64,000 nucleotides of DNA from Stygiobacter sp. (lineage in GTDB: Bacteria > Pseudomonadota > Alphaproteobacteria > Rhodospirillales > Magnetospirillaceae): the NCBI GenBank assembly GCA_006218045.1, contig VBWB01000022.1, positions 1-64,000 on the forward strand, read 5' to 3'. The translations under genes were made by a program, and so were the position numbers. The notes under the pieces were generated by a model. It saw only the letters and a program-made list of their open reading frames with translations, was not told where the DNA came from and made no database searches. Positions 1-64,000 of the stretch are shown one piece after another. The first letter of the stretch is position 1; every line of letters starts with the position of its first letter.

Positions 1-24
1 CCATCTAACCGTGCCGTCAAATTT

Positions 25-45
25 GGCGATAGCGCCGCTATCGCC
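25..45. repeat. Perfect 9-bp inverted repeat in the gene-free left edge
   Basis: GGCGATAGC and GCTATCGCC flank a 3-base loop. Positions 1-219 hold no convincing gene; the open frames there run antisense to the chemoreceptor or have no recognisable product. The hairpin has no T-run, so a terminator role downstream of the minus-strand chemoreceptor is only possible. Confidence 0.4.
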
Positions 46-219
46 TGCATTTCCCGGCGCATTATATGGCCTTGCGGGGCGTGCCCTTCGGGTTTGTCTC
101 AGACGTCGTACTGCGACGTCATCGTCGCTTGGCTGTACCCAAGATACAGCCCGCGCTCGTTTCCTGGCATTACGGCGGCTTAGACAAACAGAGCGCCATG
201 GGATTTATGAGTTTACGCC

Positions 220-1512
220 CTATTCCCCCAACACCCGGTTCAGGAACTTGTCCATTTCGGTCCGCAGGCGATTCGCGTTCTCTTCCAAGGTCGCGGCCGA
301 AGTCAGCACTTGCGAGGAAACGCCGCCGGTGGTGACCACCGCTCGCATGACACCCGAGATGTTTTCCGATACCGCCTGGGTTCTGGCGGCGGTTTGTTGG
401 ACATTGCGGGCGATTTCGTTGGCCGCCGCTCCCTGCTGTTCGACAGCGGCGGCGATATCGCCCGAGATTTCCCGCATATGGGTGATGACATCGCTGATGG
501 TTCCGATCGCCAGCACGCTGCGCCGGGCTTCCTCTTGCACGCCGTTGATCTGGGTCGAGATCTCGTCGGTGGCGCGGGCTGTCTGATTGGCCAGGCCTTT
601 GACTTCCCCGGCGACCACGGCGAACCCCTTGCCGGCATCGCCGGCACGAGCCGCCTCGATGGTGGCATTCAATGCCAGCAGGTTGGTCTGACTGGCGATT
701 TCATTGATCAGACGCACCACATCACCGATTTTCGCGGCGGCTTGGTCCAAAGCCTGTACCATGGCGAAGGTCCGAACCGCTTCGTCTGACGCCGAAATGG
801 AAATGGAGGCCACCTCGGCGACGCGACGGCTGATCTCGCCGATGGATCCTGAAAGCTGTTCCGAGGCCGAAGCCACCGCTTGGACATTGGCGCTGGCTTG
901 TTCTGCCGCTCCGGCGACCGCCGCCGCCAGTTCCGAGGCGCTGTTCACGGCCTGGGCCATGGTCCGGGCCTCGGCATCCATTTCCGCAGCCGAGGACGAC
1001 ACCGCCTCGACCACCCCCATCACTTCCGATTGAAAGCGATTGGCAAGCTGGTGCATGGCCTCTTTGCGATCTTCTTCCGCCTGTTTTTGCGCATGAATGT
1101 CGATCAGGGTGCCACAGGCCCGGGTCGGGACCCCGTTGGAATCGCGCGCCACGCCGGCAATGGCCCGAAACCAGCGATAGCTTCCGTCCTTCGTCCGCAA
1201 GCGATATGGACGGTCGTAACCGGTTTTCCCGGTGATGTCCTCAAGACATGCCCCAAAGGCGGCAAAGGTGGCATCGGCGTCTTCGGGGTGCAGACGCTCG
1301 GCCCAGGATCGAACCGTATCGGGAAACTCGGCCGCGCTGGCAAAGCCCAGCAAACGCCGGAATTCCGCCGACCACCGCCATTGGCTTTGCTGATGCAAGG
1401 GATTGCCGTCATGAATGCGGGCATCCCACAAGCCGACCCCGGCATAGCGGTCCAACAGGTCCAGCAATTCGGCCTGATCTCGGGCGACAGCCATATTCTT
1501 GAGGAAATACAT
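220..1512 (-). CDS. Soluble PAS-domain methyl-accepting chemotaxis protein
   Basis: A 430-residue chemoreceptor with no membrane segment. A PAS domain (PAS_3-like fold; motifs [29 protein letters not shown]) occupies about residues 15-140. The rest is an MCP signalling domain with the hairpin-tip signature [20 protein letters not shown]. It should signal through CheA/CheW from the cytoplasm, as PAS-only receptors for redox or metabolic state do. The frame is open further upstream, but the start at 1512 gives a PAS domain beginning near the N-terminus and is preceded by a purine-rich AGAGAGAG stretch; the longer start has no support. It lies just downstream of the alcohol dehydrogenase, separated by a terminator, so it is probably transcribed on its own. 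A role in taxis linked to the neighbouring ketone or alcohol metabolism is inference. Confidence 0.9.
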
Positions 1513-1640
1513 CGGGGGCTCTCTCTGTCGACTAAAACGCGGGTGCCACAAAATGGGGCGGGAAGCAGGAACAGGACGCCCAGTTGGGCAAATGGCGGGT
1601 TGGTGATCCCCGTCACCGACGCCCGCGTCCCACCGGCGGG

Positions 1641-1675
1641 AAAAAAGCCGGTTCCGCTTCAAAAAGCGGAACCGG
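1641..1675 (-). terminator. Rho-independent terminator after the alcohol dehydrogenase
   Basis: CCGGTTCCGCTT (1648-1659) pairs perfectly with AAGCGGAACCGG (1664-1675). Read on the minus strand, the hairpin is followed by a run of T (A-run at 1641-1646). It sits 38 bases past the dehydrogenase stop and before the chemoreceptor gene. Confidence 0.9.
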
Positions 1676-1712
1676 TAGTCGGGTGTTCGTTCAAGAAAGC
1701 AGCTCTGATGCC

Positions 1713-2750
1713 CTAGGGCTGGATGATCACCTTCAGAGCGTTGGTGGCCGCGGCACGCTGGAAGGTGTCATACGCCTCCAGCATGTCCTTCATTTTGAAG
1801 CGATGGGTGATCAACTTCTTGGGGTCCAGCTTCCTGGACTGCACCGTCTTCAGCAGCATGGGGGTGGTCACGGTGTCCACCAGCCGGGTGGTGATGGTGA
1901 TGTTGTGGGCCCACAGCTTTTCCAGATGCAGGTCGGCCTTGGCGCCGTGCACGCCGACATTGGCGATGGTTCCGCCAGCGGCGACGATGTCCTGGCACAG
2001 TACGAACGTGGTGGGAATGCCGACCGCCTCGATGGCCACGTCCACCCCGGCCCCGCCGGTCAAAGCCTTGACCACGTCAGCGGCCCGACCGTCACCACTG
2101 TTGACGGTCTTGGTGGCGCCAAAGGTACGGGCGACTTCCAGACGGTTGTCGTCCAGATCGATCATGATGATCTCGGCCGGCGAGTAGAATTGCGCCGTCA
2201 GCAGGGCGGCCAAGCCGACCGGCCCGGCGCCGACGATGGCGACGGTGCAGCCCGGGCTTACCTTGCCGTTCAGAACACCGCATTCGAAGCCGGTGGGCAG
2301 GATGTCGCTCAGCATCACCAGGGCTTCTTCGTCCATGCCTTCCGGAATGCGATGCAGGCTGGTTTCGGCAAAAGGAATGCGCACGAATTCAGCCTGGGTG
2401 CCGTGAAGCGTATGGCCCAGAACCCAGCCCGCGTTGACACAATGCGAGTACATGCCGCGGCGGCAGAAATCGCACTTGCCGCAAGCGGAAATACACGAAA
2501 TCAGAACGTGATCGCCCTTTTTGAAGGACTGCACGGCATCGCCCACTTCCTCGATGATGCCGACGCCTTCGTGCCCCAGCACGGTTCCCGGCTGCACGGT
2601 GGGAACGTCACCTTTCAGAATGTGCAGGTCACTGCCGCAGATGGTGGTGCTGGTGATGCGAACGATCGCGTCGGTGGGGGCTTCGATCCGAGGATTCGGC
2701 ACGTCTTCCAATGCCTTGAGGCCGGGCCCCCGATAAACCAATCCCTTCAT
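1713..2750 (-). CDS. Zinc-dependent (secondary) alcohol dehydrogenase, MDR family
   Basis: A 345-residue medium-chain dehydrogenase. Visible are the catalytic-zinc region (TICGSDLH, then GHEGVG), the structural-zinc cysteine cluster [15 protein letters not shown], and the Rossmann motif VGAGPVG followed by the acidic IDLDDNR that favours NAD+. It would interconvert a secondary alcohol and a ketone. Immediately upstream is a ketone carboxylase operon, so the likely path is alcohol to ketone to beta-keto acid; in the acetophenone pathway this oxidation is done by an unrelated short-chain enzyme. The start at 2750 follows AAGGAGA at good spacing; the longer frame to 2852 overlaps the promoter. 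A sigma-54 promoter lies just upstream and a terminator follows. The exact substrate cannot be read from the sequence. Confidence 0.9.
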
Positions 2751-2803
2751 GTGGACATCTCCTTTTTGTCTGTCGCGGTGATTTCCGCGCAGACGGTCCA
2801 AAT

Positions 2804-2819
2804 CGCAATCCGGATGCCA
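2804..2819 (-). promoter_or_regulatory. Sigma-54 (-24/-12) promoter of the alcohol dehydrogenase
   Basis: On the minus strand this reads TGGCATCCGGATTGCG. The GG and GC dinucleotides are separated by exactly 10 bases, matching the TGGCAC-N5-TTGCA consensus closely. Predicted transcription start near 2793, leaving a leader of about 43 bases with the ribosome site. Confidence 0.8.
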
Positions 2820-2880
2820 ATCCCGAGATGCCAAATAAATAAAATAAATCAACTAACTAATATGACGTCACGCTGCCGTG

Positions 2881-2919
2881 CGTCCGATATCCGGATGCCG
2901 GGCGTCCGATAACCGGACG
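2881..2919. promoter_or_regulatory. Tandem inverted-repeat operators (candidate sigma-54 enhancer sites)
   Basis: Two 17-bp copies: CGTCCGATATCCGGATG (2881-2897) and CGTCCGATAACCGGACG (2903-2919). The second is a perfect CGTCCG-N5-CGGACG palindrome. Centres are 22 bp apart, about two helical turns, and lie roughly 96 and 118 bp upstream of the predicted dehydrogenase start, where enhancer-binding activators usually sit. A related site is in the carboxylase/GTPase intergenic region. Confidence 0.65.
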
Positions 2920-2932
2920 GCGGCGGAAAGAT

Positions 2933-2958
2933 GGGGGCCGAGACGAATCCCGGCCCCC
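2933..2958 (-). terminator. Hairpin terminator at the end of the carboxylase operon
   Basis: GGGGGCCG (2933-2940) pairs with CGGCCCCC (2951-2958). On the minus strand it is followed by ATCTTTCC, a weak T-tract. It separates the last carboxylase-operon gene from the enhancer sites and promoter of the dehydrogenase. Confidence 0.6.
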
Positions 2959-2988
2959 CCAAGGGCCGCTGGCACGCGGAGGAAAACT

Positions 2989-3849
2989 TCAGCTTCGCAA
3001 CAGCCCCAGCTTCTCCAAGACCGTCTCAGGAACTTGGTCGGCGGGGATTTCGGCGAAATAGAACTGACCGCTGGAGAGCGAGGGCATACCCCCGTCGGCC
3101 CACAAATCCGTGGTGACATCGATTCCCAACGGCTTGTCCATCCCAGGAACCGGCGACGCGCTGATCACGCCGTCCACCACCGGGACCATGGCTCCAATGG
3201 AATCCGCGTCACCATTGGTGCGCCAAACGATTCCCCAGCGGTAATGGCGGGCGATATTGACGATGGAACGGCAGCGTTCGGCGTCACCCACCTGAGCCGC
3301 CATCCCCTGGTCGTCCAGTACGATTCCGCCCACCGGAGCGGCAGCCAGGGCCCGCAGGAAGTCAGCCACGTACATGGCGGCGTCCTCGATGTCGTCGGCT
3401 TCGCTATCGACGTCGTCGCGGCCCACCATGCCATTGGCCAAAGCCAGCCAGCGACGGGGCGTCGGCAATGACAGCACCGCCGGGGCCTGACCCCGCAGAC
3501 AGCCATCGACAGCGGTCAAAGTCTCGGCCAGCAATTCCCGGGGGCCGGTGGCTTCCAACAATTTCCGCAAGGGAAAGGTGGTCCGGCGTTTGGAAGCCAT
3601 CTCGGTCAGCAAATCGGGATGACGGCTGGCCCAAGAGGCCAGCAACTCATCCACATCCAAAACGGCCACATCAGGACGAAGCAAGCCGTGGGCCTGGCTG
3701 AAAAAGGCAAGATAGCTCGCCGCGTTCAGCCAGGGATCCCCGGCTTCGCCGAGGAGAAGCCGCCGGGCATAGCCCGACGACTTCAACCACACGCGAATGC
3801 CCGCCTTGCCCGAACCGTCCGGCAGTTTCTCGGCAAGGCTTAGGGTCAT
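2989..3849 (-). CDS. Fifth gene of ketone carboxylase operon, Apc5-like position, unknown fold
   Basis: A 286-residue (about 31 kDa) soluble protein with no signal peptide or membrane segment and no catalytic motif that I recognise. Its ATG overlaps the stop of the large carboxylase subunit in an ATGA, so the two are translationally coupled. Acetophenone carboxylase operons end with a gene for an extra ~34 kDa protein (Apc5, epsilon) needed for activity, and this gene has the matching place and size. The link rests on position and size, not on sequence I could compare. Visible features are a hydrophilic N-terminal half and a C-terminal GIDVTTDLW/SSGQFYFAEIP segment. Confidence 0.7.
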   Translation of the reverse strand: MTLSLAEKLPDGSGKAGIRVWLKSSGYARRLLLGEAGDPWLNAASYLAFFSQAHGLLRPDVAVLDVDELLASWASRHPDLLTEMASKRRTTFPLRKLLEATGPRELLAETLTAVDGCLRGQAPAVLSLPTPRRWLALANGMVGRDDVDSEADDIEDAAMYVADFLRALAAAPVGGIVLDDQGMAAQVGDAERCRSIVNIARHYRWGIVWRTNGDADSIGAMVPVVDGVISASPVPGMDKPLGIDVTTDLWADGGMPSLSSGQFYFAEIPADQVPETVLEKLGLLRS

Positions 3850-6122
3850 TGCTTTTCGCCTCCCATGCCGCCCAGGGCAGCCAACTTGCCTTCCAACTCG
3901 GCGATGCGCACATCCTTGGGGTGCGGCATGTAGTTGGGACGAGGCGTGTTGGCGTCACGGGTCTTGTCCTGCGCCCCCATGTACAGGGTCGAGACATCGT
4001 CGCCCCAGCATCCGAAATACTTCAGATGCGACGGCGGCTTGGGCTTGCTCCAGTCCTTGACGAATTCCGAATAGGGCTTCGAGCGCGCGATACGAGCCTT
4101 GCGCTCGGCATCGCGAGCCTGGTTGGTCGCGTCGAAATTGATCGCCAAGGTCTTGCGGTCGAACTTGACCTTGTACAGCCTCTCGGCGGTTTCGGACGAG
4201 ATCAGGCCCTCCTCGATATCCTTGATGACGTTGACCGGATCACGTTCCAGCATGTCGCCATAGCCGGCCCCCGCCCCCTGCGAGATCATGAACAGCTCCC
4301 CGCGCTTCGAGATTTCGAAACCCATGCCCATGTGATGGGTGGTGTAGCTGGCGCCTTCGAAAGGCTGTTCGTTCATGATTTCCTCGATGGAGTGACGGAA
4401 CTTTTCCGGCTCGTTCATCAAGATGTCGTAGACGTCGATACCCTGGACCTTGCTCAGCGGATAGCAACCGCAGGCGTAACCGCCGAACAAACCCTGCAGC
4501 GGCGGAATCTTGGCGCCCTGGCAGGTGGTCATGAAGCCCCATTGTTCGGAATCCTTGGTCGCCACCACCATGGTGTAACCCTGACCACCCCGGTACTTGC
4601 CCGGTGCGATGGCGTCGCGGGTCATCTTCTTGGACACCAATTGCAGGAACGGAACTTCTTCTTCGTTCAATTCCTGTTCGCCGATATCGGCCATGGTGGC
4701 GAAAATCGGCGCCAAGGCATGCTCGCCGTCACGATCAGAGACGGCACCCGCCCCCATGCCGTTCAGGTCGGCGCACAGGTTGCCCAAGGTTTCCCCGTGC
4801 TGGCTGACACCACCCCAAATGAAGGTGTTGATCATGTTGAAGGTCGGGGCGTGGACCTTGGTGTACTTCTCGGGGCAGGAATACAGGAACTTGGCCACCG
4901 CGTGCTGACCGGCGGTGAAACCGGTGAAGATGGACATCAAGCTTTGCGAGTTGGGCGCGTCATATGAGCAGTTCACGATCGAATGCGGATCGGTGATCAT
5001 CTCGATGGGCGCGAACGCCGCCTGACCGCGGGGCAGGTCGGGCCAGACGTAACACAGGAACACCTGGGCCAACATTCCCTTCAGACCGGCGACGATGGTG
5101 TTGGTGGCGCGGTTGGTGAATTCCGGGCTGGAGCCGCGGAAGTCGAAGATCAGCCGGTCGCCGGTTTTGGTCAGTTTGCAATTGATCTTCACCACGCAGT
5201 TCTCGCGCAGGGTCGAGTCCTGGATGATATAGCTCCGCACGGTCATGTCGGGCCATTCGCTGATGCGGCGCTTGACCTCGGCACGGACGTTTTCCATGGT
5301 CAGACGCAGGGTCGAAACCAGGGCGCCCGGACCGTCGGTGTTCAAGGTTTCCTCGATACGCTGCTTGATGCGCAAGCAGGCGTACAACTTGACCTTCATG
5401 TCTTCGTACTGAAGCTTCGGCTCGCGCACCGAATTTTGCAGGAAGGTCAGAATGTCGCGCTTGATCTGATAGTTCTCGACCACCTTGAACGGGGACATCT
5501 TCAGCCCCTCGTCGCTGGGGCTTTCCGCCATGGACGGCATGCCACCCGGCTCGATGGCGCCGTTTTCACCTTCGTGAACGGTCGAGGCCACCCAACACAC
5601 CAGCTTGCCCTTGTGAAAGATGGGCAGGATCATGCTTTGGTCGGTATTGTGCACGTTGCCATAGCGCGAGTCGTTGTGGATGAAACCGTCACCTTCGCGC
5701 ACGCCCACGGTCGGGTCGTTCAGCCAGTTCTTGATGATGAACTTGATGGGGTGGTGCACCAGGGCCGAGAAGATCAGCACGCCGCCGGCGCTGGCGATGG
5801 CCAGATCGCCCGAGGCGGAGTAGACGCCGGTGATGACGTCGCCCCACTTGGCACCCGGAGCCGCCCCCATCTGTTCGACCATCTCGTAGCCTTCGTCGCA
5901 ACCCGATTGGATGCGGTCACGAATCTTGGCGATGGTGTGGACATCGCTGAACGAAGCGATGGCCGTTTCCTCTTCCGCGCTGCGGGGCATCAGATCATGG
6001 TTCTGCATGATCTCCGGATCAGGACCAAGGAACAAGGTGGTGTCGTTCAGGAACTTCTTGATCAGTGCCATCTCTTCCGCGGACGGGGCCTTGGGCGTCC
6101 GCGAATTGCTCATGTTATTCAT
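3846..6122 (-). CDS. Ketone carboxylase HyuB-type subunit (Apc4/AcxB-like)
   Basis: A 758-residue protein of the hydantoinase B/oxoprolinase family, the size of acetone carboxylase AcxB and Apc4. This subunit type carries the site where the activated ketone enol is carboxylated. In acetone carboxylase it binds manganese through His/Asp residues in its N-terminal third; here a cluster DGFIHND (about 145-151), GNVHNTD (155-161) and IFH (170) is the probable equivalent. A glycine-rich stretch KYRGGQGYTMV lies in the C-terminal half. The start at 6122 follows GGGAGGAATCCT; a second ATG three codons later is less well placed. It is 39 bases after the upstream HyuA-type gene and overlaps the next gene by four bases. 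Metal and substrate are inferred from the family. Confidence 0.9.
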   Translation of the reverse strand: MNNMSNSRTPKAPSAEEMALIKKFLNDTTLFLGPDPEIMQNHDLMPRSAEEETAIASFSDVHTIAKIRDRIQSGCDEGYEMVEQMGAAPGAKWGDVITGVYSASGDLAIASAGGVLIFSALVHHPIKFIIKNWLNDPTVGVREGDGFIHNDSRYGNVHNTDQSMILPIFHKGKLVCWVASTVHEGENGAIEPGGMPSMAESPSDEGLKMSPFKVVENYQIKRDILTFLQNSVREPKLQYEDMKVKLYACLRIKQRIEETLNTDGPGALVSTLRLTMENVRAEVKRRISEWPDMTVRSYIIQDSTLRENCVVKINCKLTKTGDRLIFDFRGSSPEFTNRATNTIVAGLKGMLAQVFLCYVWPDLPRGQAAFAPIEMITDPHSIVNCSYDAPNSQSLMSIFTGFTAGQHAVAKFLYSCPEKYTKVHAPTFNMINTFIWGGVSQHGETLGNLCADLNGMGAGAVSDRDGEHALAPIFATMADIGEQELNEEEVPFLQLVSKKMTRDAIAPGKYRGGQGYTMVVATKDSEQWGFMTTCQGAKIPPLQGLFGGYACGCYPLSKVQGIDVYDILMNEPEKFRHSIEEIMNEQPFEGASYTTHHMGMGFEISKRGELFMISQGAGAGYGDMLERDPVNVIKDIEEGLISSETAERLYKVKFDRKTLAINFDATNQARDAERKARIARSKPYSEFVKDWSKPKPPSHLKYFGCWGDDVSTLYMGAQDKTRDANTPRPNYMPHPKDVRIAELEGKLAALGGMGGEKQ

Positions 6123-6161
6123 AGGATTCCTCCCGAAATCAGGTCTGTTGGTGCGGACGTG

Positions 6162-8300
6162 TCATTCATTGCGCAGGAACCACGACGCCCCTTGCTTGGC
6201 GGCGACGAAGGTCCAACCGGGATCGACCAGGAAGGTGGTCACCTCGGACGCGACGATCGCCGGGCCGGGGATTTCCACACCGGGTTCGATGGCCGAGCGG
6301 CTCCACACCGGGGTCTCGAACGAGTCCTTGTGGCCGACGAAATAGCAGGTGCGCTTGGACGTCGGAGCCGGCGGCAGCTTGCGGCGGCCCTTGGCCAGCG
6401 GCTTGATGTCTTCGAATTGCACCGTTTCGTGCTGCACATAGGAAGCCACGCGGATGGTGTTGATGCGGATACCCGCTTCGGGGGCCTGAGAGCCCTCGCC
6501 AAACCGCTTGCCGTAATCGTTGGAGAATTGCGAGATCATGGCCAGCACGTCACCCGGACCATTCAATTCGTGCTTCGGAATGACCGCCGTGGTCTGAACC
6601 AACTGGTTGCCGTAACGCATGTCCAGTTCCAGGTTGTGGCGGATATCCTGGGCCTTGGCGCCCTGGCGCAGCAGGTCCTGACGGCCGCGTTCACGCAAAT
6701 CGGCGACGATGCCGTTGAAGCGGTCGTAATCGTCGAAGATGTTGCGGGTATTGCTGTCGTACAGCACCATGTAGAGCGATTGCTCGTGAATATGCAGTTG
6801 GTGCATGTTGCCGGCGCCCACCGCCGAGAAGACCGAGCTGAACGGCGGAGCCAGGATCTTGTCGATATTCAGATTCTGGGCGATGCCGCAGCAATGCAGC
6901 GGGCCGTTGCCGCCATAGGCCAGCATGGTGAAGTCCTTGGGGTCGTACCCGCGGGCGCGCAATTCGGTGAACAGGCCGTTGGCCATGTTGTCGTCCACCT
7001 TCTCGCGGATCAGCAAGGCCGCTTCGATCACCGAACAATCCAACTCGTCGCACAGAGTGTCTTCGATGGCGGATTTCGCACGACGCGGGTTCAACGGGAT
7101 CGAGCCACCGGCATAATTGGTGGGATCCAGATAACCCAACAGCAAATCGGCGTCGGTCACGGTCGGACGCATGCCGCCACGATCGTAACAAGCCGGGCCG
7201 GGATCGGAACCCGCGCTTTCCGGGCCGCACTTCACCGTCTTGTACATGCGGTCGTAAGACGCGATCGAGCCGCCGCCCGCACCCAGGGTGACGAGGTGGA
7301 CCATGGGAACGGAAACCAGCCAGCGATCGATGACCGGGTTGAAGTCGTAGTGCTTGATCCCGCCATCGACGACGATGCCGATGTCATAGCTGGTGCCGCC
7401 CATGTCGGTGGCGACCACGTTGCCCAAGGCCGCCTGCATGGCCAAGTGTTCCGAGGCGCCGATACCCGAGACCGGACCAGAGTGGATGGTCTGCAAGGCG
7501 TCGGTGGAGTTCAACTGCGCCATGCCGCCGGAATTGTGGATGGTCAGCATCGGGCGTTCATAGGAATGAGCGCGCAGATTCTGCTCCAGCGTCGACAAGG
7601 CGTGATACATGGTCGAGTGCAGATAGCCATCGACGATGGCCGAAGTCGCCCGCACGTACTCGCCCTTACGACCGGCCACCTGGTGCGACAAAATCACCGG
7701 AATGGCGCCCAACAGGTGCGAGGGATATTCCTCGAGGATGATTTCCTCGATGCGTTGTTCGTGATGGGGATTGACGACACTGTTGACCAGGGCGACGACG
7801 ATGATCTGGGCCCCACGATCGACCAGTTCGCGGATCTGGGTGCGGACGTCGTTTTCGTCCAGCGGCATGACCAGACGGCCTTCGAAATCGACGCGTTCCC
7901 GCACGCCGCGGATCATGTGCGGCAGCACCAGCGGGTCCGGGCGCTGGGCGTTGGGCATGTCTTGCTGGCCCAGATTGTCCAGACCCTCGCCATAGCCGCG
8001 GGCACGGCTGAGCGGCACGGTGGCCTCGTAGCCGGCGGTCACCAGCATACCCATCTTGGGGCCCTTGTGCTCGATCAGGGCATTGGTGCCCAGGGTCGTC
8101 GCGTAGCGAACGGAATCGACCTCGGACAGGATCGCCTCAAGATCCAGATCAAGCACGGTGCACGCCTTGCCCAAGGCTTCATTGAAGCCCATGGCCAGGT
8201 TGTGGTGCGTGGTGAGCGCTTTGGCCTCGACGTATTTGTCTCCCCAGACCACAAAGCAATCGGTGAAGGTCCCACCGATATCGACCGAAACACGTTTCAT
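6162..8300 (-). CDS. Ketone carboxylase HyuA-type ATP-binding subunit (Apc3/AcxA-like)
   Basis: A 712-residue hydantoinase A/oxoprolinase-type subunit of the ASKHA ATPase fold. The N-terminus carries the phosphate-binding loop DIGGTFTDC and the second phosphate motif is TDMGGTSYDIG. GAGGGSIA and YGGNGPLHCCG follow. In this enzyme family the subunit uses ATP to phosphorylate bicarbonate and/or the ketone enol before carboxylation. The start at 8300 has GGGAGGATGC before it and puts the ATP motif at residue 8; the frame upstream to 8378 has no support. The protein starts directly at the ATP loop, like Apc3, whereas AcxA has a short N-terminal extension. A 117-base gap with a hairpin separates it from the small-subunit gene. 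Confidence 0.9.
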   Translation of the reverse strand: MKRVSVDIGGTFTDCFVVWGDKYVEAKALTTHHNLAMGFNEALGKACTVLDLDLEAILSEVDSVRYATTLGTNALIEHKGPKMGMLVTAGYEATVPLSRARGYGEGLDNLGQQDMPNAQRPDPLVLPHMIRGVRERVDFEGRLVMPLDENDVRTQIRELVDRGAQIIVVALVNSVVNPHHEQRIEEIILEEYPSHLLGAIPVILSHQVAGRKGEYVRATSAIVDGYLHSTMYHALSTLEQNLRAHSYERPMLTIHNSGGMAQLNSTDALQTIHSGPVSGIGASEHLAMQAALGNVVATDMGGTSYDIGIVVDGGIKHYDFNPVIDRWLVSVPMVHLVTLGAGGGSIASYDRMYKTVKCGPESAGSDPGPACYDRGGMRPTVTDADLLLGYLDPTNYAGGSIPLNPRRAKSAIEDTLCDELDCSVIEAALLIREKVDDNMANGLFTELRARGYDPKDFTMLAYGGNGPLHCCGIAQNLNIDKILAPPFSSVFSAVGAGNMHQLHIHEQSLYMVLYDSNTRNIFDDYDRFNGIVADLRERGRQDLLRQGAKAQDIRHNLELDMRYGNQLVQTTAVIPKHELNGPGDVLAMISQFSNDYGKRFGEGSQAPEAGIRINTIRVASYVQHETVQFEDIKPLAKGRRKLPPAPTSKRTCYFVGHKDSFETPVWSRSAIEPGVEIPGPAIVASEVTTFLVDPGWTFVAAKQGASWFLRNE

Positions 8301-8351
8301 GCATCCTCCCAAATTCTTCTGCATTAGGCCGGGCAAGCCGGTCCCGTTGGC

Positions 8352-8376
8352 GGGATCGCTGCGTTTTGGCGATCCC
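8352..8376 (-). other. Intra-operon hairpin between small and HyuA-type subunit genes
   Basis: GGGATCGC (8352-8359) and GCGATCCC (8369-8376) form an 8-bp perfect stem in the only long gap (8301-8417) of the carboxylase operon. There is no T-run, so it more likely tunes mRNA processing or subunit ratio than stops transcription. Confidence 0.5.
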
Positions 8377-8417
8377 ACCTCTTTCCAAGGGATAAGCGGG
8401 GTCAGCCCGCCAGGGCG

Positions 8418-8816
8418 TCAGTGGTTGTGGCCACCATCCGCAGTCACCGCCGGGCCGGCATAGGGCGCCGTATCCTTGCCGCGAGCCGCCCATTGGGCCT
8501 TCAACGCCGGCAGGTTGGGTTCCATGTCGTGCAGCGGCGGATGGCCGGGAATGGCGTATTCGGTCTCGACCTGGGTGCCGCAATTGGGGCAGCAGAATTC
8601 GAGAATGCGCACCCATTCCGGGTCGGGGCTGAAGGTGAAGCGGTACTTTTCCGGATCAATGATCGGCGGATGGATTTCGCGCGGGTCACGATTGTGAACC
8701 AGCAGACCTTCCTTGTAGCTGTGATCGGCTCGGCCGATCACATGGTCGCAGACGCGGCATTCCCAGTTTTCGGTTTCCAGGTCGATCCGCAGATATTCGG
8801 TCATGGGAACTTTCAT
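8418..8816 (-). CDS. Ketone carboxylase small zinc-ribbon subunit (Apc2/AcxC-like)
   Basis: A 132-residue protein of the acetone carboxylase gamma-subunit family. Two CxxC pairs, CRVC near residue 20 and CPNC near residue 75, form a zinc ribbon. In acetone carboxylase this subunit binds zinc and is structural. At about 15 kDa it matches Apc2 and is shorter than AcxC of acetone carboxylase (about 20 kDa). The ATG at 8816 follows GGGAGG with an AT-rich spacer, six bases after the preceding stop; the internal ATG four codons on has no ribosome site. The C-terminus ends in a His-containing GGHNH tail. Confidence 0.9.
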   Translation of the reverse strand: MKVPMTEYLRIDLETENWECRVCDHVIGRADHSYKEGLLVHNRDPREIHPPIIDPEKYRFTFSPDPEWVRILEFCCPNCGTQVETEYAIPGHPPLHDMEPNLPALKAQWAARGKDTAPYAGPAVTADGGHNH

Positions 8817-8822
8817 TTTTTA

Positions 8823-10760
8823 TCAAACCTCCCTGTTCAGCATGACGTCGCCGGCCTCGCTGACGACCAAGCGCCAACCCTCGAGCACGCGGCAGGTGAA
8901 AAAGTCTTCTTCAAGAATGGCCGGGCCATGGGCGTAATCCCCGGGCTTCATGTCGGCCAGACGGTAAACCGGCACCGTGAGGCGCTCGCCCTTGTTGAAC
9001 AGCACGGTACGGGTGCCGGAGGGACGGGCGGCGGCGGCGGCCTTGAATTCCGCAACCTTGCGCGAGTCGCCCCGCAAGCTCTTGATGGCGTTCAATTCCA
9101 GTTCAACGCTGGTGGCCTCGAAGAAAGCCGCCGGGAAGACCGGGGCTTCGCCCAGCACCTTGTTCAGGGTGCGACCATCCTCGAAGGTGCCGACCACCGT
9201 GGCCTGGATGTCATAGGTGCCGGCTTCGCAGCCCTCGGCGAACATGTCGCGGGCGGCCTTGATGCGCAGGGCGGACAACTTTTCCTGAAGTTCTTCGGTG
9301 GAATGTCCGTCCAGTTCGACCACGTAACGCTGCGAGATATCGCAGGCACCGATGCCATAGGCCGAGAACACCGCCGCCATTTGCGGAATCGCCACCCGGG
9401 TGATGCCGGCCTTTTCGGCGACGCCACAGGCGTTCAGCGGACCAGCCCCACCAAAGGCCAGCATCACCGTATCCTTGGAAATCTTGGTAAAGCGATGCAA
9501 TTCGGAAGCGATCTTTTCCTCGTAGGACCGCTCCATTTCGATCAAGGCCTTGTCCAAGGACAGCCCCAGAGGATCGGCGATGTTGGTCTTGATGGCCGTC
9601 GCCGCACGGTCAAGGTCCAGCCCCATGCCGCCACCGAAATAGGATGCCGGGTCGAACAGGCCGCACAGCAAGCTGGCGTCGGTGATGGTGGCTTCCTTGC
9701 CACCGCGGCCAAAGCAGGCCGGGCCGGGGATGGCGCCGACGCTTTCCGGGCCGATGGCCACCCGGTTGTCCTTGACCTTGAAGATCGAGCTTCCACCGGC
9801 ACCGGCGCTCATGATCTCGCACAGCGGGAACGAAACGCTGATCCCTTCCACGTGGCCGTGGCGGATTTCAGCCACGCTGCCGTTCAGGTATTGGCCGATA
9901 TCGGTGGTGGTGCCGCCGACGTCGATGGAGACCGAATCGTTAAAGCCGTAAAGCTTCGAGAACGCCTTGACGCCCTCCATGCCACCGCGCGGGCCCGAGC
10001 TGTAGCTCTTGATCGCGATGGTCTTGGCCACGCGCGACGCGTCGCCGTCATTGCGGAAGATCAGCAGCGGGTTCTTCATCCGGTAATCGCGCAGACGGTT
10101 CTCCGCATTGTACAGGAAGCTTTCCATGGCCGGATGCAGGAAGGAATTGATCATGGCCGTCCAGGTGCGGCGTTCGGCATCCTTGTCGGTGGTCAGGTCA
10201 CTACCGTAAAGGATCGGCACGGCGCCCAGCAGATGGCGGGGGAACTTGCGCAGGGCCACCTTCTTGAAGCGATCCTCGACCGCATGAAAGCCCGGGCCGT
10301 CGAAGCTGACGACCAGGCGGTTGGCGCCGGAAGCGGTCAGGGCATTGATGGCCTTGACCACTTCGATGTCGGCTTCCCCGCCCATTACCACGGTGGTGTC
10401 CAGGAACACCACGCGATCTCCCACCAAAGCGGCGAACAACTCGGGGTCGTGCTCGGCCAGCAGCTTGGGCAGCCCGCGCTCGGCCTCGTTGAGGATCAAG
10501 CCCAGACGCGGCCCCTTGCGTTCGCAAATGGCGTTGGTGCCCTGGGTGGTGGAATAGCGGATCAGCTCCACTTCTTCCAGCAAGCGCTTCACATCGGGTT
10601 CGCCATAAATGACGCCAGAGGCCTTTTGAAGACCATCGAAGAAACACTTGCTGAGATCGTATGGAGTTGTCAGCACCTTGGTCTTTTTGACAAAATCTCC
10701 ATCCATGATGCAGATGTCGGTCAGGGTGCCGCCATTATCGATATTAATCTGTAATGCCAT
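8823..10760 (-). CDS. Ketone carboxylase first HyuA-type subunit (Apc1-like)
   Basis: A 645-residue (about 69 kDa) hydantoinase A/oxoprolinase-family protein, first gene of the operon. The first phosphate motif reads IDNGGTLTD, with Asn where the paralogue downstream and most family members have a Thr/Ile (DTGG/DIGG); the second reads SIDVGGTTTDIG, followed by SAGAGGSS and FGGAGPLNACG. Acetone carboxylase has one HyuA-type subunit, whereas acetophenone carboxylase has two (Apc1 and Apc3) that use two ATP per ketone. The presence of a second copy is the main reason for calling this operon Apc-like. AGGAGG lies 9 bases before the ATG at 10760. Transcription is predicted from a sigma-54 promoter about 110 bp upstream. 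Confidence 0.88.
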   Translation of the reverse strand: MALQINIDNGGTLTDICIMDGDFVKKTKVLTTPYDLSKCFFDGLQKASGVIYGEPDVKRLLEEVELIRYSTTQGTNAICERKGPRLGLILNEAERGLPKLLAEHDPELFAALVGDRVVFLDTTVVMGGEADIEVVKAINALTASGANRLVVSFDGPGFHAVEDRFKKVALRKFPRHLLGAVPILYGSDLTTDKDAERRTWTAMINSFLHPAMESFLYNAENRLRDYRMKNPLLIFRNDGDASRVAKTIAIKSYSSGPRGGMEGVKAFSKLYGFNDSVSIDVGGTTTDIGQYLNGSVAEIRHGHVEGISVSFPLCEIMSAGAGGSSIFKVKDNRVAIGPESVGAIPGPACFGRGGKEATITDASLLCGLFDPASYFGGGMGLDLDRAATAIKTNIADPLGLSLDKALIEMERSYEEKIASELHRFTKISKDTVMLAFGGAGPLNACGVAEKAGITRVAIPQMAAVFSAYGIGACDISQRYVVELDGHSTEELQEKLSALRIKAARDMFAEGCEAGTYDIQATVVGTFEDGRTLNKVLGEAPVFPAAFFEATSVELELNAIKSLRGDSRKVAEFKAAAAARPSGTRTVLFNKGERLTVPVYRLADMKPGDYAHGPAILEEDFFTCRVLEGWRLVVSEAGDVMLNREV

Positions 10761-10867
10761 ACTGTACTGCCTCCTCCCTTGGCCGGTATGAGAGGACGTC
10801 GCCTTTTAAATTCATATGGCGACGTCTGATCCTCATCCGGAGGTCAATTATTCGACGTCATCTTTAT

Positions 10868-10883
10868 GGCAAGAGCCGTGCCA
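10868..10883 (-). promoter_or_regulatory. Sigma-54 promoter of the ketone carboxylase operon
   Basis: On the minus strand it reads TGGCACGGCTCTTGCC, with GG-N10-GC spacing. The -24 hexamer is a perfect consensus. Predicted start near 10857, about 97 bases before the first gene. It is back to back with another sigma-54 promoter driving the divergent GTPase gene. Confidence 0.85.
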
Positions 10884-10932
10884 AATCGTCGAATCAGCCT
10901 CAACCCCTTGGATTTGCAGCCATATGCGAAAT

Positions 10933-11013
10933 GTTGCGGTCGCGAAGGTCACGTGTCCCACGGTTTTCTTTCCGGATAGCCGACCGATTTCCGGACGGTT
11001 TTGCGCGACGCAA
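10933..11013. promoter_or_regulatory. Shared regulatory region between divergent sigma-54 promoters
   Basis: The 362-bp gap 10761-11122 has no gene. At 10981-10997, CGACCGATTTCCGGACG matches the palindromic sites upstream of the dehydrogenase at 14 of 17 positions. Its centre is about 98 bp upstream of the GTPase start and 132 bp upstream of the carboxylase start. TTTCCGGA repeats at 10969 and 10988. Two related inverted words, GTTGCGGTCGCGAA (10933-10946) and TTGCGCGACGCAA (11001-11013), could be further binding sites. Confidence 0.6.
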
Positions 11014-11060
11014 CACGCGGCACATCCCGTCATTCGGCGCTCTGCTTGGCTTTCAGCGCT

Positions 11061-11076
11061 TGGCACGGTCGTTGCT
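11061..11076 (+). promoter_or_regulatory. Sigma-54 promoter of the G3E GTPase gene
   Basis: TGGCACGGTCGTTGCT matches the -24/-12 consensus at nearly every position, with GG at 11062-11063 and GC at 11074-11075 (10 bases between). Predicted start near 11087, leaving a 36-base leader. Confidence 0.88.
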
Positions 11077-11122
11077 GTTGTCCACGGCACAAGAAACACG
11101 GACCAAAAGGGAGGTTCTCCTG

Positions 11123-12352
11123 ATGACGACTTCATTCGCCACCGAGACATCAAACCAAGACGGTCGCATCCCCGTCAGCGTGCTCACCGGTTTCCTGGGG
11201 GCGGGAAAAACCACATTGCTGAATCACTTGACCCGCCACCGGGACATGGCGGGAGTGGTGGTGTTGATCAACGAATTCGGGGAAGTGGGGATCGACCACC
11301 ACCTTGTTGAAAGGGTCGACGAATCCATTCTTCTGCTGGATTCCGGATGCCTTTGCTGTTCCATGCAGGGGGATTTCGTCAACGCCCTGAAGACTCTGCA
11401 TGAACGCTTGGCGCGGCGGGAAATTGCAGAAATCCGTCGGGTTGTGGTGGAAACCACCGGATTGGCCGATCCCGTTCCCGTGCTCTACACCTTGATGGAG
11501 CAACGCTATGTCTCGGCCCGTTATGTCTGTGACGGCGTGCTGACCGTGGTCGATGGCAGCCGCTCGCCCGAAAACCTTGCCAAACAAGCCGAAGCGGTTC
11601 GGCAAGTGGTTATGGCCGATCGCATCCTGGTGTCCAAGGCCGACATCTCCAGCCGGGAAACCCTGGAAAAGGTGGAAACCTGGGTTCGCGACCTGAATCC
11701 GACCGCTCCGGTTTTTCGTACCAGCCAGGGGGATATCGCGCCACGCCACCTGTTTTCCGGCGGCGTCTATTCTCCTTCGGAACGCCCAGACGAAGTGACC
11801 AGTTGGCTCCACGACCTTTCCGTCCAGGAACAGGGTCATCACGGCCATCACCATGCCCTCGATCATCATCATCATGGAGATTCGGCGGCAACGGCGATCC
11901 GCAGCTTCACACTGTGCTTTGATCAGCCGGTTTCCTGGCGGGGGCTGGCGGTGACCATGGGCGACATCCTGCAACAGCACGGCGCCGAACTCTTGCGCGT
12001 CAAAGGCGTCCTGGCCGTGTTGGGAAGCGACGCCCCCATGGTCGTGCAATGTGTCGAAGACGTCGCCTATCCCGCCGTTCAATTGGCCCGCTGGCCGGCC
12101 AACGGCCCGTTGGCGGACCGCAAGGGGCGGTTGGTGTTCATCACACGAGGCCTGTCGCCCGAGGACGAACTTTCCATCAAGGAAAGACTGGCGGACTTGC
12201 CCGACGACAACGCCGCTTTTCGCGTTCTGGCCGCCAACCCGACCCTCGTCACCCGTTGCTGGCTCAGCCAACGTCTGCCATGGATGGGCAATGGCAGTTT
12301 CGAGACGTCAGGATGGGTGGTCCAGCCCCCCATTCGGGCGCGACGTGCTTAG
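11123..12352 (+). CDS. G3E-family GTPase / metallochaperone (CobW/COG0523)
   Basis: A 409-residue P-loop GTPase. Walker A is GFLGAGKTTLLNH, the metal-binding GCLCCSM (CxCC) motif follows at about residue 75, and VSKADI is the NKxD-like guanine motif. A His-rich linker near residue 240 (HHGHHH, HHHHGD) joins the GTPase to a CobW C-terminal domain. Family members insert or deliver metals (zinc, cobalt, iron) to client enzymes or act in zinc homeostasis. The gene is divergent from the ketone carboxylase operon with its own sigma-54 promoter and a shared operator, so delivery of zinc or manganese to the carboxylase is a reasonable inference. The ATG at 11123 follows GGGAGG; the frame remains open upstream to 10754 but would cross the promoter. 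Confidence 0.88.
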   Translation: MTTSFATETSNQDGRIPVSVLTGFLGAGKTTLLNHLTRHRDMAGVVVLINEFGEVGIDHHLVERVDESILLLDSGCLCCSMQGDFVNALKTLHERLARREIAEIRRVVVETTGLADPVPVLYTLMEQRYVSARYVCDGVLTVVDGSRSPENLAKQAEAVRQVVMADRILVSKADISSRETLEKVETWVRDLNPTAPVFRTSQGDIAPRHLFSGGVYSPSERPDEVTSWLHDLSVQEQGHHGHHHALDHHHHGDSAATAIRSFTLCFDQPVSWRGLAVTMGDILQQHGAELLRVKGVLAVLGSDAPMVVQCVEDVAYPAVQLARWPANGPLADRKGRLVFITRGLSPEDELSIKERLADLPDDNAAFRVLAANPTLVTRCWLSQRLPWMGNGSFETSGWVVQPPIRARRA

Positions 12353-12694
12353 CGATTTGAGTCTGTGAAGTCCTTTTGAGTTTTGACCACCGACACTGCG
12401 CCCGAAGCCTCGAATCGAACAAACGACGTCGCCCCCAGCGGCGTCGAATTTCGGCGAATCCGCCTCTTTGACGGCCCGAGCATAATCCGTCGCGTTGACG
12501 GTCGCCGACAAAATCCGCCCCAGCTCCCACCCAATCGACCGCTTTCGGTGAAAGGCGGCGAACCAATACGTTGGTGTGAAGCCGTCCGCCTTTCATCCCA
12601 TGCATTAGATCATAAGATTTTTGTATAACCATTGTATTAGTTAATGCGATGCATATCATGAACGCATATGGCGAATTGGTCAGGAGATCACCCT
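12353..12694 (+). other. Gene-free stretch before the secreted repeat protein
   Basis: I see no supported gene. Open frames on the minus strand lack ribosome sites and recognisable products. The last ~90 bases are AT-rich (around 12605-12665) compared with the flanks and probably hold the promoter of the next gene, but I cannot fix its elements. Confidence 0.4.
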
Positions 12695-13600
12695 ATGCAC
12701 AAATTGCTGCTTGTTCCCGCCGTCGTTGCCGCGTTCATTGCCGTTTCACCCGCCAGCGCCCAATCGGTGACGCCGTCGCAGATTTTCCAGGAAGCGGAAT
12801 CCATCAACGCGCAACTGGCCACCTTCCACACCGCCAATGCCAGCACGCCCACCGATGATCCCGACCTTCAGGCGGTGACCAACCGCCTGCCGCGCCACGT
12901 TTTTCAAAAGGCGCGCGAAGTGCTGCTCAAGACCCAGGGGCTCAGGGCGCTCAAGGGCTTGCCAGAACAGCCCATTCCCGTGGTCGAGGTCCGCGAGGTG
13001 CTGCCGGCCGACACCATCCAGTTGCTCAAAGCCATCTCAACCGGTCTACAGGATCTGCGCCCCGCCTTCGGCAACCCGCCCCAACCCGCACCGGTTCCAC
13101 TCGTCGACGGCAAGTCTCCCACCGACGCCTACAAGGCGGTGGCCAAGGCGTCGCTGTCCCTTGACGGATTGGGCCTTCCCCCCGCCACCCCCAACGAAGT
13201 CTATCGTCTGGCCCTGACCCTGGTTTCCGACATCGACAAGATTCGTGCCGCCCGCGGGGTCAGCGCGGTGGTCCCGTTGCCCGACCCGGTAAGCGGCAAG
13301 AAGCCGGTCGACGTCTATGAAATCAGCTATCAGTTGCTGACCGAGCTGAAGACCCTGGTCGAAGGCAAGGCCGATTACGCCGTGCCGCAGGGCATCGTCC
13401 TGCCGGCCAAGCGTACCGGCGCCATCAAGCCCTCGCATGCGTCGGAAATGATCAACGTCTTGCTGGCCGAGGTGTCATCGGTCAAGGCCAAGGTCGGCGC
13501 CACCAAGCCCTCCGACCTCGCCCCGCCGCAAAACGGCAAAACGCCGTCGGATACCTACCAAGTGTTGATGCGCGCCCGCGCCATGCTGGCAGGCCTGTAA
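12695..13600 (+). CDS. Secreted helical-repeat protein of unknown function
   Basis: A 301-residue protein with a clear signal peptide (basic start, hydrophobic 4-18, cleavage after ASA/Q near 22). The mature part is built of about eight degenerate units with pattern P-x-D/E-x-Y/F followed by a Leu-rich helix. They start near residues 27, 66, 104, 142, 165, 204, 246 and 284 (for example SPTDAYKAVAKASLSLDGL and TPSDTYQVLMRARAMLAGL). No known family comes to mind. AGGAG lies 8 bases before the chosen ATG; an ATG nine codons upstream has no ribosome site. It is 33 bp upstream of a transmembrane chemoreceptor on the same strand, so the two are probably co-transcribed. A periplasmic partner of that receptor is inference. 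Confidence 0.75.
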   Translation: MHKLLLVPAVVAAFIAVSPASAQSVTPSQIFQEAESINAQLATFHTANASTPTDDPDLQAVTNRLPRHVFQKAREVLLKTQGLRALKGLPEQPIPVVEVREVLPADTIQLLKAISTGLQDLRPAFGNPPQPAPVPLVDGKSPTDAYKAVAKASLSLDGLGLPPATPNEVYRLALTLVSDIDKIRAARGVSAVVPLPDPVSGKKPVDVYEISYQLLTELKTLVEGKADYAVPQGIVLPAKRTGAIKPSHASEMINVLLAEVSSVKAKVGATKPSDLAPPQNGKTPSDTYQVLMRARAMLAGL

Positions 13601-13633
13601 TCCTCCAACCCCAGAGGCAAGGGAATCACCGCA

Positions 13634-15490
13634 ATGGCAAGGGTCACCCACCGCTTCCGTGGAATCGCTGGCCGGATCGTCGCACTGGGGATGGTTCCCA
13701 TGCTGATCCTGGTCGTCGGTGCCGCCATCGTCGTCGGATTGCTGCGTTCGTCCAGCAACCAGGCGCTGGCGGTCGCCGCCGAAGAACGGACCAAGGCCGC
13801 CGAGATGGCGAGCTATACGCTGGCGATCAAGGACGCGTCATCCGAGATCGCCGCCGCTTCCGGCAAACTGTTCGAGATTCATCTGACCGCCCTGCTCGCC
13901 CAGGACGGCAGCGCCTCGAAGGCGGTTCGTTCTCAGCGGGCCGTGCTGGAAACCAAGGTCAAGAACTTCGTCGACACCGCCAACCGCTTCGAGGCGCTGG
14001 CCCGCACGTTCGGCATCGAACCGCGCGCCTTCTCCTCGCCGGCGGAAGCGAGCGGCAACGACGCCAGCATCCTCGCCGCCGGCAACCTTAACCTGCTGCT
14101 GGCCCAGACGCGCTCGTTGCCCAATCTGATGACCGGCTTCGCCAAGTCCAACGATGCCACCTTGGCACTGATGGACACCCAGTCGTTCGAGAACGCCGCC
14201 AGCAACTTCACCTACGAGGAAGCCTCGCGTCTGACCACCTTCAACGTCGCCCTCGGCCGTATCGGCGAAGTGGCGACCAAAACCGCCGATGCGCTGGCCC
14301 GGGTCCAGAGTATTGATTCCGAAAAACACTTCGTCGAGATCGCTGCGGTCGAACAGCGCCTGTTGACCATCACCGCGGGGCTGGCCGCGCTGGTTCTGGC
14401 CGCGCTGACGGCGGGCACCGTCCTGTTCGCCACCACGCGCCTGTCCAGGCCGCTGGGCGGGCTGGCCCAAACCATGGGACGACTGGCGACCGGCGATCTG
14501 AGCGTCAGCATCCCCTTGGCCGAACGAAGCGACGAACTGGGCGACATGGGCCGGGCGGTCCAGGTGTTCAAGGACAACGCCCAGAAGATGGAAGCCATGC
14601 GCCGCCAGCAGGAAGAAGCCGAACGCCGCGCCGCCGTGGAAAAGCGCGCCGCCATGCAAGGCATGGCCGACAACTTCGAAAGCAGCGTCATCGCTCTGGT
14701 GAGCGAGGTCGCCTCCTCGGCGGGCCAGATGCAGCGCGCCGCCGCCACCATGTCGTCGGTGGCCCAGCAATCCTCGGTCCAGGCCGCATCGGTGGCGGCG
14801 GGGGCGGAACAGGCCACCGCCAACGTGCAGACGGTGGCCAGCGCCGCCGAGGAACTCTCGGCCTCGATCAGCGAGATTTCCCGTCAGGTGGCCGACGCGG
14901 CGAACATCTCGCAGCAAGCCGCCGATGAAACCCGGCGAACCGACGAGATGGTGGTCGCCCTGGCTGGCTCGGCCGACCGCATCGGCGAGGTGGTGAAGCT
15001 GATCAACGACATCGCCAGCCAGACCAATCTGTTGGCCCTTAACGCCACCATCGAGGCGGCCAGGGCGGGCGAGGCCGGCAAGGGCTTCGCCGTGGTCGCC
15101 GGCGAGGTCAAGTCGCTGGCGACGCAGACGGCCAGGGCCACCGAGGAGATCGTCGGCCAGATTTCCTCGATCCAGGACGAAACCCGCCACGCCGTGAGCG
15201 CCATCCGCAAGATCGCAACGGTGATCGACAAGGTGCGCAGCATCTCGTCGACTATCGCCTCGGCGGTCGAGGAGCAAGGCGCCGCCACCGCCGAAATCGC
15301 CCGCAACGTCCAACAGGCCGCCGCCGGCACCCAAGAAGTCTCGACCAACGTCGAAATGGTGCAAGAAGCCGCGACCACCACCGGCTCCGCCAGCCAACAG
15401 GTGCTGACTTCGGCCGGCGGTCTGGCCGAACTGGCCGACCGCCTGCGCGGCGAGGTCAGCGGCTTCCTGCAGACGGTGCGGGTCAGCTAG
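13634..15490 (+). CDS. Transmembrane methyl-accepting chemotaxis protein
   Basis: A 618-residue receptor. A membrane helix (about 14-37) precedes a periplasmic helical sensor region (about 40-235), then a second membrane helix (about 240-265), a HAMP domain ([26 protein letters not shown]) and a cytoplasmic signalling domain with [30 protein letters not shown] split across its tip. It follows a secreted repeat protein gene by 33 bp. Its TAG stop lies in one copy of a short target-site duplication that flanks a small inverted-repeat element. The ligand cannot be read from the sequence. Confidence 0.92.
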
Positions 15491-15491
15491 G

Positions 15492-15598
15492 TGTGGAGTC
15501 TCAGGAGGTTGCCCATTCGATCCTCCTTGGATAACTAAAGTCTCGCAACTTCAGCTTCCTCGGTTCAGATTGAGTGGGCAACCTCCTGAGACTTCACA
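15492..15598. mobile_element. MITE-like inverted-repeat element with target-site duplication
   Basis: A 107-bp element with 27-bp terminal inverted repeats at 15492-15518 and 15572-15598, differing at two positions; the inner 18 bp (15498-15515 and 15575-15592) match perfectly. It begins TGTG and ends CACA and has no coding capacity. GCTAGG is duplicated on both sides (15486-15491 and 15599-15604). The duplicated CTAG provides the TAG stop of the chemoreceptor on the left and of the minus-strand flavoprotein on the right. This indicates insertion into overlapping stop codons of convergent genes. As RNA it would also form a long hairpin and could act as a bidirectional terminator. Confidence 0.7.
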
Positions 15599-15599
15599 G

Positions 15600-16775
15600 C
15601 TAGGCGTGCTGCCCGGCCACCCAGCCCGACGACCACGCCCATTGGAAATTGTAGCCGCCCAGCCAGCCGGTGACGTCCACCGCCTCGCCGATGAAAAACA
15701 GGCCGGGATGGGCCTTGGCCTCCATGGTCTTGGACGACAGCGCCTCGGTATCGACGCCGCCCAAGGTCACTTCCGCCGTGCGCCAACCCTCGGTGCCGGC
15801 GGGCAGCAGCGTCCAGGCATTGACCATCCGGCCCAACTGGGTCAACGCCTTGTTGGATAATTCGGCCATGGGCTTCTTGCCGATGCCGGCGCGTTCGCAT
15901 AAGGATTCGGCCAGCCGTGACGGCAGCATCTCGGCCAGGATGGTCTTGGCCTCGGCCTTGGGCCGCTGGTCCTTGCGCTCGATCAGTCTGGCCGCCACGT
16001 CCAGGTCGGGGGCGAGGTTGACGGTGATGTCCTGGCCCTCGCGCCAATAGGACGATATTTGCAGGATGGCCGGCCCGGAAAGGCCGCGATGGGTGAACAG
16101 CACCGCCTCGCGGAAGCTGGTCTTGCCGCAACTGACCACGCCGTCGACGGCGATGCCGGTCAGCACCCGGACGAAATCCAGATCGGCATCGGTGAAGGTC
16201 AGCGGCACCAGGGCCGGGCGGATCTCGGTTACCGCCAAGCCGAAATCGCGGGCGGTGAAATGGGCATAGCTGCTGGCACCCAGCTTGGGAATGGAGAGCC
16301 CGCCGGTGGCGACGATGACCGAGGCGGCGGTCATCGACCCGTCCTCGGTGGCGACGGTATAGGGGCCGGAACCGGTGATGCCGCCGACCTTGACGCCCAG
16401 GCGCAGCTCGACCGAACCGGCACCGGCTTCGTCCAGCAACATATTGAGGATCAAGGCCGAGGACTGGTCGCAGAACAATTGCCCGAGATCGCGTTCGTGA
16501 TAGGCGATGCGGTATTTGCCGACCAGGGTGATGAAATCGTGCTGGCTATAGCGCTTCAGCGCCGATTTGGCGAAATGCGGATTGGCCGACAGATAGCGGT
16601 CGGCGGCAATGTTGCGGTTGGTGAAATTGCACCGCCCGCCGCCGGAAATCAGGATCTTGGCCCCCGGCTTGTCGCCGTGATCGAGAACCACGACCTTGCG
16701 ACCGCGCTGGCCGGCACTGGCGGCGGCCATCAGGCCGGCGGCACCGGCGCCGATGATGATGATGTCGTATTGCAT
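15600..16775 (-). CDS. NAD(P)/FAD-dependent oxidoreductase, HI0933/BaiN family
   Basis: A 391-residue flavoprotein. The N-terminal dinucleotide fold IIIIGAGAAGLMAA starts at residue 4, and the family signature SGGGRCNFTN is near residue 50. The C-terminal half includes GGLSIPKLGASSYAH and ends with a second nucleotide-binding segment (GEAVDVTGWLGGYNFQWAWSSG). Members are conserved, mostly uncharacterised oxidoreductases; BaiN reduces bile acids in clostridia, a function not implied here. The start at 16775 places the FAD loop at the extreme N-terminus; the longer frame overlaps the neighbour. The ribosome site is weak. Its stop codon lies in the target duplication of the adjacent MITE-like element. 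Confidence 0.9.
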   Translation of the reverse strand: MQYDIIIIGAGAAGLMAAASAGQRGRKVVVLDHGDKPGAKILISGGGRCNFTNRNIAADRYLSANPHFAKSALKRYSQHDFITLVGKYRIAYHERDLGQLFCDQSSALILNMLLDEAGAGSVELRLGVKVGGITGSGPYTVATEDGSMTAASVIVATGGLSIPKLGASSYAHFTARDFGLAVTEIRPALVPLTFTDADLDFVRVLTGIAVDGVVSCGKTSFREAVLFTHRGLSGPAILQISSYWREGQDITVNLAPDLDVAARLIERKDQRPKAEAKTILAEMLPSRLAESLCERAGIGKKPMAELSNKALTQLGRMVNAWTLLPAGTEGWRTAEVTLGGVDTEALSSKTMEAKAHPGLFFIGEAVDVTGWLGGYNFQWAWSSGWVAGQHA

Positions 16776-16821
16776 GGGCGGCTTATAGCCGATTATCCCG
16801 GTCCTGTCCTCGGCCAAGCGT

Positions 16822-17556
16822 TCATGGGGCGGCGGCCAGCCGCTCCATCTCGGCCCGGAAACCGGCCAGATCGCGTTGATAGCCGCCATCGCCCCGACCG
16901 GCCCAATCGGCCAGAACCGGAATCTGGGCCCTCGCGATGGCGGCTTTGTCCACGTCCTTCAACCGCCGCAACAAGGTGGAGAAACCCACATAGACGTCCC
17001 CGCCCATGGCTTTGGCGGCCAGCGCCGTCAGGCTTTGCCCCAGACCGGCGGCCATGGGCAGCAGCCGCTCGGCATAGGCGCGCAACAAAGCCGATTGCTC
17101 CTCTAGTGCCCGGCGCTCGTCCATATAATCGTGACGATCCAGGATTTTGCCGTTTTCATACACTGCCGGCGCCCGCTCCGAGACGTCGCAGGCCCAGCCG
17201 GGGCGCGGGCGCAGCAGATCGGCCTGATCGGCCTCGGCCCGCCAGCCGAAGAACGGCATGGCCCGGCAGCGCAGCGGCTTGTCGTCATGGATGGAGCACA
17301 GGCCGTCGTCGTTCAGGGCCGGGCAGGCCGCGTCGCGCGGCAGATAGGCCACCGGCATGACCCGCACCGCCACCTTCTTGTCCAGCATCACCCCCAGCCG
17401 GGCGGCGATGTCGAAGGATTTGCTGTTCGCCCGCACCGGGGTGAAGGCCACCGCCAGCGGAAATCGCCCGGCCTGGGCCAGGGCTTCCGCCACCGTCAAG
17501 GGCAGGATACCGTGACAACATTTGCCGCAGGCGGTACAGGCGAAGTGAGCTGCCAT
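16822..17556 (-). CDS. YkgJ-family cysteine-cluster protein
   Basis: A 244-residue protein. The N-terminal CTACGKCCHG and later CPALNDDGLCSIHDDKPLRCRAMPF form the YkgJ (CxxCxxCC) cysteine cluster thought to bind zinc or an iron-sulfur centre. The C-terminal half is helical with no motif I know. The start at 17556 is one base after the stop of the SEC-C protein gene (TGATATG), so the two are co-translated; the longer frame upstream runs through that gene out of phase and is a shadow. The molecular role of this family is unknown. Confidence 0.85.
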   Translation of the reverse strand: MAAHFACTACGKCCHGILPLTVAEALAQAGRFPLAVAFTPVRANSKSFDIAARLGVMLDKKVAVRVMPVAYLPRDAACPALNDDGLCSIHDDKPLRCRAMPFFGWRAEADQADLLRPRPGWACDVSERAPAVYENGKILDRHDYMDERRALEEQSALLRAYAERLLPMAAGLGQSLTALAAKAMGGDVYVGFSTLLRRLKDVDKAAIARAQIPVLADWAGRGDGGYQRDLAGFRAEMERLAAAP

Positions 17557-17557
17557 A

Positions 17558-18031
17558 TCAGGCGCCGCAGCACTTCTTGTACTTGTTGCCCGACCCGCAG
17601 GGGCAGGGATCGTTGCGCCCGACCTTTTCCACCTGCCGGGGCGCCGTCTTGGGATTGACCTGACCGTCCACATAAAGCCATTTGCCGTCGTCGCGGCGAA
17701 ACAGCCCCAACTCATGATGGGCATGCGGCTGATTGTTGATACGGAAATAGGCGACGTATTCGATTTCCGCCACATCGCCTTGGTCGTTGACCCGGCGCAC
17801 CTCGACGAATTGGGCCTTGGCCTCTTTGGCCGAGGCCTCCACCTCGGCGCGCTCGAAATCCTCCATCTTTTCCGGCGCCAAGGTGGCGGCCAGGAAATCC
17901 ATGTCGCCGAGGCAAAAGGCCACGTAGCGGGCGCGCAGCAGCGCCTCGGCCGTGGATGCGGGCGTGCCGGCAATGATGGGGGCGCAGCATTGATCGAAAT
18001 CCAGGCCGGAGCCGCAGTCGCACTTGCTCAT
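17558..18031 (-). CDS. SEC-C motif protein, YchJ/UPF0225 family
   Basis: A 157-residue protein with two zinc-binding SEC-C motifs: [13 protein letters not shown] at the N-terminus and [13 protein letters not shown] at the C-terminus. An NTF2-like YchJ middle domain lies between them ([21 protein letters not shown]). The length and arrangement are typical of YchJ. SEC-C motifs bind zinc and, in SecA, contact SecB and ribosomes; the role of YchJ itself is unclear. The start at 18031 places the first cysteine motif at residue 4. It is directly followed by a second metal-cysteine protein gene. Confidence 0.88.
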
Positions 18032-18156
18032 GATGAAGTCCTTACGAAACAGCGACGACACCATAACGGCGCCGGCGGAAACGGGCAATTGATTGACGGC
18101 GGCGGCGGGCGGGCTTAGGTTTCCGCTCTTCACTTTATCAGTTGGGACCGAAAACC

Positions 18157-19743
18157 ATGTCCGATCTTGCCGCTCTCGCCCGTACCTCCTCGGCCTGGCC
18201 CTTTCAAGAGGCCAAGACCCTGCTGGACGAGCGGTTGAAAGGCAAATGCCCGGACAAGGGCTATGTCCTGTTCGAGACCGGCTACGGCCCCTCGGGCCTG
18301 CCCCATATCGGCACCTTCGGCGAGGTGGTGCGCACCACCATGGTCCGGAACGCCTTCAAGATACTGGCGCCGCACATCCCCACCCGCCTGTTCGCCTTTT
18401 CCGACGACATGGACGGCCTGCGCAAGGTGCCCGACAACATCCCCAACAAGGACATCGTCGCCCCCCATCTGGGCAAGCCCTTGACCCGCATTCCCGACCC
18501 GTTCGGCACCCATGCAAGCTTCGGCCATCACAACAACGCCAGGCTGCGGGCGTTTTTGGACAGCTTCGGCTTCGAATACGAGTTCCAGTCGGCGACCGAA
18601 TGGTATGAGACCGGCAAGTTCGACGCCGCCAAGCTGCGCATCCTGGAATGCTATGATCAGGTCATCAACGTCATCCTGCCGACGCTCGGCGAGGAACGGC
18701 GTCAGACCTATTCCCCCTTCCTGCCGGTGTGCCCGGAGACCGGCGTGGTGTTGCAGGTGCCGGTGGTCGAACGTAACGTCGCCGCCGGCACCATCGTCTA
18801 CCGCCGCGACGACGGCAGGCTGGTGGAAACCCTGGTGACCGGCGCCCATTGCAAGATGCAGTGGAAGGCCGATTGGGCCATGCGCTGGTACGCTTTGGGC
18901 GTCGATTATGAAATGAGCGGCAAGGATCTGATCCCGTCGGTGGAATTGTCGGGCCGCATCTGCCGCAATATCGGCGGCACGCCGCCCTTGAACCTGACCT
19001 ATGAATTGTTCCTCGACGACCAGGGCCAGAAGATCAGCAAGTCCAAGGGCAACGGTCTGGCGGTGGAAGACTGGCTGAAATACGCGCCGCCCGAATCGCT
19101 GGCGCTGTTCATGTACCAAAAGCCCAAGGCGGCCAAGCGGCTGTATTTCGACGTGATCCCGCGTTCGGTCGACGATTATCTGACCTTCTTGAGCAAGTTC
19201 GACACCGACGAGACGCAAAAGCGCCTGGACAGCCCGGTCTGGCACATCCACAACGGCCAGCCGCCGCGTGAGGATTCGCACCTGACCTTCAGCATCCTGC
19301 TGAATTTGGCCAGCGTCTGTAATTCGGAAGACAAGGCCGTGCTGTGGGGCTTCATCCAGCGTTACGCCCCCGGCGCCAGCCCCGAGACCGCCCCCATCCT
19401 CGACAAGCTGGTCGACGGTGCCGTCGCCTATTACCGCGACTTCGTCAAGCCGGCCAAGAAGTACCGCGCCGCCACCAGCGACGAGGCCCAGGCCTTCGCC
19501 GACCTGGAAGCGGCCTTGCGCGCCCTGCCCGCCGAGGCCAGCGCCGAGGACATCCAATCGGCGGTCTACGATATCGGCAAGCGCGACTGCTTCGGTGAGT
19601 TGAAGGCGTGGTTCAAGGCCTGTTACGAGGTGCTGCTGGGCCAGGACCAGGGACCGCGCATGGGCAGCTTCATCAAGCTTTACGGCATCGACAACACCAT
19701 CACCTTGCTGGGCAAGGCGGCGAAGGGCGAAAGCCTGGCCTGA
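18157..19743 (+). CDS. lysK: Lysyl-tRNA synthetase, class I
   Basis: A 528-residue class I (archaeal-type) lysyl-tRNA synthetase. It charges tRNA-Lys with lysine using ATP. The signature sequences are HIGTFGE (HIGH-like, about residue 45) and KISKSKGNG (KMSKS, about residue 300). The C-terminal anticodon-binding part is helical. The start at 18157 follows GGGACC; an in-frame start five codons earlier is less likely. Class I enzymes replace the usual class II LysS in most alphaproteobacteria, which supports the taxonomic assignment. It stands alone and faces a convergent GGDEF-EAL gene across a palindromic repeat cluster. Confidence 0.95.
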
Positions 19744-19755
19744 CGGCTCGTCGTC

Positions 19756-19921
19756 GGGAAAAAGTCCTTCGCTTCGCTGTGTACTTTTTCCCGTTGATTG
19801 AAGCGGAGAAAAATAGGCTTGGGGCGGCGCCTTGCGCGCGCGGAAAGCTCGCTTGAGCACGGGTTTTCCCTATCCAAAAATCGGGGAAAAGTACACTGAG
19901 CGAAGCGAAGGACTTTTTCAC
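19756..19921. repeat. Palindromic interspersed repeat cluster (two A units, one B unit)
   Basis: Unit A (GAAAAAGTCCTTCGCTTCGC, then about 17 more bases ending in a C-run) occurs at 19756-19792 and, inverted, at 19883-19921. Unit B (GATTGAAGCGGAGAAAAATA and on to 19828) follows the first A. The same A and B units recur in inverted order at 47711-47785. Unit A folds by itself (GGGAAAAAGT with ACTTTTTCCC), and the two A copies pair with each other. Both loci lie between convergent genes, so a REP-like transcription terminator or mRNA-end element is likely. Confidence 0.75.
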
Positions 19922-19929
19922 GGGTAACG

Positions 19930-22452
19930 CTATAGCGGCCAGGGGCTTTTTTCCTGGACGAAACGGGCGAATTGGTCGGACGGCAACGCCTTGGCGAAAT
20001 AGAATCCCTGCGCCTCGTCGACGCCGTGGGCCTTCAGGAAATCCAGCTGTTCGATGGTTTCCACGCCCTCGACATTGACGCGGGTGCCCAAGGAATGGCC
20101 CAGGGTGACGATGGCGTTGACCACCGCCGCATTGTCCGGGTGCAGGCCGATATCGACGACAAAGGATCGGTCGATCTTCAGCTTGTCCACCGGGAAGCGC
20201 TTCAGGTAATTGAGCGACGAATAGCCGGTGCCGAAATCGTCGATGGAAATCAAAATCCCCATGTCGCGCAATTGTTTGAGCACGTCCACCGTCGCCTCGA
20301 CATTCTGCATGGCGATGCCCTCGGTGATTTCCAACTGCAACTGATCGGGCGGAAAGCCGGTCTGGTCCAGGATGTCGGCGATCATGGCCAACAGCGCGGT
20401 GTGGTTCTTGAACTGCACCGGCGACAGATTGACGGCGATTTTCAACGGCGGCAACCCGGCCCGCGCCCAGTCACGCCCTTGCAGGCACGAGCGATGCAGG
20501 ATCCAGCGCCCCAGGGGCACGATCAAATCGGTACGCTCGGCGATGGGGATGAACTCCACCGGGCTGACCCAGCCGCGCGTCGGATGCTTCCAGCGGATCA
20601 ACGCCTCGCAGCCGACCACCTCGCCGGTCTTCATCTCGATCAGCGGCTGATAGTGCATTTCCAGTTGGTCGGTGCCCAGGGCGATGCGCAGATCGTGTTC
20701 CACCACCTTGCGCGCCTGGATTTCCGCGTCCATCTCGGCGACGTAGAAATGATAATTGTTCCGCCCCTCGGCCTTGGAGCGGAACATGGCCAGATCGGCG
20801 TTTTTCAGCAAGAACTCGGTATCGACGGCATCGTCGGGGAAGATGGTGATGCCGATGGAGGTCGAAGTGTTGACCTCGTGCTCATCCAGCCCGAACGGCT
20901 CGCCGATGGAGGCGATGATGCTTTCCGCCACGTTGCTGGCGCCCTCGGGATCGTCCAGGTTGGTGAGCACCACGGCGAACTCGTCGCCGCCCAGCCGCGC
21001 CACCGTGTCGGATTCGCGCACGCAGCGCAACAGCCGCTTGGCCACCGCCTTCAACAGCAGGTCGCCCAGGTGATGGCCCAAGGTGTCGTTGATGTCCTTG
21101 AACTTGTCCAGGTCCAGGAACATCAGCGCCACCTTGTGGCCGATGCGCTTGGCTTGGGCCAGGGCGGTGCGCAGGCGTTCCTGGAACAGCACCCGGTTGG
21201 GCAGGCCGGTCAACGCATCGTGGTGGGCCAGATGATGAATGCGCGCCGCCGCCAGCTTGCGCTCGGTGACGTCGCGCCCGACCATGACCAGACCGCGGCG
21301 GGCACCGTCTTCCTCGTAAAGCGGAATCTTGATGACGTCGAACACCTTGGCGCCGCCATCGGGGGTGGGGAGTTCCTTTTCATAGGCGACCGGCTTCTTT
21401 TCCAGCCAGGCCCGCTCATCCGACAGCGCCCCGGTCAGCATGAACTCGCCGAAACCGCGCGACATATGGGCCAGATCGGCCGAGGTGCGCCCGTGATAAT
21501 CCACGTGATCGAGGCCGGCGATATCCAGATAGAACTTGTTGGCCACCAGCCACTTGCCCTTGCCGTCCTTGAAGCAGACCAGATCGGGCATGGCGTTGAT
21601 CAGGGTGGACAGCCATTCCTTCTGCTTGCGCAGTTCCTCTTCCGCCGCCTTGCGCTCGGTGATGTCGTGGGCAATGGCGACAAACAGGCGCTGGCCGCCC
21701 AGTTCCATGGCGTTCAACGACAATTCCAGCGGAAAGCTGGCGCCGATCCTGCGCCGCCCGACCACTTCGGCCCGGATATCCAGGAACCGCTCGGCCTCCA
21801 CCTGACCACTTCCGGTCAACAGCCCGGGGATCAGCAACCCCACCGACTTGCCGACGATCTCATAGGGGTCATAGCCGAAAATGCGGATGGCCGCCGGGTT
21901 GTAAGTGCCGATAGCGCCGTCCTCGCCAAAGGTGACGATGGCGTCGGCGGTGTTGTCGACGATAGCGCGGTTATGCAACTCCGACAGGCGGTAGTTTTCG
22001 GCCAAGGCCTGCATGGTGCGGGCCTGCTGGCGCAGCAACGCCTCGCGGTGGCTCATGGTGGTGACGTCGAAGACCTGGATCAGACAATCGCGCTGGCTTT
22101 CGGCCGCCATCACCGGTTTGACGGCGACGATCTGCTGCATGGACTCGGGCTTACCCGGTGTCCGGCCTTCATGATTGAGCGGAAACAGGCGTTTGTTGAT
22201 GGACGACGACAAGATGGCCGACAGGCCGCTGTGCAACGCCTCGTCCACGGCACCGATCACCCGGGCGCCTTCCAGATGCGGATACATATCCTGCAAACGG
22301 TTGCCCAGGGCGGATTCGGCGGCGATGCCCGACGCCTTGCTCATCCAGGCGTTCCACAATTTCACCAACCCGTCCTGACCGATCAGGATGATGCCGATCT
22401 CACCGGCATCGGTCAAAGTCCGCACGATATGGTCGGGAACGATACCGGTCAT
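19930..22452 (-). CDS. PAS-GGDEF-EAL cyclic di-GMP signalling protein
   Basis: An 840-residue cytoplasmic protein. Three PAS-like regions fill about residues 10-400. A GGDEF domain with intact RLGGDEF follows (about 410-570), then an EAL domain (about 580-835). The EAL domain keeps CEALIRWKHP, EITEG, DDFGTGYSS, KIDRSF and EGVET, so phosphodiesterase activity is expected; the cyclase site is also intact. It would make or break c-di-GMP in response to PAS input. It follows a CheC-like gene by 9 bp and a response regulator gene, all one operon, which ties it to chemotaxis or motility control. Confidence 0.93.
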   Translation of the reverse strand: MTGIVPDHIVRTLTDAGEIGIILIGQDGLVKLWNAWMSKASGIAAESALGNRLQDMYPHLEGARVIGAVDEALHSGLSAILSSSINKRLFPLNHEGRTPGKPESMQQIVAVKPVMAAESQRDCLIQVFDVTTMSHREALLRQQARTMQALAENYRLSELHNRAIVDNTADAIVTFGEDGAIGTYNPAAIRIFGYDPYEIVGKSVGLLIPGLLTGSGQVEAERFLDIRAEVVGRRRIGASFPLELSLNAMELGGQRLFVAIAHDITERKAAEEELRKQKEWLSTLINAMPDLVCFKDGKGKWLVANKFYLDIAGLDHVDYHGRTSADLAHMSRGFGEFMLTGALSDERAWLEKKPVAYEKELPTPDGGAKVFDVIKIPLYEEDGARRGLVMVGRDVTERKLAAARIHHLAHHDALTGLPNRVLFQERLRTALAQAKRIGHKVALMFLDLDKFKDINDTLGHHLGDLLLKAVAKRLLRCVRESDTVARLGGDEFAVVLTNLDDPEGASNVAESIIASIGEPFGLDEHEVNTSTSIGITIFPDDAVDTEFLLKNADLAMFRSKAEGRNNYHFYVAEMDAEIQARKVVEHDLRIALGTDQLEMHYQPLIEMKTGEVVGCEALIRWKHPTRGWVSPVEFIPIAERTDLIVPLGRWILHRSCLQGRDWARAGLPPLKIAVNLSPVQFKNHTALLAMIADILDQTGFPPDQLQLEITEGIAMQNVEATVDVLKQLRDMGILISIDDFGTGYSSLNYLKRFPVDKLKIDRSFVVDIGLHPDNAAVVNAIVTLGHSLGTRVNVEGVETIEQLDFLKAHGVDEAQGFYFAKALPSDQFARFVQEKSPWPL

Positions 22453-22461
22453 GGGCTGATC

Positions 22462-23094
22462 TTATTCCCCGATCTGGGCCATGACATAGGCATGCACGGC
22501 ATCGACGAAATGATGCGCCGAAGTGATGTCCATGACAAAGGCCAGATAGCCGTGCACATCCTTGGCCCTGACCGCGAAATCCACATGCAGGAACATCACC
22601 ATCTCGGACTCATCGGTGCCGGAGCGCTCGCCATTGTCGAGAATGCGCCCGCCGCGACCGCGAATATAGCACGGCAGCGAGCTTTCCACCCCCATGCCCA
22701 GCTGATTGGCCAAAGATCCCAGGCAGGCATTGAGGATGATGTTGCCCACCTCCATCAAGGCTTCCTGCTCAAGCTCGGTCAACTGGTCGACGGGGAGGTC
22801 GTCGCCCAGCATCTGGCGCACCAGATGCAGGCTGCGCCGTTCCGGGAAGATCAGCATGATGTCGCCGTTGAAGCGACCGTGGAAGGTTTGGCGCACCGCC
22901 ACCGATTCACCGCCGCCGGTTTCCTCGTCCAGACGGGCGGCGGCCTGACCGGGGGTGAGAAAATGCACCAGCGGCACCGACAGGCGCACTTCGTCATCGA
23001 CCAGTTGCGACAGGGCGCTGGCCGCCTGACCGATGGCGATATTGATGATTTCAGTGACCGCGTCGCGCTGAACCTCGTTAAGGAAATCGGTCAT
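22462..23094 (-). CDS. CheC-family chemotaxis phosphatase
   Basis: A 210-residue protein with two CheC active-site helices: DAVTEIINIAIGQAASAL near the N-terminus and EALMEVGNIILNACLGSLAN around residues 112-131. Each has the E-x2-N pair used to dephosphorylate CheY-P. Proteins of this family set adaptation in chemotaxis by removing phosphate from response regulators. Its ATG overlaps the upstream response regulator stop (ATGA), so the regulator and its likely phosphatase are translationally coupled. A GGDEF-EAL gene follows by 9 bp. Confidence 0.88.
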   Translation of the reverse strand: MTDFLNEVQRDAVTEIINIAIGQAASALSQLVDDEVRLSVPLVHFLTPGQAAARLDEETGGGESVAVRQTFHGRFNGDIMLIFPERRSLHLVRQMLGDDLPVDQLTELEQEALMEVGNIILNACLGSLANQLGMGVESSLPCYIRGRGGRILDNGERSGTDESEMVMFLHVDFAVRAKDVHGYLAFVMDITSAHHFVDAVHAYVMAQIGE

Positions 23095-23459
23095 TCTTCA
23101 TCCACGCCGAGAAATGCCATCAAGACGTCGCCGCGCACCGGCTTGGACATGAAGCCCACCCCCATTTCCTCGGCCTGGTCGCGCACGGGGTCCTGGATGT
23201 TGGCGGTCAACAGCGTGACCACCGCCTGCGGATAGACGCCCATCAGGCGTTTGGTCGCCTCAAGGCCGCCCATACCCGGCATGTTGACGTCCATGATGAC
23301 GAAATCCGGCAGCACGCGGGAATAGACTTCCAGCGCCTCTTCACCGGTGGCGGCTTCGACCACCTGCCAGCCGGGGCGATCGGTTTCGATCATTTTGCGC
23401 GTCATCATGCGCGCCACCCGGCTGTCATCGACCAGCAGAACCGTTTTCTTCACCGCCAC
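23091..23459 (-). CDS. CheY-like response regulator
   Basis: A 122-residue single receiver domain. LLVDDSR provides the acidic pair, FVIMDVNMPGM the phospho-acceptor Asp, LLTAN the Thr/Ser, and MSKPV the conserved Lys. I choose a GTG start at 23459 because TAAGGAG is 6 bases upstream and it puts the receiver fold at the N-terminus; the frame continues upstream to 23552 without a ribosome site. There is no output domain, so it should act on partners, with the coupled CheC-like phosphatase as the obvious one. Confidence 0.88.
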   Translation of the reverse strand: MAVKKTVLLVDDSRVARMMTRKMIETDRPGWQVVEAATGEEALEVYSRVLPDFVIMDVNMPGMGGLEATKRLMGVYPQAVVTLLTANIQDPVRDQAEEMGVGFMSKPVRGDVLMAFLGVDEE

Positions 23460-23569
23460 CGCCCGCTCCTTACCCGTCCCGAAAAAGTTCAAGGGAAATC
23501 TATGCTTGACGCATGGCCTTGCCGCAAGCCTAAAGTCCAGGAACGCCAACACCCGGGAAGGGCGAAAAC

Positions 23570-23986
23570 ATGCTCAGTCATCATGCCGGCCTAGTCTATG
23601 TCATGGTGCTGGTTTCCGCCGCCGATGGCGACATGACCGACGCCGAGTTGAAAACCATCGGCGAGATCGTCGAGTTTCTGCCCGTTTTCAGCGATTACGA
23701 TCCGGGTCTTTTGCTGAAAAGTACCGCCGCCTGTGCCGAATTGCTGGACGCCGACGACGGCATGAATCGGGCTTTGGATTTCATCAAGGCCTCCCTGCCG
23801 GTCAATTTGCGTGAAACCGCCTATGCCCTGGCCTGCGACGTCGCCGCGTCGGACGGCGAAGGTCATCCCGAGACCAGGCGACTGATGGAAATGCTGCGCC
23901 ATCGCCTGGATATCGATCGCCTGATCGCGGCCGCCATCGAAAGAGGCGCCATCGCCCGCTTCATCCGCCCGCTGGCGACGCATTGA
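23570..23986 (+). CDS. TerB-like protein
   Basis: A 138-residue soluble, all-helical protein resembling the TerB tellurite-resistance fold. Two acidic helix-loop segments, SAADGDMTDAELKTIGEI (about 17-34) and AASDGEGHPETRRLMEML (about 101-118), have the duplicated D-G-x-x-x-x-E pattern typical of TerB-like domains, which bind metal. It is divergent from the response regulator operon and has no obvious partner. Its role is unknown; tellurite resistance should not be assumed. Confidence 0.75.
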   Translation: MLSHHAGLVYVMVLVSAADGDMTDAELKTIGEIVEFLPVFSDYDPGLLLKSTAACAELLDADDGMNRALDFIKASLPVNLRETAYALACDVAASDGEGHPETRRLMEMLRHRLDIDRLIAAAIERGAIARFIRPLATH

Positions 23987-24046
23987 GGTGCTTGCAAAAG
24001 TCAGCGCCTGAAGCTAACTTCGCGCCCTTGCCACAGGCAAGACCGT

Positions 24047-24122
24047 GCCGGCGTAGCTCAGTTGGTAGAGCAGGGCTTTCGTAAAGCCAAGGTCGGGGGT
24101 TCGAGTCCCTCCGCCGGCACCA
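24047..24122 (+). tRNA. tRNA-Thr (anticodon CGT)
   Basis: A 76-base cloverleaf with acceptor stem GCCGGCG/CGCCGGC, D-arm GCTC-GAGC, anticodon loop TTCGTAA, T-loop TTCGAGT and encoded CCA. The anticodon CGT reads ACG. The outer anticodon-stem pair (27-43) is G-A rather than a normal pair. The 3' part of the gene, from the anticodon loop on, is the attachment site of an integrated element. Confidence 0.93.
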
Positions 24123-24123
24123 T
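24078..24123 (+). repeat. attL: 46-bp direct repeat inside tRNA-Thr
   Basis: TTCGTAAAGCC... to ...GGCACCAT is identical to 26293-26338. It covers the tRNA from the anticodon loop to one base past CCA, the usual crossover region for tyrosine integrases, and leaves the tRNA intact. Confidence 0.9.
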
Positions 24124-24248
24124 AAATCTCCAATAAAAACAAACAGCTAGCCAAGCGCATTGACAAGCGAAGGGCGCTGTTTTGCAATTCGCAGTGATTT
24201 CGCAGTTGGCTTGCAGCGCAAGCACAACTGCAAGCTGTGAGGCGCAAG

Positions 24249-24480
24249 ATGGCACGAGAGGCTAAGCAGGAATACCTGCTACCACGAGGACGGGGCGATC
24301 GCGCTCTATCGCCGCCCCAACAGCGCCATGTGGTATGCGCGCTGCAAATTGGACGACGGTGTTGCCCTGAACCCGTTCAGCACCGGCACCGACGATGAGC
24401 GGGAAGCCGTCAAGATCGCCAAGAAGCGCATGCTCTATGCCGAGGTGGACCGCGAACGCGGGATCGAGCCTGGTGGAAAG
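24249..24480 (+). pseudogene. Tyrosine integrase, N-terminal fragment, frameshifted
   Basis: A frame starting MAREAKQEYL shifts by one base near 24278. It continues as YHEDGAIALYRRPNSAMWYARC, then LNPFSTGTDDEREAVKIAKKRMLYAEV. This looks like the N-terminal arm and start of the core-binding domain of phage-type integrases. The catalytic domain is missing. The position beside the tRNA attachment site fits its origin. The family assignment is from memory of such sequences. Confidence 0.65.
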
Positions 24481-24667
24481 CAGGGACGGACAGGACGGGT
24501 TCTTAGGCGCCGCACATTCAGGGCAGGCTGGATAAACTTGTCGATCTCGTCGTCGATACCCAGCTCGCGGCAAGCGGCAAAGAACGCCTTGCCGGCACCG
24601 GTGGTAGTGGCGGCGGTCGTCTGCTAATTTCTTCACCGAGAGAAACGAGCGCGGATCGGCTTCGGAA

Positions 24668-25210
24668 ATGAAGGTCGAGATTTTTGGGCTTCTTGGAACA
24701 GGTGTGGCTCTGGGTGTAGCTCCGGGAATAGTTCTCGGCGGCCACTCTGGGGCAGAGCACTGGATGGGATTTCTTGGCACCTTCGGCGGCGCAGGCGTGA
24801 CTGTTGCAGGGGCTTATCTTCTCGATAAACACAGGCAGAGGATCAGAGCGCACCCATACGCCATGATTGTCCTGGACGCTCTTGGCTCAGTGCATACAGA
24901 TTTGCATTGGGCAAAAGGTTTCATCGATGACTTTGATGAAACCTTGAGGGACGATCAATTCGTGGCAGTGAGAGATGATCTTGATAAGCAGATTGAAACC
25001 CTGGACGCCTTGATTAGGCATGAGGCCCTCGCTGTTCCCGGTGTCATTGGACCTATAATTATGCTTCGCAAGAGATTGCGCACCCTTCGGTTCTACATGA
25101 GCGGAGGGTTGTCTAATAAGACGAATGGAAAGAATGCTCTGTATAAGCTTCTTGACGAGGCTAAAGAGGCATTCGACAAAAGCGAAAGAGCTTGCCTGCA
25201 TTACACCTGA
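24668..25210 (+). CDS. Membrane protein of unknown function in the tRNA-Thr element
   Basis: A 180-residue protein. Two glycine-rich hydrophobic segments (about 5-24 and 33-52) are followed by a cytoplasmic helical domain with charged heptad-like stretches (DDFDETLRDDQFVAVRDDLDKQIETLDALIRH). I do not recognise a family. Base composition is visibly less GC-rich than the neighbours, in keeping with acquisition on the element. The ribosome site is weak, so the start is uncertain. It is the only intact gene besides the toxin-antitoxin fusion. Confidence 0.6.
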   Translation: MKVEIFGLLGTGVALGVAPGIVLGGHSGAEHWMGFLGTFGGAGVTVAGAYLLDKHRQRIRAHPYAMIVLDALGSVHTDLHWAKGFIDDFDETLRDDQFVAVRDDLDKQIETLDALIRHEALAVPGVIGPIIMLRKRLRTLRFYMSGGLSNKTNGKNALYKLLDEAKEAFDKSERACLHYT

Positions 25211-25282
25211 TCCAAGCATGCCCATACCGGCATGGCCCGCGGCCCCTCCTCCAAACATCAACGCCAATGGCGATTAAAGCGG

Positions 25283-25490
25283 TCATCCCGCCCCCCCAGC
25301 ATCTGGTAGACGCGCAAGTATTCCGGCCATTCCTCGGGGGGGCCGTTCTGTCGGCTCGGCGGCGGGATATTCGCCCTTCCCCCACCAGAGATTGGAACCA
25401 AGCTGCTTGAACAGGTCGGCGATCCATTCCAGCTGGCACAGGCGGATGCCGTTGGCGGCGCCGCTCTCGCCGCCGATCAGGACCCAATTG
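25283..25490 (-). pseudogene. DUF5131 (phage Gp37/Gp68-like) fragment
   Basis: The translated fragment INWVLIGGESGAANG...LEWIADLFKQ matches the C-terminal part of DUF5131 proteins (typically W-V-x-x-GGESG). The N-terminal two-thirds are absent and the tail is scrambled after GKGEY. In the 443-bp stretch 25211-25653 I see only this fragment and the promoter of the next gene. Confidence 0.5.
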
Positions 25491-25599
25491 ATCACCCGAC
25501 CAGGCTCCCGCCTCCTGGCGCGGAGCTCAGGCTGTTCCGCAAGACCACCCTCTATGACCGGATGCTGTCGTTCATGATTTGAGGCGCGACGTTATATTT

Positions 25600-25646
25600 T
25601 GTACATACGGAAAACCTTGACGCCGCCACATTTCTGTACGTACAAT
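25600..25646 (+). promoter_or_regulatory. Promoter and operators of the BrnT-BrnA fusion
   Basis: TTGACG (25617-25622) and TACAAT (25641-25646), 18 bases apart, form a sigma-70-type promoter. The palindrome TGTACGTACA (25635-25644) overlaps the -10 box and a similar TGTACATACG lies at 25600-25609. These suit autorepression by the BrnA DNA-binding domain. The predicted start falls at or next to the ATG at 25654, implying a leaderless message; no ribosome site is visible. Confidence 0.65.
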
Positions 25647-25653
25647 AATCCGC

Positions 25654-26118
25654 ATGAAGATCACCTTCGACCCAGCCAAGCGAGACGCCACCCTCGAAGG
25701 CCGAGGGCTGGATTTCGCCGATGCCGCCGAGGTGTTTGCCGGGCCGGTGTTCGAGTTCGTCGATGACCGCTTCAATTATGGGGAAACCCGGATCGTCACG
25801 GTCGGTCATCTCGCCGGACGCATGGTGGTCTTGATCTGGACGCAACGTGCCGATGCACGCCACGTCATTTCGATGAGGAAAGCCAATGACCGGGAAAAAG
25901 CGCGCTTTGGGATCCCCGAGCTGACCGACGAGATGTTTGCTCGTGCGGATTATATCGTCGGCGGCAAGGTGGTACGGCGTGGGCGTCCGCCGAAGGAGAC
26001 CCCCAAGGTTCCGGTCACCCTGCGGTTGGACGCGGACCTTGTCGAGAGGCTGCGGGCCGGTGGCCAGGGCTGGCAGTCTCGGGTCAACGAGACGCTGCGC
26101 AAGGCGACGGGTCTGTAG
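25654..26118 (+). CDS. BrnT toxin-BrnA antitoxin single-chain fusion
   Basis: A 154-residue protein. Residues 1-85 are a BrnT ribonuclease-toxin domain (ITFDPAKRDATLEGRGLDFADAAEVF, GETRIVTVG, HVISMRKANDREKARF). Residues 88-154 are a BrnA antitoxin: PELTDEMFARAD, then a ribbon-helix-helix part (VPVTLRLDADLVERLRAGGQGWQSRVNETLRKA). In the known system these are two genes, brnT then brnA, with BrnA neutralising the RNase and repressing the promoter. Here they share one frame with no stop between. An internal ATG (codon 74, 25873) could still yield a free antitoxin. It may stabilise the decaying element or have been tamed by fusion. Confidence 0.8.
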   Translation: MKITFDPAKRDATLEGRGLDFADAAEVFAGPVFEFVDDRFNYGETRIVTVGHLAGRMVVLIWTQRADARHVISMRKANDREKARFGIPELTDEMFARADYIVGGKVVRRGRPPKETPKVPVTLRLDADLVERLRAGGQGWQSRVNETLRKATGL

Positions 26119-26491
26119 GGCTGCGCCACATCAAAAAGGCAGGACCGCCTCCGCCTTCCTTTGCGTTCGACACATGTTCTTGCGGGAAGCCGTCAATGCG
26201 AAACACTGCGTCATTTCGCAGTTCAATTCGCATGCGCCAAAATTACGCATTATATCGCGTAAAAACAATGCACTAATGACTAGCAGCTTACATTCGTAAA
26301 GCCAAGGTCGGGGGTTCGAGTCCCTCCGCCGGCACCATTTTCTTCCAGTTTAATCAATGCGATACCTGCGCTGAGGCGCACCCCGGCGCACTCAGCCGAA
26401 CCGTGTTGCGGCATTCGTAAATGCCAAAGGAATACCTAGACATGATGCGCCCTCCCAGTGTTTCGGACACACCCTTGACGGGCTGCTCAGG
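26119..26491. other. Gene-free stretch holding attR
   Basis: From 26200 to 26290 the sequence is AT-rich and has no gene. The 46-bp attR copy of the tRNA-Thr end is at 26293-26338. GGCATT-CGTA-AATGCC (26410-26425) is a small hairpin. Nothing else is recognisable before the hybrid kinase stop at 26492. Confidence 0.5.
26293..26338 (+). repeat. attR: 46-bp copy of the tRNA-Thr 3' end
   Basis: Identical to 24078-24123. It lacks the tRNA 5' half, so it is not a functional tRNA gene; it marks the right boundary of the integrated element. Confidence 0.9.
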
Positions 26492-29160
<2,669 letters not shown>

Positions 29161-29164
<4 letters not shown>

Positions 29165-30438
29165 GGCGGCGCCGCCCAATTGTTGCCCCAACCCCGGTAC
29201 AAGCCGTCGAGAAAATCGGTCCATTGACTGCGGGCCAGGAAGGACGGATAGGGCACCGGACGCACCGGGCGCTGGGAATCCCACAGGATTTCAAAATCGC
29301 CATCGGCACGGATGCGACCGATGCGCACGGTCTTCCAGGTGTGCTGGGTGGCCGGGTCGATGGTGACGGTGCCGCCGGGCGAGGCCATGCTTTGCCCCTT
29401 GATGGTGGCGCGGAAATCGCGGAAATCCGCCGATCCCGCCTCGCTGACCGCGCGCGCCCACAATTTGACGCCGAAATAGGCCGCCTCCATCGGCGCGGTG
29501 GTGACGTAATCCTTGCCATAGCGGGATTTGAAGCCGGCGACGAAGGCGTGATTTTCCGGCGTGTCCACCGTCTGGAAGTAGTTGCGGGCGGCATAATCGC
29601 CGGCCATCACCGCCGGACCGATGGCCTTGACCTCGGCCTCGGCCACCGAGAACGACATCACCGGGATGATGTCCGGGGTGATGCCGGCCCCGCGTAGCGC
29701 CCGGTGAAAGCCCAGGTTGGAATCGCCGTTGATGGTGTTGAAGATGACGTCGGGCCGGGCTTGCTTGATAGCCTCGATGATAGCGGTGAAATCCTGACTG
29801 CCCAGGGGGGCATAGGCTTCGCCCACCACCTCGCCCCTGAGCGCGGTGACCTGGGCCTGGATGATCTTGTTGGCGGTGCGCGGAAAGACGTAATCGGAAC
29901 CGACCAGGAAGAACCGCCGGCCCAGATTGTCCAGGGACCATTTGATCGCCGGGATGATCTGCTGGTTGGGGGCGGCGCCGGTATAGACGATGTTGGGCGA
30001 GGTCTCCAGCCCCTCGTACTGCACCGGATAAAACAGCACGGAATCGTGTTTCTCGAAGATGGGCTTGATGGTCTTGCGGCAGGCCGAGGTCCAGCAGCCG
30101 AACACCGCCGACACCTTGTCGACGGTGATCAGCCGTTCCGCCTGGGCGGCGAACACCGCCCAGTCCGACTTGCCGTCGACGACGATGGGCTTGATCTGGC
30201 GGCCCAGCACGCCGCCGGCCTTGTTGATTTCATCGATGGCGTAAAGGGTGGCGTCGATGACGGTGCGCTCCGACACCGCCATGGTGCCGGTGCGCGAATG
30301 CAAGATGCCGACCTTGATGATGCCGCGCCCGCTGGCCCGGTCGTCCCAGGCCTGGATCACCGCGATCGCCGCCAGCCATCCGGCCACGGTCAGCAGGAAA
30401 GCCCCGGCAAAATAACGTCTGCGGCCCCAGCCCGACAT
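29161..30438 (-). CDS. Membrane-anchored UrtA-like solute-binding protein
   Basis: About 425 residues. An N-terminal hydrophobic helix ([20 protein letters not shown]) is followed by a type I periplasmic binding fold closely resembling urea-binding UrtA. Typical stretches are [35 protein letters not shown] and [19 protein letters not shown]. No uncleaved-signal alternative is excluded. There are no urt transporter genes nearby; instead the gene is translationally coupled to a hybrid kinase, suggesting a sensing rather than uptake role. I choose the ATG at 30438 because GGGGGCG precedes it; an ATG at 30450 is possible. Confidence 0.85.
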
Positions 30439-30662
30439 CTTCGCCCCCATCTTTGTCGGGATGGAACGCAATAATCATGCCTGCACCAAAGGGGCGGAAA
30501 TGCGTGTCCATCGGATCGGATCGCTCAATCGGCGGGCAGGGGGCGCCGTTTTTTTCGGCTGGGCAAGCTTTGCCGGGTCAAATCCGCCCGATCCGCCCTC
30601 GGGGGGCAGGTTTTGCCGCGATGCGAAAGGTGGAAGTGGCGGAATTCCGCCGCTTAACTCAC

Positions 30663-30678
30663 TGGCACGAACCATGCA
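30663..30678 (+). promoter_or_regulatory. Sigma-54 promoter of the flagellar hook gene
   Basis: TGGCACGAACCATGCA, with GG-N10-GC spacing and a perfect -24 hexamer. Predicted start near 30689, 33 bases before the hook-protein ATG. Hook genes are often sigma-54 dependent in flagellated proteobacteria. Confidence 0.8.
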
Positions 30679-30721
30679 GCGAAATCAGGCGGAATATTTT
30701 TATCCGGCAAGGAGGCTGGAA

Positions 30722-32317
30722 ATGATTTGGGGCGCAATGAACAACGCCAGTACGGCGATGATGGCGACGAGCTGGGACATGGGGTCCATCAGCCAAAACA
30801 TTTCCAATGTCAACACCACCGGCTACAAGCGCAAGGAAACGCTGTTCAAGACGGTGATGTCGGAATCCAAGGCCGGCCCCAGCACCAATTCCGGCAAGCT
30901 CAACATCTTCGGCGTCAAGACCGCCGACCGCTATCACATCGAGCAGCAAGGCACCATCACCGGCTCCAACTGGAGCACCGATCTGGCCATCAACGGCCGC
31001 GGCTTCCTGTTGGTGGCACCGCCTTCGACCACCACCAGCGGCACCACGGTGTCGTCCAACGCCCCCACGTCATCCAGCGTCGACGATCCGAACAGCGTGC
31101 TTTATACCCGCGATGGCTCGTTCCATTTCGTTTCGGGGCCCAATCAGGAAAAGTACTTCACCACCGCCGGCGGCAATTATGTGCTGGGCTGGATGGCCGA
31201 CGACACCGGAACCATCAACGAGACCGGGGCATTGATGCCGGTCTACACCCTGCCGGAAACCATCATGGAAGGGCGGGAAACCACCGAAGCCAGCATCTTT
31301 GCCAACATCCCCCGCGATGCGACGCTGAGTGCCAGCAATTTCAATTCCACCTCCACCTTCACCGACCCCCTGGGCGCTTCACAGACGCTGACCTTGAACT
31401 GGTCGCGGGTGGACGCCACCACCTGGACGGTGACGCCATCGGTGGATGCGGCGGTCGGGGCGGTGTCCAGCGCCGCCATGACCGTCACCATGGATTCCAA
31501 CGGCAACATCACCGCGCCGGCCACTTTCGCGGCCGAGCCGGTGACCATCAACTGGGATGACGGCGCCTATGGCGCAGCCACCGCCGACAGCGCCACCACC
31601 ATCAATCTCAGTTCGTCCAAGCCGTCGATCCCCATGCAGAAAATCTACCTGGAGGTTTTCGACAGCAATTTCAATTCCCATACGGTGACGCTGGGGTTCG
31701 AGCGTTCGGGCGTCAACACCTGGTACATGCATGTGCTGCCCGGCTCCAACGCCACCACCGGGGCCAATCCGACGCCCATCGACGTGACCTTCGACGAAGA
31801 CGGCAAGATGGTCACCGGCTCGCCGGCCAGTCTGGCGCTGTCGTGGACCTCGGGCACCGAGGTGGGGACGGCGACGGTCGCTCTCGACATGGACGGCATG
31901 ACCCAGTATGACGGCGATCTGCACATCGACAACATCGCCACCGACGGTTACGGCTCGGGCACGCTGATCAGCTCTGCCTTCAATGAAAAAGGCGAGATGT
32001 ACGGCCAGTTCACCAACGGCAAGACGCGGGCGCTGTTCAAGCTGCCCATCGCCCAGTTCGTGGCGGAAAACAATCTGGAGCCCATTTCCGGCAATCTGTT
32101 CCGCCGCTCGCGCGAGGCGGGCGACATCACGGTGTCGTCGGTGGAGAAGGCGGTGGGCGCGCCCCGGTTCTCGCCGTCGTCGCTGGAAGCGTCCAACGTG
32201 GATATCGGCCAGGAATTCACCAAGATGATCGTGACGCAAAAGGCCTATACCACCAACGCCACGGTGTTCAAGACCGCCGACGAAATGACCACGGTGGCCC
32301 GCGACCTCAAGGCGTGA
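30722..32317 (+). CDS. flgE: Flagellar hook protein FlgE
   Basis: A 531-residue flagellar hook protein. The N-terminal rod/hook motif ISNVNTTGYKRKE is near residue 25, the conserved INGRGFLLV around residue 90, and the C-terminal LEASNVDIGQEFTKMIVTQKAY segment forms the D0 helix. The middle is Thr/Ser/Asn-rich and variable, as in surface-exposed hook domains. The start at 30722 follows AAGGAGG; the open frame back to 30461 is not used. No other flagellar structural gene is nearby, so this may be a stand-alone or second hook gene. A sigma-54 promoter precedes it. Confidence 0.92.
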   Translation: MIWGAMNNASTAMMATSWDMGSISQNISNVNTTGYKRKETLFKTVMSESKAGPSTNSGKLNIFGVKTADRYHIEQQGTITGSNWSTDLAINGRGFLLVAPPSTTTSGTTVSSNAPTSSSVDDPNSVLYTRDGSFHFVSGPNQEKYFTTAGGNYVLGWMADDTGTINETGALMPVYTLPETIMEGRETTEASIFANIPRDATLSASNFNSTSTFTDPLGASQTLTLNWSRVDATTWTVTPSVDAAVGAVSSAAMTVTMDSNGNITAPATFAAEPVTINWDDGAYGAATADSATTINLSSSKPSIPMQKIYLEVFDSNFNSHTVTLGFERSGVNTWYMHVLPGSNATTGANPTPIDVTFDEDGKMVTGSPASLALSWTSGTEVGTATVALDMDGMTQYDGDLHIDNIATDGYGSGTLISSAFNEKGEMYGQFTNGKTRALFKLPIAQFVAENNLEPISGNLFRRSREAGDITVSSVEKAVGAPRFSPSSLEASNVDIGQEFTKMIVTQKAYTTNATVFKTADEMTTVARDLKA

Positions 32318-32361
32318 TGGCCGCGGCGGGACACAGCGGGTTTTAAGGAACGAACAACCGT

Positions 32362-35082
32362 TCAGCCGGCGTTTTCTTCCGGCGGCTGGTTGGGCAGCTC
32401 GAAGATGAAGGTGGCGCCCAGGCCTTCCCGGCTGTCGACCCAGATACGCCCGCCCAGATGGTCGATGATGGTGCGCGAGATGGCCAGCCCCAGGCCGGTG
32501 CCTTGCGGCTTGTTGGTCATGGTGTCGCCCACCTGATGGAATTTCTCGAATACCGTCTGCAAGGCCCAAGGCGGGATGCCGGGGCCGTTATCGGCCACCT
32601 CGACGCGGATGCCGAAGGCGGTGGCGGTCAGGGTCAGCCGCACCCGGCCCCGCTCCGGTTCGACGAACTTGACGGCGTTGGACAGCAGATTGATCACCAC
32701 CTGCATGAATTTGTCGGCATCGGTGCTGAACGGCGGCAGGTCGTCGGCCAGATGGGTTTCCAAGGTGACGCGGCGATCCTCGAACAGGGCGCTGGTGGCG
32801 GCGATGCTGTCCTCGACCAATTGACGCGGCTCGGCCATCACCATGTGCCAGCTCATCCGCCCCGATTCCATCTTGGCCATGTCGAGAACCTGATTGATCA
32901 GCCGGGTCAGCCTTTCGCTTTCCTTGATGATGATGGCCAGGAATTCCAGCCGCTGCGCCTCGTCGATGTCAGGATTGTCGAACAGGATTTCCGAGAACGA
33001 GCGGATCGATGTCAGTGGTGTGCGCAATTCATGGGTCACCGTCGAGATGAAGTCGTCCTTCATCCGGTCCAGCTCCTTCAGCCGCTCGTTGGCGGCCTTG
33101 AGCTCGGCGGTGGCGGCTTCCAGCCGTTGCGAATAGGCGATGACCTGGCTGGCCTCGTCCAGGATTTCCATCACCTCGTCCAGGCCGACCACCTCGCCTT
33201 TCGATACCGACGCCACCATGACGCGGGCCGAGGCGGCGCCGATGGCCCCGGCCAGCAGGGTTTCGGCCATGTCCACCAATTCGGAATCGGCCTCGGTCAG
33301 CTTGTTCAGGTCGATGCCGCGATGCTCCGCCCATTGGGTGAAGGCGCGCTCGGCGTTGTCGGGGCCGACGAAGCGCACGCACAAGGCCTTCAATTCGCTG
33401 ATGGCGGCGGTGCCGCGCCAAAAGCGCGAGCGCCCGCGATGGGGGCCGCTGGGGCGCAGCGCATCGACGAACAGCGACGCCTGGATGCGCTCCATGGCGG
33501 TGTGGCCGGTCAGCAGCGACACCGACACATAGGCGCCCACATTGGCCAGCATGCTCCACACCAGGGCATGGGTCACCGGTTCCAGCCCGCTCAGGCCGAA
33601 CAGGGCATAGGGCTTCAGCAGTTCGATGCCGGCCAGCCCCTGCTCGGCGAAGGCCACCGGCAGCCAGCCGGAACGGGCGAAGCTGGGTAGCAGCAGGGTA
33701 TAGGTCCACACGGCGAAACCGGACAAGAGCCCGGCCAGGGCGCCCTTTTCGGTGGCGCCTTTCCACAAGATGCCGCCGATCAAGGCGGGGGCGAACTGGG
33801 CGGCGGCGCAGAAGCTGACCAGACCGATGGTCACCAGGGCATAAGAATCGCCGATCAGCCGGACATAGGCATAGCCCAGCAGCACCACGGCGGCGATGGT
33901 GCCGCGGCGGATGGTCAGCAGCAGTCCCGACAGGTCGGAACGCTGGGCCAGCCCCAGCCAGCGCAGGCGCAGCAACAGCGGCATGACCAGATCGTTGCAG
34001 ACCATGGTGGACAGGGCGATGGTCTCGACGATGACCATGCTGGCCGCCGCCGACAGCCCGCCCAGGAACACCAGCACCGCCAGCCCGGTGGCGCCGTGGG
34101 TCAGGGGCAGGGCGAGGACGTAGAGATCGGGGATGATGTCCTGGCCGGCAAAGGTCATGCGCCCGGCCAGAGCCACCGGCAGGACGAAGATATTGATGGC
34201 CAGCAGATAAAGCGGGAACAGCCACACCGCCTTGTCCACGTGGCGGCGGTCGACGTTTTCCACCACGGTGACCTGAAACTGGCGCGGTAGGCAGGTGAAG
34301 GCCAGCATGGACAGGATGACCAGGGCGACCCAATCGCCATAGCCGCTGCCGCTGATGGTGAACAAGGCGCGCAGATCGGGATTGTCGGCGGCCTTCAGGA
34401 AGATGTCGGCGAAGCCGTCATAGAGGCCATAGGTGACGAATATTCCCACCGCCAGAAAGGCCACCAGCTTGACCACCGATTCAAAGGCGATGGCCAGCAC
34501 CATGCCTTCGTGGTGCTCGGCGGCGTCGATGTGGCGGGTGCCGAACAGGATGGCGAAGGCGGCCAGGAACAGGGCCACCAGCAAGACGGTGTCGCCCAAG
34601 ACCGGGATATTGGACATGGGCAGGTTGGTGTGCGGCCATTCCAGCAGCGCCGTCAGGGTGGTGGACACCGCCTTAAGCTGCAATGAGATATAGGGCATGA
34701 TGCCGAGCACGGCGATGATGGTGACGACGCCGCCCAGCACCGGGCTTTTGCCGTAGCGGGCGGAAATGAAATCGGCGATGGAGGTGATGCGGTGGGTGCG
34801 GCCGATATGGACCATCTTGCCGATGATGACGCCGGACAGGGCCACCACCAGGGTCGGCCCCAGATAGATGGGCAGGAAGGCCAACCCGCCCGAGGCGGCG
34901 CGCCCGACGCTGCCGTAAAAGGTCCAAGAGGTGCAGAACACGGCGATGGACAGGGCATAGGTGGTGGGGTTGGCGATCAGCGAGCGCCCTTGGGCGGCGC
35001 GGCGGTCGCCGTACCAGGCGATGGCGAACAGCACCAGCAGATAGGCGATGGAGATGGCGACGACGACGGGGCCGGAAACCAT
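32362..35082 (-). CDS. Sodium:solute symporter-histidine kinase (CbrA-like)
   Basis: A 906-residue protein. Roughly the first 520 residues are about 13 membrane helices of a sodium:solute symporter. A STAC-type linker follows (DSELVDMAETLLAGAIGAASARVMVASV), then HisKA (THELRTPLTSIRSF) and HATPase (NLLSNAVKF, DNGPGIP, GTGLGLAI). There is no fused receiver. CbrA-type proteins sense or transport a nutrient (histidine in Pseudomonas) and control carbon/nitrogen use through a response regulator. It is last in an operon with a response regulator, an exonuclease fusion and a small membrane protein; its start is one base after the preceding stop. Confidence 0.93.
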   Translation of the reverse strand: MVSGPVVVAISIAYLLVLFAIAWYGDRRAAQGRSLIANPTTYALSIAVFCTSWTFYGSVGRAASGGLAFLPIYLGPTLVVALSGVIIGKMVHIGRTHRITSIADFISARYGKSPVLGGVVTIIAVLGIMPYISLQLKAVSTTLTALLEWPHTNLPMSNIPVLGDTVLLVALFLAAFAILFGTRHIDAAEHHEGMVLAIAFESVVKLVAFLAVGIFVTYGLYDGFADIFLKAADNPDLRALFTISGSGYGDWVALVILSMLAFTCLPRQFQVTVVENVDRRHVDKAVWLFPLYLLAINIFVLPVALAGRMTFAGQDIIPDLYVLALPLTHGATGLAVLVFLGGLSAAASMVIVETIALSTMVCNDLVMPLLLRLRWLGLAQRSDLSGLLLTIRRGTIAAVVLLGYAYVRLIGDSYALVTIGLVSFCAAAQFAPALIGGILWKGATEKGALAGLLSGFAVWTYTLLLPSFARSGWLPVAFAEQGLAGIELLKPYALFGLSGLEPVTHALVWSMLANVGAYVSVSLLTGHTAMERIQASLFVDALRPSGPHRGRSRFWRGTAAISELKALCVRFVGPDNAERAFTQWAEHRGIDLNKLTEADSELVDMAETLLAGAIGAASARVMVASVSKGEVVGLDEVMEILDEASQVIAYSQRLEAATAELKAANERLKELDRMKDDFISTVTHELRTPLTSIRSFSEILFDNPDIDEAQRLEFLAIIIKESERLTRLINQVLDMAKMESGRMSWHMVMAEPRQLVEDSIAATSALFEDRRVTLETHLADDLPPFSTDADKFMQVVINLLSNAVKFVEPERGRVRLTLTATAFGIRVEVADNGPGIPPWALQTVFEKFHQVGDTMTNKPQGTGLGLAISRTIIDHLGGRIWVDSREGLGATFIFELPNQPPEENAG

Positions 35083-35083
35083 G

Positions 35084-35320
35084 TCAGTCCCCGTCGCCGG
35101 AACGTTCCACCACCAGGGCCATGATGACGATCAGCGCCAGCCAGCCGCCGAACAGCCACAGCACCAGGAACGGGATGCCGGCCACCAGATAATCGCGCGA
35201 CGCCACGTTCAAGAGCGGCGGCGAAAACAGCGCCAGCCCCAGCATGAAGGCGGCGATCAGCCGCTCGCGCTTGCCCGCCGGGCGGGTCAAGCGCAGGCGC
35301 GGCGGGTTTCCCGGTCGCAT
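35084..35320 (-). CDS. Small two-helix membrane protein
   Basis: A 78-residue protein: a basic N-terminus, then two hydrophobic helices (about 21-38 and 45-70). The ATG at 35320 overlaps the upstream stop by one base (TGATG); a GTG one codon earlier is also possible. It lies between the exonuclease fusion and the symporter-kinase, one base from the latter. Small membrane partners accompany some symporters of this superfamily, so an accessory subunit is plausible but not shown. No family is recognised. Confidence 0.75.
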   Translation of the reverse strand: MRPGNPPRLRLTRPAGKRERLIAAFMLGLALFSPPLLNVASRDYLVAGIPFLVLWLFGGWLALIVIMALVVERSGDGD

Positions 35321-37182
35321 CACCGGTGCCCCTGGGTCAGCCAGTCCAGGCTGGCCTGACAGGCTTGGCCCAGGGTGCGGATGCCGCGGGCGTCCAGGGG
35401 CGCGATCAGCCGGGCCAGGATTTCCGCCGTCACCAGGGCGTCGGACAGGGCCGAGCGATGGGGCAGGGGCGGCACCCCCAGCCGTCCGGCCACCGCTTCC
35501 AGCGACAGGTCATAGCCGGGGTCCAACAGCGCCGCCAGGATCATGGTGTCGAGCACCGGCTGGCGCAGGGCGATGCCGGTTTCGCCTTGGGCGGCGTGCA
35601 GGAACTTGAGATCGAAGGCGACGTTGTGGCCGGCCAGGGCGGAGGCGCCGGCGAAGGCGGCGAATTGCGGCAGCACCACCGCCAAGGGCGGCTTGCCCCG
35701 GACCATGTCGTTGCTGATGCCGTGATAGGCCATGGATTGCGCCGGAATGGGGATGCCGGGATCGATCAGGCGCTCGAAACTTTCTCCCGACAATACCCGG
35801 CCCTGGCCGATGCGGACGGCGCCCATCTGGATCAACCGGTCGCCCTGGTCGGGGCGCAATCCGGTGGTTTCGCAATCGAAGGCGACGAAGGTCAGGTCAG
35901 ACAGCTTTTCGTTGGTCAACGCGCCGGCTTGCAGGTGACGTTGCATCAAATCCAGGTCGTGCACCTCGGGGCGCGGCGGGCGCGGGCGGTCGGTGGAGGA
36001 AAATTGCGGACGATGCGGCGGCGGCAACGGGATGCGCAGGACCGACAACGAATTGCTGCCGCTTTGGCTCCACGGTTCGGATTGGTGGCGGTCCAGCAGG
36101 TCGCGGACGCTGTCGCCGCCATCGCCGGCGGGCAGGTCCAACCACACTTCCACCATGGCCGCCGGTACGGCGGTACCGTTCCAGGCCAAATCCACATAGA
36201 CGCGGCGATCAGCCAGCAGGGCCTCGAAGTCGAATTCAGTGTGGCCGGTGGCCCGGGCCAATTGCCGGGTCAGGACGGTCAGCGCGTCCAGCAAACCGCG
36301 GCTGTCGCCGTGCAGCCACAGCGGAATGCCGACCATGTTGAGGCGAATGCGGTCGGCGGTCAGCCGCCGGGCCAGACAGTTGAACAGATCCTGCGCATAA
36401 AGATCGGTGCTGGCGGCGCTGGGGATCTGGGTGGCGATGTCGGCTTCCAGCCGCTCGACGGCGCGCGAGAGGGCGGCGCTTTCCTCGGTGATCACCTCGT
36501 CGAAGGCGGCGCGTTCCCGCGCGGTCATGTCGGGATAGGCGGCGATGGTTTCCGCCGCCGCCCGCAAATTGGCCAAAGGCCGGCGCAGATCGCGGACCGA
36601 GGCGCGGCGCAGGCTCAGTTCACGTAGGGCCCGCGTCGGCTCGGCATCCTCGGGGATCAGGGTCAGCAGATAAAAGCCGTCATGGACCCGGACCTTGCCG
36701 CGCAACAGCGCCGCACCGTCGGCACTGGCACAGGTGAAGGCGGTGTGACCGCCGGCTTCAAGGCCTTCCAAGGCCCGCAACAGCGGCTCCATGGGCAGGA
36801 TCGTGGCGATGTCGCCGCCCATGGGCAGGGCCGATCGCCCGAACAGGGCGGCGGCGGCGGTGTTGGCGCAGCCGATGCGGTGGCCGGGCCATTCGCACAG
36901 GATGGCGGCGTCGGGCAGTTCGGCCAAGGTGGCGGCAACCCAGGCGCGGGCCGGTTCGCGTCGCGTGGGCGGCATGGGCGCCACCGCCTGGGCTTGCGGC
37001 GGCGGATTGGTCCGTTCCTGCGGGGCGCAGCGGCGCCACAGCATCAACAGCAGGGCCAGGGGGATCACTCCGATCCCGGCCACCAGCGGTGCCGGTGCCG
37101 GCATCCGCGAGGCCAGGCCGACCAGCAGCACCGACAATGCGGTGGCGCCGATCAGGAGGGTGACCCGCTTGCGCTCGGTCAT
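35320..37182 (-). CDS. Membrane PAS/degenerate-kinase protein fused to a DnaQ-like exonuclease
   Basis: A 620-residue fusion. Two membrane helices (about 8-27 and 33-50) are followed by a PAS-like domain (about 80-180) and a helical segment resembling a histidine-kinase dimerisation domain whose H-box reads RDLRRPLANL, with Arg instead of His. The last ~180 residues form a DEDDh 3'-5' exonuclease (FVAFDCETTGL, HNVAFDLKFL, HRSALSDALVTAEIL) with all catalytic residues present. DnaQ-like genes often sit beside symporter-type genes; fusion with a membrane sensor is unusual. The start follows GAAGGAGGG. It is second in the operon after a response regulator. Confidence 0.88.
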   Translation of the reverse strand: MTERKRVTLLIGATALSVLLVGLASRMPAPAPLVAGIGVIPLALLLMLWRRCAPQERTNPPPQAQAVAPMPPTRREPARAWVAATLAELPDAAILCEWPGHRIGCANTAAAALFGRSALPMGGDIATILPMEPLLRALEGLEAGGHTAFTCASADGAALLRGKVRVHDGFYLLTLIPEDAEPTRALRELSLRRASVRDLRRPLANLRAAAETIAAYPDMTARERAAFDEVITEESAALSRAVERLEADIATQIPSAASTDLYAQDLFNCLARRLTADRIRLNMVGIPLWLHGDSRGLLDALTVLTRQLARATGHTEFDFEALLADRRVYVDLAWNGTAVPAAMVEVWLDLPAGDGGDSVRDLLDRHQSEPWSQSGSNSLSVLRIPLPPPHRPQFSSTDRPRPPRPEVHDLDLMQRHLQAGALTNEKLSDLTFVAFDCETTGLRPDQGDRLIQMGAVRIGQGRVLSGESFERLIDPGIPIPAQSMAYHGISNDMVRGKPPLAVVLPQFAAFAGASALAGHNVAFDLKFLHAAQGETGIALRQPVLDTMILAALLDPGYDLSLEAVAGRLGVPPLPHRSALSDALVTAEILARLIAPLDARGIRTLGQACQASLDWLTQGHR

Positions 37183-37201
37183 GGTGCCCTCCTTCGTCGG
37201 A

Positions 37202-37573
37202 TCAGGGATTACCCAGGAACGACCGTACCTTTTCCACCACGTCGCGGGTGGAAAACGGTTTGGTCACGTATTCGTCGGCGCCCAGCGCCAAGCCTTTCTC
37301 GCGCTCGACCTCGCGGCCCTTGGCGGTCAGCATGATGATGCGGATATCGGCCCAGTCGGGGTTGGCGCGCACCGTCTGGCAGACGTCGTAGCCGTCGCGC
37401 TTGGGCATCATCACGTCCAGCAGCACCAGACCGGGTTTGTGCTGGGCGATGGCGGCCAGGGCGGCTTCACCGTCGCGGGCCACGTGCACGTCATAGCCCA
37501 CCTGTTTCAGCAGGAATTCCAACGACAGGACGATATTGGGTTCGTCGTCGACCACCAGGACCGATCGCGCCAT
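37202..37573 (-). CDS. Response regulator, single receiver domain
   Basis: A 123-residue CheY-like protein. VVDDEPN carries the acidic pair, LVLLDVMMPKRDG the phospho-acceptor Asp, MLTAKG the Thr and VTKPF the Lys. AAGGAGG precedes the ATG. It opens the operon with the PAS-exonuclease, the small membrane protein and the CbrA-like kinase, so that kinase is its likely phosphodonor. With no output domain, it must act by contact. Confidence 0.92.
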   Translation of the reverse strand: MARSVLVVDDEPNIVLSLEFLLKQVGYDVHVARDGEAALAAIAQHKPGLVLLDVMMPKRDGYDVCQTVRANPDWADIRIIMLTAKGREVEREKGLALGADEYVTKPFSTRDVVEKVRSFLGNP

Positions 37574-37671
37574 GGCTTGCCTCCTTAAGCCGAGATACCT
37601 TCTCTGCCGGAAGGTTTAGGGCCTCACCGTATCATGCCCGTCCAGGTTTGCACATGGGGGCGATGCGGTGG

Positions 37672-38163
37672 CTAAAGCAAGCCGACCTCTTCCATTTTTT
37701 CCTTGAGGCGTCCTTCTTTTTTGCGCAATGCCTCTTCCATGCGTTTGATGCGGCGGTCCAGATCCTCGATATTGGCCAGACGTTCCTGTCGCTTGCGCTG
37801 GTTCCAGCCGGCGCTGGCCCGCTTGATGCCCCAATCGGCGGCGATGAAGAACAGGCAGGCGCCGGCCAGCACCGAGACCAGGGCGGCCCAGCCGCCGAAG
37901 GTGCGGTCCACCGCCACCACCGCCCCCCAAAAGCCGATACTGACCAGGGAGGCGGCGCCGATCAGCATGACCCGGTTGACGGTGCGGTCGTGCTGGGTAT
38001 GGCGGCGCTCGGCGGCGCGCAGGGTGTTGACGATCTCCTCGCGGGCGATGGCCTGCCAAGTGCGGAACGACATGCCCTTGACCGTGCGGTTGTCGCGGAT
38101 GGTCTGTTCCAGCTTGCGGACCAGATAATCCGCCCGCTGTTCTGGACTGGGTCCGTCGGCCAT
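37672..38163 (-). CDS. Membrane protein with C-terminal coiled coil, unknown function
   Basis: A 163-residue protein. A helical N-terminal part (about 1-60) precedes two membrane helices (about 65-85 and 92-110) and a highly charged C-terminal coiled coil (LANIEDLDRRIKRMEEALRKKEGRLKEKMEEV). The start at 38163 is 9 bases after GGGGAG; another ATG three codons upstream has no spacing to it. I do not recognise a family. It lies alone between the response regulator operon and a degenerate receiver protein. Confidence 0.7.
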   Translation of the reverse strand: MADGPSPEQRADYLVRKLEQTIRDNRTVKGMSFRTWQAIAREEIVNTLRAAERRHTQHDRTVNRVMLIGAASLVSIGFWGAVVAVDRTFGGWAALVSVLAGACLFFIAADWGIKRASAGWNQRKRQERLANIEDLDRRIKRMEEALRKKEGRLKEKMEEVGLL

Positions 38164-38306
38164 GCACGTCATCTCCCCGGTGACCACAAGGTCGGCGATC
38201 CTATCACCGCTCTCCGTCCATGCAAACTCACCCTCCTCCGCCGTGCCGGGGGAGATGACGGCAGATCCCGGCACGGACGGAGGAAGGCGATACCCGGCGG
38301 GCTCGG

Positions 38307-38930
38307 TCAGACCCGCGGGGCATCGCGGCGTTCAAGCGGCTGGAAGCCGTTGTGGCCCTGGCGGCGCTCGGGGCCGTCCCAGACGGCGCCGATGGGGTCG
38401 CGGCGGTCGGCGCTGCGCCAGTTTTCATGGCGGCGGCGGTCACGGTCCTGAAAATCCAGCCGGCGGCGGCGGCGGTCGGGGCCGAAGAAGCCGCCGCCTT
38501 GGATGTAAAGGCGCGGATGCTCGACGATGGAGCGCAGCCGGCTGGCGAGAACCTGTTGCGACCACGGCCTCAGCATGAATTCGTTGCCGCCGGAATCGCG
38601 GGCGGTGGCGATGTGGTTGAGACCGGCATAAGCGGTCATCACCACCACCGGCAGGAAGCGGTGCTGGTTGGCGGGGGCGCGCAGGCGATGCAGGAAGTCG
38701 ATGGCGTCGACCTGTTCCGACCAGTCGAGGAACAGCACATTGGGCTGTTCGGATTCGATGGTCAGGATGGCGTCGCGCAGACGACCGCAATCCATCACCC
38801 GTTCACAGCCCATGGAGGTCAACATGTCGCGCAACAGGCGCCTGTTGGTCAGGTAGGGGTCGAAGATCAAGGGCCGGCAGCGGCTGAAATCGGACCCGAA
38901 GGCGGTTTGCGGTGCGATGACATAGGCCAT
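38307..38930 (-). CDS. Degenerate receiver-domain protein with basic tail
   Basis: A 207-residue protein. A receiver-like fold (LIFDPYLTNRRLLRDML, VLFLDWSEQVDAIDFLHRLR, PVVVMTAY, NEFMLRPWS) keeps the central Asp, but one acidic-pair residue is lost and the conserved Lys of the KP motif is replaced by Arg (RPW). About 60 C-terminal residues are rich in Arg/Asp (RRRRRLDF, RDRRRHENW, ERRQG) and probably disordered. Phosphorylation may be absent or altered. The start at 38930 has GGGAG upstream; a GTG three codons earlier is possible. Confidence 0.75.
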   Translation of the reverse strand: MAYVIAPQTAFGSDFSRCRPLIFDPYLTNRRLLRDMLTSMGCERVMDCGRLRDAILTIESEQPNVLFLDWSEQVDAIDFLHRLRAPANQHRFLPVVVMTAYAGLNHIATARDSGGNEFMLRPWSQQVLASRLRSIVEHPRLYIQGGGFFGPDRRRRRLDFQDRDRRRHENWRSADRRDPIGAVWDGPERRQGHNGFQPLERRDAPRV

Positions 38931-39042
38931 GGCGAGCACTCCCGTACCCCGCCCCCGCTGGGCTTCACCCCCTTGAGGGGCGACTTATCCCTCGGGGGGC
39001 GACTTATCCACGTGGTCATTGTCCCTCTCGCCGACAAGAGGT

Positions 39043-40215
39043 TCAAGAGGATTGTTTGTAGGGTCCAAGCTCCGCCTGTTCACTCATGTCCTCGGCCAAC
39101 AGCGTGCGCTCGTGGGCGACGAATTTGTCGACGGCGCGACGCAAGCCCTCGTCCTTGATCCAATGGGCGGAATGGGTGGCCGTGGGCAGATAGCCGCGCG
39201 CCACCTTGTGCTCGCCCTGAGCCCCGGCCTCGACCCGCTTGATCTTGTGGGTGATGGCGAAATCGAGGGCGCGGTAATAGCAGGCCTCGAAATGCAGGAA
39301 CGGGGCCTGAAGCCCCGGGGCGCAGCCCCAGTTGCGCCCGAACAAGGTGTCGCCGCCCAGCATGTTGAAGGCGGCGGCCACCGGCTGGCCGTCTTGTTCC
39401 ACCCACACCAGCACCACCTTGTCGGCCACTTCCGAGACCGACAGATGGTCGAAGAAGGCGCGGTTGAGATAGGCCGATCCCCATTTCCGGTCGATGACGT
39501 TTTCGTAGAAGCGATGAAAGCAATCCCAGTGCCGGGCCTTGATGTCGGCACCGACCAAGGTGGTGATATGGAAGCCCTGGGCCGCCACCGCCTGGCGTTC
39601 CTTGCGCACCTGCTTGCGTTTGCGCGACGACAAGTGCCCAAGGAAATCGTCGAAGCAGTCGTACTCAGCATTCTCCCAATGATATTGGCAGCCCAGGCGG
39701 CGGATGAAACCGGCGCTTTCCAGCAAGTCCGCCTCGGCCTCGGTGGGGAAGGTGATGTGCAGCGACGACATTCCCGCCTGCGTCGCCAGCCGCACCATGG
39801 TTTCGGCCAGGGCCAGCCGATGGGCCGGGTCGTCGTGGCGCGACAGCAGGCGCGGCCCGCTGGCCGGGGTGAAGGGCACGGCGCATTGCAGTTTGGGATA
39901 GTATCGACCGCCGGCCCTGGCATAGGCTTCCGCCCAGCCCCAATCGAACACGTATTCGCCATAGGAGTGGCTTTTGACGTACATGGGCGCCACCGCCACG
40001 ATTTCGCCATGCCCGTCGCGTATCAGCACATGACGGGGCAGCCAGCCGGTTTCGCCGGCCACCGCGCGCGATTGTTCCAAGGCCGCCAGGAAGCCATGGC
40101 GGATAAAGGGATTGCCCGCCCCGGCGCAGGCATTCCAGTCGAGGGAGGGTATGGCATGGATGGATCCGACGATTTCGGCTTGCCCGATGGTTTCGCCTTG
40201 CAACGTGTCGGTCAT
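39043..40215 (-). CDS. GNAT/FemAB-like acyltransferase, COG3146 family
   Basis: A 390-residue soluble protein of the COG3146/DUF482 group, related to GNAT and FemAB-type peptidyl transferases. Typical stretches are FIRHGFLAALEQSRAV, FDWGWAEAYARAGGRYYPKLQ, FGRNWGCAPGLQAPFLHFEACYY split over the last third, and EAGAQGEHKVARGY. Its physiological substrate is unknown; cell-wall or amino-group acylation has been suggested for the family. It is divergent from the DUF445 gene with 20 bp between starts. Confidence 0.85.
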   Translation of the reverse strand: MTDTLQGETIGQAEIVGSIHAIPSLDWNACAGAGNPFIRHGFLAALEQSRAVAGETGWLPRHVLIRDGHGEIVAVAPMYVKSHSYGEYVFDWGWAEAYARAGGRYYPKLQCAVPFTPASGPRLLSRHDDPAHRLALAETMVRLATQAGMSSLHITFPTEAEADLLESAGFIRRLGCQYHWENAEYDCFDDFLGHLSSRKRKQVRKERQAVAAQGFHITTLVGADIKARHWDCFHRFYENVIDRKWGSAYLNRAFFDHLSVSEVADKVVLVWVEQDGQPVAAAFNMLGGDTLFGRNWGCAPGLQAPFLHFEACYYRALDFAITHKIKRVEAGAQGEHKVARGYLPTATHSAHWIKDEGLRRAVDKFVAHERTLLAEDMSEQAELGPYKQSS

Positions 40216-40235
40216 CTTCGCCCAATTCCCGCATC

Positions 40236-41369
40236 ATGGTTTCCCTACAGCATCACATGGCGGCAATGATGGGAAAATCCAAGCTTATCCCGCCGCATTT
40301 GCTGGCCGGCGGCCTGTTGCTGGTGATGGTGGTGCTTTTCGCATTGGCCTGGCATTTCCACATTCCGGCGCTGAAGGCCTTTGCCGAGGCGGCCCTGGCC
40401 GGTGGCATCGCCGATTGGTTCGCCGTCACCGCCTTGTTCCGGCGCCCCCTGGGCCTGCCCATTCCCCATACCGGCCTGATCCCGGCCAATCAAAAGCGGC
40501 TGGGGCGGGCCTTGGGCGATTTCGTCCGCGACAACTTCCTGGCCCCCGATCTGGTGGCGGCGCGGCTGCGCCAGGGCTCGCCCGCCGCGTGGCTGGCCGA
40601 GCGGCTGGCCCAGCCGGAAGTCGCCCGCGTCCTCGCCCGCCGGCTGTTGCGTCTGGCCGATGATGCCGACAGCCGCACCGCCTTGTTGGCGCTGATCCAG
40701 CCGGGGCCGTCGCTGGCGCGGGCCTTGCGCATGGTCATGCGCCATCACGGCCATCAGCGCGCCTTCGACCGGCTGCTCGATGGGGTGGCGGGGGCCTTGG
40801 CCGCCGACAATTCCTTCATCGTCGGCAAGGTCGCCGATGGCTCGGGCCGCTGGATGCCCGCTTGGGTCGACCGCAAACTGGCGGAAAAGCTGAGTGCCGC
40901 CCTGGCCGCCGGTCTCGACGATCTGCGCCGCGCCGACCATCCGTGGCGGCAAGGGTTTGAACGCTGGCTGCACATTCTGGTCCAGCGATTGGGCGAGGAT
41001 CGCGACCTGGATGCGCGCCTGACCAAGGCGGGGGAAAAGGCCCTGGCCGACTGGCTGGGCGAGGATCGCTTGTTGCCGGGGCTGAGCGCGGCCATTGCCG
41101 GCTGGGGCCGCTCGCTGGCCGCCGATCAGGCCGCCCGCGCCCGGCTCGACCGTCGGCTGATCCGGCTGGTCGAGCGCGCCTTGGTGCCCAGCCGCCATCA
41201 GATCGGCGATTTCATCGCCCAGGTGGTGGAACGCTGGGACGGCGCCACCTTGGTGGCCAAGCTGGAAGCCCAGGTCGGCGGCGACCTGCAATACATCCGC
41301 GTCAACGGCACCCTTGTCGGCGGTTTGGCCGGGTTGGCCCTTTACGGATTGTCCCACCTGTTGGGGTAG
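40236..41369 (+). CDS. DUF445 family membrane-anchored protein
   Basis: A 377-residue protein. A membrane helix (about 20-42) precedes the DUF445 signature AEAALAGGIADWFAVTALFRRPLG, and a weak second helix ends the protein (VGGLAGLALYGLSHLLG). Between lie long helical repeats. The family is widespread and of unknown function, possibly an envelope protein. Several ATGs crowd the start (40236, 40257, 40266) and none has a clear ribosome site, so the start is uncertain. Confidence 0.85.
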   Translation: MVSLQHHMAAMMGKSKLIPPHLLAGGLLLVMVVLFALAWHFHIPALKAFAEAALAGGIADWFAVTALFRRPLGLPIPHTGLIPANQKRLGRALGDFVRDNFLAPDLVAARLRQGSPAAWLAERLAQPEVARVLARRLLRLADDADSRTALLALIQPGPSLARALRMVMRHHGHQRAFDRLLDGVAGALAADNSFIVGKVADGSGRWMPAWVDRKLAEKLSAALAAGLDDLRRADHPWRQGFERWLHILVQRLGEDRDLDARLTKAGEKALADWLGEDRLLPGLSAAIAGWGRSLAADQAARARLDRRLIRLVERALVPSRHQIGDFIAQVVERWDGATLVAKLEAQVGGDLQYIRVNGTLVGGLAGLALYGLSHLLG

Positions 41370-41490
41370 TGGCGTGCGGTCCCGGCATGGCCGCTCCCGT
41401 CAAAACGGACACAGAATGGCTTCTTCCGGGGCAATGTTGATGCTATTGTCCGCGCCTCCGCTGCCGGAAAGCTGCTTGTATCCCGCGATC

Positions 41491-43089
41491 ATGACCATGG
41501 AAGCCGCCGCCATCGATTTCGCCAGCCTCAGCCGCGCCCAGCTTGTGGATGACGGCGGCAAGAAGCTGGAAGCCCTGTTGCTGGTCACCGGCGACGTGGC
41601 CGATGCCGTCACCCAGGCGGTGGGGCAGGGCTATGCCGTCATGCCCACCGGCGGCCTGACCAGCGCCATCGGCTCGTATGATTACCGGGCCGACGGCGTC
41701 AGCGCTTTCACCGGCGTCGTCGCCATCCGCCCCAAGGGCGCCCTTACCCCCGAACTGGTCGACGCCGATACCCGGCCCGAGGATTTGAAGACCCATCAGC
41801 TGTGCATCCGCCGTGAGCAGGGCACCATTGGCGTCGGCGCCGGCCTGACCTTCACCCAGGTCAATGCCGCCCTGGCCGAACATGTGGGCGGCAATGCCCG
41901 GGTGCTGGTGGATCTGACCAGCGTCGGTTCGGCCTATGTGGGCGGCGTTGTCGCCACCGGGGCCATGGGGCCGTTGCGCATGCGCCCCAGCTCCACCCTG
42001 GACGCGGTGGTGGTGGCCGACGGCAACGGAGCGCGGTTGCTGGCCGGCGATGATCTGGATCTGGTCGAGGGTATGCAGGGCTGGACCGGCATGGTGGTGG
42101 CGGCGGTGTTCCGCTTCTACGAAGTGCCGCCGGCGGAATTCGGTCTGGTGCTGCCGGTGCAGGGCACCGATATCGACGCGGTGGCCGGCCTGCTGGCCTA
42201 TCTGGAGCCGTGGACGCGGGTCAATCTGCCGGGGGCCGGCGGGCGCCTGGGCAATGGCGACACCGTGTTGAACGGCGTTGAACTGGTCAGCCGCGATTCG
42301 CTCGACGCTTTCATCGAACATGCCCAAGACCCGGCGCGCAGCAAGGCGCAAGGCCTGCTGCAATCGTGCGAATACGCCAACGCCGACATGCTGGCCTGCA
42401 TCACCGGCTGGTCGGAGCAATCGGTGGACGACGTCCTGTTCAGCCTGATGGACCCGGAGACGGAGACCATCGGCGGGGTGATGATCGAATTCGGCGTCGG
42501 CTTTTCATCGGGAGCCGAGATGGAAACCTTCCGCGCCATCCGCGAGGGCGCCCCCGACATGGCCCGGACCAAGGCCCGGGTCATCCCCGACGGGCGGCTG
42601 AAGCCGTGGAGCACCTCCACCGACGTCAATGTCGCGGTGCCCGCCGATGCCGGCACCATCGCCGCCATCCTGACCGCCTATGCCGATTACCGCGCCTTGG
42701 TGCGTGAGTTGGCCGGGCAGGTGGCCCAGGGCATCGACGTGGAATTGTCGGCCTATGGCCATCTGTCGCCGCACGGCATCGACCCCCATCACCGGGTGAC
42801 GGTGTTCGCCGATCTGGGCCGCGGCGATGATCTGGAAAGCGTGCGCAAGGCGGTTCTGGACGGCAAGCGTAGCCTGATCCGCGATCTGGTGCGCGCCACC
42901 ATCGATGGCGGCGGCAAGGTCACCGGTGGAGAAAAGGGCATGCCGTCGCTGGTGGAAATCGCCCGCGCCATCGGTGGCGAGGAGCATTTGCCCGACGATC
43001 TGCGCGCCCGCCTGGACCGCGCCCGTCGGGCCGTCGCCGCCGCACCCGCCAATTTCAGCTTCCGCGCCCCGGCGGAACTGCGCGGCTGA
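41491..43089 (+). CDS. FAD-linked oxidase family protein (FAD_binding_4)
   Basis: About 532 residues with a PCMH-type FAD-binding domain: YAVMPTGGLTSAIGSYDY, GTIGVGAGLTFTQVNAAL and LVDLTSVGSAYVGGVVATGAMGPLRMR. The family includes D-lactate and glycolate dehydrogenases and related 2-hydroxy acid oxidases. The substrate here is unknown and the C-terminal half is less conserved. The frame is open back to 41314; I prefer the ATG at 41491 (41497 also possible), where the family N-terminus begins. No strong ribosome site is visible. The upstream neighbour is DUF445, 121 bp away. Confidence 0.8.
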   Translation: MTMEAAAIDFASLSRAQLVDDGGKKLEALLLVTGDVADAVTQAVGQGYAVMPTGGLTSAIGSYDYRADGVSAFTGVVAIRPKGALTPELVDADTRPEDLKTHQLCIRREQGTIGVGAGLTFTQVNAALAEHVGGNARVLVDLTSVGSAYVGGVVATGAMGPLRMRPSSTLDAVVVADGNGARLLAGDDLDLVEGMQGWTGMVVAAVFRFYEVPPAEFGLVLPVQGTDIDAVAGLLAYLEPWTRVNLPGAGGRLGNGDTVLNGVELVSRDSLDAFIEHAQDPARSKAQGLLQSCEYANADMLACITGWSEQSVDDVLFSLMDPETETIGGVMIEFGVGFSSGAEMETFRAIREGAPDMARTKARVIPDGRLKPWSTSTDVNVAVPADAGTIAAILTAYADYRALVRELAGQVAQGIDVELSAYGHLSPHGIDPHHRVTVFADLGRGDDLESVRKAVLDGKRSLIRDLVRATIDGGGKVTGGEKGMPSLVEIARAIGGEEHLPDDLRARLDRARRAVAAAPANFSFRAPAELRG

Positions 43090-43170
43090 TCGGGCAGCGG
43101 CCAGGTTTTTTCACGCGCAGACTGATCTAAAAGGAGACGGGTGGAGTTTTCCCCCACCCGGCCAGGGAAC

Positions 43171-43497
43171 TCAGCGCTTCAACTCGGCGGTCAGTTGGGC
43201 GGCGGCCAGATCGCGGCAGCGTTCGACTTCCTTCCGGAACAGGCGGTCCTCGATCTGCACCCCCTTGGCCGCCAGATCGCGGGCCACCTTGTGGGTGGCG
43301 TCGTGGTCGGGTTCCGAGAACTCGGCGTCGACCACGGCCAGGGCATAGGCCTTGGCGGCGTCGCCGGTGATGCCCATCTGTTCCGCAGCCCACAGGCCAA
43401 GCAACTTGTCGCGGCGCACGTTCACCTTGAACAGCATTTCCTGATCAAGCTTGAACTTGGCCTCGAAAGCCTTTTCGCGATCGTCGAAGGTGGTCAT
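43171..43497 (-). CDS. DUF1476 protein, ATP synthase zeta inhibitor
   Basis: A 108-residue protein. TTFDDREKAFEAKFKLDQEM at the N-terminus and the four-helix remainder are characteristic of DUF1476. In alphaproteobacteria such as Paracoccus this is the zeta subunit that blocks reverse rotation of the F1 ATPase through its N-terminal inhibitory segment. The start at 43497 fits the family N-terminus; upstream residues in the frame are not conserved. It stands alone, as usual for this gene. Confidence 0.88.
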   Translation of the reverse strand: MTTFDDREKAFEAKFKLDQEMLFKVNVRRDKLLGLWAAEQMGITGDAAKAYALAVVDAEFSEPDHDATHKVARDLAAKGVQIEDRLFRKEVERCRDLAAAQLTAELKR

Positions 43498-43615
43498 GAC
43501 AGGCGACTTCCCTTGATGCCCCACTTACTTTGGAAGTGGTTGTCGTTTGAATCCTTTGCCAGAGCGGCGAACGTGTTATAGCCGTCATTTGTTCCCCCCG
43601 AAACCGGATTTTCGC

Positions 43616-44356
43616 ATGTGCACCTTGGTTTTGTCACGCCGCCCAGGTCATGACTGGCCGGTCCTGATCGCCGCCAATCGCGATGAAATGGCCGGGCGGC
43701 CCTGGAAAGCCCCGGCCCGCCACTGGCCCGACCGCCCGGACGTGAAGGCCGGCCTGGATGAATTGGCGCAAGGATCGTGGCTGGGGATGAACGACCATGG
43801 TGTCGTCGCCGCCATCTTGAACCGGGTCGGCACCCTGGGGCCGGCACCGGGCAAGCGGTCGCGCGGCGAACTGGTCTTGGACGCCCTCGACCATGCCGAT
43901 GCCGATCAGGCGGTCCAGGCCCTGGCCGATCTGGACGGGCGGGCATGGCGCCCCTTCAACATGATCGTCGCCGACAATCGCGACGCCTTCTGGGCCAGAT
44001 CCGACGGCGGCGGATTGGTCGAGGTTGCGGCCATCCCCCCCGGTCTGCACATGATCTCGGCCATGGATATGGACGACACCGATAGCCCGCGTCTGGCCGC
44101 CTATCTGCCCCGCTTCCAGGCGGCGGACCTGCCCGCGCCGGAAAACGGCGATTGGCGGACCTGGCAGGCGCTGATGGCCGATGGCGGCGACGGCGCCGAC
44201 AGCGAGGAAACCGCCGCCATGTGCTTTCTGCGCCCCAACGGCTTCGGCACCGTGTCGTCGTCGCTGATCGCCTTGCCGGCCATGGACGGCGAGCAAAAGC
44301 CCCTGTGGCTGTTCGCTCCGGGGCCGCCCGACAAAATTTTATATTCGCTGACTTAG
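43616..44356 (+). CDS. NRDE (TANGO2) family protein
   Basis: A 246-residue protein. It begins MCTLVLSRRPGHDWPVLIAANRDE, carrying the defining N-terminal Cys and the NRDE motif, and continues with GSWLGMNDHGVVAAILNR. These are Ntn-hydrolase-like proteins; TANGO2 relatives are implicated in heme trafficking and membrane homeostasis, but the bacterial role is unsettled. The start at 43616 puts Cys at position 2; the upstream frame is not conserved. Confidence 0.88.
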   Translation: MCTLVLSRRPGHDWPVLIAANRDEMAGRPWKAPARHWPDRPDVKAGLDELAQGSWLGMNDHGVVAAILNRVGTLGPAPGKRSRGELVLDALDHADADQAVQALADLDGRAWRPFNMIVADNRDAFWARSDGGGLVEVAAIPPGLHMISAMDMDDTDSPRLAAYLPRFQAADLPAPENGDWRTWQALMADGGDGADSEETAAMCFLRPNGFGTVSSSLIALPAMDGEQKPLWLFAPGPPDKILYSLT

Positions 44357-44442
44357 ACTATAGTATTATGTTGTTGCGCACAGGCCGTTGGTGTTAGCCA
44401 TCGCTTCTGCTCGTGGGGCACGCAATCGGGATCGTCCTTCTG

Positions 44443-46473
44443 ATGAATATACGCACACAGATCATTGCTGGTCTGACCATTGTCGTCGCTGTCTTCGCGG
44501 TGACCAGCTGGTTGAATAGCCGCGCGGTCAACGCACAAAAACCGTTGCTGATCGAGATCAGCCAACGGGCCGACACGGTGTCCAAGCAATCGATCAGGCT
44601 GTATGCGGCCATCAAGGATATGGGCCTGCAAGTGGCGCAGGTTCAGCAATTCCTCAGCGACATCTCGGCCACCCGCGCCGAGGACGGGCTGGATGACGGC
44701 TTCGACAAGGCGGAAGAGGCGGCGCAGGGCTTCGCCGAAGCGATGAGTCGGGCCCGGGCCGCCGCGCAAGTCCTGAAGCTGACCGACATCCTGCAAACGC
44801 TGGACAAGGCCGATCAGGCCTTCGCCCCCTATTACCAAACCGGCCAGATCATGGCCAAGGAATACATCCGCGGCGGTGCGCCGGCCGGCAACAAGCTGAT
44901 GGGCGATTTCGACGAAGCCGCCGAGATGATGCATCAGCGCCTGGACAACGTGGCCGAGTTGGTCGAGCAGGAAACCAATAATTCCCTGACCGGGCTGACC
45001 CTGGCGGCGGAGCGGGTCGAGCAAGGCAACGACAAGGTGTCCGACACCCTGGCCATCGCCGGCGGCATCGGCCTGACCCTGGCCATCCTGATCGGCGGGG
45101 CTTTGGCCTGGCAATTGGCGCGGCTCTTCAATCTGCTCAGCCATGACGTCCAGGCGGTGGTCGAGGAACGTCACGACCAGCATCTGAATTTGCAGGAAAA
45201 CCGCGGCGATGAATTCGGCCCCATCGCCCGCGCCTTGGCCCGGTTCCGTGCCAATGCGCTGAAATTACAGGCCATGCAGGCCGAACAGGTGAAGCTGGCC
45301 GAACAGGCCGAGCAAGCCCGCCGCCAATCGCTGCTGGACATGGCCGACACGGTCGAGGTGGAAACCGCCCAGGCGGTGGAAAACGTCGCCCGCGAGACCG
45401 TGCAGATGCGCGACCTGGCCACCGAGATGGCGCATTCCGCCCATCAGGTGGGGGAAAACAGCCAAGGCGTCGCCGCCGCCGCCGAACAGGCCCTGCGCAA
45501 TGCTCAGGCGGTGGCCGGTGCCGCCGAGGAATTGTCGGCTTCCATCCGCGAAATCGGCTCTCAGGCCAATTTGTCCACCCAGGTGGTGGCCGGCATCGTC
45601 AAGTCGGCGCGGGAAAGCGCCGACACCGTGCACAAGCTTTCCGACGCCATGGCCCGTATCGGCGATGTGGCCAAGCTGATCAACGCCATCGCCGAACAGA
45701 CCAATCTGCTGTCCTTGAACGCCACCATCGAAGCGGCCCGCGCCGGCGAGGCCGGCAAGGGTTTTGCCGTGGTCGCGCACGAGGTCAAGGGCCTGGCCAC
45801 CCAGACCGCGCGCTCGACCGAGGAAATCAGCCGCGAGGTCGGCGCCTTGCAGGCCATCGGCCGTCAGGTCACCCAGGCCATCGGCAACATCACCACCACC
45901 ATCGAGGACATCAGCGCCATCGCCAATTCCATCGCCGCCGCGGTGGAACAGCAGGACGCCGCCACCCAGGAAATCGTCCGCAACGTGGTGCAGACCAGCA
46001 ATGCCGCCGAGGAAGTGGCCGAACGCATCGCCACCGTCGCCTCGGAAGCGCAAACCACCGGGCAATCGGCCGAACTGGTCCAGCACCAGTTGGAAAGCAT
46101 CGCCGTACGGGTGCGCGAGTTGAAGGGCAGCCTCAATCAGGTGGTCCGCACCGCCACGCCGGAAGTGGACCGCCGCCGCAACCCCCGCATCAACTGCGCC
46201 GATACGGCGGAAATCCGCGTTGGCGATGCCAGCATCGCCGTGCGCATGGCCGATCTGTCGCTGTGTGGCGGCCGCATGCTGGATGTGCCCGATCTGCCCG
46301 GCGGCAATGACGGCAGCCTGCGGATTCCCGGCCTGCCGGGGGCGCTGTCGTTCCGTATCCTCGATCACGGCGAGGCCGGCATGCGTATCAGCTTCGAGGA
46401 TTCCAGCCCGGAAGCGGCGCAATTGGCCCGCTTCATCGCCGAACGTCACCGGAGCAATCGCAGCGCGGCATGA
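44443..46473 (+). CDS. Chemoreceptor with C-terminal PilZ domain
   Basis: A 676-residue receptor. A membrane helix (about 5-25) precedes a periplasmic four-helix-type region (about 30-200), a second helix (about 203-225), HAMP, and the signalling domain with [20 protein letters not shown]. After it, about 90 residues form a PilZ domain: RRRNPRINC (RxxxR) and DLSLCGGR (D/NxSxxG). PilZ binds c-di-GMP, so receptor output should depend on c-di-GMP, as described for Tlp1 of Azospirillum. The window has at least two GGDEF-EAL proteins that could set the level. The ATG at 44443 is preferred over a GTG at 44413. Confidence 0.9.
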
Positions 46474-46604
46474 CGGGCCAATTGTTTCGCCCGCTCATCC
46501 CTGCTATACCAAGCCCGTGAGCACGGGGCCGAAACGGCCCCGCGCTTGTTGTTTCCCCGGCGCCAGCCGCACCAGGCCGCGCCTCATCGATCCGGAAGTT
46601 TCCC

Positions 46605-47369
46605 ATGGCTCGACGCAGACAGATTTATGAAGGCAAGGCGAAGGTTCTTTTCGAGGGACCGGAACCGGGCACCCTGGTTCAGTACTTCAAGGATGATGCC
46701 ACCGCCTTCAACAACAAGAAGAAGGGCACCATCACCGGCAAGGGCGTGCTGAACAACCGGATCAGCGAATACCTGATGATCAAGCTGGGCGAGATCGGCA
46801 TCCCCACCCACTTCGTCCGCCGCCTGAACATGCGCGAGCAATTGGTGCGCGAAGTCGAGATCATCCCGCTGGAAGTGGTGGTCCGCAATATCTCCGCCGG
46901 TTCGCTGGCTCAGCGCTTCGGCCTGTCGGAAGGCACGCCGCTGCCGCGTTCGATCGTCGAGTATTACTTCAAGTCCGACGCGCTGGGTGACCCCATGGTG
47001 GCGGAAGAGCACATCACCGCCTTCGGTTGGGCCACCACCCAGGACATCGACGAACTGATGTCCATGTCGCTGCGCGTCAACGACTTTTTGACCGGCCTGT
47101 TCCTGGGCGTCGGCATTCGTCTGGTCGATTTCAAGCTGGAATTCGGTCGCCTTTACAACGGCGACGACATGCAGATCGTCCTGGCCGACGAAATCAGCCC
47201 CGACAATTGCCGTCTGTGGGATCTGAAGACCGGCGAAAAGATGGACAAGGACCGTTTCCGCCGCGATCTCGGCAACGTCGAAGACGCCTATCAGGAAGTG
47301 GCGCGTCGCCTGGGCATTCTGCCCGAGGGTGGCCCGCGCGACCTGAAGGGTCCGGAAACCATGCAATAA
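46605..47369 (+). CDS. purC: Phosphoribosylaminoimidazole-succinocarboxamide synthase
   Basis: A 254-residue SAICAR synthetase, the eighth step of purine synthesis, joining CAIR and aspartate with ATP. It has the N-terminal [41 protein letters not shown] and the [13 protein letters not shown] active-site region. The length is normal. purS follows 21 bp downstream in the same operon. Confidence 0.96.
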
Positions 47370-47390
47370 GCCTACACAAGGAATATTCCC

Positions 47391-47630
47391 GTGAAAGCTA
47401 AGGTTCATATCACTTTGAAGAACGGCGTCCTCGACCCCCAGGGCAAGGCGGTGCAGCACGCGCTGGGCTCGCTGGGCTTCGGCGGCGTCAACGACGTCCG
47501 CCAGGGCAAGTACATCGAGCTGGATCTGGCCGAGACCGATCCGGCCAAGGCGCGTGAAACCGCCGAACTGATGTGCAAGCAGCTTCTGGCCAATACCGTG
47601 ATCGAGAATTACAGCATCGAGCTGGTCTGA
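47391..47630 (+). CDS. purS: FGAM synthase subunit PurS
   Basis: A 79-residue PurS with a GTG start preceded by AAGGA. It begins MKAKVHITLKNGVLDPQGKAVQHAL and contains RQGKYIELDL. PurS bridges PurQ and PurL in the three-part FGAM synthase. In many alphaproteobacteria purQ and purL follow directly; here a terminator and a repeat element come next, and purQ is not in the window. Confidence 0.95.
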   Translation: MKAKVHITLKNGVLDPQGKAVQHALGSLGFGGVNDVRQGKYIELDLAETDPAKARETAELMCKQLLANTVIENYSIELV

Positions 47631-47648
47631 TACGGTTCAGCCGACAAA

Positions 47649-47683
47649 AAGCCGGAGCGGCGCAGGCCCTCCGGCTTTTTTTT
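47649..47683 (+). terminator. Rho-independent terminator of purC-purS
   Basis: AAGCCGGAG (47649-47657) pairs with CTCCGGCTT (47669-47677), followed by a run of T to 47683. It is 18 bases past the purS stop. Confidence 0.9.
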
Positions 47684-47710
47684 ATGAGCGACGCGAAAAA
47701 TAGGCGCAGG

Positions 47711-47785
47711 GCCGCCCCAAGCCTATTTTTCTCCGCTTCAATCACCGGGGAAAAGTACACTGAGCGAAGCGAAGGACTTTTTCAC
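47711..47785. repeat. Second copy of the interspersed A/B palindromic repeat
   Basis: Unit B inverted (47711-47743, ending in CTCCGCTTCAATC) followed by unit A inverted (47747-47785, GGGGAAAAGTACACTGAGCG and onward). It is nearly identical to the units at 19756-19921 and also lies between convergent genes, ending six bases before the transporter stop. Confidence 0.78.
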
Positions 47786-47791
47786 GAATAC

Positions 47792-49174
47792 CTATAGCCG
47801 TCCCAGCACCATCCACCACAGCGCATCCAGCGGCAGCAGAATCACCACCGAAACGCCCGCCGTCAGCAGGCACATGCGGACGAATTCGTGATAGGGCACG
47901 CCCGATACCGGAATCGCCGCCATCAACGGCGGCACCTGATGCGGCAGCAGGATGGTCGACAGGCCCGGCACCTGCAACATGGCGACGCTGTCCACGGAAA
48001 AGCCCGAGCGCACCGCCAGGGTGCCGGCCATGGGCACCAGCACCGCCGGCACGCCCGGCGCCGTGGTCAGCACGCCCAACAGCATGGGCAGGATCACCAG
48101 TACCGCCCAATCGTGCAGATGACCGTCGGCCGATAACGGCATCCACCCCAGGATGGCTTCCGCCATCCACGCCCCCAGGCCCAGATGATTGGCCACCGCC
48201 CCCAGGCCGATGACCGCGCCCACATGGAAGATCATCGCCATGTTGAGCTTGTGCATGGCATCGACGCCCAGCACGCCGAAACGCGGATAGAGGCACAGCA
48301 CCGCCCCGGCCAGCGCGACCCAGGCGGGGGAAATGTGGTGCCAGGAATCGGTCACCCACAGGCCCACCGCCACCAGCAGCACCACGGCAAGGCGGCGCTC
48401 GCCCTTGCTCAGCGGTCCCGGCGCGGCGGTCCCGGCCCCGACCACCGGCCCCGGCGGCTCGGCATAAAGCAGGCAGACCAGCGCCCATACCGCCAGCGCC
48501 CGACCGGTTCCCAGCACCGGGAAATGGACGATGAAGAACTCGACGAAGGTGAAACTGTGGCCGGTCAGTTTTTCCAAGGTGCCGGCCAACACCATGTTGG
48601 GGACATTGGACGGCAGCACCGAGAAGGCCGGCAGGAAGGTGCCGAAGGCAGCGGCCAGCATCAGGCCGGAATGCCCGCGTGAGCCGGGGTGATAGCCCAG
48701 ATGCACCGCCAGGGGGGCGACGATGCCCAACAGCATGATGATGCGGCCGGTGGCCGACGGCATGAAGAAGATGGCCACCAGCCCCAGCCCGACCACCACC
48801 GCCACCAGCCGCGGATAGGAAATACCCTCCAGGCCACGGGCCAGCCCGGCCATGCGCTTGCCCAGCCCGGTTTCGTCCATGGCCAGGCCCAGCACCAGCC
48901 CGGCCAGCACCAGCCATAAGGCCGAAGAGGTGAACCCGGACAGCACCACTTCCGGCGGGGCCAGCTTGAACAGCAACAAAACGGCGAAAAAGCCCAGGGC
49001 GGTGACGTGGTCGGGCAGAAAGCCGCCCGACCACAGGCCGATGGTCAACAGCAGGATGGGCAAGCCCCAGCCCGCCGCCCCGCCGCCCGCCGGTTGCACT
49101 ATCAGCGCGACAAGGGCGGCGGCGATCAGGCCGGCGCCCAATATCTTGGGCAGGGTCCGGGCGTTGACTGCCAT
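47792..49174 (-). CDS. SLC13/DASS-type anion transporter
   Basis: A 460-residue protein with about 11-12 membrane helices. The pattern FFMPSATGRIIMLLGIVAPLA and LPSNVPNMVLAGTLEKLTG resembles the two SNT-like hairpin motifs of sodium:dicarboxylate/sulfate symporters. It likely imports a di- or tricarboxylate or an inorganic anion with sodium. Its start is 3 bp after the pyruvate kinase stop, so both are co-transcribed, which favours a central-carbon substrate. This is inference. Confidence 0.83.
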   Translation of the reverse strand: MAVNARTLPKILGAGLIAAALVALIVQPAGGGAAGWGLPILLLTIGLWSGGFLPDHVTALGFFAVLLLFKLAPPEVVLSGFTSSALWLVLAGLVLGLAMDETGLGKRMAGLARGLEGISYPRLVAVVVGLGLVAIFFMPSATGRIIMLLGIVAPLAVHLGYHPGSRGHSGLMLAAAFGTFLPAFSVLPSNVPNMVLAGTLEKLTGHSFTFVEFFIVHFPVLGTGRALAVWALVCLLYAEPPGPVVGAGTAAPGPLSKGERRLAVVLLVAVGLWVTDSWHHISPAWVALAGAVLCLYPRFGVLGVDAMHKLNMAMIFHVGAVIGLGAVANHLGLGAWMAEAILGWMPLSADGHLHDWAVLVILPMLLGVLTTAPGVPAVLVPMAGTLAVRSGFSVDSVAMLQVPGLSTILLPHQVPPLMAAIPVSGVPYHEFVRMCLLTAGVSVVILLPLDALWWMVLGRL

Positions 49175-49177
49175 GGC

Positions 49178-50623
49178 TTACAGGACTTCGCCGCTTTCCT
49201 CGATTTCCGCCACCCGCAGGATATTGGTGGTGCCGGAACAGCCGAAGGGGACGCCGGCGGTGATGACGATGCGGTCGCCGGGATGGGCGAAGGCCTCTTC
49301 CTGCGCCGCCTTGGCCGCCGTGTGGACCATCTCGGAGAAGCTGCGCACTTCCTGGGTCAGCACGCAATGCGCCCCCCACACCAGGGCCAACTGGCGCGCC
49401 ACCTCGATACCCGAGGTGAGCGAGATGATCGGCTGTTGCGGGCGTTCGCGGGCGGCGCGCAAGGTGGTCGAGCCCGACGAGGTGAAGGTGACCACGGCGG
49501 CGGCCTTCAGCGTATGGGCCACCTGTCGGGCGGCGGCGGAGATGGCGTCGCGAGTGGTGTTTTCCGGCTGCGAGCGCGAGGCGTCGGTGATCACCGTATA
49601 TTGTTCGTCTTCTTCCACCCGGTTGATGATGCGGTCCATCATGGTCACCGCATCCAGCGGATAATCCCCCGAGGCGGTTTCCGCCGACAGCATCACCGCG
49701 TCGGCACCGTCATAGATGGCGGTGGCGACGTCGGAAGCCTCGGCCCGGGTCGGCGACGGCGAATGAACCATGGAATCCAGCATCTGGGTGGCCACCACCA
49801 CCGGCTTGCCGGCGGAACGACAACACTTGATGATGCGCTTTTGCAGGATCGGCACCGATTCCGGCGGACATTCCACCCCCAGATCACCGCGCGCCACCAT
49901 CACCGCGTCGGACAATTCGACGATTTCTTCCAGATAGTCGATGGCCGAGGGCTTTTCCAGCTTGGACAGAAGGCGCACCCGGCTGCCGACCTTACGGGCG
50001 ATCAGCTTGCGCGCTTCCAACACGTCGCCGGGACGCTGGACGAAGGACAGGGCGATCCAGTCCGCCCCCATGTCGACGGCGAAATCCAGGTCGACCTTGT
50101 CCTTGTCGGTGAGCGGCGAGATGGGCAACACCACGTTGGGGACGTTGACGCCCTTGTGGTTGGACAATTCGCCGCCGACGATCACCCGGGTTTCGGCGAA
50201 ATCGCCGCCATGTCGTTCGACCCGCAGCCGCAACTTGCCGTCATCCAACAGCAAATCGGTGCCCTCATTCATGGCGGCGAACACTTCGGGGTGCAGAAGC
50301 GGCGCACGCGCGCTGGTGCCCAGTTCCGGCGACAGATCCAGACGGAAGGTGGCGCCGGTCTCCAGCTTGATCTTGCCGTCGGCGAACTTGCCCACCCGCA
50401 GCTTGGGGCCTTGCAGATCGGCCAGCACGCCGATGGGCCGACCGGTCTTTTCCTCCAGCGCCCGGATGGTGTCGAAGCGGGCCTGATGGTCGGCATGGCT
50501 GCCGTGGCTGAAATTGAGGCGGAAGACGTCAGCCCCGGCCCGGAACAGGCTTTCAATGGCCTGCGGCGTCGACGAGGCCGGGCCGAGGGTGGCGATGATC
50601 TTGGCTTTTCTCGTTCTGCGCAT
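49178..50623 (-). CDS. pyk: Pyruvate kinase
   Basis: A 481-residue enzyme converting phosphoenolpyruvate and ADP to pyruvate and ATP. It has RLNFSHGSHADH, LADLQGPKLR, the active-site Lys in LLSKLEKPSAIDYLEEI, and VMVARGDLGVECP, TQMLDSM and SAETASGDYP. The C-terminal allosteric domain is complete. The ATG is at 50623. It is followed by an anion transporter gene in the same operon. Confidence 0.96.
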   Translation of the reverse strand: MRRTRKAKIIATLGPASSTPQAIESLFRAGADVFRLNFSHGSHADHQARFDTIRALEEKTGRPIGVLADLQGPKLRVGKFADGKIKLETGATFRLDLSPELGTSARAPLLHPEVFAAMNEGTDLLLDDGKLRLRVERHGGDFAETRVIVGGELSNHKGVNVPNVVLPISPLTDKDKVDLDFAVDMGADWIALSFVQRPGDVLEARKLIARKVGSRVRLLSKLEKPSAIDYLEEIVELSDAVMVARGDLGVECPPESVPILQKRIIKCCRSAGKPVVVATQMLDSMVHSPSPTRAEASDVATAIYDGADAVMLSAETASGDYPLDAVTMMDRIINRVEEDEQYTVITDASRSQPENTTRDAISAAARQVAHTLKAAAVVTFTSSGSTTLRAARERPQQPIISLTSGIEVARQLALVWGAHCVLTQEVRSFSEMVHTAAKAAQEEAFAHPGDRIVITAGVPFGCSGTTNILRVAEIEESGEVL

Positions 50624-50740
50624 CTTGGGTCCTTAGCAACCGAAGGCGGGATATTTCGTGGTGCGCACCATAGCAGACGCGCACGCCGCCGCCTACCGCG
50701 CCTGGATGACGGTTTTTTCCTGCCCGAAAGGGTGGCGCGG

Positions 50741-51475
50741 TCAGCTGTTGCGCTGGCGTTGTACCACGCGATAGCGCGCCACCACCCAGCCCAGATGGGC
50801 CTGCATGGCGGCGGCGGCGGCATCGGCATCGCCGGCGGCGATGGAATCGGCGATGGCTCGGTGATGGCCCAGGATGGTCTGATCGTCCTCGGGCGTCGGG
50901 AACATTTCGTAGCGGTGATAATCCAGCATCTGCTGCAAGATGCCGCGAAACACCCCCATCACATGCATGTAGACGGTGGAGCCCGACGCCTTGGCCACCG
51001 CCAGATGAAAGCGGATGTCGTTTTCGGTCTTGTGCTTGCCGGCATTGATGTCGGCCTCGGTCGCCGCCATCACCTCTGATAACTCGGCCAGATGGGCGGG
51101 GGTGGCGTTTTGCGCCGCCCGCCGGGCCGCCCACACCTCGATCTGACCGCGGATTTCCGCCAGATCGGCCAGGGTTTCATGGTTGGCCTTGACCAATTGG
51201 GCCAAGGACGCATCCATGCAGGCGGCGGTGGACACCACCCGGGTGCCGCCGCCTTGGACCGCATCCAGCAGGCCCTGGGTCTTCAGGGTTTGCAGTGCCG
51301 CCCGCACCGACACCCGCGACACCCCCATGTCCTCGGCCAGTTGACGCTCACCGGGCAGACGCTGGCCCACCGCCCATTCGCCACTGGCGATACGCGCCAG
51401 GATGCGGTCGGCGACGCGGTCGGACACGCGGGTGCGGGGATCGGCGGGGAGCGTATCGGAAGTGTCATGGGTCAT
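50741..51475 (-). CDS. GntR/FadR-family transcriptional regulator
   Basis: A 244-residue regulator. The N-terminal winged helix-turn-helix contains LPGERQLAEDMGVSRVSVRAALQTLKTQGLL. The C-terminal FCD ligand-binding domain contains IRFHLAVAKASGS and HRAIADSIAAGD, with the His/Asp residues of a metal-assisted carboxylate pocket. FCD regulators usually respond to organic acids such as lactate, pyruvate or glucarate. The ATG at 51475 is chosen; the frame can start at a TTG at 51493. It lies 117 bp upstream of pyk on the same strand, so it may control it, but this is only positional. Confidence 0.9.
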   Translation of the reverse strand: MTHDTSDTLPADPRTRVSDRVADRILARIASGEWAVGQRLPGERQLAEDMGVSRVSVRAALQTLKTQGLLDAVQGGGTRVVSTAACMDASLAQLVKANHETLADLAEIRGQIEVWAARRAAQNATPAHLAELSEVMAATEADINAGKHKTENDIRFHLAVAKASGSTVYMHVMGVFRGILQQMLDYHRYEMFPTPEDDQTILGHHRAIADSIAAGDADAAAAAMQAHLGWVVARYRVVQRQRNS

Positions 51476-51506
51476 GTCGGATGGTGAGCACAACCACCCG
51501 CCATCG

Positions 51507-52373
51507 TCAAGTGCGGTTCGCCTTGCGGGCGAGATGAATACCGGCCAGCACCACCATGGCCCCGACCACCTGCGCCGTCCCCAGCGTCTCGGCGAACAGC
51601 ACCCAGGCCATCAGCACCGCCACCACCGGCTGCAACAACAGCAATACCGCCGCGAACGACGCCGACACATGGGCCAGTCCCCAGGCGATCAGCCCTTGGC
51701 CGGCGCATTGCGACACCAGGGCCAACCCCAGCACCACCGCCCAGCCACGTAAACCGGATGGCCACACGGTCTCGCCCAAGGCCAGGGCGGCGGCCAGGAT
51801 GACCAGGGCGGCAACGGCGCCGCCCACCGCCATCAACAAGGGCGTCGGCAAGTCTTCGCGCGCCCGGCCCACCGCCAGGATGTAACCGGCATAGAACAAC
51901 CCCGACAGCAGCGACAGGCCGTCGCCGGTCAGCCGCTCCGGCGACAGGACCGGGGCACCGCCGACCAGGGCCAGGGCTCCGGTGAAGGCGACCAGCAGAG
52001 CCAGGACGAAACGGGCCGACGGACGTTGACGCCAGATCAGCCACAGGGCCAAGGCGACGAAGATGGGGGCCATGTTGGTGAACAGCGAGGCATTGGCGAC
52101 GCTGGTCAGCATGATGCCCAGATGCCAGACGATCATGTCACCGGCGAAGAACACTCCCGACAGCGCCATCACCCGCCACTGGCCGGGGCTGGGCCGGCAG
52201 GCCGGCGCCCGATACATCAGCAGCACAAACAGCGGAACCGACCAGAACAGGCGATGAAAGCCGGTGGCCACCGGTCCCACTTCCGACAACCGCACGAAAA
52301 TGGGGGCGAAGCCGATGGCCACCGCCCCCAGGATCAAGGCCGCCAGACCGCTGCGGTCCGTGCCGGCGATCAC
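51507..52373 (-). CDS. DMT-superfamily (EamA) transporter
   Basis: A 288-residue protein with ten predicted membrane helices in two EamA repeats (VAIGFAPIFVRLSEVGP..., SLLSGLFYAGYILAVGRA...). Members export amino acids or other metabolites. The GTG start at 52373 overlaps the stop of the upstream FAH-family gene (GTGA), so they are translationally coupled. The substrate is unknown. Confidence 0.85.
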   Translation of the reverse strand: MIAGTDRSGLAALILGAVAIGFAPIFVRLSEVGPVATGFHRLFWSVPLFVLLMYRAPACRPSPGQWRVMALSGVFFAGDMIVWHLGIMLTSVANASLFTNMAPIFVALALWLIWRQRPSARFVLALLVAFTGALALVGGAPVLSPERLTGDGLSLLSGLFYAGYILAVGRAREDLPTPLLMAVGGAVAALVILAAALALGETVWPSGLRGWAVVLGLALVSQCAGQGLIAWGLAHVSASFAAVLLLLQPVVAVLMAWVLFAETLGTAQVVGAMVVLAGIHLARKANRT

Positions 52374-53188
52374 CTCACCACGACCCGCTGGCCGCCCATT
52401 CCGTCCACACCCACCGCCATGACGTCGCCCGGTTGCAGGAACAGCCCTCGGCCCAACCCCACCCCGGCGGGGGTGCCGGTCAGGATGACGTCGCCCGCCG
52501 CCAACGCCATGAAGTGCGACAGATGGGCGATGATCTCGGCGACGCTGAACACCATGTCAGTGGTGCGGCCATCTTGCTGGCGGATGCCGTTGATTTCGGT
52601 CCACAGCCGCAAGGCTTGCGGATCGGGCACCAGGGCCGCGGGTACCAGATACGGCCCCAGCGGGCAGAATCCCGGCCCCGACTTGCCCTTGATCCACTGG
52701 CCGCCGCGATCCATCTGCCAGTCGCGGGCGGAAACGTCGTTGGCGGTCATGTAGCCGGCCACATGGGCAAGCGCCTGATCCACCCCCACCTGCCAGACCG
52801 GGCGTCCGATCAGCACCGCCAGTTCCACTTCCCAATCCAGCTTTTGCGTGCCGGCGGGGAAGGCCAGATCGTCGAACGGCCCGGCCAGCGCCCCGGTATG
52901 CTTGGAAAACACCACCGGCTCGGCTGGCGGGGCCAGACCGATCTCGGCGGCATGGTCGTGATAATTGAGACCGATGCACAGGATATTGCCGATACCGGCC
53001 ACCGGCACACCCAGGCGCGGGCGACCGGGCACCACCGGCAAGACCGCCGCGTCCACGGCCGCCAGGGCGGTGAAATCCATATGGGCGCGGATATCGGCAC
53101 AATGGGCGGACAGATCGCGGACGGATCCGTCCGCATCCACCAGACCGGGCTTTTCCGTCCCCTTGTCGCCCCAGCGCACCAGTCTCAT
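52370..53188 (-). CDS. Fumarylacetoacetate hydrolase family protein
   Basis: A 272-residue protein of the FAH family. NILCIGLNYHDHAAEIG, FSKHTGALAGP, LDWEVELAVLIGR (metal-binding E-x-E) and TANDVSARDWQ show the Mg/Mn site of hydrolases, isomerases and decarboxylases acting on keto acids. The start at 53188 follows GGAG and overlaps the upstream stop as ATGA; an ATG at 53200 is possible. The specific reaction is unknown. It is in an unusual operon with a c-di-GMP protein upstream and a DMT exporter downstream. Confidence 0.88.
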   Translation of the reverse strand: MRLVRWGDKGTEKPGLVDADGSVRDLSAHCADIRAHMDFTALAAVDAAVLPVVPGRPRLGVPVAGIGNILCIGLNYHDHAAEIGLAPPAEPVVFSKHTGALAGPFDDLAFPAGTQKLDWEVELAVLIGRPVWQVGVDQALAHVAGYMTANDVSARDWQMDRGGQWIKGKSGPGFCPLGPYLVPAALVPDPQALRLWTEINGIRQQDGRTTDMVFSVAEIIAHLSHFMALAAGDVILTGTPAGVGLGRGLFLQPGDVMAVGVDGMGGQRVVVR

Positions 53189-55671
53189 GGATTGCTCCAT
53201 GGACCCAAGGCGGCGGGCGAGCGCTTAAGGTCGAGAAACTCGGTCATTTCAGCTCCGGCCAAGGGTTTGGACAGTAAGAAGCCCTGGACCTTGTCGCAAC
53301 CGAAGCCGGTCAGAAAATCCAGTTGCGCCTTGTTCTCGATACCGGGGGCGACCACGGTCATGTGCAGGCCGCGGGCCAGGGCGACGATGGCGGTGACGAT
53401 TTCCGATTCGTCCTCGGAACTGGACAGGTTGCGGACGAAGCTTTGCGCCACCTTCAAGATGGTTACCGGCAGGCGGCGCAGGAAGGCGAAGGACGAATAG
53501 CCCGAGCCGAATTCGTCGATGGCCAGGCCCACGCCCAGGGCGGCGAAGCGGGCGAACAGCGCCGACGGGTCGAAAGCCTTGTCGATGACACAGGTTTCCA
53601 TCACCTCGAGGACCAGGGCCTGGGGCGGCAATTGCGACATCTCCAGGGCGGCGGCGACCATTTCCATCAGGTCGGGCTGGCGCAACTGGCGCGGCGACAG
53701 GTTGATGTGCAGGCGCAGTTCCCGGTGTCCGGCATCGCGCCAAAGCTTGGCCTGACGACAGGCCTGGTCGAACACCCAGCCTCCGATGGGCACGATCATG
53801 CCGGTTTCCTCGGCCAGGGCCAGGAATTGGTTGGGGGCCACCACCCCCACTTCCGGGTGACGCCAGCGCAGCAAGGCCTCGACCGCCACCGCCCGACCGC
53901 TTTTGACATCGAAGATGGGCTGGTAATGCAGCAGGAACTGGCCCTGGTCGACGGCGCCGCGCAGGGCGTTTTCCAGGGCCAGGCGCTCGAACGCCTCGGC
54001 GTTGACCGCCTCGGAATGGAACTGGCAGGAATTGCGGCCCAGATGCTTGGCCCGATACATGGCGGCATCGGCCAGCTTCAGCAAGGTTTGCGGGTCGCCG
54101 GCATCGGTGGGGTAAAGCGACACGCCGATGGAGGAACTGATATGCGCCACGCCGGCGGTCAGGGCTATCGGCTCTTGCAGCAGACGCAGCACCTTGTGGC
54201 CGACCACCGCCGCGTCACGCGGGTCCTGGACGTCTTCCAGGATGATGGTGAATTCGTCACCCGACAGCCGGGCCACCGTGTCGCCCTGGCGGATGCACGA
54301 CGACAACCGCTCCGCCACCTGCTGCAACAGCATGTCGCCGGCCAGATGGCCCATGGTGTCATTGACCTGCTTGAACCGATCCAGATCGATGAACAGCAGC
54401 GCCACCAGATTATGGTTGCGCGAGGCCCGGGCGATGGCCCGGGTCAGGCGTTCCTGGAACAAGGTGCGATTGGGCAGGCGGGTCAGCGGATCGTGGTTGG
54501 CGGCGTAGGACAGCCGTTCCTCCACCTGCTTGCGCGAGGTGATGTCGCTGATGACGGCGACAAAATTCTGCACCTTGCCGTCGGCATCGCGGACCACGGC
54601 GATATTCTGCCAACCGGCGAACATTTCGCCGTCCTTGCGACGGTCCCAGATTTCGCCTTGCCACTTGCCGTCGCGCAGCAGGACGGTCCACAACTGAATG
54701 AAAAAGTCGTGGTCATGCCGCCCCGAGGCCAACAGCCTGGGATTGCGGCCCAGCACTTCGTCGGTAGCATAGCCGGTGATGCGGGTGAAGGCCGGGTTGA
54801 CGTGGATGATCCGGTTGTCGGCATCGGTGACGAACAGGCCGTCGCCGGAATTCTCGAATACCGTCGCCGCCAGACGCATATTGTCTTCCAGGCGCTTTCT
54901 CTCGCTGATGTCCTCGACCACGGTGACGGTGAAGGGTTGCTGGCCGTCGGCCTCGCGCATCACCGTGCAGGTCAGCTTGGCCCAGATGATGCGCCCGTCC
55001 TTGGCGATATACCGCTTGGTCAGTTGGAAGCCATCGCGGCTGCCGTCCAGCACCTCGGCCCGCAATCTGTCGTTCAGGCCGATATCATCGGGATGGGTGA
55101 CGTCGCGGAATTTTTCCCCGCGCAATTCGGCCTCGCCATAGCCGACCATGGACAAAAAGGCGGGGTTGGCCTCGACCATGCGGCCATGGGCGTCGGCGAG
55201 GACAACGCCCAGGCCGGCATTGGCGAACAAAGCGCGGAATCGCCCCTCCGACCGTCTGAGAGCGCTGGCCGCGTGGGATCGTTCGATGGCGTAGAAAATG
55301 GCCCGGCGCACCAGATTGCCGTCGCCCTGGCCCTTGACCAGATAATCCTGGGCGCCTTGGCGCAGGGCCTGAAGCGCCAGAGCCTCGTCGTTGGTGCCGG
55401 TCAGCACCACCACCGGCACCAGCGGCTGGGCGGCACGCAGGCGGTCCAAGGTGTCCATGCCGAAGGAATCGGGCAGGGACAGGTCCAGCAGCACCACGTC
55501 GATAGGGTTGGCGGCAAGAAGTTCCAGCGCCGTCGACAGCAACTCCGCCCTCAGCACGCGAAAGGGCGAGGTGATGTCTTCCAGCAGATAAAGCTCGACC
55601 AACCGGGCGTCGCCTGGATTATCCTCGACCACCAGGACGGTACAGCCGGAGCGTTGACCTCCCGGCTCCAT
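53185..55671 (-). CDS. REC-PAS-PAS-GGDEF-EAL protein with degenerate EAL
   Basis: An 828-residue protein. A receiver ([29 protein letters not shown]; about 10-125) precedes two PAS/PAC domains (about 145-385), a GGDEF domain whose motif reads RLSGDEF (about 395-550) and an EAL domain (about 565-815). In the EAL, EVMET replaces EITE, IDEFGSGYSS replaces DDFGTGYSS, LKVAQSF replaces KIDRSF, and APGIENKAQ replaces EGVE, so several metal or catalytic residues are altered and phosphodiesterase activity is doubtful. It follows a response regulator gene by 6 bp. Confidence 0.92.
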   Translation of the reverse strand: MEPGGQRSGCTVLVVEDNPGDARLVELYLLEDITSPFRVLRAELLSTALELLAANPIDVVLLDLSLPDSFGMDTLDRLRAAQPLVPVVVLTGTNDEALALQALRQGAQDYLVKGQGDGNLVRRAIFYAIERSHAASALRRSEGRFRALFANAGLGVVLADAHGRMVEANPAFLSMVGYGEAELRGEKFRDVTHPDDIGLNDRLRAEVLDGSRDGFQLTKRYIAKDGRIIWAKLTCTVMREADGQQPFTVTVVEDISERKRLEDNMRLAATVFENSGDGLFVTDADNRIIHVNPAFTRITGYATDEVLGRNPRLLASGRHDHDFFIQLWTVLLRDGKWQGEIWDRRKDGEMFAGWQNIAVVRDADGKVQNFVAVISDITSRKQVEERLSYAANHDPLTRLPNRTLFQERLTRAIARASRNHNLVALLFIDLDRFKQVNDTMGHLAGDMLLQQVAERLSSCIRQGDTVARLSGDEFTIILEDVQDPRDAAVVGHKVLRLLQEPIALTAGVAHISSSIGVSLYPTDAGDPQTLLKLADAAMYRAKHLGRNSCQFHSEAVNAEAFERLALENALRGAVDQGQFLLHYQPIFDVKSGRAVAVEALLRWRHPEVGVVAPNQFLALAEETGMIVPIGGWVFDQACRQAKLWRDAGHRELRLHINLSPRQLRQPDLMEMVAAALEMSQLPPQALVLEVMETCVIDKAFDPSALFARFAALGVGLAIDEFGSGYSSFAFLRRLPVTILKVAQSFVRNLSSSEDESEIVTAIVALARGLHMTVVAPGIENKAQLDFLTGFGCDKVQGFLLSKPLAGAEMTEFLDLKRSPAALGPWSNP

Positions 55672-55677
55672 GACGGC

Positions 55678-56124
55678 TCAGCGCGGCGGCAGGGTGACGA
55701 CCGAACACCAATACTCCTCGATGGAGCGCACCACCGAGATGAAGCGGTCGAGATCGACCGGCTTGGTGATGTAGCAATTGGCGTGCAGGTCGTAGGTGCG
55801 CATGATGTCCTGTTCCGCCTGTGAGGTGGTCAGCACCACCACCGGAATGCGGCGCAGGTTGGGGTCGGCCTTCATCTCGGCCAGAACCTGACGGCCATCC
55901 TTGCGCGGCAGATTGAGGTCGAGCAGCACCAGATTGGGCACCGGGGCCTCAACGAACGGGCCTTCGCGGCGCAGATAGGTCATCGCCTCGACGCCGTCGA
56001 CCACCACCTTGAGGCGGCTGGACATGCGGCCTTCCTTCAAGGCTTCCTGCGCCAGACGGGCGTCGCCGGGATTATCCTCGACCAGGAGGATGTCAAAGGT
56101 GTCGGGGGCGGTACGCAGGCTCAC
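55678..56124 (-). CDS. Response regulator (Rcp1-like receiver)
   Basis: A 148-residue single receiver. [45 protein letters not shown] and CYITKPV give all functional residues; the sequence resembles Rcp1-type regulators that partner with phytochrome or hybrid kinases. The GTG start at 56124 follows AAGGAGCC. It is the first gene of an operon with the REC-PAS-GGDEF-EAL protein, the FAH-family enzyme and the DMT transporter. Confidence 0.9.
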
Positions 56125-56343
56125 GCAAAGGCTCCTTCAAGGTGCCGGCTCGGGCAATGACAACAGCACTATAAAGGCCTTCTGTAAACTTGCAAATGTC
56201 CAACACCAAAAATGGCATCGCCATGGTTACATCAAATCCAGATGATCGGAGCCGGTCAGCGCCGCCGTCATGCATTCCGGCAATATGGTTTCTAATCAAC
56301 ACGTCGGTGCAGTAGGATCGCCGCGCAATTGACGAGGTTGATT

Positions 56344-56688
56344 ATGGACAATGAGATGAAGTGCCCCAAATGTGGTTCCGAACACGTTTATCAGGATGCC
56401 AGCCTTTGGGTGTGCCCCGAATGCGCCCATGAATGGGCCGAGGGCGAGGCCGGCGAAAGCGATGCGGGCGGCGTGATCAAGGACGCCAACGGCAATGTGT
56501 TGAGCGACGGTGACACCGTCAGCGTGATCAAGGATCTGAAGGTCAAGGGATCGTCGCTGGTGGTCAAGGGCGGCACCAAGGTCAAGGGCATCCGGCTGGT
56601 GGATGCCACCGACGGCCACAATATCGCCTGCAAGATCGACGGCATCGGCGCCATGAACCTGAAGTCGGAATTCGTGAAGAAGGTCTGA
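56344..56688 (+). CDS. YjdM/PhnA-family zinc-ribbon protein
   Basis: A 114-residue protein. The N-terminal zinc ribbon [20 protein letters not shown] begins near residue 5 and includes CPECAHEW. The C-terminal SH3-like domain has [20 protein letters not shown] and [20 protein letters not shown]. The family was named from the phosphonate operon but is not needed for phosphonate use; its function is unclear. The start at 56344 follows GAGG. Confidence 0.9.
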
Positions 56689-56696
56689 TATGTGCG

Positions 56697-56736
56697 ACGG
56701 TCGGCGATGCCTCGGACTTGGGGGCATCGCGGGCCG
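56697..56736. terminator. Hairpin between convergent YjdM-like and livF genes
   Basis: GCGATGCC (56704-56711) pairs with GGCATCGC (56723-56730), extended by ACGG/CCGT outside. There is no T-run, so it is a possible bidirectional terminator or stabilising hairpin only. Confidence 0.45.
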
Positions 56737-57435
56737 TCACAGACCCAAGGTGCGGTGGCGGAAATCCTGGTCGGCCAATTGGCCGGAGGTGCCGGTCCAG
56801 CTCACCCGTCCCTTTTCCAGCACCACATGGCGATGGGCCAGGGCCAGCAGGGCGTCGATATTCTTGTCGATGACCAGGATGGACAGCTTGAGAGCGGCAA
56901 GACGGCGGATAGCGGCCCAGATCTGGTCGCGCACCAGGGGCGCCAGGCCCTCGGTGGCCTCGTCCAGGATCAGCAAGGACGGATTGGTCATCAGGGCGCG
57001 GCCGATGGCCACCATCTGCTGTTCGCCGCCCGACAGGTTGGCGGCCATGCGCCGGCGCAATTTGATCAGGGGCGGAAACAGGTCATAGACCGCATCCAAA
57101 TCCCATGGCGCCTGGGCGTGCGGGCGGGGGATGGCGGTGGCGACCAGATTTTCCTGCACCGTCAGATTGGGGAAGACCCGGCGGCCCTCCGGCACCAGAC
57201 CGATGCCGGCCCGCGCGATCTTGTGGGCGGGTTGGCCGGAAATCATCTGGCCCTGAAAGCGGATGAAGCCGCGCTTTGGCGTCAGCAGACCGGTGATGGA
57301 GGCGACCGTGCTGGTCTTGCCCATGCCGTTGCGGCCCAACAGGGCGACCACTTCGCCTTCATCGACGCTGAAGGAAACACCGAACAGGGCCTGGGCGTCG
57401 CCATAAAAGCTTTCCACCTCGCTGAGGTCCAGCAT
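56737..57435 (-). CDS. livF: Branched-chain amino acid-type ABC transporter ATPase, LivF
   Basis: A 232-residue ATPase. Walker A GRNGMGKTST, signature LSGGEQQMVAIGRAL and Walker B LLILDEATEG are intact; the short length and loop sequences fit LivF rather than LivG. AGGAGG precedes tandem ATGs at 57438 and 57435; the second is better spaced. It is the last gene of a five-gene liv-type operon and overlaps livG. Confidence 0.92.
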   Translation of the reverse strand: MLDLSEVESFYGDAQALFGVSFSVDEGEVVALLGRNGMGKTSTVASITGLLTPKRGFIRFQGQMISGQPAHKIARAGIGLVPEGRRVFPNLTVQENLVATAIPRPHAQAPWDLDAVYDLFPPLIKLRRRMAANLSGGEQQMVAIGRALMTNPSLLILDEATEGLAPLVRDQIWAAIRRLAALKLSILVIDKNIDALLALAHRHVVLEKGRVSWTGTSGQLADQDFRHRTLGL

Positions 57436-58184
57436 CATGCCTCCTCGCCCAGATAGGCGCGGCGCACCTCGGGATCGGTGCGGATATGGTCGGGCGTGCC
57501 GCTGGCGATGACCGCCCCATAGACCAGGACCGAGATGCGGTCGGCCAGTTGGAACACCGCGTCCATGTCGTGCTCGACCAACAAGATGGTGCGCTCGCCC
57601 TTCAGGCTTTGCAGCAAGTCCACCATGGCGCGGCCATCTTCCGGCCCCATGCCGGCCATGGGTTCGTCCAGCAGCAGCATGGCCGGATCGCCGGCCAGGG
57701 CCATGGCCAGTTCCAATTGCCGGCGTTCGCCATGGGACAGGGCGGCGGCGGCATGGTGGCGGCGGTCGGCCAGCCCCACCCGGTCCAGCGCCGCCAAAGC
57801 CGGGCCGACCAAGGCCGGGTCACGCACGGCGGGACGCCAGAAGCGGAAGGAATGTCCGGCATGGGCTTGTACCGCCAGCACCACATTGGCCAAGACGCTG
57901 AAGCTTTTGAAGATGCTGGTGATCTGGAACGACCGCGCCAGTCCCAGGCGGGCACGGCGATGCACGTGCAGGCGGGTGACGTCGTGGCCGTTGAAGTGGA
58001 TATGGCCGGCATCGGCGGCCATTTCCCCCGACAGCAGACCGATCAGCGTGCTTTTGCCGGCGCCGTTGGGGCCGATCAGCGCATGCAGATGGCCGCGTTC
58101 CACCGCCAGCGCCACCTGATGGGTGGCGATGACTCCGCCATAGCGTTTGACCAGACCCGATGTGTGCAGCAAGGGTTCGGTCAT
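57435..58184 (-). CDS. livG: Branched-chain amino acid-type ABC transporter ATPase, LivG
   Basis: A 249-residue ATPase. Walker A is GPNGAGKST, the signature LSHGERRQLELAMAL and Walker B MLLLDEPMAGM, with the LARSFQ Q-loop region of LivG. The ATG at 58184 overlaps livM (ATGA); the longer frame to 58403 runs antisense-like through livM and is not used. It energises the LivHM channel. Confidence 0.93.
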   Translation of the reverse strand: MTEPLLHTSGLVKRYGGVIATHQVALAVERGHLHALIGPNGAGKSTLIGLLSGEMAADAGHIHFNGHDVTRLHVHRRARLGLARSFQITSIFKSFSVLANVVLAVQAHAGHSFRFWRPAVRDPALVGPALAALDRVGLADRRHHAAAALSHGERRQLELAMALAGDPAMLLLDEPMAGMGPEDGRAMVDLLQSLKGERTILLVEHDMDAVFQLADRISVLVYGAVIASGTPDHIRTDPEVRRAYLGEEA

Positions 58185-59167
58185 GGCGCCCCATCCCGGC
58201 CTTTGATCCAGCCCCACAGGCCGCGCCGCGCCGACAGCGCCAGCAGCACCAGCAGCGGTCCCAGGATCACCTGCCAATGCTGGGTCAGGTCGGCCAGGGA
58301 TTCCTCCAGGACCATCAGCGCCACCGCGCCCAGGACCGGTCCGATCAGGCTGCCCATGCCGCCCAGGACCACCATCACCAGCAACTCGCCGGAGCGTTGC
58401 CAACTCATGATCGCCGGGCTGGCGAACTCGCTGGCATTGGCCAACAGCGCCCCGGCCAGCCCACAGATCATGCCCGACAGGACGAAGGCGGCCAGCTTGT
58501 AGCGATAGGTGGGAAAGCCCAGCGCGCGCATGCGTCGCTCGTTGTCACGCACGCCCCGAAGCACCATGCCGAAACGGCTGGACGACAGCCGCAGCAACAC
58601 GGCCAGCACCGTCACCAGCAACCCCAGGCACAGGTAATAGAAGGTGGTGGGATCGCTCAGTTTCAGTCCGGCCAACTGGCTGCGGTTATAAAGGGTGATG
58701 CCGTCGTCGCCGCCATAGGTCTTGAGCCCGCCGGCCAGGAAGAACAGCATCTGGGCGAAGGCCAGGGTGATCATGATGAAATGCACGCCGGTGGTGCGCA
58801 AGGATATGGCGCCGATGCCCAGGGCGGCCAGGCCTGCGACCAGCATGGCCAAGGGCCAGACGATCAGGGCGTTTTCGCTGCCGGCCAAACCGAAGGGCAG
58901 GGGCGCACCGTCGAAGACGTGCCACGAGCCGATGCCGACCACATAGGCGCCCAAGCCCAGGAAGGCGGCGTGACCGAAACTGATCATGCCGCCCAGGCCC
59001 ATGACCAGATCCAGGCTGAGCGCGGCCAGGGCCATGATCAGCACGCGGGCGGCGAAGCCTATGTAAAAGCCTTGGCCCAGCGCCGCCAGCACCGGCGGCA
59101 CCGCCACGGCCAGGATCAGCAGCAGAGCCAGGGCGAGCCAGCGGCGAAAATCAGGTGCGTGCGCCAT
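58181..59167 (-). CDS. livM: Branched-chain amino acid-type ABC transporter permease, LivM
   Basis: A 328-residue inner-membrane permease with about eight helices. SFGHAAFLGLGAYVVG and the EAA-like loop VRDNERRMRALGFPTYRYKLAAFVLSG are typical for LivM. It overlaps livH by 17 bases and livG by four, so translation is coupled. Confidence 0.93.
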   Translation of the reverse strand: MAHAPDFRRWLALALLLILAVAVPPVLAALGQGFYIGFAARVLIMALAALSLDLVMGLGGMISFGHAAFLGLGAYVVGIGSWHVFDGAPLPFGLAGSENALIVWPLAMLVAGLAALGIGAISLRTTGVHFIMITLAFAQMLFFLAGGLKTYGGDDGITLYNRSQLAGLKLSDPTTFYYLCLGLLVTVLAVLLRLSSSRFGMVLRGVRDNERRMRALGFPTYRYKLAAFVLSGMICGLAGALLANASEFASPAIMSWQRSGELLVMVVLGGMGSLIGPVLGAVALMVLEESLADLTQHWQVILGPLLVLLALSARRGLWGWIKGRDGAP

Positions 59168-60080
59168 AAAGCCCCTTCGGCCGCCAGGCCAGCACCAGGA
59201 TCATCAGCACATAGACGCTGGTGGACGACAGCGAGGCGGCGACGCTGTCGGCCTGCGACGCGGCCATGGTCGCGCGCAGGGCCACCGGCAGCATGGTCCG
59301 CGCCAGGGTGTCGACCAAGCCGACCAGGATGGCCCCGACCAGGGCGCCCTTGATCGAGCCGATACCGCCGATGACCACGACGACGAAGGTCAGGATCAGG
59401 ATGCTTTCGCCCATCCCCACCTGCACCGATAGCACGGTACCGGCCATGCCGCCGGCCAGGGCGGCCAGACCGGCACCCAGGCCGAAAACCATGGTGAACA
59501 GACCATCGATGTTGACGCCCAGGGCGCCGGCCATGGCGCGGTCGCTGGCCCCGGCGCGCAGGCGCATGCCCAGCCGGGTATGGCGGATCATCAGCCCAAG
59601 CCCGGCCGCCACCGTCAGCCCGGTGCCCAGGATGGCCAGGCGGAACTGCGGATAGAACAGGCCGGGCACCAGCTCGACGGTACCGGCCAACGATTCCGGC
59701 GGCGACAGGAAGATGGGCTGTGCCCCCCAGATCATGCCGATGGCTTCGTTGAAGAACATGATCAGGCCGAAAGTGGCCAGCACCTGATCCAGATGGTCGC
59801 GCTCATAAAGACGGCGGATGGCGATCCACTCCACCACCATGCCGATCAGCGCCACCAGGGGGATGGCCAGGGCCAGGCCCAGCAGATAGCTGTCGAACCT
59901 GGCCCCGAGCGTGGCGGTGAGGTAGGCGCCGATCATATAGAACGAACCATGCGACAGATGGATCACGTCCATGATGCCGAAGACCAGGGTCAGCCCGGCG
60001 GCCATCAGGAACAGCGTGACGCCAAGCTGAAGCCCGTTCAGCCCCTGTTCAATGAACAGTTGGGCGATCACATGGAGCAC
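59151..60080 (-). CDS. livH: Branched-chain amino acid-type ABC transporter permease, LivH
   Basis: A 309-residue permease with about eight helices. NGLQLGVTLFLMAAGLTLVFGIMDVIHLSHGSF split over the first 45 residues and RLRAGASDRAMAGALGVNI are the LivH signatures. The start is a GTG: 60080 gives the longest protein, while a GTG at 60071 overlaps the upstream stop as GTGA and may be the real one. Confidence 0.9.
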   Translation of the reverse strand: MLHVIAQLFIEQGLNGLQLGVTLFLMAAGLTLVFGIMDVIHLSHGSFYMIGAYLTATLGARFDSYLLGLALAIPLVALIGMVVEWIAIRRLYERDHLDQVLATFGLIMFFNEAIGMIWGAQPIFLSPPESLAGTVELVPGLFYPQFRLAILGTGLTVAAGLGLMIRHTRLGMRLRAGASDRAMAGALGVNIDGLFTMVFGLGAGLAALAGGMAGTVLSVQVGMGESILILTFVVVVIGGIGSIKGALVGAILVGLVDTLARTMLPVALRATMAASQADSVAASLSSTSVYVLMILVLAWRPKGLYGART

Positions 60081-61240
60081 TCACCCACGTAAGCGTCGCC
60101 GCGATCCTGGAAGATGGGGGCGATTTTCTTGTTGAGGTAGCGGCCCTTGCCGTCCTTGATCACCTCACGCAGGAAGAAATCCTGGATGGGGAAGTGGTTC
60201 TTGTTGAATTTGAAATTGCCGCGCACCGACTTGAAATCGGCGGCCATCAAGGCCTTGCCCAGGGCGGCCTTGTCGTCCAGCTTGCCGCCCACCTTGCGGA
60301 TGGCCGAATCGATCAGCATGGCGGCGTCATAGGCCTGGCTGGCATAGACGCTGGGCAGGCGCCCGTAGGCGGCCTCGAAAGCGGCGACGAATTTCTTGTT
60401 CTCGGGATTATCGAGGTCGGGGCTCCACTGGGCGGTGTTCAAGGTGCCCAGCGCCGCGTCGCCCATGGCCGACAGCGTGTCTTCCGAGAAGGTGAAGCCG
60501 GGGCCGAACAGTGGAATTTTGCCCTTCAGGCCGGCCTGTTCCCATTGCTTGACGAAGTTGACGCCCATGCCGCCGGGATAGAACACATAGACGGCGTCGG
60601 GGTTGGCGGCGCGCAAGCTGGCCAATTCGGCGGCATAATCCAACTGGTTGACGGTGGTGTAGACCTCGCCCGCCACAGCGCCGGCGTAATAGCGCTTGAA
60701 GCCGTTGAGACCGTCCTTGCCGGCCGGATAATTGGGGGCCATCAGATAGACGTTCTTGAAGCCCTTGGCCTGGACGTAATGGCCCATGGCCTCGTGCTGG
60801 TTGTCGTTCTGATAGGCGGCGGAGAAGAAATAGGGGGTGCATTGCTTGCCGGCCAGTTGCGACGGGCTGGCATTGGCCGAGATGTAATGGGTCTGCGCCC
60901 GGTCAAAGCTGGGCTGCACCGCCAGCATCAGGTTGGAAAAGATGATGCCGGTGGCGAAGTCGACTTTTTCCTTCTCGATCAGGCGGGTGGCGGCGTCCTT
61001 GGCGACGTCGGGCTTTTGCTGGTCATCGATCTCGATCACCGTGGCCTTAAGGCCGCCCAAGCCGCCGCCCAGGTTCTTCACCGCCAAGTTGAAGGCGTCG
61101 CGCACGTCGATACCCAGGGACGACCCCGGTCCCGACAAGGTCGTCAGCATGCCGACCTTCACTTCGCCGGGCGCGGCCCAGGCGGGGGCGGAAGCAGCGA
61201 GAAAACCAGCCAAAATCAACGTGGAAGAAACGATGCGCAT
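60068..61240 (-). CDS. ABC transporter substrate-binding protein (LivK-type)
   Basis: A 390-residue periplasmic protein. The signal peptide has a hydrophobic core at 4-17 and cleavage after AWA near 22. The mature protein is a type I periplasmic binding fold (VKVGMLTTLSGPGSSLGIDVRDAFNLA; IGD/IDDQQKPDVAKDAATRLIEKEKVDF; MAPNYPAGKDGLNGFKRYYAG). It serves the adjoining LivHMGF transporter. Several relatives bind aromatic or other organic acids rather than leucine, so the ligand is open. It is first in the operon. Confidence 0.9.
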   Translation of the reverse strand: MRIVSSTLILAGFLAASAPAWAAPGEVKVGMLTTLSGPGSSLGIDVRDAFNLAVKNLGGGLGGLKATVIEIDDQQKPDVAKDAATRLIEKEKVDFATGIIFSNLMLAVQPSFDRAQTHYISANASPSQLAGKQCTPYFFSAAYQNDNQHEAMGHYVQAKGFKNVYLMAPNYPAGKDGLNGFKRYYAGAVAGEVYTTVNQLDYAAELASLRAANPDAVYVFYPGGMGVNFVKQWEQAGLKGKIPLFGPGFTFSEDTLSAMGDAALGTLNTAQWSPDLDNPENKKFVAAFEAAYGRLPSVYASQAYDAAMLIDSAIRKVGGKLDDKAALGKALMAADFKSVRGNFKFNKNHFPIQDFFLREVIKDGKGRYLNKKIAPIFQDRGDAYVGECSM

Positions 61241-61423
61241 GATGCCATCCCCCTGGGCCCGCTATGGAAGGGGCCATGAAACCAGTTCAGGGGCCATGCG
61301 TCAAAATGAAATCGAATCCTCCGGGCGGGGCATCCGCGCTTAATGGCCGTGCCGCTGTTTATCATGTTTTCCCTTATTAAGAATGGTGGTATTGCTCTGA
61401 GCTTCACGGGCATGCATGACTGA

Positions 61424-61855
61424 ATGATGACGCGTTTCCGGCTTTCCCCCTTGCTTTCCCGGCGTCCGCGCCCGCCCGCCTTCGGGCGGCGGCGGGTGAT
61501 GCGTTTGGGGGGCTGGGTCGGGCTGGTCCTGCTGGCCTTGGAAATTTTCCTGGGCACCGCCATTCCGGTGGCCCGTGCCAGCCAAAGCGATCGGATGATC
61601 CCCATTGCCGATCTGCTGGTCTGTACCATCGACGGCATGATGGCGGCCAAGCCCGATGGCTCGGACATGCCCGAAGCCAGCGTTTTCTGTTCCGCCTGTC
61701 TGCCCCTGGTGCAAATGCTGGCGCCGCCGGAAGCCCCGTCCTTCCGTATGCCCGCCCGTATCCATGCCTTTGTCTTCGTCCCGCCGCAGCATCCATGGCC
61801 GGCGCAGGACACTGCCCAGGGCTTTTCCGCCCGCGCTCCCCCTTCGTCCGTCTGA
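61424..61855 (+). CDS. DUF2946-like small membrane/periplasmic protein
   Basis: A 143-residue protein. A basic N-terminus and one hydrophobic helix (about 28-50) are followed by VCTIDGMMAAKPDGSD and VFCSACLPL, a spaced Cys and CxxC arrangement seen in DUF2946 proteins. Such genes often sit next to TonB-dependent metal receptors, as here (75 bp upstream of a copper-type receptor). A role in metal handling is inference. The start could be the internal ATG at 61499, which would make the helix a signal peptide. Confidence 0.7.
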   Translation: MMTRFRLSPLLSRRPRPPAFGRRRVMRLGGWVGLVLLALEIFLGTAIPVARASQSDRMIPIADLLVCTIDGMMAAKPDGSDMPEASVFCSACLPLVQMLAPPEAPSFRMPARIHAFVFVPPQHPWPAQDTAQGFSARAPPSSV

Positions 61856-61930
61856 ACCGAACTCAATCCCCTGATTTCATGCCCTGGCCCTGACCGGCCC
61901 GGGCTGACCCCGTTTGTTCGGAGTTTCGAC

Positions 61931-63946
61931 GTGACTGAACGTACCCAATATCTGGGGCGGCGCCGCGCCTTGCGCGCGTCCTCGGCCCTGCTGACCCTTG
62001 TCCTCATCCTGCCCGCCGGCGCCCGTGCCGCCGATGATGCGACCACCTTGCCGGAAGTGGTGGTGACGGCGCCGGCCATGGAACAGCCCATGGTCATCGA
62101 AACCGACACCGACAATCCGCGCACGCCCATTCCGCCCGCCGACGGTGCCGGTTACCTCAAGAATATTCCCGGCTTCTCGGTGGCCCGTCAGGGCGCCATC
62201 GACGGCGACCCGGTGTTGCGCGGCATCGGCGGTTCGCGCCTGAACATTCTGCTGGACGATGCCCCGGTGCTGGGCGGTTGCCCCAACCGCATGGACCCGC
62301 CCACCGCCTATATCTTCCCCGGTTCCTTCGACAAGCTGACGGTGCTGAAGGGGCCGCAAAGCGTGGTTCATGGCGGCTCGGCCCTGGGCACCATCCTGGT
62401 CGAGCGCACGCCGCCCAAATTCGACAAGACCGAAATCCGTGGCGATGCCAACGCCCTTTACGGCAGCAACGACCGCAATGACGAAGTGGTCGATGCGCAA
62501 GCCGGGGCCAAGGAAGGCTTTTTGCGCGCCATCGCCACCCATTCGTCATCGGACGATTACAAGGACGGCAACGGCGATGCCCTGCACAGCCGCTATTGGC
62601 GCCACAGCGGCACCGCCATGGTCGGCTGGACCCCCGATGCCGACACCTTGTTGCAGTTCAGCTTCGACAAGAGCCAGGCCCAGGCGGCGATGCCCGGCAA
62701 GATGATGGACGGCACCCAGTTCGACCGCGAAGGCGTCAACCTGGAATTCACCAAGACCAATATCAGCCCCTTGCTGGCCAAGCTGAAGTTCCTGGCCTAT
62801 CACAATTACGTCGACCACGTCATGGATACCTATTCCATGCGCTACACCACGACGACGATGATGACGGCGGCGTCCCAGGTCGATCACCTGATGCAGGGCG
62901 GCAAGGCCCTGGTGGAACTGACCCCCGACACCCAGACCCTGGTCAGCATGGGGGTGGATTTCAACCGCGACGAACATACCTCGCGCTCGCAAACCGCCGC
63001 CGAATACCGCAACGGTATCGGTCTGGACAGCAAGATGCGGGTCAAGGACATCGCCTTCGACACCTATTCCGGTTTCGGCGAGGTCAGCCGCGAATTGTCG
63101 GCGGTGGATCGGGTCATCGGCGGCTATCGCCTGACCCATGTCGAGGCCACCCGCCACAACGTCCAGCCCAACCTTACCGACGACCGCACCTTGCATTCCG
63201 GCTTCGTCCGCTATGAACGCAATGTGGATGTGGGGGTGCCGCTGACCACCTTCGCCAGCCTGGGTCATGTGGAGCGCGCCCCCGATTACTGGGAGCGCAA
63301 CAAGGTGACCAGCAGTGACCGCACCTTCAAGCTGGCGACGGAAAAGACCGAGCAACTGGATATCGGCGTCTTGTTCAAGCAGGGGAAGTGGCGGTCCTCG
63401 GCCTCGTTGTTCTATGCCTATACCGACGATTTCATCCTGGTGGCCAGCGCCGATGCCAAAAGCGTCGAGGCCCGGCGGTGGGGCGGTGAGGGCGACATCG
63501 CCTATAAATTCCTACCGTCGTGGTCGGTCGAGGCCAATGCCGCCTATGTCCATGGCAACAACCTGACCGACGGTACCGCCCTGGCCCAGACGCCGCCTTT
63601 GGATACGTCCTTGGCGGTCAAGTACGACGACGGCCAGTTCATGGGCGCCTTGCACATGCGCGCCGTCGCCGGCCAGCATCGCACCCAGGCCGGCTGGGGC
63701 AGCATCATCGGCCAGGATATCGGCGAGACCGGCGGCTTTGCCGTGTTCTCGCTCAATGGCGGCTGGCGTCTGAACGACGCGGTCACTTTCACCGGTGGCG
63801 TCGATAATATTTTCGACAAGACCTATGCCGAGCACATCAGCAAGACCGGGGCGTGGTCGGGGGCCGATCTGGCCGCCTATAACGACAATGTCCGTGTCAA
63901 CGAACCGGGCCGCACTTTCTGGATGCGTGGATCGGTCAAGTTCTGA
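61931..63946 (+). CDS. TonB-dependent receptor, copper type (OprC/NosA-like)
   Basis: A 671-residue outer-membrane receptor with a GTG start after GGAG. After the signal peptide (to about residue 33) comes a TonB-box-like PEVVVTAP, then the plug with VLRGIGGSRLNILLDDAPVLGG, CPNRMDPPTAYIFP and LKGPQSV. The MDPPTAY segment is the hallmark of OprC/NosA copper receptors. The 22-strand barrel ends in an aromatic F. It should import copper in a TonB-dependent way, relevant to cuproenzymes such as nitrous oxide reductase or cytochrome oxidase. The upstream DUF2946-like gene is a likely operon partner. Confidence 0.9.
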   Translation: MTERTQYLGRRRALRASSALLTLVLILPAGARAADDATTLPEVVVTAPAMEQPMVIETDTDNPRTPIPPADGAGYLKNIPGFSVARQGAIDGDPVLRGIGGSRLNILLDDAPVLGGCPNRMDPPTAYIFPGSFDKLTVLKGPQSVVHGGSALGTILVERTPPKFDKTEIRGDANALYGSNDRNDEVVDAQAGAKEGFLRAIATHSSSDDYKDGNGDALHSRYWRHSGTAMVGWTPDADTLLQFSFDKSQAQAAMPGKMMDGTQFDREGVNLEFTKTNISPLLAKLKFLAYHNYVDHVMDTYSMRYTTTTMMTAASQVDHLMQGGKALVELTPDTQTLVSMGVDFNRDEHTSRSQTAAEYRNGIGLDSKMRVKDIAFDTYSGFGEVSRELSAVDRVIGGYRLTHVEATRHNVQPNLTDDRTLHSGFVRYERNVDVGVPLTTFASLGHVERAPDYWERNKVTSSDRTFKLATEKTEQLDIGVLFKQGKWRSSASLFYAYTDDFILVASADAKSVEARRWGGEGDIAYKFLPSWSVEANAAYVHGNNLTDGTALAQTPPLDTSLAVKYDDGQFMGALHMRAVAGQHRTQAGWGSIIGQDIGETGGFAVFSLNGGWRLNDAVTFTGGVDNIFDKTYAEHISKTGAWSGADLAAYNDNVRVNEPGRTFWMRGSVKF

Positions 63947-63953
63947 GCAAATG

Positions 63954-63979
63954 GGCGGGCCGGCTTGCCGGCCCGCCTT
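63954..63979 (+). terminator. Hairpin terminator after the copper receptor
   Basis: GGCGGGCCGGC (63954-63964) pairs perfectly with GCCGGCCCGCC (63967-63977), followed by TTG. It is a very stable stem with a short T-tract, 7 bases after the stop. Confidence 0.65.
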
Positions 63980-64000
63980 GTTCGGCTACACTGCCATCCC

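Follow-up and report, generated by a model that had tools for sequence, protein, structure and literature searches.

The five-gene operon at positions 10760–2989, on the minus strand of the window (the whole 64,000-nucleotide stretch analysed), probably encodes a biotin-independent, ATP-dependent ketone carboxylase that has the architecture of acetophenone carboxylase (Apc), belongs to a subfamily distinct from that enzyme and serves the pathway proposed below; we place the probability of this reading at roughly 0.6. The genes lie in the order alpha′–gamma–alpha–beta–epsilon, as in apcABCDE, and beta and epsilon share 4 nucleotides at their junction. The sequence-only reading had placed five genes here, the last encoding a coupled protein; their positions are confirmed, all on the minus strand; the Apc layout that it proposed, with two HyuA proteins, is upheld by gene order, PDB matches and tree, which agree on one alpha′ and one alpha. 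To that description we add an alcohol dehydrogenase (ADH) gene, downstream of the operon on the same strand. A CobW gene diverges from the operon. The features are as follows.

220–1512, minus strand: PAS-type chemoreceptor (PAS_3 and MCPsignal)
1713–2750, minus strand: Zn-dependent alcohol dehydrogenase, 345 residues, presumed to convert a secondary alcohol to the ketone (homologues, PDB matches)
2989–3849, minus strand: epsilon subunit, ApcE homologue with a uroporphyrinogen-decarboxylase (URO-D) fold, 286 residues (predicted structure, profile link)
3846–6122, minus strand: beta subunit, ApcD-like HyuB with a metal-type site, 758 residues (PDB match, aligned ligands)
6162–8300, minus strand: alpha subunit, ApcC-like HyuA, 712 residues, presumed ketone kinase (PDB match, RERVDFEG, pocket)
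8418–8816, minus strand: gamma subunit with a zinc ribbon, 132 residues (PF08882, PDB match, cysteines)
8823–10760, minus strand: alpha′ subunit, ApcA-like HyuA, 645 residues (PDB match, tree clade, ATP motifs)
10868–10883, minus strand: sigma-54-like promoter facing the operon, one mismatch
11061–11076, plus strand: sigma-54-like promoter facing the CobW gene, no mismatches
11123–12352, plus strand: CobW/COG0523 GTPase, 409 residues, presumed metal chaperone (PF02492 and PF07683)

The listed GTG start of alpha at 8378 is probably too long, because in close relatives the protein starts at the site equivalent to the ATG at 8300, which we prefer.

Core subunits and the known carboxylases

Both HyuA proteins contain the Pfam domains Hydant_A_N and Hydantoinase_A, while gamma contains Acetone_carb_G (PF08882, 132 bits) and beta contains Hydantoinase_B. 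The solved acetophenone carboxylase core (5l9w) is the best PDB match of all four core subunits. Alpha′ matches 5l9w_b, the apcA product (4.6e-89); alpha matches 5l9w_B (6.3e-160, against about 1e-80 for acetone carboxylase (Acx) and hydantoinases); beta matches 5l9w_A (9.8e-84, against 1.8e-35 for Acx); and gamma matches 5l9w_C (3.3e-29, against 1.2e-07 for Acx). Identity to Apc is 38% for alpha, 31% for alpha′ and 28% for beta. The ASKHA ATP phosphate motifs are present in both HyuA proteins, and the R/KERxDxxG fingerprint (RERVDFEG) is found in alpha only. Gamma has cysteines at 20, 23, 75, 76 and 79, which supply the four conserved cysteines of the short Apc gamma. In alpha′ the bicarbonate residues E248, D274 and K281 of Apc correspond to S254, D280 and D287, so that only one of the three is kept, a point against the reading given above.

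A HyuA tree, built by a quick method without bootstrap, places the window alpha′ inside the alpha′ clade with EbN1-type ApcA and has a tentative deep root (61); in it the HyuA proteins do not group with oxoprolinase, represented by a single row, in keeping with the earlier assignment. The beta tree gives the window clade only a tentative place relative to Apc and Acx (91/86), at a point where long branches meet.

ApcABCDE of Aromatoleum aromaticum EbN1 (core 5l9w, ApcE 9fou) shares with the window operon its gene order, five subunits and two ATP sites, as well as RERxD in alpha only, the gamma cysteines, a D/H/D/H metal-type site in beta and a URO-D-fold epsilon. The two systems differ in the length of beta (758 residues in the window, 684 in Apc), in their pocket residues and in epsilon, which is not recognised in the window by direct sequence search; moreover, Apc has a CoA ligase in its operon, whereas the window genome has a CoA-transferase elsewhere. 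AcxABC (5m45, 5svb) likewise has a core of HyuA, HyuB and gamma, and residues D95, H158, D161 and H183 of the window beta align with its Mn ligands: equivalents of H150, D153 and H175 are kept and E89 is replaced by D. Acx nevertheless has neither alpha′ nor epsilon. Its hallmarks (three subunits, a single HyuA, the order acxABC and a long gamma, whose solved structures have 168 residues) are absent from the window operon, as is the hydantoinase/oxoprolinase arrangement of two subunits only, without gamma. As a separate candidate, the hydroxyphenylethanone carboxylases HpeCBA/XccBCA carboxylate aryl methyl ketones at their acetyl group, Hpe doing so after substrate phosphorylation; these enzymes are biotin-dependent and non-homologous to the ATP-dependent acetophenone carboxylase of EbN1 (PMC9618137, in part), and were rejected for their biotin dependence.

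The fifth protein

Neither Pfam nor NCBIfam has a match to the fifth protein, none of its PDB sequence matches is significant, and its direct profile comparison with ApcE reaches a probability of 4%, with a short and misplaced alignment. Its predicted structure (pLDDT 94.1) is a URO-D TIM barrel spanning the full length, for which Foldseek returns solved ApcE (9fou) at the top, followed by URO-D entries. Those entries score as high as or above ApcE (TM-scores 0.57–0.68 against 0.60; Z up to 18.9 against 17.0), with large rmsd values of 5.1–6.6 for ApcE and URO-D rows alike, so the fold by itself cannot pick out ApcE and the assignment also leans on synteny and on a profile link. That link runs through intermediates, namely a haloarchaeal epsilon (L017) and epsilon-like proteins of three further loci (L121, L123 and L124), which join the epsilon and ApcE profiles with a score of 53.2. 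For comparison, 200 column shuffles reach at most 25.5, reversing the alignment gives 12.2, and the highest values for 54 other families drawn from the loci are 22.3 against the window set and 30.0 against the Apc set. A URO-D-like set (A5) gives a negative profile comparison with the window epsilon sets, and adding it to the Apc set lowers the probability of the link from 91.5 to 61.7. Taken with the synteny, the modelled structure and the link through intermediates support homology of the fifth protein to ApcE, which bears out its earlier description as Apc5-like.

The fifth gene accompanies the operon far beyond chance. In 77 of the 80 loci examined, 700 or more bases follow beta, and tblastn finds the gene in 76 of these, the exception being L075. 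Searches of plasmids by tblastn with ApcE and with the L121 epsilon gave no matches, and ApcE was not found in the five carrier genomes searched. Weidenweber et al. 2017 (PMC5214803, parts 1–3 of 5) describe Apc-like apcABCD(E) clusters of four or five genes with a much more divergent fifth subunit, and list Nevskia and Rubrobacter as the only sources of close epsilon orthologues; those parts define neither the window subfamily nor the fold of its fifth subunit nor its gene neighbourhood.

Spread, gene neighbourhood and regulation

By sequence comparison, the window operon and its relatives are a separate, widespread subfamily of Apc architecture. The 80 related loci have beta subunits 67–92% identical to that of the window, cultured carriers include Azotobacter vinelandii, Xanthobacter and Acidocella, and ten sampled members have a common pocket signature unlike that of Apc or Acx. 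No description of the subfamily was found in a search of open-licence literature.

The linked genes are suggestive of a pathway. Homologues of the ADH are linked to the operon in Acidocella aromatica (83% identical) and in four further loci (65–76%), and its PDB matches include several isopropanol/secondary-alcohol dehydrogenases. A CobW homologue occurs in 44 of the 80 loci. The PAS domain of the chemoreceptor is 52% identical to that of a chemoreceptor near the Neorhizobium operon, and the protein may possibly serve the carboxylase substrate or energy taxis. The sequence-only reading took the lack of downstream enzymes in the window as a sign of a different substrate, an argument that fails at genome scale: a thiolase, a 3-oxoacid CoA-transferase (scoA, scoB) and a sigma-54 activator are clustered on another contig, C17. 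The scoA and scoB there are 78% and 84% identical to the Acidocella pair adjoining its operon; since C17 and the window are separate contigs, their partnership rests on similarity to genes linked elsewhere and not on linkage. A second scoA/scoB pair lies on contig C62, and a search of the window genome for acetoacetyl-CoA ligase gave no match over the cut-off. In Geobacter (L067) the carboxylase, CobW, CoA-transferase, thiolase and an ADH form one run, the ADH being only 35% identical to that of the window.

Sigma-54-like matches in the window as a whole (13) are not above chance (mean 14.3). The gap between the operon and the CobW gene, however, holds the only exact match and one of the two with a single mismatch (the other is at 30663), and these sites are credible because of their place and the relatives. 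Of 67 relatives, 46 have a site with up to two mismatches upstream of alpha′; among 1340 control stretches, 30 do. The controls include coding DNA, the relatives are not independent, and 13 of the 80 loci were dropped because two HyuA genes had not been called, because no alpha′ start was recognised or because less than 300 bases lay upstream. C17 has two sigma-54-like sites, counted without control stretches.

Alternative readings, substrate and significance

An ATP-dependent amidohydrolase (hydantoinase or lactamase) with extra subunits would account for the HyuA and HyuB families and for the 423.7 bits that alpha scores with the caprolactamase alpha model (cut-off 1000). Such enzymes are described as having two subunits, without gamma, alpha′ or epsilon (PMC5214803, in part), the Apc scores are about twofold or more above the hydantoinase scores, and CoA-transferase, thiolase and ADH are linked to the operon in relatives, all of which makes this reading very improbable. 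Hardly less improbable is a strict acetophenone carboxylase orthologous to ApcABCDE. The gene order, subunit set and best PDB matches would suit it, but the core subunits score 346.6 of 1250, 123.1 of 250, 570.5 of 1500 and 329.7 of 1500 bits against the NCBIfam Apc equivalog cut-offs, all far below, with no ApcE match, whereas an Apc operon of a bacterium in the same family scores 1177 of 1250 for ApcA, 1388 of 1500 for ApcD and 329 of 450 for ApcE. The alpha pocket, T72, I272, H273, P276, I324, H335 and L336 (TIHPIHL), is unlike that of Apc (L81, F281, N282, P285, I333, Q344 and T345; LFNPIQT), and no benzoylacetate-CoA ligase gene lies between operon and ADH.

A less probable substrate for the same class of enzyme, though one that deserves more weight than either of these readings, is a bigger methyl ketone, hydrophobic or aromatic. 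Gammaproteobacterial relatives have an AMP-forming CoA ligase and a thiolase with the operon, often with DUF1302/DUF1329 genes, a pairing that would suit such a ketone; an AMP-ligase homologue occurs in 22 of the 80 loci, a thiolase or BktB in 30, and RND-transporter, DUF1302 and DUF1329 genes in a number of relatives. The pocket also differs from those of four aligned Acx-type rows (LIVPMAM, LIVPFAT or LMIPMHL), and an Acx-like-scoring gamma is present in 14 of the 32 carrier genomes examined. Against this, a 3-oxoacid CoA-transferase is present both in the window genome and in its near relatives, for instance Acidocella and Neorhizobium, and the linked ADH is similar to isopropanol dehydrogenases. 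The pocket cannot tell a short from a larger ketone, as ligase-bearing L097 and CoA-transferase-bearing L023 have the same signature. Most likely the substrate is an aliphatic methyl ketone of short chain: acetone, butanone or both. The earlier claim of a ketone other than acetone receives no more than a hint: the distinct pocket and the co-occurring gamma would fit a role separate from Acx, but 17 of the 32 genomes, among them that of Acidocella aromatica, have a single gamma, as does the window genome.

From the subunits, predicted folds, motifs, gene linkage and promoter-like sites we infer the chemistry, metal, regulation and substrate of the proposed ketone carboxylase, its mechanism being drawn by analogy with Apc (PMC5214803, in part). 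The ADH would supply the ketone from a secondary alcohol; alpha would phosphorylate its enol form, and alpha′ would phosphorylate bicarbonate to carboxyphosphate. The activated halves would be joined in a closed complex, aided by the beta metal site, to which CobW probably brings metal, and by the epsilon barrel. The resulting beta-keto acid could be activated by the C17 CoA-transferase and cleaved by the C17 thiolase to acyl-CoAs, with the sigma-54 activator governing both clusters. Carboxylation with bicarbonate would thus let the bacterium use a secondary alcohol as food.

More tentatively, the subfamily may be a third class of biotin-independent ketone carboxylase, performing acetone/butanone chemistry by the two-kinase design of Apc (ADP-forming, with bicarbonate activated on a separate subunit) rather than at the single AMP-forming site of Acx. 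Its fifth subunit might then be a decarboxylase fold put into reverse, serving as the site, or the gate, at which CO2 and the enol phosphate come together, and the system might have spread horizontally over Proteobacteria, actinobacteria and haloarchaea. For annotation, the large subunits are named hydantoinase/oxoprolinase family in annotated plasmid records, gamma, where annotated, acetone carboxylase gamma, and the fifth a hypothetical protein. As of 2017, biochemical characterisation had reached only a single member of the Apc branch, with the cooperation of ATP sites about 50 Å apart and the role of epsilon left open (PMC5214803, in part); a widespread subfamily in cultured organisms, with a URO-D-fold epsilon and a distinct pocket, would make both questions approachable by comparison.

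Layout of the carboxylase operon

The window is part of contig C31 in a genome of 4.33 Mb and 62 contigs. For the five genes, the sequence-only reading is borne out in gene order, sizes and motifs. The exception is the start of alpha, now placed at the ATG at 8300, probably the true one. The last 4 nt of beta are also the first of epsilon. The principal features of the window, and of a second contig of the same genome, C17, are as follows.

Window, 2750-1713, minus strand: zinc alcohol dehydrogenase (ADH), 3' of the operon on the same strand
Window, 10760-2989, minus strand: five-gene carboxylase operon (alpha', gamma, alpha, beta, epsilon), consecutive genes
Window, 11123-12352: CobW/COG0523 GTPase, divergently oriented, with 362 bases between it and the operon
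C17, 1135-494: scoB (3-oxoacid CoA-transferase)
C17, 1852-1151: scoA (3-oxoacid CoA-transferase)
C17, 3054-1891: thiolase
C17, 3553-5592: sigma-54 activator, divergent
C17, 5753-6634: PF13557 protein

Between CobW and a second chemoreceptor lies a gene for a 310-aa protein (12668-13600), whose N-terminus looks signal-like by eye and for which Pfam gives no match at 1e-5. Downstream of the ADH, at 220-1512, is a PAS-type chemoreceptor that shares 52% identity in the PAS domain and 37% in the signalling domain with a chemoreceptor in the vicinity of the Neorhizobium operon (L013, 6060-7382). The greater likeness of the PAS domains points to a common ligand or a common role in energy taxis. The Apc locus L018 (865-3000) also has a chemoreceptor nearby, with a haemerythrin domain.

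Relationship to acetophenone and acetone carboxylases

Apc-like five-gene clusters were recognised already in 2017 (PMC5214803), and thus the kind of enzyme is known. The best PDB match of each core subunit is the Apc core complex 5l9w: alpha at 6e-160 (versus about 1e-80 for Acx and hydantoinases), beta at 1e-83 (Acx 2e-35), alpha' at 5e-89 and gamma at 3e-29 (Acx 1e-07). However, identity to EbN1-type Apc is only 37.9% for alpha, 28.3% for beta and 31.0% for alpha', and against the NCBIfam Apc models all four core subunits score far below the equivalog cut-offs, with no ApcE match among the operon proteins. The operon is not just the local form of Apc, because the Apc operon L018, from the same bacterial family, scores near the cut-offs for ApcA (1177 of 1250) and ApcD (1388 of 1500); its ApcE scores 329 of 450. 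An ApcE structure (9fou) was released in the PDB on 2025-12-24, and no paper on it was found in the literature searched.

In a HyuA tree of 68 rows, built by a quick method, alpha' clusters with EbN1-type ApcA and other Apc-like alpha' proteins, alpha is placed with its own family, and the single 5-oxoprolinase row groups with Acx. In a HyuB tree (35 rows) the window family, including a haloarchaeal member, is a separate clade with 98/97 support. Neither tree settles the branching order of the deep groups.

In both HyuA subunits the two phosphate motifs are intact, as is the GxxPGP adenosine motif; the RERxDxxG fingerprint that distinguishes alpha from alpha' (PMC5214803) occurs in alpha only. 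The bicarbonate site of alpha', E248/D274/K281 in Apc, reads S/D/D in the window, and gamma retains its zinc-ribbon cysteines. By alignment, beta D95/H158/D161/H183 correspond to the Acx manganese ligands E89/H150/D153/H175 (PMC5543143); with the oxoprolinase row excluded, these positions are DHDH in 30 of 30 non-Acx rows examined, EHDH in three of the four Acx-type rows and EQDH in the other. For the seven positions said to line the acetophenone pocket of Apc, the alignment gives LFNPIQT for three Apc rows and THNPIEV for two from another Apc-like group; the four Acx-type rows have LIVPMAM (twice), LIVPFAT and LMIPMHL. In the window group, all 10 bacterial rows aligned (a sample of the 80 loci considered below) read T(I/V)HP(I/V)HL, and the haloarchaeal member reads TMHPIYM. 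This nearly fixed pocket, unlike that of Apc or of Acx, is the strongest hint that the sequences give of a common but different substrate.

Distribution and neighbouring genes

One scan of an 84,980-species genome collection yielded 475 stretches encoding a relative, from which the best 80 were retained (beta identity 67-92%). Their hosts are alpha-, beta- and gammaproteobacteria and Geobacter(aceae), with one MAG labelled Nitrospinaceae. Relatives on plasmid records occur in Neorhizobium (91%), Rhodococcus and Cupriavidus (50-52%) and Halorientalis (41%). An epsilon gene is present in 76 of the 77 loci with room for one. Of 32 carrier genomes picked from the 80 loci, 17 have a single gamma; 14 have a further gamma scoring as Acx (179-197 bits, the class being inferred from the score), and in one the second gamma scores lower, at 104 bits.

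Neighbours were counted as tblastn homologues in these 80 loci, many shortened by contig ends (49 span at least 20 kb). A sigma-54 activator is found in 49 and CobW in 44; thiolase or BktB occurs in 30, an AMP ligase in 22 and scoA with scoB in 15, and the window ADH has a close homologue in five. RpoN (sigma-54) is encoded in or near the cluster in 11 of the 80, and also at 18499-19797 in L013. Nine loci (L030, L031, L035, L037, L038, L040, L048, L049 and L077) have a ZIP-family zinc transporter close to the operon, as would suit a need for metal. No description of the subfamily's coherence, its pocket, its linkage to a metal chaperone and sigma-54, or the identity of its fifth subunit was found in the literature searched.

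In L028 (13693-20076) and similar loci, genes for Ycf48-like, RND transporter, DUF1302 and DUF1329 proteins lie downstream of the operon; members of such clusters recur in Rhodocyclaceae and gammaproteobacterial loci and perhaps serve uptake of a hydrophobic compound. A further Apc-like arrangement, with a URO-D-like epsilon gene between alpha' and alpha, is seen in L121, L123 and L124, and alpha from the contig of L121 (L135) has the THNPIEV pocket. Weak ApcE-profile matches in L116-L119 are to URO-D-like proteins of about 340 aa; in L116-L118 the adjoining ORF is ferredoxin-like by eye, and the genes possibly form a corrinoid methyltransferase system.

Proposed pathway and substrate

The sequence-only reading had argued that the substrate may differ, as the window holds no CoA ligase or thiolase for an aromatic beta-keto acid. 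That argument fails at genome level because matching pathway parts, thiolase, scoA and scoB, lie at the start of C17 (L157, 1-6634). The C17 scoA and scoB share 78% and 84% identity with the pair adjoining the Acidocella operon, and the C17 activator reaches at most 62% identity with operon-linked activators; contig C62 carries a second scoA/scoB pair. Sigma-54-like sites lie upstream of the operon, CobW, the C17 thiolase and the PF13557 gene. The window contig (window 1-220) and C17 both start with parts of the presumed regulon, whose counterparts in Acidocella lie side by side; C31 and C17 may adjoin each other in the genome.

In the proposed pathway, the ADH would oxidise a secondary alcohol to a ketone, which alpha, alpha', beta, gamma and epsilon would carboxylate with bicarbonate and ATP to a beta-keto acid; scoAB would then transfer CoA to this acid, and thiolysis would follow. 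PDB matches of the window ADH include isopropanol dehydrogenases; the top match by a wide margin, 5yln, carries only the name zinc-containing alcohol dehydrogenase. The Geobacter locus (L067) holds all the pathway steps together, with a different ADH that is 35% identical to that of the window. The CoA-transferase, the isopropanol-dehydrogenase-like ADH and the Geobacter locus favour a short aliphatic ketone as substrate, while ligase- and DUF1302/1329-bearing loci argue for larger ketones in the gammaproteobacterial sub-branch.
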